A DNA stretch of 27,107 nucleotides. Source: a virus. Both the position numbers and the translations under genes were made by a program. The stretch's first letter is position 1, and the number at the start of each line of letters is the position of its first letter. Under the pieces are notes generated by a model. The model was not told the DNA's origin. It was given only the letters and a program-made list of their open reading frames with translations, and did no database searches. Below are positions 1 through 27,107 of the stretch, piece by piece. The stretch is from IMG/VR virus record IMGVR_UViG_3300041412_000048, positions 1 to 27,107 of that record, one strand, 5' to 3'.

Positions 1-642
1 CTCCTTCAGATTCAGATAGGTCGCCAGCATGACGGACTGCCATTGGCGCTCCGCAGCAGCCCTCGCAGCAGCCGCCGCAGCCCCCCCCGCATCCAACGCC
101 GCAGCCCCCGCAGCAGCCCCCGCAGCCCACGCCGCAGTCCACGCCGCAGCCCACGCAGCCCCCGCAGCAGCCCCCGCAGTCCCCGCCGCAGCCCACGCAT
201 CCCCCGCCGCATCCCCGATTTCGCCCCGGGCGAAAGCCCGGGTGGCTTCGATGGCCTTGCGGGGCCGGTCGTCGTTCGGGTACTTAGCCTCGTAGAAATG
301 GACGACGTGCTCGGCGCAATCGGCGGCGAACAGGCGCAGGTCCTGTTCCGAGATGTGGAGTTGACGGATCAAGCGGGCTTGGGCGAACGCTGTCTTGCCG
401 GTGCCGTCCGAAGATGTTGCGCCCCTGCCCTCAGCCAGCCAGATCGTGCAGTCGCCTCGCAGCCATTCGGCCAACGAGTACAGCTCGACCAGGTGATAGC
501 CCGAGGTGCAGCAATCGACGCTGGCGAGTTTGTCCATCCACTTGCCGGGCCGTTTGCCAACCGGCTTGTGCCAGGTGCCGGAGCCTCCGTGGATGGCATC
601 GGCGTTCTTGCCGAGGACTTTGTAGAGCGCTGTGGTGGTCAT
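1..642 (-). CDS. Ala/Trp-repeat protein, Imm5-like (partial), leaderless start
   Basis: 214 codons are visible and the frame is still open at the left edge. Residues 5-95 form one unit (YKVLGKNADAIHGG, GYHLVELYSLAEWLRG, TIWLAEGRG, AFAQARLIRQL). Residues 100-142 (LRLFAADCAEHVVHFYEAKY, PNDDRPRKAIEATRAFARGE) resemble, from memory, a family annotated as Imm5-like putative immunity proteins, also found in actinobacterial genomes and phages. Then comes an Ala/Gly/Trp tract (about 145-198; AAWAAAWTAAWAAGAAAGAA) and ERQWQSVMLATYLNL. The ATG follows a -10 box by six bases and has no Shine-Dalgarno. Its separate promoter and non-structural nature suggest an accessory (moron-like) gene at the end of the late operon. 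Function is unknown. Confidence 0.7.
   Translation of the reverse strand, partial: MTTTALYKVLGKNADAIHGGSGTWHKPVGKRPGKWMDKLASVDCCTSGYHLVELYSLAEWLRGDCTIWLAEGRGATSSDGTGKTAFAQARLIRQLHISEQDLRLFAADCAEHVVHFYEAKYPNDDRPRKAIEATRAFARGEIGDAAGDAWAAAGTAGAAAGAAWAAAWTAAWAAGAAAGAAALDAGGAAAAAARAAAERQWQSVMLATYLNLKE
46..210 (-). repeat. Low-complexity GCTGCGGSG repeat coding for an Ala/Gly/Trp tract
   Basis: Degenerate repeats of GCTGCGG, GCTGCTGCG and GCGTGG units, seen on the plus strand as CGCAGCCCC, encode an alanine-rich helix punctuated by Trp and Gly in the Imm5-like protein. The unit length is irregular but stays in frame, so it may expand or contract by slippage without breaking the gene. Confidence 0.7.
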
Positions 643-677
643 GCCACCAGTGTACGCAACAAGCGTTGCTAGGTCAA
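643..677 (-). promoter_or_regulatory. Leaderless sigma70-type promoter for the Imm5-like gene
   Basis: On the minus strand, TTGACC (677-672) is followed by 17 bases, TACACT (654-649), six bases (GGTGGC) and the ATG at 642. The -35 matches at five of six positions, the -10 at four and fits TANNNT. As at the 26941 promoter, the -35 contains the TGA stop of the preceding gene. The geometry is identical to that promoter to the base. Confidence 0.7.
656..669. promoter_or_regulatory. Palindromic operator GCAAC-N4-GTTGC
   Basis: GCAAC-AAGC-GTTGC on the plus strand, a perfect 5-bp inverted repeat with a 4-bp centre. It fills most of the spacer between the -35 and -10 of the promoter at 643-677. Apart from the copies at 26942-26971 no other exact occurrence was found by reading the window. 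Confidence 0.6.
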
Positions 678-958
678 TCCTGCTCTTGGATCGTGAAGGG
701 TTGGGTGTGGACGGACTTCACGCCCTTCACCTCGTCCAGCCGCTTGGACAGCTCGCGCACCTCCATGCGGGCCTGGAGGACCTGATCGCCCAGACGGCTG
801 CTCGTGCCACCGTTGGGCGTGACTTGCTTGTCGATGGTGACGATCCGCTGCTCGAGCTTGCCGAAGCGCACGGAGAGGCGAACGAGGCTGCCCAGGATGA
901 GTGCTGCGATGGGAACCAGTGTCTCGAATAGGGTCTGGCCCCAACTCGTCGCGAACAA
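674..958 (-). CDS. Second lysis-type membrane protein with coiled coil, 94 aa
   Basis: One hydrophobic span at about 11-28 (FETLVPIAALILGSLVRLSV) is followed by a charged coiled coil from 33 to 80 containing KQVTPNGGTSSRLGDQV, then RMEVRELSKRLDEV. The NGG...R/DQV pattern is familiar from small second-holin-like proteins in actinophage lysis cassettes. The start is TTG, with TGAGGT (the end of the gene before) six bases upstream; no ATG or GTG fits as well. Together with the upstream multi-span protein it suggests a two-component holin system. Its TGA stop overlaps the -35 box of the next promoter. Confidence 0.7.
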   Translation of the reverse strand: MFATSWGQTLFETLVPIAALILGSLVRLSVRFGKLEQRIVTIDKQVTPNGGTSSRLGDQVLQARMEVRELSKRLDEVKGVKSVHTQPFTIQEQD

Positions 959-967
959 CGGGGAACC

Positions 968-1432
968 TCAGGCGGCAGCGGGCGGTGCAGCCGCAGGGGT
1001 CGGAGCGAGCGTGGGAGCAGGCACGGAGGCGATCGGCGTGGGCGTGGCGACCGGAGCGGCCGTGGGCTCGGTGGGCGCCGGGGTGCTGGACGAGGTGACC
1101 GCGGTTGATCCGATCCCGAGCGCCCCACCGCCCACCACCAGGGCGAGCACCCCATCGACCTGCGTATTGGTGAAGATGCCCCGGGCGCCGAGCACGGTGA
1201 CGAGCACGAGTGCCGCGGTGAACAGGATCAGATGCGGGATCAGGTTCGCATTGCTCTGAGTGGAGCCGAGCACGATGCCGGTCGAGACCCCCCCGGCGGC
1301 CAGGACCACCATGACCACGCTGTACGCCTGCGTCGAGGTGGCACTGCCCAGCCCAGCGAGTACGCCGACCACGGCGAGTACGACCAGGGCCAGCAGCAGT
1401 TGGGGCAGGGACTTCACCAGGTTGGTCAGCAT
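968..1432 (-). CDS. Putative holin, multi-span membrane protein, 154 aa
   Basis: Hydrophobic spans lie at about 8-29 (SLPQLLLALVVLAVVGVLAG), 37-56, 65-83 (PHLILFTAALVLVTVLG) and a weaker one near 94-108. The last 45 residues are a Pro/Ala/Thr-rich tail (PTEPTAAPVATPTPIASVPA). TAGGAG, formed by the endolysin stop, lies four bases before the ATG. A small membrane protein directly after the endolysin is the standard place for a holin. The long Pro/Ala/Thr tail is unusual for a holin and might face the wall side. Confidence 0.7.
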   Translation of the reverse strand: MLTNLVKSLPQLLLALVVLAVVGVLAGLGSATSTQAYSVVMVVLAAGGVSTGIVLGSTQSNANLIPHLILFTAALVLVTVLGARGIFTNTQVDGVLALVVGGGALGIGSTAVTSSSTPAPTEPTAAPVATPTPIASVPAPTLAPTPAAAPPAAA

Positions 1433-1439
1433 GTCACTC

Positions 1440-2129
1440 CTACAGGTACGGGGGCGGATTGCCCGGGACGATGTGGTACAGAGCGGGTTGGCCCGGCGTG
1501 AGCCCGGCGTCGACCTCGAGCACGTAACCGCCGGCCCCGTCGTCGGCGATGCCCACGATGGGGTTCGTGTTGTTGCCGATGCCCCACTCGGCCAGGAACT
1601 TGGAGTTGGGACCCAGGTAGGGAGCCCCGGCGAAGGCGTAGACCGCCCCGTTGGCCCGCACGCACCAATAGCCCTGTCCCGCGGTGTTCCGAGCGATCAT
1701 GCCCTCAGGATAGGCCAGGCTCGGCTCGGGGTAGTGGACGTTGATCGCCCAGAGGCGCCCCATCACGTCGGTCCCGTAGTCGCCTCCGGTGGTAGAGGCA
1801 TCGGTCGGGCGCCCCGAGTTGTACATATCGCACGCGCCCTGCCAGGACCCGGCCGCCTTGAAGTTGTCGCTGAGCATCTGCGCGGCGATCTGCGCCTGCT
1901 CGGTGACCGGGAAGGGATCGGGGATCGTATGGCTGCGGTCGTCGAGCTGCCAGACGCCGTGGCCGTGGCCGTTGTCCCCGATCTCGTCGGTCAGGTTCGT
2001 CTCGCGCGACCCGACAGCCAGGAGCAGGCCCCGAGGAAGCTGGGATTCGATCTCAACCGCCCAGATCCAGGGCCATTGCGCCAGCGCCTTGTCGCACTCG
2101 GCGTAGAGGTCGGCAGGGGTGATGTCCAT
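1440..2129 (-). CDS. Endolysin with lysozyme-like domain and GYW-type wall-binding motif, 229 aa
   Basis: The N-terminal domain (about 1-140) resembles soluble lytic transglycosylase or goose-type lysozyme folds: LPRGLLLAVGSRETNLTDEI places the likely catalytic glutamate at E43, and GDNGHGHGVWQLDDRSH follows at 51-67, the usual G.GHG..Q.D segment. Residues 153-175 read GYWCVRANGAVYAFAGAPYL, like the GYWLVASDGGVFAFGDA repeats of actinobacterial surface proteins, so the C-terminal part probably binds the wall. Only one clear repeat is present. There is no signal peptide, consistent with export by the membrane proteins encoded next. The ATG shares its A with the tailspike stop. Confidence 0.8.
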   Translation of the reverse strand: MDITPADLYAECDKALAQWPWIWAVEIESQLPRGLLLAVGSRETNLTDEIGDNGHGHGVWQLDDRSHTIPDPFPVTEQAQIAAQMLSDNFKAAGSWQGACDMYNSGRPTDASTTGGDYGTDVMGRLWAINVHYPEPSLAYPEGMIARNTAGQGYWCVRANGAVYAFAGAPYLGPNSKFLAEWGIGNNTNPIVGIADDGAGGYVLEVDAGLTPGQPALYHIVPGNPPPYL

Positions 2130-3880
2130 CACACCGATTGGATACAACGCCACTTGGACGTGGCCCCGTTGAACATGAAGGTGACAGTCTTGGGCAGAGT
2201 GGTCGACCCGTTCGACGTGGTGGCGGCAGACACGCCGCTGTTCTCGGTGTTGACCCAGGTGATCGTCTCGGTTGATCCTGAGAAGTCGTAGATCCGGATG
2301 ACCACGGTCTGGCCGTCCTGAACATTGGAGGTCGACAACGTGATGGTCATGGTCGCCGCTGACGAGTTCGTGAAGTTGTAGGTCGAATACCACCCGGGCT
2401 GTCCTTGCGCCGTGCCGGCGTTCGACGTGACTGGGATGGTCCAGGCCGCGAGCTGGCCGAGAGGCCGGGACGATCCCGAGATGGGGGCATTGGCGTTCGA
2501 GAACCCGCAGCTCGAATAGAAGTAGGCGCCTCCGGTGTCGTTCAACTGACAGTTCTGGTACAGGAACGCGCAGCCCGAGTAGTTGATGTTGACCGCAGCG
2601 ATCCCCGTGCTGATCCCGGTGAAGGTGCAGGTGGCGGCCTCGAAGTACACACTCATGCCGAGGTTGATGTGGTTGAGCACGCCCTGGTGGGTACCGGAGT
2701 TGTACGAGCCGGTGCCGAACGTGCAGTTCGAGGCCGTGGCCGTGCCGTAGACGATCAGGTCGTAGCCCCCCGAGGTGCCCGCCGTGTTCGCTGCCGCCGA
2801 TTCCGACCAGTTCCCTTGGAACAGACAGCCGCCGTTGTTGTTCCCGCCGATGACGGCGGACGGCCCGTACTGGCAGTCGTTCGAGGCGGCGTTGGCCGAG
2901 GTGTTGTTGAACTGGCTGTTGAGCACGGCGACGCCAAAGGCACCTGCGCCCCCGCCGTCGATGAGCCCGGCCCCGTTGTTCCCGTCCCAGAAGCAGTTGA
3001 TGAACGTGGCTGCGGCCGAACTCGTCGAGTAGAACGGGTGGGTGATGACACCCCCGGTGTAGCTGGTCGCTCCTGTTGTACCGTTGCCGAGGAACAGGGC
3101 GTTCTCGAACAGGTGGCTGTTGATGTTCCCATCGAGCGCCACGCCAGCCACCGTGTAGTAGGAGAAGTCGCACCCGTTCGAGTGGATGAACCAGGCTCCG
3201 TTGTCCACGTAGAGGCCATAGAGCGCCGAGTAGCCGTAGCCCCAGAAGGAGATGTTGCTGAGGCCGTAGGTCGAGGACCAGACGGCGCTATTCGGCCCAG
3301 TGTTGCCCCGGACGAGACAGGTGATCCCCGAGCCGGCGTCGCTGATGCGGGTGACGTAGCCCTGGCCCGATCCGAAACCGTTGCTGGTCGTAAATCCACC
3401 GCACCCGTTGAGGGTGACGCCTTCGGGGAGCACGAACCCTGGCTGAACGACTCTGATGGCGGCGCTCGATACCGTGCCGTTGGGCTGGATGTCGGTCGTG
3501 AAGTAGTTGAAGGTGGTGTTGACCGTGAGGATTTTCGGAGTGCGGCTCTGGATGCCCGGGTTCGTGCCCAGCGCCCCGCCGATGACGTACTTGCCCACAT
3601 CGGCGGCGGTGATCGAAGCGTCGGCCCAGGAGTTGGCGGGGTAGTTGCCTGAGGTTGTCGAGTGGTAGGTGACCCCCGTGTCGACTCGTGCCGACGAGGA
3701 GACGGCGTAGTTACCAGCTTGGAGCTGGACCGTACCTCCCGCTGTCGCAACAGCAGCCAACGCCGCAGCGATGTTGGCCGTGTCGGTAGCAGCGACTCCA
3801 GTGGGCGGTGGAACCGAGACGAAGGTGCCGGCGCCCGGAGAGGCACCGAGGGCTCCGATGACACTCGATCCCATGACCAT
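2129..3880 (-). CDS. Tailspike with right-handed beta-helix (pectate-lyase-like), 583 aa
   Basis: Residues 33-58 (DTANIAAALAAVATAGGTVQ, then LQAGNY) are the classic opening of a pectate-lyase-type beta-helix in tailspikes. Residues about 180-470 contain repeated turns rich in Asn, Gly and aromatics (ALYGLYVDNGAWFIHSNGCD; ENALFLGNGTT; ATFINCFWDGNNGAG; CLFQGNWSES), as in stacked helical coils. The C-terminus (TVTFMFNGATSKWRCIQSV) looks like a beta-sandwich cap. Such spikes bind and often cleave surface polysaccharide; the catalytic residues are not identifiable by eye. The short head-binding region (about 20 residues) suggests that it attaches through another protein. Its TGA shares a base with the endolysin ATG. 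Confidence 0.85.
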   Translation of the reverse strand: MVMGSSVIGALGASPGAGTFVSVPPPTGVAATDTANIAAALAAVATAGGTVQLQAGNYAVSSSARVDTGVTYHSTTSGNYPANSWADASITAADVGKYVIGGALGTNPGIQSRTPKILTVNTTFNYFTTDIQPNGTVSSAAIRVVQPGFVLPEGVTLNGCGGFTTSNGFGSGQGYVTRISDAGSGITCLVRGNTGPNSAVWSSTYGLSNISFWGYGYSALYGLYVDNGAWFIHSNGCDFSYYTVAGVALDGNINSHLFENALFLGNGTTGATSYTGGVITHPFYSTSSAAATFINCFWDGNNGAGLIDGGGAGAFGVAVLNSQFNNTSANAASNDCQYGPSAVIGGNNNGGCLFQGNWSESAAANTAGTSGGYDLIVYGTATASNCTFGTGSYNSGTHQGVLNHINLGMSVYFEAATCTFTGISTGIAAVNINYSGCAFLYQNCQLNDTGGAYFYSSCGFSNANAPISGSSRPLGQLAAWTIPVTSNAGTAQGQPGWYSTYNFTNSSAATMTITLSTSNVQDGQTVVIRIYDFSGSTETITWVNTENSGVSAATTSNGSTTLPKTVTFMFNGATSKWRCIQSV

Positions 3881-3883
3881 GGG

Positions 3884-4240
3884 CTAGACCTTGCCTGCCA
3901 GGACGTAGATGTCCGGGGTCCCGCTGGCCGCGATCCCGTACATCGAATCGTTGCCCACCACGTTGAGCGTCAGAGCGAAAGGACCGACGATGGGCACGGC
4001 GCCGGTCGTCGAGGTGGCGGCGGCGGTGCAGATATAGAGCGTGGTCCCCGAAGGGACGATGACCAGGATCGGTTGCGGGTCGTTCGGGGTGCCCGCCCGG
4101 AAGATCTGGTCGGCGGTGTTGACCGCGGTGTCGTCGGGACCTACCCCGGTCGTGGTCTGCCAGATCAGCGTGGCGGTGCTGGCATTGAGGGCTACGGCCG
4201 CGGGTAGGTACGCCACATCGGGGATGCTACCCTGCGGCAC
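3884..4240 (-). CDS. Beta-rich virion-type protein, 118 aa
   Basis: The frame is rich in Thr, Val, Ala and Gly with regular hydrophobic alternation (ATLIWQTTTGVGPDDTAVNT; PILVIVPSGTTLYICTAAAT), and ends SMYGIAASGTPDIYVLAGKV, a pattern seen in phage surface and fibre-associated proteins. It directly precedes the tailspike, three bases apart, so it may be an adaptor or chaperone-like partner. No ATG is available. The GTG at 4240 overlaps the previous gene by 14 bases and has only a weak GGA nearby. An alternative GTG at 4216 lies seven bases after TAGCAT, whose TAG is the previous stop, and would give 110 residues. Confidence 0.6.
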   Translation of the reverse strand: MPQGSIPDVAYLPAAVALNASTATLIWQTTTGVGPDDTAVNTADQIFRAGTPNDPQPILVIVPSGTTLYICTAAATSTTGAVPIVGPFALTLNVVGNDSMYGIAASGTPDIYVLAGKV

Positions 4241-4685
4241 CGATCCGAGGTTGGACCGGCACCTTGGGGCGGGTCTCCCGGGCGAGCTTGCCCTGCTTGC
4301 GACCCTGCTCCCAGGCCACCTTGGCCGCGGCCCGGTAGGTGTCGGCGGCGTGGCGGTCGATGAACCGCCCGTGGTAGATGACCCGGATCTCGTACTCGAA
4401 CCAGGTGTCGGGCGTGGCGATCTTGGCCACCTCCCAGTGCTCGAGCGGGAACTGCCGGCGCAGGATGCGGTGGAGCTGGGTGTACGCCTTCTGCGCCTCG
4501 CGGAGCCGCTGCTTGCGGTCGCCTGTGCGGAACCGGGCGATCTTGGCCCAGTTGCCCGGGTGGCGCCGGACGGCACAGATCGAGGCGTAGTAGCGGGTGT
4601 CCTCGATCATCATGACCGGCTTGGCCCGCTTCTTCACCGGGGGTGGCCCAGTGAACTCGGGCTTGACAAGCGCACCGTCAGCCAT
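4227..4685 (-). CDS. Hypothetical basic protein, 152 aa
   Basis: The ATG at 4685 has GAGGAG four to five bases upstream and overlaps the ribbon-helix-helix gene by eight bases. The protein is basic. Residues 25-60 (EDTRYYASICAVRRHPGNWA, KIARFRTGDRKQRLREA) and 60-115 (HWEVAKIATPDTWFEYEIRV, IYHGRFIDRHAADTYRAAAK) look like a compact alpha/beta domain. Its style resembles small phage proteins of unknown function that contain a hPGxWAxI..F....RK pattern. It ends RPKVPVQPRIGAAG. No function is assigned; it is the last gene of the regulatory-looking cassette. Confidence 0.7.
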   Translation of the reverse strand: MADGALVKPEFTGPPPVKKRAKPVMMIEDTRYYASICAVRRHPGNWAKIARFRTGDRKQRLREAQKAYTQLHRILRRQFPLEHWEVAKIATPDTWFEYEIRVIYHGRFIDRHAADTYRAAAKVAWEQGRKQGKLARETRPKVPVQPRIGAAG

Positions 4686-4866
4686 CTCGCTCCTCTCGCA
4701 GAGCCCAGAGCGCAGCAGCATCCTGCAAGGCGTCCGAACGGGTCCGCATGTCGGGCTGGCCCAGATGGGCGTCGATGAAGTCGCAGATGGGCTTGGAGAG
4801 GCGCACCGTCACCGGCACGGTCTCACCCTTGTAGCCCACGGCGCGGTTCGTGAGGCGTCGTCTCAT
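4678..4866 (-). CDS. Ribbon-helix-helix (CopG-like) DNA-binding protein, 62 aa
   Basis: The sequence reads as a ribbon-helix-helix: strand at 17-23 (VPVTVRL), helix 26-34 (PICDFIDAH), turn, and helix 42-57 (TRSDALQDAAALWALRE) with the typical RSDAL.DA signature. These dimers usually repress their own operon through short palindromes. The gene is third in a cassette that has its own promoter, in the middle of late genes. It is one of two small DNA-binding proteins in this window (the other at 26401-26607) that could recognise the GCAAC-N4-GTTGC sites. The start overlaps the previous stop (ATGA). Confidence 0.75.
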   Translation of the reverse strand: MRRRLTNRAVGYKGETVPVTVRLSKPICDFIDAHLGQPDMRTRSDALQDAAALWALREERDG

Positions 4867-5036
4867 TCAGCGAGCCGAAGGCGATCATATGTGGCCTGAT
4901 CGACGATACCCAGCCCCACGAGGTCGATCGGCTCGGGCGGGAACTTCTGACGCTCGGCTGCCCGGCAGATCTCGCATTGGGCCTGCCCGAACTCCTTGGG
5001 CTGGAAGAAGCGTCCACAGTTGAGGCATTGCTTCAT
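4863..5036 (-). CDS. Small zinc-ribbon protein, 57 aa
   Basis: MKQCLNCGRFFQPKEFGQAQ is followed by CEICRAAERQ: C4, C7, C21 and C24 form a CxxC...CxxC zinc ribbon. The remainder (PPEPIDLVGLGIVDQATYDR) is short and possibly helical. GGAGGT seven bases before the ATG at 5036 fixes the start; the 49 open codons before it belong to the zinc-finger gene in another frame. Its TGA overlaps the ATG of the ribbon-helix-helix gene. The role is unknown, probably protein or nucleic-acid binding. Confidence 0.75.
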   Translation of the reverse strand: MKQCLNCGRFFQPKEFGQAQCEICRAAERQKFPPEPIDLVGLGIVDQATYDRLRLAE

Positions 5037-5191
5037 GGGACGTACCTCCGTTCCCAAGTCATCTTCGCGTCGATCCACGAAGTGACGATGTGCTGCTCGT
5101 GCGCTCCCTCGTGATCGGCCGGTCGTTGGCAATACCAGTGCCGCAGTTTGGATACTCCCCCGAGGTCGATTTCGGCTTGGCACTTCTCCAT
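5033..5191 (-). CDS. Small Cys/His zinc-finger-like protein, 52 aa
   Basis: MEKCQAEIDLGGVSKLRHWY leads into CQRPADHEGAHEQH. C4, C21, H27 and H31 match a Cys...Cys-x5-His-x3-His pattern, C....P..H.G.H, that recurs in tiny actinophage proteins. Zinc binding is likely, the partner unknown. The frame fills the space after the giant gene and its TGA overlaps the ATG of the next gene (ATGA). Its ATG lies six bases after the -10 box of a promoter with TTGTCA at -35. The GGTGGGG before it could also help ribosome binding. Confidence 0.7.
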   Translation of the reverse strand: MEKCQAEIDLGGVSKLRHWYCQRPADHEGAHEQHIVTSWIDAKMTWERRYVP

Positions 5192-5226
5192 GTCCCCACC
5201 GTACACGCTGTCTACGCTGATGACAA
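5192..5226 (-). promoter_or_regulatory. Leaderless sigma70-type promoter for the small-protein cassette
   Basis: On the minus strand, TTGTCA (5226-5221) is followed by 17 bases, TACGGT (5203-5198), six bases (GGGGAC) and the ATG at 5191. The -35 matches at five of six positions; the -10 fits the actinobacterial TANNNT form. It fills nearly all of the 38-bp gap after the giant gene. A direct repeat CAGCGT-AGA-CAGCGT lies in the spacer. No GCAAC palindrome is present here. Confidence 0.6.
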
Positions 5227-5229
5227 GGA

Positions 5230-8200
5230 TCAGAAGCCAGGAGGTGTCGGCGGAGGCATCACCACGGCCGATGGCGCTTCACCAGGGTAAAGGGCGAGCG
5301 CCTGGTTGTAGAGCGCCTGAAGCTGTGCTGGGGTGATCTCGTAATCAGGGTTTACCGGGTTCGGCACCGAGGAGTAGCCGGCGAGGCTGGAGAAGTCCCC
5401 GCTCTGCCACGCATTGGTGGCTGCCTGCTTGGCGTCGGTGTACCGGGCGATCTCGGCGGTGGCCGCCATCTGCTTCACGTTGATCGGCTGGACCTGCGCG
5501 AACGGGATGTTCAGGTCCTGGTAGATCTTCTTGATGAAGCTGGCCTTGTCCTTCGACCCGAGCACCCGGTACTGGGTGGCCAGGTCGATGGCCGAGCCCA
5601 TGGCGCCGAGCTGCGGGACGAACTGCTCGAGCCCGCTGAGGGCCGTGCCTTGGGTGCCGGCGACCGAGATCCCATAGAACTGGTCGTAGGTCAGGTTCGG
5701 ATAGGGCACGTTCGAGCCGTAGACCATCTGGGGATCGAAGGTGGCGAGCACGCTGAGCGCAGCCGGGTTGAGGGACTGGAGCAGCCCACCGAGGGTGGCG
5801 TAGTTGGCCACGTCACGGAGCGGGTCCATGAAGGCGTCGTCGATGGCGTTGACCTTCCCCTGAGCGTTGGGCGAGCCCAGGAAGAATAGGAGCTGGATGC
5901 GCTCGGGCAGGCCCTTGGGCACGTTAGCCGAGTTCTCGTAGGCCATCAGGCCGAGCACCTGAGCACGCCAGGGGTGGTCGAAGGGGTAGGAGAAGACGTA
6001 CTTCAAGATGTGGCGCTCCCAGCCGTAGAACGGGACCGCCCACTTGGCCACCCCGCGCTCGAAGGGGCTCATGGAGCGCAGGTTGCCGAAGACCTCGGTG
6101 ACGTGGTGCTGGGCCTCCTCGGCCGCCCGCTCCTTGGTCATCGTGACCACGTTGCCCATGGCATCGGTGAAGTAGCCCCGGCGCTCGGCGCGGGCCGCGT
6201 AGTCGAAGTAGGCCACGGCGCTCTGCATCCGGGTGATATGCCGGGTCAGCCGGAAGTTCACGTCGGCCAGGGCCTTGAGCCACTGGGCGGGCTTGGCGGC
6301 ATAGAGCTTGACCCCTTGGGTCACCTCCAGGTTCTCCTGGGCGAGCAGGGTGCCGAGCTGGCGACCACCGGCGCGCGCGTGCTCGGTCAGGGCGAAGTTG
6401 AATCGTCCGTAACCTTCCTGGGTCGGCTGGCGGAAGATGGTCTGGTCGACCTCCCCGTTGCGCAGCGCCCGCACGGCGTCGAGCAGGATCGAGGGCATGT
6501 AGGCGGTCGAGCGCAGCGCGAGCAGCATCGACCCGCCGAACAGGATGTGGGCGGTATAGCGGGGGCTGAGTCCGAGGATCGAGTACCGGAAGACCTGCAT
6601 CCCCTTGTCCCAGAGCCCATGGTCCTGGTGCTGCTCCTGGTCCCTGATGCCTTCCAGGGCCTTCACCAGGCCCGAGGGCAGGTACAGCGCATCCTCACCG
6701 AAGCGGGGCAGGGTGAAGCCGAACAGGGAGTGGGGATCGAACTTGCGGAGCCCGATGCGCTTCATGTCGGCTTCCTCGAAGCCCTTGACCGTGGCCTTCT
6801 CCAGGTCGATCCCGAGGAGCGCCTGGGTCCTGGCGTCGTCGTTGTTGGTGATCGAGCGCAGGAAGTCCCTGATGTCGGCGCCCTTCAGGACGATCGGGGC
6901 GATGTAGTGCTCGAGGAACTCGATGTGGGCATCGTGCTCGAGCGTCTGGTTGATCGCCTTGGTCACCCCGAGCACCACGTCATGGCGGGTGTTCACGTAC
7001 TTGTTCGCCCGAGCGAAGGCCACGTCGACCTTGGGCTCGCCCTTCCCGATGAACGTGGTGACCTTCTGCGAGATCCGGTCGAAGGTGTCGGCCGCCGGCA
7101 GCCAGATCGGAGCGTCGATCTTGCCCTCGGTCCACACCTTGCCCGTGCCTTCCAGGTATTGGAACCGGCCTTCGACCTCCAGCCTGCCACCGTGATAGTG
7201 CTGGGTACCCGCCCAGAGCTTGTGCAGCTCCTCCAGGGCCGAGGCCTCCACCGAGGTCTTCATCTCCTTCATCACGTCGACCAACTCGGGATCGTAGGCG
7301 TCCGGGTCGTTCACCACGTCGTCGACGGCCTCGTGGACCAGCTCACGGAGTATGTCGTGGTTCTCGTGGAGCTTCTCGATGGCGGTCTCGGTCCAGCCCG
7401 ACTTGGTGCGAAGGCGACTCTCCACGAAGTCGACGGCCCTGGCCTTGTTCTCGGCCTCCATCAGATGCTTCTCGAACAGGACCCGGCGCATGGGCATCCA
7501 CTGATCGGGCGGGTGGTCGTACACCGCCTGGTGGAAGTCCCCGAGCCGCTGCATGTAGGTCGAGGCTTCCTTCAGGATCTCGCCGTCGAGCGTCCGGTGG
7601 TAGTCGTGCAGGTCCTCGAGGGTGGCGGTCTGCTTCTCGTGATCGAGGCGCATCCGCTCGGTCTTGGTGCGGAACTGCTCGGTGATCTTGCGCTCGTCCT
7701 TCTCCAGCTCGTCGCGCCAATACTTCTGGGACCGCTGCCAGATGTCCAGCAAGCGGCGTTCCTGGGAGCGCGCGCGCTGGTAGACCTGATCGGCCATGGC
7801 CCCGACGGCCTTCTCGAACTTCGGATAGCTGCGGTTGCGCGCCTCATGGAGCCCGACGGCGATCTCCATGGCGTGCATGTCGGCCTCGATGTCGGCCCCG
7901 TCGTAGAGCTTCTGCTTCTCGGCGGCGTACCAGTGCGCGGCCTCCTCCAGATGGGCGTTCGTCTTCTCCCGGGCGAGCGAGAGGGCACGGTAGGTGGCCT
8001 GCTTCAGTTGGCCGCGCTCGAGCGCCTGGTGCTGCTTCAGGTCGGCGGTCTGGCGCTCGCGCAGGTCGATCTGGTCCTTGGTCTCCTTCCCGACCCGGTG
8101 GTACTCCCCCTCGATGCGCCTGTCGATCTCGTCGTTGACCCTTGTGCGCTCCTTCACATATCGCTGGAGCGCGGTGACCTGGGACTTCAGATCGAGCAGG

Positions 8201-9882
8201 GCTTGGCTGCCGGTGTCGGCCACGTCCATCTCGTGGTAGCCCCATCGGGTCATCTTGGATGCCACTGCATCGACCCTGATCGCCAGGTCGTCGATGTGCC
8301 CATTCCGCAGGTCCTCCAGGGCGTTGCGGGCCATGCCCACCACGGCGAGGGCCGAGTCCTTCTTGGTCCCGAGCGGCAGGTTGACCTCGCGCTCCTTGCC
8401 CTTGGTCGTGATCTCCTTGCGCTTGTCGATGATGTTGGCGAGGAATTGGTCGTCCTTCGGGATGGCGTCCTCGGCGGCGGCGATGGCCTGCTCGAACTTC
8501 GGAGCGAAGGCGAGCGCGTGGCGGTCGAGAAGCTCGGACCTGCTCACCAGGGCGTTCATGCCGTCCAGCCCCTTGCGGGCCTTGAGCTGCTCGAACCCGG
8601 CCCGTGCGGCCTCGGCGGGCGTCGACTCGGGTGTCAGCCCCCGGATCTTGCTGACCGCGGGCAGGGCACCCTGGTCCTCGGCCTTGACCTTCGCCCCCTC
8701 GATGAAATCCTTGCGCTGGGCATCGGCGGCGTTGCGGGCGTCGACCACGGCATCGGACTGCTTGGTGGCGTAGAGCCCCATGGTGCCGTCGGCCTGGCGC
8801 GCCCCGCTGAGCGTGTCGGAAGCCGCCGATGCCTCCTCGCGCAGGAACCGATCGGTGTAGCGCAGGTAGGTGGTGATCGCCTCTTTCACCGGCAGGTCGA
8901 CCCGGGGATCGGCCAGGACCTTGGCGATCTGGTCTCCATGGGTCTGGTTGGCCAGCATGATCCGGTTGAACTGGTCGTACTGCTCGGGCGACAGGGCGGC
9001 GACGGCCTGCTTGGCGTCGTACATCATGTTCTGCTGGATCTCGGTCTTGAGCTGGTCGCCGGTCATCAAGGCGGTCACGAGACCCTGGACCGGCTTGGAG
9101 GTCCCGAAGATCGAGTTCTGGAGCCAGGTCTGCACCACATCGCTGACCTTCATGCCCGCAGTGAGCGCCCCGCCGCCCGGGAGCACGCCGTAACGGCCGG
9201 CGAGCTCGTGGTTCCCGATCAGGTTGCCCAGCATCTTGAGCGGTCCCATGTGGGAGAGCGCCTCAGGAGAGACGCCGATGGCGTCAGCGATGGCTCCCCC
9301 GGTGATCGTGCTGTCCAGCGCGCCCGTCACGAGACCCGTTGCCGCCTTGGATGCCGGAGTCAGGTCGAGCAGCGAGATCAGGGGGTTGTCGGCCAGATCC
9401 TTCAGTCCGGCGCCGACCGAGCCGCCCCGGAACATCGTGCCAACGTCGTAGGCGCCCGGAACGAAGCTGAGCAAGGTGTCCTGCAACCAGTTGGCGACCG
9501 TGGCGCCGGCGGTCGCCCCCTCGACCCGGCTCGGGTGGATCACGTCTTCGACCGTGTTCTTCACGGTGTCGAACAGGTTGGAGACGAGATGCGTGGGCTC
9601 GAGGCCCGTCATCATCATGCCCAGGTCCCGGCGGGCGTTGGAGAACACGGCGCTCGGGTGGGGCGTGTCGCTCGGTGAGGGCGTCACGTTGTTGGGGTTG
9701 GCCGCGGCGAGAATGGCCCGGTTGCGCTCGGCCGCCGACATCATGTAGTCGCCCTGCGCGACCCGCTGCTGGTCCATCTGGTAGACGGGGAGGACCGAGT
9801 TCATCCCGACGCCGAGGCCCTGCGCCCAGGCGACCGCCTTGTTCCAGTCGCTCTCGAAGCTGGTCAGCTCGGGCTTGGCCAT
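5230..9882 (-). CDS. Giant internal virion / ejection protein, 1550 aa
   Basis: The longest gene here. Residues 1-300 are mixed, with hydrophobic or amphipathic helices (VANWLQDTLLSFVPGAYDVG). About 540-800 is a long charged coiled coil (IDRRIEGEYHRVGKETKDQI; RKITEQFRTKTERMRLDHEK). About 1095-1140 is hydrophobic (YTAHILFGGSMLLALRST), and near 1275-1310 lies PFERGVAKWAVPFYGWERHI followed by a Phe/Tyr-rich stretch. The C-terminus is Pro-rich. Size, helical content and place after two low-complexity ejection candidates suggest a functional match to T7 gp16 or P22 gp16, injected ahead of the DNA. I see no transglycosylase ExxxxA or peptidase signature and no RNA polymerase motif. The ATG lacks a Shine-Dalgarno but has TAGCAT six bases upstream. 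Confidence 0.7.
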   Translation of the reverse strand: MAKPELTSFESDWNKAVAWAQGLGVGMNSVLPVYQMDQQRVAQGDYMMSAAERNRAILAAANPNNVTPSPSDTPHPSAVFSNARRDLGMMMTGLEPTHLVSNLFDTVKNTVEDVIHPSRVEGATAGATVANWLQDTLLSFVPGAYDVGTMFRGGSVGAGLKDLADNPLISLLDLTPASKAATGLVTGALDSTITGGAIADAIGVSPEALSHMGPLKMLGNLIGNHELAGRYGVLPGGGALTAGMKVSDVVQTWLQNSIFGTSKPVQGLVTALMTGDQLKTEIQQNMMYDAKQAVAALSPEQYDQFNRIMLANQTHGDQIAKVLADPRVDLPVKEAITTYLRYTDRFLREEASAASDTLSGARQADGTMGLYATKQSDAVVDARNAADAQRKDFIEGAKVKAEDQGALPAVSKIRGLTPESTPAEAARAGFEQLKARKGLDGMNALVSRSELLDRHALAFAPKFEQAIAAAEDAIPKDDQFLANIIDKRKEITTKGKEREVNLPLGTKKDSALAVVGMARNALEDLRNGHIDDLAIRVDAVASKMTRWGYHEMDVADTGSQALLDLKSQVTALQRYVKERTRVNDEIDRRIEGEYHRVGKETKDQIDLRERQTADLKQHQALERGQLKQATYRALSLAREKTNAHLEEAAHWYAAEKQKLYDGADIEADMHAMEIAVGLHEARNRSYPKFEKAVGAMADQVYQRARSQERRLLDIWQRSQKYWRDELEKDERKITEQFRTKTERMRLDHEKQTATLEDLHDYHRTLDGEILKEASTYMQRLGDFHQAVYDHPPDQWMPMRRVLFEKHLMEAENKARAVDFVESRLRTKSGWTETAIEKLHENHDILRELVHEAVDDVVNDPDAYDPELVDVMKEMKTSVEASALEELHKLWAGTQHYHGGRLEVEGRFQYLEGTGKVWTEGKIDAPIWLPAADTFDRISQKVTTFIGKGEPKVDVAFARANKYVNTRHDVVLGVTKAINQTLEHDAHIEFLEHYIAPIVLKGADIRDFLRSITNNDDARTQALLGIDLEKATVKGFEEADMKRIGLRKFDPHSLFGFTLPRFGEDALYLPSGLVKALEGIRDQEQHQDHGLWDKGMQVFRYSILGLSPRYTAHILFGGSMLLALRSTAYMPSILLDAVRALRNGEVDQTIFRQPTQEGYGRFNFALTEHARAGGRQLGTLLAQENLEVTQGVKLYAAKPAQWLKALADVNFRLTRHITRMQSAVAYFDYAARAERRGYFTDAMGNVVTMTKERAAEEAQHHVTEVFGNLRSMSPFERGVAKWAVPFYGWERHILKYVFSYPFDHPWRAQVLGLMAYENSANVPKGLPERIQLLFFLGSPNAQGKVNAIDDAFMDPLRDVANYATLGGLLQSLNPAALSVLATFDPQMVYGSNVPYPNLTYDQFYGISVAGTQGTALSGLEQFVPQLGAMGSAIDLATQYRVLGSKDKASFIKKIYQDLNIPFAQVQPINVKQMAATAEIARYTDAKQAATNAWQSGDFSSLAGYSSVPNPVNPDYEITPAQLQALYNQALALYPGEAPSAVVMPPPTPPGF

Positions 9883-9895
9883 GGCCCGATGCTAT
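9879..9895 (-). promoter_or_regulatory. TAGCAT-N6-ATG start element, copy 2
   Basis: On the minus strand ATAGCATCGGGCCATGG contains TAGCAT six bases before the ATG of the 1550-residue gene; its TAG is the stop of the preceding gene. One base differs from the copy at 21132-21148. No -35 was found. Confidence 0.4.
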
Positions 9896-10272
9896 TTCTG
9901 AGGTTCGGTCCAGGGAGCGATGAAGTATCGCTCCATGCTCAGGGCCGGAAAGGAGGCGTAGGGACCGTCAAAGGCCCATGTCACTTTCCCCACCCATTCG
10001 ATCTCAGGTCGCCATAGCTTGAGGCGCCCGATGACGACACTCTCAGCAGTGCGTAGATAGCTCTCTCGTCCTTCGCCTTCGAGGGTCAGGTTGTCGAGGA
10101 TGGCAATGCCCGGAGCATCCTTGGCCCACTCATCCGGCGTGATGCCCATCTCGGCCGCGGTGGGGCATAGGGCGTAGTAGCCGACGAATCCGCCGTTCTC
10201 TACCCGATCGTGGTCACAATCGCAGTTCACTCCCCACGTTCCATCGGCATGTTGATGCGTTCTCATGGCCAT
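9892..10272 (-). CDS. Hypothetical protein, 126 aa
   Basis: The ATG has AAGGAG six bases upstream, a strong site that fixes the start. An N-terminal stretch with clustered Cys and His (CDCDHD near 18-23, with H6 and H8) could bind metal. Beyond residue 60 the protein is compact and mixed, with several aromatic residues (RLKLWRPEIEWVGKVTWAFD, ASFPALSMERYFIAPW). No family is recognised. It is unlike its low-complexity neighbours and may be an accessory gene within the ejection block. Its TAG stop is part of the TAGCAT box before the giant gene. Confidence 0.7.
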   Translation of the reverse strand: MAMRTHQHADGTWGVNCDCDHDRVENGGFVGYYALCPTAAEMGITPDEWAKDAPGIAILDNLTLEGEGRESYLRTAESVVIGRLKLWRPEIEWVGKVTWAFDGPYASFPALSMERYFIAPWTEPQK

Positions 10273-10287
10273 GCTCGTCTCCTTGGC

Positions 10288-11172
10288 TTACCCGAAGGGG
10301 TTGGTCGTCGATGCCGAGGAGAGCGCGCCGGTCGCCGGGTTGGTGGCCGCCGCCGTGGCTGGGGTCCCGAACAGAGCCGAGGCCGGGCTGGTCGACGCCG
10401 CCTTGCCTCCGGTGATCGACTTGGGCCAGCCACCCTTGGGGGTCGGGATGGGCGATCCTTCCCCGACGCCGACACCGGCCTGCTGGAGGGCGTACTGCAT
10501 GGCCGGGGAGAGTTGCTGGATCTCGGCCGGGGTCAGGTACTTGTAGTAGCCGGCACCCGGCTGGAGAAGGCTCACGTATGCCTGCTCCGGGGCGGTCTCG
10601 AGCATGGCGGTGTTCGCCGCCCCCATCTGCTGGATGGCCCCCTGTTGGAGCGCCTCGCCCTGCCCGTAGGCCGTGGCGTAGTTGTTCATGGCCTGCTGCA
10701 TCGGGGAGTCCGCAGCATTGGCCGCCGCGATGTTCTGGTTGAGCCAGTCCGAAGCCGATCCCGCCGCCGGCTGGTTCGCTTGCAGGATCGCCGCACCCGA
10801 GGGCGCCGCCGCCTGGCCGGTCTGGCCCGGGACCTGTCCCTCGATCATCTGCTGGACCTGGCTGGTCATGGCCTGGTCCTCGTTCACCAGCCCTTGCGCG
10901 AGCAGCCCGAACGCCTGTTCGGCGCTGAGTTCGGTGGTATCGGTGCTCGCGGTGGTATCGGCCTTCTTCTTCTTGGCCTTCTTCGGCTTCGGCGGGGTCT
11001 TCTCGCCTGTCGCTTCACCAAGCGTGCTCGGACGCGCGGCCGGTCCGGTTCCCCACAGGGCGTTGAGAACCGAAGCGATCTGATCCAGAACACCCGGACT
11101 ACCCGGTTTCCCGCTGGGATCACCGATAGCGGCGAGGGCCGCTTTCGTCCGGGCGCTCTCCTTGGTGGCCAC
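10288..11172 (-). CDS. Ala-rich putative ejection protein, 294 aa, likely leaderless start
   Basis: Residues 1-60 are polar. A Lys-rich patch (PPKPKKAKKKKADTT) sits at about 61-75, followed by a helical Ala/Gln-rich core (SAEQAFGLLAQGLVNEDQAM, AMNNYATAYGQGEALQQGAI) and a disordered Ala/Ser/Thr end. It lies between the Gln-rich protein and the 1550-residue protein, so it probably belongs to the same internal virion set. The start is GTG without a Shine-Dalgarno; TAGGCT, whose TAG is the stop of the gene before, lies exactly six bases upstream of it. No family is recognised. Confidence 0.65.
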   Translation of the reverse strand: MATKESARTKAALAAIGDPSGKPGSPGVLDQIASVLNALWGTGPAARPSTLGEATGEKTPPKPKKAKKKKADTTASTDTTELSAEQAFGLLAQGLVNEDQAMTSQVQQMIEGQVPGQTGQAAAPSGAAILQANQPAAGSASDWLNQNIAAANAADSPMQQAMNNYATAYGQGEALQQGAIQQMGAANTAMLETAPEQAYVSLLQPGAGYYKYLTPAEIQQLSPAMQYALQQAGVGVGEGSPIPTPKGGWPKSITGGKAASTSPASALFGTPATAAATNPATGALSSASTTNPFG

Positions 11173-11184
11173 GGTCCCAGCCTA
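11173..11184 (-). promoter_or_regulatory. TAGGCT-N6-GTG start element
   Basis: On the minus strand TAGGCT (11184-11179) stands six bases before the GTG at 11172. The TAG is the stop of the Gln-rich gene. No Shine-Dalgarno and no -35 were found. It fits TANNNT with the same spacing as the other leaderless candidates. Confidence 0.35.
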
Positions 11185-12378
11185 TTGGAAGGTGGTCGGG
11201 TTGGCGTAGTTTCCACTGGCCGGGGCCGGTGCCAGGGAGTTGGCCTGTCCTTCGGTCGCTCCCCCGGCGTAGAGAGCGGGGAACGCCTGGGTGAACGCCT
11301 GGGGTCCGAGCCCCGAGGTGGTGCCCGCCGCCGAGAGGATGGCCCCGAGCCCCTGCGCCTCGCCCGCCTGCGCCTGGGCGGCCTGGCCGAGAAGCTGGTC
11401 CTGCTGGGTGGCTGTCGAGATCCCGATGCCGCTGAGACCTTGGGTGAGCTGGCTCTGGAGCTGCTGGACGCTGATGCCCATGCCCGCGGCGGTGTTCGCT
11501 AGCTGCTGTTGCTGGTTTGCGAACTGCTGTTGCTGCCCGCCGTAGCCCGCAACCTCGGACTGCTGCTGAAGCTGGCTGATCTGTTGGGCCTGGGAGAGCT
11601 GCTGGCCGGCGAAACCGCCCTGGCCGCTTATCCCGTACTGCTGCACATTCTGCTGGCCCTGGAGCTCGAGCTGGCCCGCCTGCTCTGCGAACTGGCCGAC
11701 TTGGCCTTGATAGCCCAGAGCGGACGCCTGGGCGGCGTTCTGGACGTTCCCCACGTTGTAAGTCTGCTGCTCGGCCAGAGTCGCTTGCGCCTGCTGTGCG
11801 CCGACGGTGTTCGATGCGCCCGATGCCGCCGCCTGACCCGCTGCCTGCTGCTGGGCGAGCGGGTACTGGTAGGCCAGGTTGGCGAGTTGCGCGGCGTAGC
11901 CACCCCCGCCGACGCCCCCGAGACCCTGAGTGAGCCCCTGTTGGCCCGCCGCGACCTGCTCCTGGGTGCCGAGGAGCCCGGCTTGGAGCCCGAGGGACTG
12001 CTGGGTGTTCTGGAAGGCGGCCAGGTTCTCTTGCTGCTGGAGCGGGTACTGCTGCTGCTGGACGCCGTAGACGCCCGCCTCGAGCGCCTGCTGCTGGGCC
12101 GCGGTGCCCATCTGGGAGGCGAGTCCCTGTTGCTGGAGCTGGTTGCCCTGGTACTGGTTGCCGAGGAGCGCCTGGGAGTAGGCGGTGTTCGTCTGGAGTT
12201 CGTTGCCCTGGAGGGCCGCCGCCGGCAGCAGCTCCCCGAGCTGGGCCTGCGCCGCGGTGTACTGCTGACCGTACTGGGCGATCGAGGGCGCTTCGGCGCC
12301 GGCCGCCGCCCCGAGGATGCCCCCGCCCTGGATCAGGCCGCCGAGGATCTGGTCGTAGTTGGGCGCGGTCGTGCTCAC
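11182..12378 (-). CDS. Gln-rich putative DNA-ejection protein, 398 aa
   Basis: About a quarter of the residues are Gln, with Ala and Gly making up much of the rest (LQQQGLASQMGTAAQQQALE; QQQQFANQQQQLANTAAGMG). Residues 9-30 form a glycine-zipper-like hydrophobic segment (QILGGLIQGGGILGAAAGAE) that could insert in a membrane. Long Gln/Ala-rich helical proteins next to a second such gene and a giant protein resemble the internal/ejection set of podoviruses (P22 gp7/gp20/gp16, T7 gp14/15/16). Homology is not claimed, only class. The GTG start overlaps the connector stop (GTGA), with GGTGAGG four bases upstream. Confidence 0.6.
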   Translation of the reverse strand: MSTTAPNYDQILGGLIQGGGILGAAAGAEAPSIAQYGQQYTAAQAQLGELLPAAALQGNELQTNTAYSQALLGNQYQGNQLQQQGLASQMGTAAQQQALEAGVYGVQQQQYPLQQQENLAAFQNTQQSLGLQAGLLGTQEQVAAGQQGLTQGLGGVGGGGYAAQLANLAYQYPLAQQQAAGQAAASGASNTVGAQQAQATLAEQQTYNVGNVQNAAQASALGYQGQVGQFAEQAGQLELQGQQNVQQYGISGQGGFAGQQLSQAQQISQLQQQSEVAGYGGQQQQFANQQQQLANTAAGMGISVQQLQSQLTQGLSGIGISTATQQDQLLGQAAQAQAGEAQGLGAILSAAGTTSGLGPQAFTQAFPALYAGGATEGQANSLAPAPASGNYANPTTFQ

Positions 12379-13061
12379 CAGTCCTCACCCCCGCCATACA
12401 TATAGGTCGGGTAGTTCGAGCTGCCCATGGTGATCGTGTCGCCCTGGTCGGTCATGTTCCGGCTCTTGTTGATGAGGTTGAGCAGGTTCATCTCGTAGAG
12501 CTGCTGGGCCTCTTTCCAGGTCGGGTCCTGCATCTTGCGCTTGGCCTTGAACACCGCGTAGTCGTACACGATGTCCTCCCAGCCGGGCATGGTGTCGATG
12601 TTGCCCGAGGTGCTGGTCTGGATGACCGCCGAGCGGTAGTAGTAGACGGTGAGCGTCCCAGCCGAGCCCGGCGAGGGATAGAGCATGAGGTAGAAGCCGA
12701 GCACGCTGTTGCCCCGGATCGTGAAGAATTGCGGCCAGGAGTTGGGCAGGGAGTGCAGGATGCCCCAAACCTCGTCCATCTGGTTGATGCCCCGGTACTC
12801 GAGGTTGTAGGTCTGGTCGGAGCTGGACAGGGTGAACTCGGCCCGGTGCGCGTTCAGGAAGTCGGCAGGGAAGGGGTAGAGCTGGACCAAAGGCGTGACG
12901 TTGTAGTTGACCTCCTGCCAGAGGATCTCGGCCCGGCGCGCTACGTCCTGGCAACCCTGGTTGATCCAGCTCTGGATCTGGGCGTCGGTCCAGAACCCCG
13001 CGGTGGACTCGTCGAGCAGCGCTCGGACCTCGGTGGTGGCGGTGGCGAGGGTCACGCTCAT
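12375..13061 (-). CDS. Head-to-tail connector (P22 gp4-like adaptor), 228 aa
   Basis: The N-terminal half matches the adaptor pattern: TATTEVRALLDESTAGFWTD, then IQSWINQGCQDVARRAEILW, i.e. short helices with a WINxG/A signature as in gp4/gp6-type ring proteins that dock under the portal. The middle is beta-rich with a PFPADFLNAHRAEF segment and YPSPGSAGTLTVYYYRS. A helical end follows (IVYDYAVFKAKRKMQDPTWK, AQQLYEMNLLNLINKSR). The ATG at 13061 is chosen because the 27 upstream open codons lie in the previous gene. Such connectors close the portal and recruit the tail in podoviruses. Confidence 0.75.
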   Translation of the reverse strand: MSVTLATATTEVRALLDESTAGFWTDAQIQSWINQGCQDVARRAEILWQEVNYNVTPLVQLYPFPADFLNAHRAEFTLSSSDQTYNLEYRGINQMDEVWGILHSLPNSWPQFFTIRGNSVLGFYLMLYPSPGSAGTLTVYYYRSAVIQTSTSGNIDTMPGWEDIVYDYAVFKAKRKMQDPTWKEAQQLYEMNLLNLINKSRNMTDQGDTITMGSSNYPTYMYGGGEDW

Positions 13062-13074
13062 GGGAGAGAGTCTT

Positions 13075-13494
13075 TCACCAGCCGATGGCCCAGTAGGTGA
13101 CGTTGACCGTCGCGTTGATCGCTGAGCCGGCCAGCGTGGCATAGAGCACCACGGCGGCGGCCGTCGGAGCGGTGGCTGAGTCGATGACGATGTTCAAGAT
13201 GCCCGCGGCATGGAAGCCGACCGGATTGATCGCCAATAGACCGTTGGGGAAGGGCTGCGGGAAGGTGAGCGTCCCGACCCCCGAGGCGAAGACGATCGCC
13301 TGATAGCCACCACCACAGAGGTACGCGTCCGAGGGGGGTGTGGGTGGGTTGGACCCGGCCAATGGGCTGTCGACGAAGAGCATCCGTGGCGAGATGCCCT
13401 TGGACCACCGGAGGAGCGCGTTCCAGTTCTGGGCGGTGAGCGGATCGCCGTTGGGCGATGGCAGGAACAGGCCGGGGATCGGGTTGGCGCTCAT
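13075..13494 (-). CDS. Small fibre-like protein with gp53-like C-terminal domain, 139 aa
   Basis: The frame starts at ATGA overlapping the previous stop. Residues 20-40 (TAQNWNALLRWSKGISPRML) look like a helical attachment part. Residues 62-139 follow the pattern of the gp53-like domain at the end of many phage tail fibres: GTLTFPQPFPNGLLAINPVG, alternating strands, and a final NVTYWAIGW. In known fibres this compact beta-sandwich trimerises and can bind receptor. Here almost the whole protein is the tip domain, so it may plug onto another tail component, for instance the hub encoded just before. The domain assignment is from memory of the pattern. Confidence 0.65.
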   Translation of the reverse strand: MSANPIPGLFLPSPNGDPLTAQNWNALLRWSKGISPRMLFVDSPLAGSNPPTPPSDAYLCGGGYQAIVFASGVGTLTFPQPFPNGLLAINPVGFHAAGILNIVIDSATAPTAAAVVLYATLAGSAINATVNVTYWAIGW

Positions 13495-15263
13495 GTGGCG
13501 TTCACCGGTCGACCGGTATCCTCGTAGCCGATGGCGATCGAGTAGATGGTCGGAGCGGGCTGGATCACGCTGTCGAAGGTCCTGCCCTGAGCGACGACGT
13601 TGATCGTGATGTCCTGGGCGAGCAGCGCGTCTCCGAGCGAGTTGGCGATGGCCTGGCGCTGGATCGTCGGCTGAGCCTGATCTGTCGGCGTCTCGAAGGT
13701 GAAGGTCGAGCTTGGAACACCCGTGCTCACGGTTTTTACGCCGCTCGGACTGATACCGGTCAGGGTGATGGCGACCGTGCCGTATCCGATGGCCCTGACG
13801 ACAACTTCTCGGATCACCAGGGTCGAGTTCTTGCCGTCGTCGGGCGACCGAATGGGGTAGGACTCCCACTGGTATTTGACGGTGGGGGTGGTCCGGTTGT
13901 AGATGTCCATGAAGTATGCGGACGAGGGCACCGGAGAGGCGGCGTAGAGGGTATTCCCGTCTGAGGACACCACGAACCACGTATGGGGCTCGGTGCCCAG
14001 AGGGAGCTTCCACCACGAACCCGTGTTGGTGTCGCAGAGCCAGTCGTTCGACACGACGATCCAGTCGCCCCACCGGCAGATGTCGACAGTCGGGCCGCGC
14101 AGCACGGGAGGGTTCGCCGGGTTGATCATGAAGTTGTCGTCGAGCTGGTTGGAGATCTTCTGGGAGGTGTTGCCGCCGTTCCACGCCCAGAGCCCGTTGT
14201 TGTTCGAGGCATAGATCAGGCCGAGCGGCGTCTGCGCCGTGCGGCTCATCAGGCCATAGGTCGGGGTCACCCCGGGGAGCCAGGTGACCGTCGGGGAGTT
14301 GAGGTCGCCCGAGATCACCACGCCGCCGCGCAGATTCTTGACCAGGAACAACTCGGATGCCGAGATGGACCCCCAGGCGCCGTAGCCCGATGGGTCTTCC
14401 TGGACGAACACTTCGGCCTGGCTCCCGAAGGCGATGCTATTGGGCGGTTCGGTGTAGTTGAACTCGTCGTTGCCCCCAGCGTAGGTATCCCATCCGCTCG
14501 AACTGGGCCACTCACTCGGGGAGTAGGTCAACAGGATCATGCGATTCTGGTGGCAAACCGCTTCCCCGATCAATGCGTCACCAAGAAGGTGAGGCGTAAA
14601 CACGGTCGGATCTTCCACGTCCGGATAATTCCATTGGCCGAAATAGCCCGGGGTTGGCTCACCAGCGGTCCCTCCGGTGTACCAGAAGGAGAGGAACCAC
14701 GTAGCGAGCCCCACATCGGCCGGGGTGGCGTTGGCTCGGGTCATCGCTCCGGTCCAAGTGCAGAACGGGAGTAGCCCGGGTTCGGGCGAGGGATTGATGA
14801 TGCCCGTCCAGGTGGCGGTCGCCCCGTGGATCTGGAGCGAGTCCAACCAGGCGTTCATCGTGCCGCCGCTGGTCAGGTTGATTTGTCCGACCAGGATCTC
14901 ATCGCCCTGCGTCAGGGCGTAGGGCGTGGTCGAGGCGTAGTAGTTGATCGGCCCGTTCAGGAACAGGCCGTTGATCATGTTCAGCGCGCCCGAGCCGGTG
15001 ACGGGCGTGTGGTTGGGAGCTACCTGGTGGCCTGTCGCCCACGGGGCGTTGTAGAAGCCGGGAAGCGGGGCCAGCCCGCCGTTCGGGAGCCCGATGCAGC
15101 CGTAGGTCGTGGGCTGGGCCTGACCGAGCTTGGAGCCCGGGACGACGGAGTTCTGGGTGGTGGAGTAGTAGCCGGCGAGCTGCTGCTGGGAGATGATCCC
15201 GGGCGTGAAGTCGCTGATCTCGATCCACTTGTAGGGCCTGGTCGGCGGCGCTGGGGCGGCCAC
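13491..15263 (-). CDS. Putative tail hub/stabilisation protein (gp10-like), 590 aa
   Basis: A large beta-rich protein opening with RPYKWIEISDFTPGIISQQQ and a GCIGLPNGGLAPLPGF motif. Repeated short blade-like units follow (for example ASNNNGLWAWNGG, WIVVSNDWLCDTNTGSWWKL, TWFVVSSDGNTLYAASP), which suggest a beta-propeller. P22 gp10, the packaged-DNA stabilisation protein under the portal, also carries a propeller, and here a gp4-like connector gene lies nearby. The role is therefore inferred from fold pattern and context. The start is GTG two bases after the previous stop. A structural tail protein is safe; gp10 equivalence is not. Confidence 0.6.
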   Translation of the reverse strand: MAAPAPPTRPYKWIEISDFTPGIISQQQLAGYYSTTQNSVVPGSKLGQAQPTTYGCIGLPNGGLAPLPGFYNAPWATGHQVAPNHTPVTGSGALNMINGLFLNGPINYYASTTPYALTQGDEILVGQINLTSGGTMNAWLDSLQIHGATATWTGIINPSPEPGLLPFCTWTGAMTRANATPADVGLATWFLSFWYTGGTAGEPTPGYFGQWNYPDVEDPTVFTPHLLGDALIGEAVCHQNRMILLTYSPSEWPSSSGWDTYAGGNDEFNYTEPPNSIAFGSQAEVFVQEDPSGYGAWGSISASELFLVKNLRGGVVISGDLNSPTVTWLPGVTPTYGLMSRTAQTPLGLIYASNNNGLWAWNGGNTSQKISNQLDDNFMINPANPPVLRGPTVDICRWGDWIVVSNDWLCDTNTGSWWKLPLGTEPHTWFVVSSDGNTLYAASPVPSSAYFMDIYNRTTPTVKYQWESYPIRSPDDGKNSTLVIREVVVRAIGYGTVAITLTGISPSGVKTVSTGVPSSTFTFETPTDQAQPTIQRQAIANSLGDALLAQDITINVVAQGRTFDSVIQPAPTIYSIAIGYEDTGRPVNAT

Positions 15264-15265
15264 GG

Positions 15266-15481
15266 CTACCTACTCGAGCGAGAGGACTTCCGCTTCCCTC
15301 GGTTCCACTTGGCGGCGTTCCGGGCGAAGTTGGCCCGCTTCTTCTGCTTGGCCGATTCCCGGGGATTGGAGAGGACCGACTTGGCGTGCTGCTGGACGGA
15401 CTCGCCGGCCGCCTTGGACGACGCGGTGAACTTGCCCCGGTTCTCGGGCTTGATGTGGATGCCGCTCTTTTTCCGAGCCAT
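15266..15481 (-). CDS. Small very basic protein, 71 aa
   Basis: MARKKSGIHIKPENRGKFTA leads into a helical middle and ends RANFARNAAKWNRGKRKSSR. The KKSGIHIKPENRGKFT start and the ANFARNAAKW end are recognisable from short basic proteins of unknown role found near phage structural genes. The ATG at 15481 shares its A with the preceding stop (TGATG) and has GGAGG four bases upstream; a TTG one codon earlier is possible. The charge suggests nucleic-acid contact or a packaged internal protein. Only two bases separate its stop from the next start. Confidence 0.75.
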   Translation of the reverse strand: MARKKSGIHIKPENRGKFTASSKAAGESVQQHAKSVLSNPRESAKQKKRANFARNAAKWNRGKRKSSRSSR

Positions 15482-16173
15482 CAAGCCTCCGGCGTGTCGA
15501 GACCCTCGCGCTTGTCCACGATCTGCTCCAGCATCGCCTCATAGCGCGCCATGCGGGACCGCAGCTCCTCGTTCTCGGCCTCCAACCGATCGGTGATCGC
15601 CCGGGAGGACGAGTCGACCCGATGCTCCTGGACGTTCGGCGCGGGGTAGGGCAGCATGTCGGGGCGCATGGCCGGGAAGACCACCCGCTGGTCGCTGAGC
15701 GTGTAGACCGAGAGCTTGGGGGCCGCTTCCATGAGCATCTCAATCGACTCAGCCCGGATAGCATAGCGGCCAAACAAGCCACTGAGCTGGTCGTGACGCT
15801 TCAAGATGACACCGCGGTCCCCATTGCCATCGTTGTAGGGAACTGGCTCGTCCATTGAGCGGGGGTCGCCCAAGGCGTCGACCAGCGCCTCGAAGGGCAC
15901 GAACGCCGACTCGCCCGGAGCGAGCACGTAGTGCTTGCGGTTCCACTGGAAGTGCCAGGTGCCGGTGATCTGCCGGTCGTAGTGGCACTTGTCGGTGGCG
16001 TCGAAGTACCGGAAGACCCGGGGGTTGTCCTCGTTCACCACCCGCAGGAACTCACCGAACAGGAGGATCGGCATGTCCCGGTTGGCGAGCGTGGGCGTGC
16101 GCGCCAGACGGGCCACCTGGGCATCGGCGGGAAGCTCGGGGGCGAGTTCGGGCTTGGCGAGGAACTGGGCCAT
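15481..16173 (-). CDS. Hypothetical virion-associated protein, 230 aa
   Basis: The ATG has AGGAG close upstream (tAGGAGcctcATG), formed by the end of the previous gene. Residues 60-110 hold a conserved-looking motif, GTWHFQWNRKHYVLAPGESA and VPFEALVDALGDPRS, which I have the impression of having seen in phage proteins of unknown function that bind in a head/tail module. Residues about 190-225 form a coiled coil (ITDRLEAENEELRSRMARYE). No signal peptide or enzyme motif is seen. The gene lies between the glycine-rich fibre and a small basic protein. A structural role is likely; details are unknown. Confidence 0.7.
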   Translation of the reverse strand: MAQFLAKPELAPELPADAQVARLARTPTLANRDMPILLFGEFLRVVNEDNPRVFRYFDATDKCHYDRQITGTWHFQWNRKHYVLAPGESAFVPFEALVDALGDPRSMDEPVPYNDGNGDRGVILKRHDQLSGLFGRYAIRAESIEMLMEAAPKLSVYTLSDQRVVFPAMRPDMLPYPAPNVQEHRVDSSSRAITDRLEAENEELRSRMARYEAMLEQIVDKREGLDTPEA

Positions 16174-16180
16174 GAGGCTC

Positions 16181-17257
16181 CTATGCGGGGAGAAGGATGA
16201 CAGTGCCGGGCAGCGATGCGGTCACCGAGTTGCCGGCCACGCCACCCGCCGGGGAAGCAGCCCCGCCCGCGCCACCGTTGGCCGTGATGGCCTGGCCGGG
16301 GACGATCGGACCGGACGAATACGTGGCGACCGGGATGACCGAAGCCGAGACCACGATCACCATGCCGCCGCCGCCGCCGCCGCCGCCGCCGCAGGTCGCC
16401 GCGCCGTTGGTGCCACCAGCCCCGCCCGCGCCGCCGTTGGCCTGGATCGAGCCGGTGCCGTTGATGTTCTGGGCGACCACCACGACGATGCCACCGCCAC
16501 CGCCGCCGCCACCGCCGTAGTAGGTGCCGTCACCGCCACCGGACCCGCCACCCGAGCCTGCGCCCATGGCCAGGAAGGCCGTGGTGTTCTGGAGCTTCCC
16601 GATGACCGCCAGATCGAGCGAGCGCGGGAGCTGCATGACCGCGGTCGGCGCTGTGACCGCGCCCCCGGCCGCTCCGGCATTGACGGTGACCGTGCTGGCT
16701 CCGCCCGTCCCGCCGACGCCCCCGAGGGAGTTGACGGTCTGGGCCGTGCCGGCCGCCGCCGTCGTGGTCGTGCCGGTGCCACCCGCCGTGCCGACAGTGC
16801 CGCTCGAGAGGGTGCCCGTGTAGCCCAGCGCCGCGCCGCCGGTCGCCGCCGAGCCGGCGTTCCCGTTGGACTGGATCGTCCCGTTGTTGGTGAAGACGCC
16901 TTGGCAGAAGATGCGGAAGCCGGCGGTCTTGATAACTACGGTCGGCTGGATGATCGACCCGTTGGCGAGCCAGATGTCCCGGGTCATCGTGTAGACCCCG
17001 GACGAGAGCGTGGCCCCGGCGACCGTGGTGGAACCGGTAGCGATGAAGTTGCACACGCCGTCGGAGCCATCACCGTAGACCGCGAGGCTCTTGTTGTAGA
17101 GCCCGTAGTCGAGAAGCTGGAGCACGTCGCGCATCGTGACCGGGCTGGCGGGGCTTCCTGTGGGGCCGGCGTTGTAGATCGGCAACCCGAGGTCTTCAAG
17201 GATGTTCTTCCACAACTCGATATCCGTGACCGGGGTGGTGAAGGGCAATCCAGGCAT
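16181..17257 (-). CDS. Glycine-rich fibre or adhesin protein, 358 aa
   Basis: Residues 60-125 follow a pattern common in phage fibre and head-surface proteins: YGDGSDGVCNF..., then TRDIWLANGSIIQPTVVIKT, then GFRIFCQGVFTNNGTIQSNG. This is a short beta-solenoid-like module that opens glycine-rich adhesins. After it come Gly/Thr/Ala repeats and two polyglycine runs of nine to ten residues around 250 and 295, each followed by a hydrophobic strand (GGIVVVVAQNINGTGSIQAN, GGMVIVVSASVIP) and GGAGGAGG. Polyglycine-type helices are known at the tips of some phage fibres. The gene starts after GGAGG with a nine-base spacer. It might project from the head, given its position near the capsid, or from the tail. 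Confidence 0.7.
   Translation of the reverse strand: MPGLPFTTPVTDIELWKNILEDLGLPIYNAGPTGSPASPVTMRDVLQLLDYGLYNKSLAVYGDGSDGVCNFIATGSTTVAGATLSSGVYTMTRDIWLANGSIIQPTVVIKTAGFRIFCQGVFTNNGTIQSNGNAGSAATGGAALGYTGTLSSGTVGTAGGTGTTTTAAAGTAQTVNSLGGVGGTGGASTVTVNAGAAGGAVTAPTAVMQLPRSLDLAVIGKLQNTTAFLAMGAGSGGGSGGGDGTYYGGGGGGGGGIVVVVAQNINGTGSIQANGGAGGAGGTNGAATCGGGGGGGGGMVIVVSASVIPVATYSSGPIVPGQAITANGGAGGAASPAGGVAGNSVTASLPGTVILLPA
16362..16392. repeat. Trinucleotide (CCG)n tract coding for polyglycine
   Basis: About ten uninterrupted CCG units on the plus strand encode a polyglycine run in the 358-residue fibre. A second, interrupted CCG/CCA tract lies at about 16493-16516. Both keep the frame, and both are likely slippage sites that could vary the length of the fibre. 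Confidence 0.7.
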
Positions 17258-17271
17258 CGACTACTACCTCC

Positions 17272-17934
17272 TCAGACGGGGAAGTTGACGGCGGCCCAGC
17301 ACAGGAGCGGACCAGCCGAGACGGTCACCGCCTGGAGGGCGATGCCGAAGGTGGTGCCGAACGTGAAGGTCGTGCCTGCGGTGTCGTGAGCCTGGCCGGT
17401 GTGCCCCGAGGTCGGGGAGACCTCCAGCGTGTGGCCGACGGTCGTGGTGTTGTCCACGAGGACCTGCATGATGCCGCGCTTGCCCACCATGGCGATCTGA
17501 GAGGGAGCGGTGCTGCCGATGGCGCTGTTCGCCGGGTTGGTGAGGCCCTGCGGCTGGGCCGGGGCGCCGAGCGAACCCACGCCGAGCAGGACGCCCGCCA
17601 TGTAGACGGTCGCGGACGGTGAGGCCAGGTCGACGTACTGGACCGTCCAGTTGTACGGGAAGGTGGTGTTGCCGGTCGCTCCCGACTGTCCTCCGTCGCC
17701 ACCGGGGTACGACGTGGTGGGACCGAGTGGCGGGTACGACCCGACACCGGCCGGAGTGCCCGTGAGGCCCCACTGCAGGATCGCCCCGGCGACCAGGGAG
17801 CCGGCACCGGCCGCCGTCGGGAAGGCGAGTGTCGCCACCGAGGCCGGGTTGAGGGCGATGGGCTCCCAGAGCGCCTGATATTCGGGCTGCTCGGCGGACT
17901 GAGCCAGGACGTTGTAGCTGTTCACCAGGGGCAT
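17272..17934 (-). CDS. Putative capsid decoration protein, 220 aa
   Basis: The ATG at 17934 is preceded by AGGAG five bases upstream; the open frame further back lies inside the capsid gene. The protein (MPLVNSYNVLAQSAEQPEYQ...) is rich in Gly, Thr, Ala and Val with alternating hydrophobic residues, suggesting an all-beta fold (for example TTFTFGTTFGIALQAVTVSA near the C-terminus). No charged or enzymatic motif is seen. Being the first gene after the capsid, it may be a head decoration or stabilisation protein; this is inference from position and composition. Confidence 0.6.
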   Translation of the reverse strand: MPLVNSYNVLAQSAEQPEYQALWEPIALNPASVATLAFPTAAGAGSLVAGAILQWGLTGTPAGVGSYPPLGPTTSYPGGDGGQSGATGNTTFPYNWTVQYVDLASPSATVYMAGVLLGVGSLGAPAQPQGLTNPANSAIGSTAPSQIAMVGKRGIMQVLVDNTTTVGHTLEVSPTSGHTGQAHDTAGTTFTFGTTFGIALQAVTVSAGPLLCWAAVNFPV

Positions 17935-17942
17935 TGGATCTC

Positions 17943-18911
17943 CTAGGCCGTGAGCGCCGTGAACTTCGAGTTGAGCTGCGGGTTTGTGCAGAGCAAGTTC
18001 AGCGCAACGTAGGTGAGCGAGGTGATGACGAACTGGTTGGTCGGCTGCTGGAAGTCGCCCACCTCGAAGTCGCCGTTCTGGTTCACCACCAGCTCGAAGT
18101 AGTCCTCGTTCAAGAAGAACAGCACCCCTTCGGTGCCCGTCGGGTTGATGTGCTCGTCGACCAACCAGGGCTGGTTGCGGTACCAGCCACCCGAGAAGCC
18201 ACCGGAGGCGAAGGTCTGGTCGACCACGGCCGTCGGCTGGGTGTACTGGACCTGGGCCTGCAACAGGTTCTCGTACCGGGTGAGGTTGGCCCGGGTGGAG
18301 ACCGTGATCGTCGGGGCCCGAGCGCCCTTGGTGCAGAGGTCCCAGAGCGAGTTGAGGGCGCCCATGCCGAGCGTCGTGGTCGTGATGTCGGGAGGAGCGC
18401 ATTTCGTGAACGGATAGCTCGAGCGGGACAGCCCGGCGTAGTTCGAGGCGTAGACCCCGGTGTCGACGACCTCGTAGACCCCGTCGATCGCCTTGTAGTT
18501 CGAGCCGTCGGACCAGATGCCGTAGGCGATCTTGTCGCGCAGGTCCATCTTGGCCAACTCGGTCTGCTCGACCACGTAGTTGGCCACCGCGTACTCCGAG
18601 TCGGCCCGGATGAGGGAGCGTTGGTCCAACGTGACGTTGGTGTAGTACTCCTTCCAGTCCCAGGCGCCGGAGATCTCGTTGTCCGAGGGGTCGACGTTCA
18701 GGACCTCGGGGCCGTAGAAGGCGCCGCCGGTCGACCAGGGCTGGTAGACGAAGCGGGACTCGATGTGGAGCCCGCCCCGGCGAACCACCCGGTTCTTGCG
18801 GAACAGGCGCCAGGTGAACGGACTACCCAGGTAGTACACATCGGTCGCCTCCTCTCGCAGGATGCGTCGAGAGATCGACGTGATCGTGTCTACTCCGGTA
18901 GGTGTGGCCAT
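17943..18911 (-). CDS. Major capsid protein, 322 aa
   Basis: The main shell protein, probably HK97-fold. Support comes from its place after the scaffold candidate, its length, and internal pattern: an N-terminal helix (SISRRILREEATDVYYLGSP), a basic E-loop-like part (RKNRVVRRGGLHIESRFVYQ), a long helix with DQRSLIRADSEYAVANYVVE then KMDLRDKIAYGIW, a P-domain-like middle (GALNSLWDLCTKGARAPTIT), and the strand FFLNEDYFELVVNQNGDFEV near the end, like the DxxxFE pattern of HK97-type coats. A GAGGT eight bases before the ATG provides a good ribosome binding site. No cleavable delta domain is apparent, consistent with a separate scaffold. Confidence 0.85.
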   Translation of the reverse strand: MATPTGVDTITSISRRILREEATDVYYLGSPFTWRLFRKNRVVRRGGLHIESRFVYQPWSTGGAFYGPEVLNVDPSDNEISGAWDWKEYYTNVTLDQRSLIRADSEYAVANYVVEQTELAKMDLRDKIAYGIWSDGSNYKAIDGVYEVVDTGVYASNYAGLSRSSYPFTKCAPPDITTTTLGMGALNSLWDLCTKGARAPTITVSTRANLTRYENLLQAQVQYTQPTAVVDQTFASGGFSGGWYRNQPWLVDEHINPTGTEGVLFFLNEDYFELVVNQNGDFEVGDFQQPTNQFVITSLTYVALNLLCTNPQLNSKFTALTA

Positions 18912-18922
18912 GAGTTTTTACC

Positions 18923-19927
18923 TCAGAAGGACCCTTCTCTCGTGCGAGCAATCGCACTCGCCGCCTGCTGGACCACTGACATCCTCGATTTCTCGGTCAA
19001 CCTACCATCGGTGCGCGTCTCCAACGGGGATTCCCCTGGAGCGGGACCCGAGACCGGCGATGCCGAGGAGCTGAGCGCGGTCAGCTTGCGCTTCCGATCC
19101 TGGGCTTGGGGTGTATTGCCCGGCACGACAGGGGGTGCCGCGGGCTGGCCGATGAGCTTGGCCCGGTAACCCTCGTTCGTCCAGGCGACGTGCTCGAGCG
19201 ACTCCTCGAACGCGGCCTGGAGATCGTCCGCTCCGGTGGCGAACCGGGCAGCGATGCCGGTGGAACCGGCGATCCGGCAGATGTCGATGACCTCGGCGGC
19301 GTCCAGCTTGCCCTGGTAGCGGGCGGCGAAGGCCGCACCGGCGGCGTTGGCCGCATTGTTCGCCTGCTGCTTGGCGAGGGACTCGGACTGCGCCTTGGTG
19401 GCCGCGGCGATCTCGGCCAGCTTGCGGTCGACATCGTTCTGGCGCATCCACAGCGCCGCTTCGGGTGAGCGCGGGTCGATCTCCTCGGGCAGGGCGGGAG
19501 CAGCGGGAGGAGCGACTGTCGGCTCACCGGCCAGGGCGCCCAACACCCGGGCACGACGCTCGGGGTCGCCCAACGCCTCGCGGAGCAGCGCGGCGATCGG
19601 ATCCTCAGCCACGGCTTGGGGGACGACGGGGGGAGAAGCGATGGCTTCAGACGCCTCGGGCTCCTCCTCCTCGTCGCCTCCCAGATCCTCCCCGCCGACC
19701 GTGACCGGGGGTGGCGGGGTGGTGCCGGCAGCCGGCTCGGTCTCCACCACGGGCGAGGGCGGGGGAGTCGAGTCGCCGGGGAGGTCACCGTTGGTCACGC
19801 GCGAACGATGACCAGGGATCGCCTCCTCGGCGGCGCCGAACAGCTTGTCGATGTCGAAGTCGGCGTTGCCTTCACCCTCGGATGCGAGGGCGGGGTCGAG
19901 GCCGAACAGCTCGTGGATCGAGGGCAT
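18923..19927 (-). CDS. Putative capsid scaffolding protein, 334 aa
   Basis: Position immediately before the major capsid gene, high acidity and low complexity point to a scaffold. Residues 1-40 contain an amphipathic start (MPSIHELFGLDPALASEGEG). About 50-110 is Pro/Glu-rich (PPPPVTVGGEDLGGDEEEEP). Two helical parts follow: IAALLREALGDPERRARVLG at about 115-135 and a coiled-coil-like RQNDVDRKLAEIAAATKAQS near 165-200. The end is basic and helical (EKSRMSVVQQAASAIARTRE), as expected for a coat-binding tail. The ATG at 19927 has AAGGA about eight bases upstream; 28 codons of open frame before it overlap the previous gene and are not used. No protease gene is seen nearby. Confidence 0.7.
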   Translation of the reverse strand: MPSIHELFGLDPALASEGEGNADFDIDKLFGAAEEAIPGHRSRVTNGDLPGDSTPPPSPVVETEPAAGTTPPPPVTVGGEDLGGDEEEEPEASEAIASPPVVPQAVAEDPIAALLREALGDPERRARVLGALAGEPTVAPPAAPALPEEIDPRSPEAALWMRQNDVDRKLAEIAAATKAQSESLAKQQANNAANAAGAAFAARYQGKLDAAEVIDICRIAGSTGIAARFATGADDLQAAFEESLEHVAWTNEGYRAKLIGQPAAPPVVPGNTPQAQDRKRKLTALSSSASPVSGPAPGESPLETRTDGRLTEKSRMSVVQQAASAIARTREGSF

Positions 19928-19931
19928 CAGA

Positions 19932-20333
19932 TCATCCTTGGTCTGCCTGGGCGGCCATGGCCCGCCGCAGGTCGTCTGCGCTGATACCGGACTGGGTGGG
20001 ACCCTGCCCACTCACCGCGGCACTGGGACCCTGGGCACCGCCGCCCATGAGTTGACCGATGTTCGTCCCGCCGCCTGGAGGTGGACCACTCGGAGGTCCT
20101 CCCGGCCCGCCGGGGCCAGGAGGAGCGCCACCAGGAGGAGCGCCCGGAGGCTTTGCGCCGCCTGGAGCCCCATGTCCTTGCTGTGCCGCACCGACCACCG
20201 CCTTCAAGAGCTGCTCGAGTAGGGCGAGGTGGGGCGCGGCGTCGGGGGCCATCATCGTGGCCTGGATCGCTGCACCTATCTGCTGGAGGCCCGCCGCGAC
20301 GCTCTCGGGGGCCGAAGACCCTTTGCCGGCCAC
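19932..20333 (-). CDS. Pro/Gly-rich protein, 133 aa
   Basis: GTG start four bases after the previous stop. Residues 1-50 are helical and Ala-rich (PESVAAGLQQIGAAIQATMM, HLALLEQLLKAVVGAAQQ). Residues about 55-90 are a Pro/Gly run (PPGAPPGGAPPGPGGPGGPP). A short helical end follows (GISADDLRRAMAAQADQG). This helix / flexible linker / helix design suits an assembly factor or minor head protein, and the gene lies directly before the scaffold candidate. No family is recognised. No clear ribosome binding site is seen, so the start depends on coupling. Confidence 0.65.
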   Translation of the reverse strand: MAGKGSSAPESVAAGLQQIGAAIQATMMAPDAAPHLALLEQLLKAVVGAAQQGHGAPGGAKPPGAPPGGAPPGPGGPGGPPSGPPPGGGTNIGQLMGGGAQGPSAAVSGQGPTQSGISADDLRRAMAAQADQG

Positions 20334-20337
20334 TGGA

Positions 20338-20496
20338 TCAGGACAGCGGTCCGTTTTCCTTCACGGCTGGGATGTGACCCATGGCGTTCGGGTCGGCACC
20401 CCAGGCGTCGGTCTCGGTCTGGCCCATGGGCATGATGTTCGCCTTGCCCTTCGGCCCAGCCCCGTAGTTCGGGCGGATCTGGTTCTGGTCAGCCAT
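20338..20496 (-). CDS. Hypothetical protein, 52 aa
   Basis: The frame MADQNQIRPNYGAGPKGKAN to ...VKENGPLS is preceded by GGAGG six bases from the ATG (cgaGGAGGttgtgATG), one of the best ribosome binding sites in the window. The protein is polar, Gly/Asn/Pro-rich and probably extended. No family is recognised. It is the first gene after the 140-bp hairpin region and begins the block that leads into scaffold and capsid, with only four bases to the next gene. Confidence 0.7.
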   Translation of the reverse strand: MADQNQIRPNYGAGPKGKANIMPMGQTETDAWGADPNAMGHIPAVKENGPLS

Positions 20497-20636
20497 CACA
20501 ACCTCCTCGGTTCAATCGGAGCGTACCGCAGACGCGACGATGGGTGATGGACCACCGAGCGGAGAATCCATCACCCATCGTTCGCGAATCAAACCACCAT
20601 TGGTGCGTTGGGTGAGCCCAACACGGACCGGCTGGC
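20497..20636 (-). other. 140-bp non-coding region with several inverted repeats
   Basis: This is the only sizeable gap in the window. In the direction of transcription it holds GTTGGG-CTCA-CCCAAC (20622-20607), a CACCA-A-TGGTG repeat (20605-20595), then the long hairpin at 20586-20533, and finally the GGAGG of the next gene. A TANNNT sequence, TACGCT (20525-20520), would allow a start of transcription about 17-18 bases before that gene, but no -35 was seen. No convincing ORF lies in it. Confidence 0.7.
20533..20586 (-). promoter_or_regulatory. Long RNA hairpin before the capsid gene block
   Basis: A perfect 15-bp inverted repeat, ACGATGGGTGATGGA (20537-20551) and its complement (20567-20581), encloses a 15-base loop. 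Beyond one bulged base, CGCG (20533-20536) pairs with CGCG (20583-20586), giving 19 pairs. No run of U follows on either strand, so it is not a standard terminator. It may be an RNase processing site or a 5' stabiliser for the scaffold and capsid message. Confidence 0.7.
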
Positions 20637-20711
20637 CTAGCGGCCCTTCCGTCCGTGCTTACGGCCACCGTGGCGCTTCCCGCGCTCGCGCGCGTCGACA
20701 GGCTGGTTCAT
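20637..20711 (-). CDS. 24-residue basic microprotein
   Basis: ATG to TAG frame encoding MNQPVDARERGKRHGGRKHG followed by RKGR. It is called because a textbook Shine-Dalgarno, GGAGGTGA, lies seven bases before the ATG; that site is formed by the last codons and stop of the gene before, so coupled translation is expected. More than a third of the residues are Arg or Lys. No family can be assigned at this length. It may bind nucleic acid or be packaged in the head. A chance open frame cannot be excluded, but the ribosome binding site has no other gene to serve. Confidence 0.5.
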   Translation of the reverse strand: MNQPVDARERGKRHGGRKHGRKGR

Positions 20712-20730
20712 ACGTTGCTCACCTCCTCCC
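20712..20730 (-). promoter_or_regulatory. Strong ribosome binding site for the 24-aa microprotein
   Basis: GGGAGGAGGTGA followed by GCAACGT and the ATG at 20711. The eight bases GGAGGTGA are complementary to the 16S rRNA tail, and the seven-base spacer is near optimal. The TGA is also the stop codon of the preceding 52-residue gene, so the two genes are interlocked. This site is the main argument that the microprotein is made. Confidence 0.6.
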
Positions 20731-20877
20731 TCGTTTCGTGGAGCGGCCTTTCCGCTTCGACCTTCGGGCGTTCGACAGAGCCGCGGCGACCGCCTGCTTC
20801 TGTGGATGCCCTGACGCCATCATCTCGCGAATATTGCCGCTCACGGTGGATCGGGAGGAACCACGCTTGAGAGGCAT
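20719..20877 (-). CDS. Small basic phage protein, 52 aa (MPLKRGSS...HPQKQAVA type)
   Basis: The sequence [20 protein letters not shown] followed by [20 protein letters not shown] is a recognisable short family found between portal and capsid genes in many phages and metagenomic viruses, with the hallmark pattern of a basic N-terminus, NIREM, a GHPQKQAVA helix and ARRS/ARKS. Its job is not established. The tail is very basic ([12 protein letters not shown]), which could bind DNA or RNA. It starts three bases after the previous stop and ends in the TGA of an AGGAGGTGA sequence that is also the ribosome binding site of the next gene. Confidence 0.8.
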
Positions 20878-20880
20878 GGA

Positions 20881-21135
20881 TCACGAGCAGCCCATGGGGT
20901 CGGCGTCCCAGTCCCCGTCGATGTCGTTCAGCGAGTCGACGGCGTTGATCCCGGTGTCGCCCTGGCTCCCGGGCACGAAGTCGGCGGGGTGCTGCTGGGC
21001 GTTGCGGGCACCGCGCCCGAGCCGACCGGCGGGATAGCTGGACCGCCCGGTCTGCCCGGTGAACAGGACCGAACCCCTGTTCGTGGTCGCCATGTCCGGG
21101 TGCATGTTCGAGGTGTGCGGGCGAGCGTGCTCCAT
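20881..21135 (-). CDS. Hypothetical protein, 84 aa, likely leaderless start
   Basis: A short polar frame (MEHARPHTSNMHPDMATTNR...) rich in Gly, Asp and Asn, with an acidic end (NDIDGDWDADPMGCS); probably mostly disordered. No family is recognised. The ATG has no Shine-Dalgarno sequence, but TAGCAT lies exactly six bases upstream, and the 17 bases around the start are nearly identical to those around the start of the 1550-residue gene at 9882. It stands between the portal and the small basic proteins that precede scaffold and capsid, so a minor head component is possible. Confidence 0.55.
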   Translation of the reverse strand: MEHARPHTSNMHPDMATTNRGSVLFTGQTGRSSYPAGRLGRGARNAQQHPADFVPGSQGDTGINAVDSLNDIDGDWDADPMGCS

Positions 21136-21148
21136 GCCCCGATGCTAT
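21132..21148 (-). promoter_or_regulatory. TAGCAT-N6-ATG start element, copy 1
   Basis: On the minus strand ATAGCATCGGGGCATGG contains TAGCAT six bases before the ATG of the 84-residue gene. It matches the element at 9879-9895 at 16 of 17 bases. A -10 box for a leaderless message is the favoured reading; no -35 was found at 15-18 bases. Confidence 0.4.
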
Positions 21149-21149
21149 G

Positions 21150-23000
21150 TCAGCTAGGGCGATCCGCTGCGGACTGCTTCTGACCAGGAGGTTTCTGGGC
21201 CTGCTTGGCGGCGAGCTGCATCTGGGCGAGCTGGGCGGCCTGCTGCTCCTGCTTCTTCTTGCGATCGAGGATGGCCTGGGCGTGGGAGACCCGGAACGCC
21301 TGGAGGACGTAGAGGTCGTCGACCACGTTCATCTTCTTCAGGTTCACGGCCTCGTTGATCCGGGCCGCCCGGCTGGTCGGCTTGGACGATCCGGCGTTCA
21401 CCATGAGCCCGAAACGCAGCGGGGCGAAGGTGACCTTGCCCTTGGCGTCCTGGGTCGGAGCATAGAAGTGCTGAGCGGCGAGCCGGATCGAGATCGGTTG
21501 ACCCTCCTCGCCCACGATGGCCATGAAGCGCGGGGTGTCGTAGTTGATGACGATCAGGTTGGCGACCAGCTCGCCCGCTTTCCTCAACGTCAACTCGAGG
21601 TTTCGTTGTGCCGAGCGCACCCGGACGAAGCCCGCCTCCTGACCGGCCTGGACTTGCTTGTCGGTCGCCCGGCCGCTCGGGACCTCACCGCGCTGGGTGG
21701 CGCTGAGCCCAGCGATGCGCTCGATCTCGTCGCGCCAGAAGCCGACCATCTCCATGATGGCGGGAGGCAGGTTCGGCGGCTGTATCCACGAGGGCTTGTT
21801 CTGCTGGCCGCCGGTCGGTCCCCCGTTCACGTCGTAGATCTCGCCGGGGCGGTTGCGGATGGTGGTGCGGTCCGCTCCGGAGCCCTTCACCCCAACCATG
21901 ATCGGGTTGCCGGTGAAGATGATGTTGCTCTGCGCCATGGCGAGCAGGGTGTTCATCTGCTGCTGGCAGGGCGCTAGGTCTCTGAGCAGGGGCGATCCCC
22001 AGAACTCCCCGGTCTCCACGTCCACGTACCTGACATAAGGGTGCCGATCTGTATGGAACAGATTTTCAGCGAGTTCGTCCAGGAGAATCCGGTTACCCGA
22101 CCAGACGATGACCCGCCACTGGTCGACGATGACGGTCTCGGTGTCACCCATGCTTGGATCACCCGGCGTCACCTCCTCCTCGTAGTTCTCTCGGAACCAG
22201 CACTCGTAGACGTTCACGCCGCGCGACTCGGTGATGTGCTTCTTGGCCTGGCCCTGTTGGCCCCAGGTGGTCGGCCCCTGACCAGCGTTGATGGGGGTCA
22301 TCAGGCCGCCGAGGTAGTTGCGGAGCTGGGCCGGGCGCCCGCCCTGGCTCGGCGGGATGTGGTCGGAATCGCTGTCGCCCGTGATGACCGCGTCCTCGAT
22401 CAGGTACTTCGGCGTGTCGGGGAACCGGCGCTCGATCTGGGCCGGCGACATCGTGTGGACCTCGATGATGTACTCGGCATCGTCCAGATTGGTGGCGTAG
22501 GGGTCGACGTACAAGCACCATGGCGACGTGGACTTGAGCGCGACCTGTCCGAGACCCTGTTCGAGTCCCTGGTCCCAGGTCACCTTGAGGAAGCCCGCGC
22601 CGTAGATGGCCGAGTCCCAGAGCATCTTCACGATCTGGGCGTACCAGCCTTCGGTGCGCAGCACCGAGTTCATGATGGCCTCGAGCTGCTCGGCTTGGAT
22701 GTCGGTGGTCATGGCGTAGAGCGAGAAGGGATCGGCCGCCGGGGTGACGGTGAACATCACCTCCTGGTCGGTCATCCAGCCGATGCGGGCGTCAATGGTC
22801 GGGAAGACCTCGTTGGCCCGGGTGCCCGGGGCATTGGGCACATTCGGCGCCGCCCGGTTCATGGTGACCCGGTAGTTGCGCTTCCACTCCGAGGCCATCT
22901 GGCCCTTGGCGTCCTTGGCCTGCTGGTACAGGTCTTGGAGCCGTCGGAGGAACCCCTGCTCGTCGTAGACCGGCGGGGCCTCTACCTGCACGAGTGTCAA
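21150..23000 (-). CDS. Portal protein, P22-like
   Basis: The portal forms the dodecameric ring at the capsid vertex through which DNA passes, and binds terminase and the connector. Recognition rests on overall pattern and place: 616 residues, just after terL and before scaffold and capsid. N-terminal helices (YQQAKDAKGQMASEWKRNYR) are followed by the recurrent portal features AIYGAGFLKVTWD, YVDPYATNLDDAEYIIE, a PYVRYVDVETGEFWGSPLLR stretch and the helical IERIAGLSATQRGE. The C-terminus is Gln/Lys-rich and probably disordered. The start is TTG: it makes a TTGA overlap with the previous stop and has AAGGAG eight bases upstream, while the in-frame GTG three codons later is too far from that site. 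Podovirus-type portals of this family are usually about 600-725 residues. Confidence 0.85.
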   Translation of the reverse strand: MTLVQVEAPPVYDEQGFLRRLQDLYQQAKDAKGQMASEWKRNYRVTMNRAAPNVPNAPGTRANEVFPTIDARIGWMTDQEVMFTVTPAADPFSLYAMTTDIQAEQLEAIMNSVLRTEGWYAQIVKMLWDSAIYGAGFLKVTWDQGLEQGLGQVALKSTSPWCLYVDPYATNLDDAEYIIEVHTMSPAQIERRFPDTPKYLIEDAVITGDSDSDHIPPSQGGRPAQLRNYLGGLMTPINAGQGPTTWGQQGQAKKHITESRGVNVYECWFRENYEEEVTPGDPSMGDTETVIVDQWRVIVWSGNRILLDELAENLFHTDRHPYVRYVDVETGEFWGSPLLRDLAPCQQQMNTLLAMAQSNIIFTGNPIMVGVKGSGADRTTIRNRPGEIYDVNGGPTGGQQNKPSWIQPPNLPPAIMEMVGFWRDEIERIAGLSATQRGEVPSGRATDKQVQAGQEAGFVRVRSAQRNLELTLRKAGELVANLIVINYDTPRFMAIVGEEGQPISIRLAAQHFYAPTQDAKGKVTFAPLRFGLMVNAGSSKPTSRAARINEAVNLKKMNVVDDLYVLQAFRVSHAQAILDRKKKQEQQAAQLAQMQLAAKQAQKPPGQKQSAADRPS

Positions 23001-23410
23001 GTGACCATCTCCTTCAGGTGGTCACCCGTGTCGTCCTGGCGATGCGGGGTCGGCGTCTTGACGAGCTTGCTGGGCTCGGCGTCGGCGTCTCGGGCGTCCT
23101 TGCCCCACCCGTGGAGATCACCGAGAGCGTCGGAGTCCCGGGGGTCGGCCATCGCCAGCTTGACCTCCATGCCCAGCTCGTTCGACTCGCGCTCCTGGGC
23201 GCTGCGCAGCTTGTACTCCCAGTCACGATGGTTCTCGACGTACTGGCCCACCACGGGGTCCCAGCGCGCCTCGGTCCGAAGCGAGGTCCGGTTCACGGCG
23301 ATCTGGAAGATGCGCTTGGCCACCGAGCCGCACATCCGGCACTGGATCATGTCGGCCGCGGTCTCGGACTGGATCTCGCCGCAGCTGCGGCACCGATAGG
23401 AGTACCTCAT
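22997..23410 (-). CDS. FmdB-like zinc-ribbon protein, 137 aa
   Basis: The first 35 residues form a zinc ribbon: C7 and C10 (YRCRSCG) pair with C24 and C27 (IQCRMCG), followed by KRIF. This resembles the FmdB-type regulatory zinc ribbon. The remainder is charged, with VVGQYVENHRDWEYKLRSAQ and a low-complexity C-terminus (PSKLVKTPTPHRQDDTGDHL). The ATG at 23410 is chosen because it overlaps the stop of the gene before (ATGA). The frame remains open 48 codons further but without support. Small zinc-ribbon proteins between terminase and portal recur in phages; their role is unknown, perhaps in packaging or portal assembly. Confidence 0.75.
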   Translation of the reverse strand: MRYSYRCRSCGEIQSETAADMIQCRMCGSVAKRIFQIAVNRTSLRTEARWDPVVGQYVENHRDWEYKLRSAQERESNELGMEVKLAMADPRDSDALGDLHGWGKDARDADAEPSKLVKTPTPHRQDDTGDHLKEMVT

Positions 23411-23610
23411 CGATACATCCCTTGGATTTCCTCGATATTCATCGAGAGCTGCTCCATCCCAAGCAAGGTTTCGTCGGTAATGACCTCCGGCGCCCCACAG
23501 GCGCGAAGCGCTTGGGTAGTGCTTTTCAGCGCGTTGTTCAGGAGATCGATACAAACGAGGAGCGTATGAACCGCCGATGTATCGTCCAAACCATCAATGT
23601 CTTCCGGCAT
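23407..23610 (-). CDS. Hypothetical protein, 67 aa
   Basis: The frame starts at an ATG sharing its A with the terminase stop (TGATG) and ends in a TGA overlapping the ATG of the zinc-ribbon gene (ATGA). A GAGGT lies about nine bases before the start, inside the end of terL. The protein (MPEDIDGLDDTSAVHTLLVC...) is predicted mostly helical, with helices at about 12-35 and 45-66. Its place between terminase and portal, and the double coupling, argue that it is real. No family is recognised. Confidence 0.65.
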   Translation of the reverse strand: MPEDIDGLDDTSAVHTLLVCIDLLNNALKSTTQALRACGAPEVITDETLLGMEQLSMNIEEIQGMYR

Positions 23611-25313
23611 CAATATGTGACCTCGATCCCGATCATCGCGTCGTCGTCCATGGGTCCCAAGGTTGCCATGCCCGGAGGTGTATACGTGCGACCGTAGCTG
23701 CCGGCCAGTTGCGGGTTGCGCTCTCCGGGCAGGTGGCCGGGCGCGGGCGCGGCCGCCGAGTAGTCGAGGGTGCCCTGCTCCCAGATCACGGTCATGATCC
23801 CGATGCCGAGGCTGGTCACACAGTCGTCGTGGCCGCTGCGCCGGGACGGCCCGTAGGTGCCGTCGGGGTTGGCGATGTACCGGGTCATCTCGTAGTAGGT
23901 GGCCGGGTGGTGGATGATCAGGTGCTTGCGGTGGATGATCGACTGCATGGTGGTCAGCATGTTGTTCTTGGTCTCGTAGGTGGTGTTCCACCCGTACGCC
24001 TGCATCATCAGCTTCGGGCGGTCCGCCCGGCGGTCCATCCATATGTGCTGGTAGTTGGCCTCGCGCCACCAGGCGAGCACCGTCTTGCCGCCGCCTTGGA
24101 TCTCGGTGTTCAAGATGGTCTCGGGTCCGTACCAGTAGGCGATGGCCAGCGCGATGTCCCCGATGCTCTGGGCGTCGGCCGACCCGTGCCAGACGGCCAC
24201 CTGCTCCATCGAGGCGCGGTCGATGACCTGGATGCAGCAGGGATCACCCTCGATGGTCCAGGTCGGATCGACGGCCACCACGTAGCGGCGCTTGCCCCGG
24301 GGGTCGGGGCGCTCGTAGACGAAGAAGTGCCCCTCGTCGTCCTCTTTGAAGGCCACCTTCCCGCCGTCGTTGTACAAGAAGCCCTGTTCCATCTCCACGT
24401 CGGGGAAGTAGCACTGGGACAGCTTGACCAAGGGGAAGACGTTGGAGCCGCTGGATAGGAACGCCTCCTCCTGGGTGTTCGGGTACTCCTCCTTGAAAGT
24501 CTCGGGGTTGGAGTAGCTCTGGAGCTTGCGACGGCGCCAGGCCAGCTTGGCGAAGGTCATCTTCGGGATCGCGACCAGCATCTCGCGCTCGTCATCGTCC
24601 AGCTCGGCCATGTGGAGGTGGTGGTTCTTGACCTCGTACTCGTCGTGCTCCCACCAGGGGAAGAACATCGGGGTGAAGTCGGATTTGCCCCCGGCGGGGT
24701 CGATGGCCTTCATCCACTCCTCGTAGAAGAAGCCGCCCACGCCCCGGGCCGTCGACTCGTAGATCACGATGGTCCCGTGCTCGTAGGGGATGGCCTCGTT
24801 CAGCGCTCCCACGATGGCGTCGGCCTCGGGCCAGATCGCCACCTCGGAGCCGTGGACCGCTTGCAAGGTACGACCACGGCCCACGTCCTCCTTCTTGGCC
24901 GTGTCGACCAGGATCGACGATCCCGTCATCCACTCGATGTAGCCCTGCCGGTTGTACTTGGTGGAGAAGGCGGTCTGGAACGGTCCCATCTCCCAGTACC
25001 GCTTGGTCATGGAGAACAGGTACTCGGAGTCGGGCTTCTCCTTCGAGAGCACCAGGGCGTTGGTCCCCGGGTGCAGGAAGCACCAGAGGAACAGGACCGC
25101 CTCGGTCAGAGTCGAGAGTCCCAACTGCCGGCCCTTCAGGACGATGATCCGCACTGGCTCGCCCGCGTTGTACTGCCGCTCGATCTCGGAGACCACCTCG
25201 CGCTGCGCCCAGGCGAAGGCATCGTTGCGGTTCAGCTTCTTGAGCTTGGCCCCCTTGGTCTTGATCGTGAGGGTCTCGAGCATCGGCCAGAGGTCAAGAT
25301 TCGGCATCGTCAT
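23610..25313 (-). CDS. terL: Terminase large subunit (packaging ATPase/nuclease)
   Basis: This is the motor that pumps DNA into the prohead and cuts the concatemer. The N-terminal ATPase has a Walker A at residues 59-68 (LKGRQLGLST), a Walker B-type segment with catalytic glutamate near 157 (VHGSEVAIW), and a coupling motif near 186-191 (ESTARG). The C-terminal RNase H-like nuclease shows its acidic residues at D349 (VVAVDPT), E404 (TEIQGGGK) and D496/D497 (GHDDCVT). Length (567 aa) is normal and all motifs are in order, so the gene looks intact. The Walker A lacks the usual lysine after the second glycine and has K60 at its start instead, a known variant in this family. A GAGG sequence is better spaced for the second ATG (25307) than for the first, so the protein may be two residues shorter. 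Confidence 0.95.
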   Translation of the reverse strand: MTMPNLDLWPMLETLTIKTKGAKLKKLNRNDAFAWAQREVVSEIERQYNAGEPVRIIVLKGRQLGLSTLTEAVLFLWCFLHPGTNALVLSKEKPDSEYLFSMTKRYWEMGPFQTAFSTKYNRQGYIEWMTGSSILVDTAKKEDVGRGRTLQAVHGSEVAIWPEADAIVGALNEAIPYEHGTIVIYESTARGVGGFFYEEWMKAIDPAGGKSDFTPMFFPWWEHDEYEVKNHHLHMAELDDDEREMLVAIPKMTFAKLAWRRRKLQSYSNPETFKEEYPNTQEEAFLSSGSNVFPLVKLSQCYFPDVEMEQGFLYNDGGKVAFKEDDEGHFFVYERPDPRGKRRYVVAVDPTWTIEGDPCCIQVIDRASMEQVAVWHGSADAQSIGDIALAIAYWYGPETILNTEIQGGGKTVLAWWREANYQHIWMDRRADRPKLMMQAYGWNTTYETKNNMLTTMQSIIHRKHLIIHHPATYYEMTRYIANPDGTYGPSRRSGHDDCVTSLGIGIMTVIWEQGTLDYSAAAPAPGHLPGERNPQLAGSYGRTYTPPGMATLGPMDDDAMIGIEVTY

Positions 25314-25734
25314 CCTCGGGGCGGTTGGAGAGACGGGCCACGAACCTCGATTGCTCCCTCGGCTCGGCCGGTTCGCCCGTTCGCATCTTCTCCATCATCT
25401 CAAGAATGGTCTCCTGGTTCTGGATCACCCCCGCCGGGGTCCGCCGGGCCGATGCCGCCATGGTCTTGCCCAGCATGGCCGCGCTGAACCGGGTCTTGTC
25501 GGCCTCCGAGCCGGTGGCGATGGTCCGACGCGCGTGCTCCATGGCGTCCCATCGGGTCTGCTCGGTGTATTCCTCCAGGTCATCGGTGCCATAACGCCGC
25601 ACCCGGACCGCCTTCTGGGCCTCGCGCACGAGGTCGACATCCAGGTCGAACACCCGCGCGACGACGCCGGGCGGGACGCCTTCTTCCAATAGGCGCTCGG
25701 TGATGAGCTCGAGTTCCTTGGCCGAGAGGCTCAT
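25294..25734 (-). CDS. Putative terminase small subunit, 146 aa
   Basis: Position directly before and overlapping the terminase large subunit by 20 bases is the strongest evidence. Residues about 5-42 (ELELITERLLEEGVPPGVVA then RVFDLDVDLVREAQKAV) look like a helix-turn-helix, as terminase small subunits use to bind the pac or cos site. The centre and C-terminus (about 55-120) are helical and would serve for oligomerisation. The end is acidic (RPEDDDAES). Length fits small-subunit families. The start is an ATGA overlap with the 51-residue gene. Sequence alone does not show which TerS family it belongs to. Confidence 0.65.
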   Translation of the reverse strand: MSLSAKELELITERLLEEGVPPGVVARVFDLDVDLVREAQKAVRVRRYGTDDLEEYTEQTRWDAMEHARRTIATGSEADKTRFSAAMLGKTMAASARRTPAGVIQNQETILEMMEKMRTGEPAEPREQSRFVARLSNRPEDDDAES

Positions 25735-25886
25735 GCCTGGTACGGGGTTATCTCGAGCCGGACCTGCTCTCCGTGCAACCGATGCAGGCGCGATCCCTCG
25801 TCGATCTGCTCGAACGGGACGTGGAAGGTGATGGAGAGCTGGCCGCCGCGGATGGACGAGACGCCGGCCACGATCACCTCGAGCAT
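25731..25886 (-). CDS. Hypothetical protein, 51 aa
   Basis: A short frame begins at an ATG sharing its A with the preceding stop (TAATG) and ends with a TGA that overlaps the next start (ATGA). Coupling at both ends is the main reason to call it. The protein (MLEVIVAGVSSIRGGQLSIT...) looks like a small beta-rich fold: strands at about 2-8, 16-25 and 40-47 with a charged middle (EQIDEGSRLHRLHGEQ). No family is recognised. The same frame stays open much further upstream, but that part overlaps the membrane-protein gene and is a shadow. Confidence 0.6.
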   Translation of the reverse strand: MLEVIVAGVSSIRGGQLSITFHVPFEQIDEGSRLHRLHGEQVRLEITPYQA

Positions 25887-26404
25887 TATGTCGGCTGGTC
25901 GTCGCTCCCCTGCCACGGCCCCGGCAAGAAGTCCTCCAAGCCGAGACGGTCCGCCTCCGTCGCCATCTCCCTTAGCTTCGCCTGCAAGTCGGCGCGCTCC
26001 TTCAGCAAACGAGACTGCTCGTTCTCGATCGTCTCCCGGGCCAGGACCGCCTCGATCCCCGGCGCCAGCGGAGTGGAGTCGTAGTCGAACCCGATCGGCT
26101 TCTCGTTCCAGCTCTGCTGCGGCGGCGACGAGTAGATCGTCGGCGGTGATTCCCGACCCAGGACCAGCCGCTCCACCAATGCCCGATCCTCGGCCAGTGA
26201 ACTCCTCATCAGCTCCATCATCGAGGTCCACATCTCCGTCGAGAAGGGGGTCGAATCGGGAGGCGCCGAAATCGGGGTCGGCGGCGTACTCGGAGTCGGG
26301 GAAGTCGGGCTCGACGTTGGGCTCTGACGCAGGAGGAGGAAACACAAGGCGCCCGTCAGGACCAAGGACAGGAGCCACCCACTCAGGATCAGCGCCGTGG
26401 TCAC
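25886..26404 (-). CDS. Membrane-anchored coiled-coil protein, 172 aa
   Basis: The GTG start is chosen because it forms a GTGA overlap with the stop of the gene before; an upstream ATG at 26500 would bury 32 residues in that gene. Residues 4-25 are a single hydrophobic span (ALILSGWLLSLVLTGALCFL). A Ser/Thr/Pro-rich linker follows at about 28-55, then a helical part, and a charged coiled coil at about 125-155 (ETIENEQSRLLKERADLQAK). No family is recognised. A membrane anchor with a stalk-like linker is unexpected just ahead of the terminase genes. It could be a membrane-tethered assembly factor or a superinfection protein. The ORF in the other frame (25731-26411) is read here only for its last 51 codons. 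Confidence 0.65.
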   Translation of the reverse strand: MTTALILSGWLLSLVLTGALCFLLLRQSPTSSPTSPTPSTPPTPISAPPDSTPFSTEMWTSMMELMRSSLAEDRALVERLVLGRESPPTIYSSPPQQSWNEKPIGFDYDSTPLAPGIEAVLARETIENEQSRLLKERADLQAKLREMATEADRLGLEDFLPGPWQGSDDQPT

Positions 26405-26607
26405 GAGGCATCTTCGACCTGGGGTTTCGGGCAGAACTTGGCGTACCGTTGGGCGGCGCCCTGCCGGGTCATGCCCACCGCCTCTCCGATCTGCGTCCAA
26501 CTGATCCCTTGGCGGCGCGCGCCCTTGATCGCGGCGACGAGCAGCTCGTCGAAGTCGTTGCGGCCGTCGGCGCAGCGCCGGATGTCGGCCAGGAAATCAG
26601 GCGCCAC
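26401..26607 (-). CDS. Small helix-turn-helix DNA-binding protein, 68 aa
   Basis: Residues about 35-56 (ISWTQIGEAVGMTRQGAAQR) have the pattern of a helix-turn-helix: a first helix ending in IGEAVG, a turn at GMT, and a recognition helix RQGAAQRYAKF. This is typical of short actinobacterial and phage proteins with a sigma-region-4-like or MerR-like fold. The gene starts with GTG, overlaps the previous gene by 11 bases, and its TGA overlaps the GTG of the next gene (GTGA). It sits one gene behind a promoter that carries palindromes, so an autoregulator is a reasonable guess. A second terminase-like DNA-binding component is an alternative. The DNA-binding call is fairly safe; the target is inference. 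Confidence 0.75.
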   Translation of the reverse strand: MAPDFLADIRRCADGRNDFDELLVAAIKGARRQGISWTQIGEAVGMTRQGAAQRYAKFCPKPQVEDAS

Positions 26608-26941
26608 GGCGCATCTTCCCGAGGTCGATGCCGCCCTGCAAGGCCTGCTCCACCCCGGCGGTCAGCGCTGCCTTCTTGGCGTTGTCCTCGGCGGCGCCCA
26701 GGATCTCGGCAACCCGGTGGGCGAAGTCCAGCTTGGCCTCGGCCAGTGCGCCGACCTGCATCAGCAGATGCTCTAAGAACACCGCGAGCCGCATGTTCTC
26801 CCACATGCCGGGCGGGAACTGGATCTGGACCCCGAACTTGCCGCCCATGAGGGCCTGGATGCGCTGGCCGTTGGACCTGTCGAGGTCGGCCAGCTCGTTC
26901 TCCTCGGTCGGCAGATCCTCGGCGCTCACGTCATCGTCCAT
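26597..26941 (-). CDS. Hypothetical protein, 114 aa, leaderless start
   Basis: Not recognised. The first 23 residues are acidic (MDDDVSAEDLPTEENELADL). The middle has a beta-like segment (GKFGVQIQFPPGMWENMRLA), and residues 52-105 look helical and alanine-rich. The ATG is chosen because a -35/-10 promoter places the transcription start at or beside this codon, and no Shine-Dalgarno sequence lies upstream. The TGA stop overlaps the GTG of the following helix-turn-helix gene by 11 bases, so the two are probably translated together. As first gene of the unit it could be a packaging accessory or a regulator, but nothing in the sequence decides this. Confidence 0.75.
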   Translation of the reverse strand: MDDDVSAEDLPTEENELADLDRSNGQRIQALMGGKFGVQIQFPPGMWENMRLAVFLEHLLMQVGALAEAKLDFAHRVAEILGAAEDNAKKAALTAGVEQALQGGIDLGKMRRGA

Positions 26942-26971
26942 GCAACTATTGTTGCAGGGAACTACCGTTGC
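26942..26971. promoter_or_regulatory. Tandem palindromic operator
   Basis: GCAAC-TATT-GTTGC on the plus strand at 26942-26955 is a perfect inverted repeat; one extra base pair (T/A at 26941/26956) extends it to TGCAAC/GTTGCA. Two bases on, GGAAC-TACC-GTTGC at 26958-26971 is the same element with one mismatch. The centres are 16 bp apart. One copy covers the -10 and the sequence up to the ATG, the other the spacer and the edge of the -35, so a bound protein would block RNA polymerase. The binding protein is not known. Confidence 0.6.
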
Positions 26972-26976
26972 GTCAA
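26942..26976 (-). promoter_or_regulatory. Leaderless sigma70-type promoter for the 114-aa gene
   Basis: On the minus strand, TTGACG (26976-26971) is followed by 17 bases, AACAAT (26953-26948), six bases and the ATG at 26941. The -35 matches the consensus at five of six positions and the -10 at four. The transcription start would fall on or beside the ATG, giving a leaderless message, which agrees with the lack of a Shine-Dalgarno. The -35 contains the stop codon of the preceding gene. Confidence 0.65.
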
Positions 26977-27107
26977 GCCTGGGTTTCCCGCTTCACGACC
27001 TCGAGGTAGCGCCGGACGTGCGCCGTCCACGCCTCCAGGGCGTTCATCCCCTGGTCGATGGCCCGGATGGCGTCGAGGGCGATGCCGGTGACCTGCGGGT
27101 TGCCGAT
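26973..27107 (-). CDS. C-terminal end of an unknown protein (partial)
   Basis: An open frame enters from the right edge and runs 44 codons to a TGA. It is read as coding because the next gene is spaced tightly behind it, in the style of the rest of the operon. The visible residues form an amphipathic helix-like stretch (IGNPQVTGIALDAIRAIDQG, later AWTAHVRRYLEVVKRE). No family is recognised. Its TGA stop lies inside the -35 box (TTGACG) of the promoter for the next gene, so the end of this gene and the start of a new transcription unit are interlocked. The real start lies outside the window. Confidence 0.6.
   Translation of the reverse strand: MGNPQVTGIALDAIRAIDQGMNALEAWTAHVRRYLEVVKRETQA

Follow-up and report, generated by a model that had tools for sequence, protein, structure and literature searches.

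An Imm5-like gene with its own promoter and a putative operator at the end of a phage contig: a possible early accessory gene of a recombination block

The stretch of DNA analysed here (the window) is a whole IMG/VR virus contig of 27,107 bases, classed as linear, whose first positions lie inside a leftward gene for an Imm5-like protein. The features of this locus and of a second, operator-bearing unit at the other end of the contig are collected in Table 1. The open reading frame (642..1, minus strand) is nearly complete: the residues at its end, AERQWQSVMLATYLNLKE, can be aligned to the C-termini of relatives, which stop within ~10 residues of that point. When the gene is compared with four relatives at 66–73% amino acid identity, codon position 3 carries most substitutions; against L003, the Imm5-like gene of the sister phage G002, the counts by codon position are 33, 25 and 81. 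This bias supports the frame being a coding one. A Pfam profile search places residues 98–181 in Imm5_like (PF21805) with 39.4 bits against a cut-off of 25, which bears out the family membership that an earlier note on this DNA had proposed. An exact 30-bp search found no near-identical copies of the gene in viral contigs, and no annotated known phage matches the window's own protein at 1e-5; homologues were reached via relatives. The family is already known, though uncharacterised, and the window protein adds one more member to it.

Table 1. Features of the window at the Imm5-like gene and at the second operator-bearing unit
Feature	Position	Strand	Basis or remark
Imm5-like gene	1..642	-	ATG start, 214 codons open; stop beyond record end
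Divergent DUF7666-type beta domain, N-terminal half, residues 1-97	352..642	-	Profile scores and fold match
Conserved Imm5-like core, residues 98-142, DLRLFAADCAEHVV...YPNDDRPRKAIEATR	217..351	-	Invariant residues
Ala/Gly/Trp repeat array, residues 143-197	52..216	-	Tandem repeats 51-216; helical in models, low confidence
Sigma-70-like promoter TTGACC-17-TACACT	649..677	-	Six bases upstream of the Imm5-like ATG
Palindrome GCAAC-N4-GTTGC, putative operator	656..669	.	Within promoter spacer
Small protein, hydrophobic N-terminus and charged tail	674..958	-	Adjoins Imm5-like promoter; no family match
Hydrophobic small protein, presumed holin-like	968..1432	-	Sequence and position only
Presumed cell-wall hydrolase, lysis cassette	1440..2129	-	Position only; no family match
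Small HTH protein, candidate regulator	26401..26607	-	phrog_686 HTH DNA-binding protein, E 7.5e-9
First gene of the other operator-bearing unit (26941 gene)	26597..26941	-	No family match
Second putative operator copy, exact half-sites	26942..26955	.	Abuts ATG of the 26941 gene
Promoter-like TTGACG-17-AACAAT, 26941 unit	26948..26976	-	Shuffles of the region average 1.2 such matches
Third putative operator copy, one mismatch	26958..26971	.	Beside the -35 of the 26941 promoter; tandem pair as in sister

Much of the genomic context of the gene comes from G002, a contig of 40,270 bases that is probably complete, as a 159-bp repeat (99.4% identity) is found at its termini. From terminase to tail G002 and the window are collinear, TerL being 58–68% identical in its two pieces, and by comparison with it the window record may miss roughly 13 kb. 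Three genes lie downstream of L003: the first encodes a RecE/YqaJ exonuclease (E 2e-79), and the end of L003 shares one base with its start codon; the others encode a RecT-like protein (2e-27) and a RusA-like resolvase (8e-6). The earlier note had described a terminal accessory gene that follows the lysis genes. The end position proves to be that of the contig, the gene being internal in the complete sister. The place after lysis genes fits by position, and a GH25 endolysin lies upstream of L003 together with small genes; the window's own genes at 674–2129, however, are without a convincing family match. Elsewhere in the two phages, a 72-residue basic protein of the window (15266–15484, minus strand) is 81% identical to the product of G002 22363–22566, a copy at a non-syntenic site after the tape-measure gene, and this gene has moved.

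Structure prediction agrees with the two-part build that had been read from the sequence. The AlphaFold model has a beta N-domain (~1–97) and an all-helical C-terminal half (99–209), and the model of the sister's complete protein likewise shows a beta N-domain plus helices. The single long Ala/Gly/Trp helix envisaged before is retained only in its helical character: the array is predicted to be helical, but with low confidence and folded back, as several helices or a hairpin instead of one long rod. The Imm5_like match is not a matter of mere Ala-rich composition, because the array is preceded by a PNDDRPRKAI-type core with residues (P122, D124, R126, P127 and I131) that are invariant across 27 relatives. 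The near relative L002 spans almost the full Imm5_like model and passes Imm5 (PF14423) too, and at E ≤ 0.01 the 27 family members, window included, give 26 matches to Imm5_like, 17 to Imm5 and 9 to DUF7666.

The assignment of the N-terminal half is less direct. With the DUF7666 profile (PF24703) it scores 13 bits, below the cut-off of 27, whereas the relatives L018 and L030 score above that cut-off. Its top viral fold match is a DUF7666 protein, a weak match at probability 1.00, E 0.011 and TM 0.32 over the whole query, and N4 rIIB-like proteins are also found, weakly, among the viral fold matches. Sequence and fold searches of the PDB returned no relative, NCBIfam and PADLOC searches gave nothing useful, and the literature collection searched contained no reports on phage Imm5-like proteins or on DUF7666. 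The phage of L005 carries two nearly tandem genes (183–884 and 1289–1936) with similar DUF7666-type N-termini.

The promoter ahead of the Imm5-like gene is the only sigma-70-like match in positions 1–3000, where shuffles give 0.1, and a transcript from it would start at or beside the start codon. Its spacer holds the GCAAC-N4-GTTGC palindrome. Both elements are as the earlier note had reported, and its view that the gene need not depend on late transcription is likely to be right. The claim that the operator is common to the 26941 unit also held up, as evidenced by the half-sites that recur at 26942–26955 and by the sister, which pairs the same two genes with a palindrome of its own. For the GCAAC arm the expectation is 0.02 per window, against two seen, and 0 of 200 shuffles reach two. 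However, some 5-base arm occurs twice in 91.5% of window shuffles, so that the window by itself argues weakly for a shared operator, and the stronger test is that provided by the sister. A hairpin was rejected as an account of the palindrome, which shows no excess stability when folded single-stranded.

The GCAAC palindrome does not occur in G002. Its palindrome is GCAGG-N4-CCTGC instead, present in four exact copies and a fifth that is nearly so, and some arm occurs four times in 7% of G002 shuffles. These sites stand before the Imm5-like gene, before a short minus-strand ORF at ~32.5 kb and before the gene at 33431, and a tandem pair precedes the gene at 35067, with a TTGAC / -10 / ATG layout that matches the window pair before 26941. 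The gene behind the pair (35067–35678) thus stands behind a tandem palindrome of the same kind as the 26941 gene, whose C-terminal half resembles it by eye, at a BLAST similarity not above threshold. Just after the 26941 gene the window encodes the small HTH protein, a homologue of which is found at the corresponding place in G002. Chance does not account for palindromes that sit next to promoters and starts; the two diverged phages keep one before the same two genes with the half-site changed, as would be expected if regulator and operators co-evolve. In the window the palindrome occupies the spacer of the promoter, but in G002 it is found upstream of the -10 and not within a clear -35, so that the regulator may repress or may activate this gene, and repression is not certain.

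An exonuclease or annealing gene lies nearby in six of the seven close relatives with flanking DNA, and in L011, too, the Imm5-like gene lies ahead of exo and RecT genes. Among the 25 commonest of 170 neighbour-protein families are matches to RecT, Erf, RecE, exonuclease, HNH and regulator families. Across the wider family a recognisable recombination gene is present at 9 of 35 loci, within the flanking DNA examined, and the recombination link is therefore a feature of the near relatives. In Pseudomonas phage AF (AF_046) and Erwinia phage phiEt88 the homologue is found between the repressor and ERF/exo or exo/RecT genes; other homologues occur in replication regions, or among small genes with no assigned function. 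No E. coli genomes carrying the AF homologue were found. That the window phage has an actinobacterial host is suggested by its G+C content and by a 72%-identical copy in an Actinomycetes genome bin. In Curvibacter phage P26059A (L100:3992–4579) the homologue bears the name "tail fiber protein", which it probably owes to its repeats, and a Lar-family anti-restriction gene lies nearby. The plasmid copies are solitary and labelled "putative immunity protein". The family, whose members are scattered among actinobacterial and proteobacterial phages, an archaeal virus and plasmids, goes by a predicted name only and has no solved relative.

At the variable position of the repeat array, one codon suffix tends to prevail within each genome. 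Family-wide, NGG makes up 164 of 236 variable array codons, encoding Trp, Gly or Arg, and it is the main variable codon in the arrays of the window (52–216), L002, L003, L004, L011, L047 and L057. The rare codon AGG for Arg is enriched in the arrays of several GC-rich genomes (6 of 8 array Arg in L002, 8 of 10 in L004 and 10 of 12 in L011, against 8–11% elsewhere in those loci). To judge from the sequences, this codon bias points to recent short-unit expansion, lineage by lineage. The contigs of L080 (7845–8429) and L081 (7845–8441) show no difference in the 8150 bases upstream, while many in-frame changes separate their arrays, just one of which contains ACT codons. Because the two differ only there, the array appears able to diverge at a much higher rate than the genome around it. 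Short-read misassembly may contribute to this difference, yet it would hardly invent a new codon. Within three other near-identical contig groups the arrays are identical. A diversity-generating retroelement was judged unlikely as the source of the variation, since the arrays use few codons, and codon-unit slippage or recombination fits better. We regard it as quite doubtful that the array is a rapidly diversifying binding surface, in which in-frame codon-unit shuffling in an early anti-host protein would track a changing host target. If confirmed in populations, a hypervariable array would be an unusual form of rapid phage protein diversification.

Many contigs end at or near the Imm5-like array (the window at position 1, L005, L010, L017/L027, L029, L035 and L038), and the array probably breaks assemblies. 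In Vibrio phage 1.154.O (L103:3498–4055), CRISPR spacers are annotated inside the Imm5-like gene, probably a false call from tandem repeats. A neighbouring frame (the gene upstream of L034; L082:3–887) is made up of four-residue repeats of the SV-R-D / SV-W-A type, with variable positions as in the Ala arrays and SV replacing AA.

Taken together, these observations lead us to prefer, at a rough probability of 0.4, the reading that this is an early accessory gene under repressor/operator control that opens the recombination block and whose product blocks a host defence or nuclease. This reading draws its support from the promoter directly before the ATG, from the one palindrome kind per phage that marks the promoters of the same two genes, from L003 directly preceding the RecE-like, RecT-like and RusA-like genes, from the AF and phiEt88 homologues between repressor and recombination genes, and from the neighbours, both in their families (RecT, Erf, RecE, exonuclease and regulators) and in their recurrence beside six of seven close relatives. 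What the sequences show is the gene with its family and architecture, the promoter and the palindromes, and where the gene lies in relatives; we infer the timing, the control, the host-factor binding and its target as follows. The protein would be made soon after infection or on induction, and would stay inside the cell, unpackaged. A phage regulator, for which the phrog_686 HTH protein is the candidate, would control the gene. Together, the DUF7666-type beta domain and the array-bearing helical half of Imm5 type would form a binding protein against a host factor, the likeliest targets being a defence component or a host nuclease that processes DNA ends (RecBCD/AdnAB).

In phage lambda, ral, kil and gam sit ahead of bet and exo. 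An inhibitor of host defence or of a nuclease would be the most likely function because, by analogy, the position of the Imm5-like gene resembles that region. Against the preferred reading, PADLOC gave no match and a Pfam scan up to E 10 showed no Gam family. The scarcity of recombination genes over the 35 loci and the uncertain repression also speak against it, and in the window the gene that would come next lies beyond the record. The Thoeris inhibitor Tad8 (PF25189) was considered and rejected, with no match in the window's record and a sub-threshold one in a single distant relative.

The name of the family invites a different explanation, that of a true immunity protein which shields the infected cell by binding and neutralising a polymorphic, bacteriocin-like, competing-phage or host abortive-system toxin. 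Imm5 takes its name from polymorphic-toxin immunity proteins known by prediction, whose predicted targets are DYW deaminase and CdiA-C toxins (PMC3482391). Imm5_like membership, the match of L002 to Imm5 proper and the solitary plasmid copies, which recall toxin-less poly-immunity loci, all speak for it. However, the function of Imm5 is itself a prediction, and no toxin gene was seen next to the Imm5-like gene in the sister or in any annotated phage or plasmid inspected, so that "immunity protein" is only a label. The immunity function is unsupported as the earlier note put it and to us unlikely, while the protein may protect against competing phages.

Neighbourhood could also be taken at face value. 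The one-base overlap with the exonuclease start codon in the sister, and the same gene order in L011, would suit an accessory part of the phage recombination machinery, such as a RecE/RecT scaffold or modulator with no anti-host role; most of the distant family members, however, have no recognisable recombination gene nearby, and the cellular plasmid copies stand alone, so we hold this to be decidedly unlikely. The freely varying length and content of the array and the scattered distribution would fit some other change of host physiology, or a near-neutral passenger with a drifting array. Against this, core and frame persist in phages that have diverged widely, and codon-position bias is seen in the N-half, so that the protein is under selection; this reading too is improbable. 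The place directly after the presumed lysis genes and the relative named for a tail fiber would suggest a virion or lysis component that closes the late region, but this is largely refuted and very improbable indeed: the gene has its own promoter, its relatives lie in early, replication or recombination regions, its PHROG matches are to families with no function assigned rather than to structural ones, and the "tail fiber" copy sits among small genes near the anti-restriction gene.

Compared with known systems, the gene resembles lambda ral, kil and gam as a small, putatively early accessory gene before recombination genes, probably under repressor control; with no sequence or fold similarity to the Imm5-like protein shown, this is a working analogy only. 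A likeness to DUF7666 (PF24703) would consist in the weak fold match of the N-half, which is below the cut-off in the window, and in the clear matches of two relatives. With PF21805 and PF14423 the window protein shares the Imm5_like match, and L002 the Imm5 match as well; it differs in being phage-borne, in the fused DUF7666-type half, in the expanded Ala/Trp/Gly array and in having no toxin partner in view. Finally, the homologues of AF (AF_046) and phiEt88 have the Imm5-like core and the same kind of place, between repressor and exo/annealing genes, but their N-half is not of DUF7666 type and they belong to isolated phages of Gammaproteobacteria. Its place at the operator-marked head of a phage recombination block would give the Imm5-like protein a concrete role, as an inhibitor of a host nuclease or defence, which is testable in isolated phages such as these.
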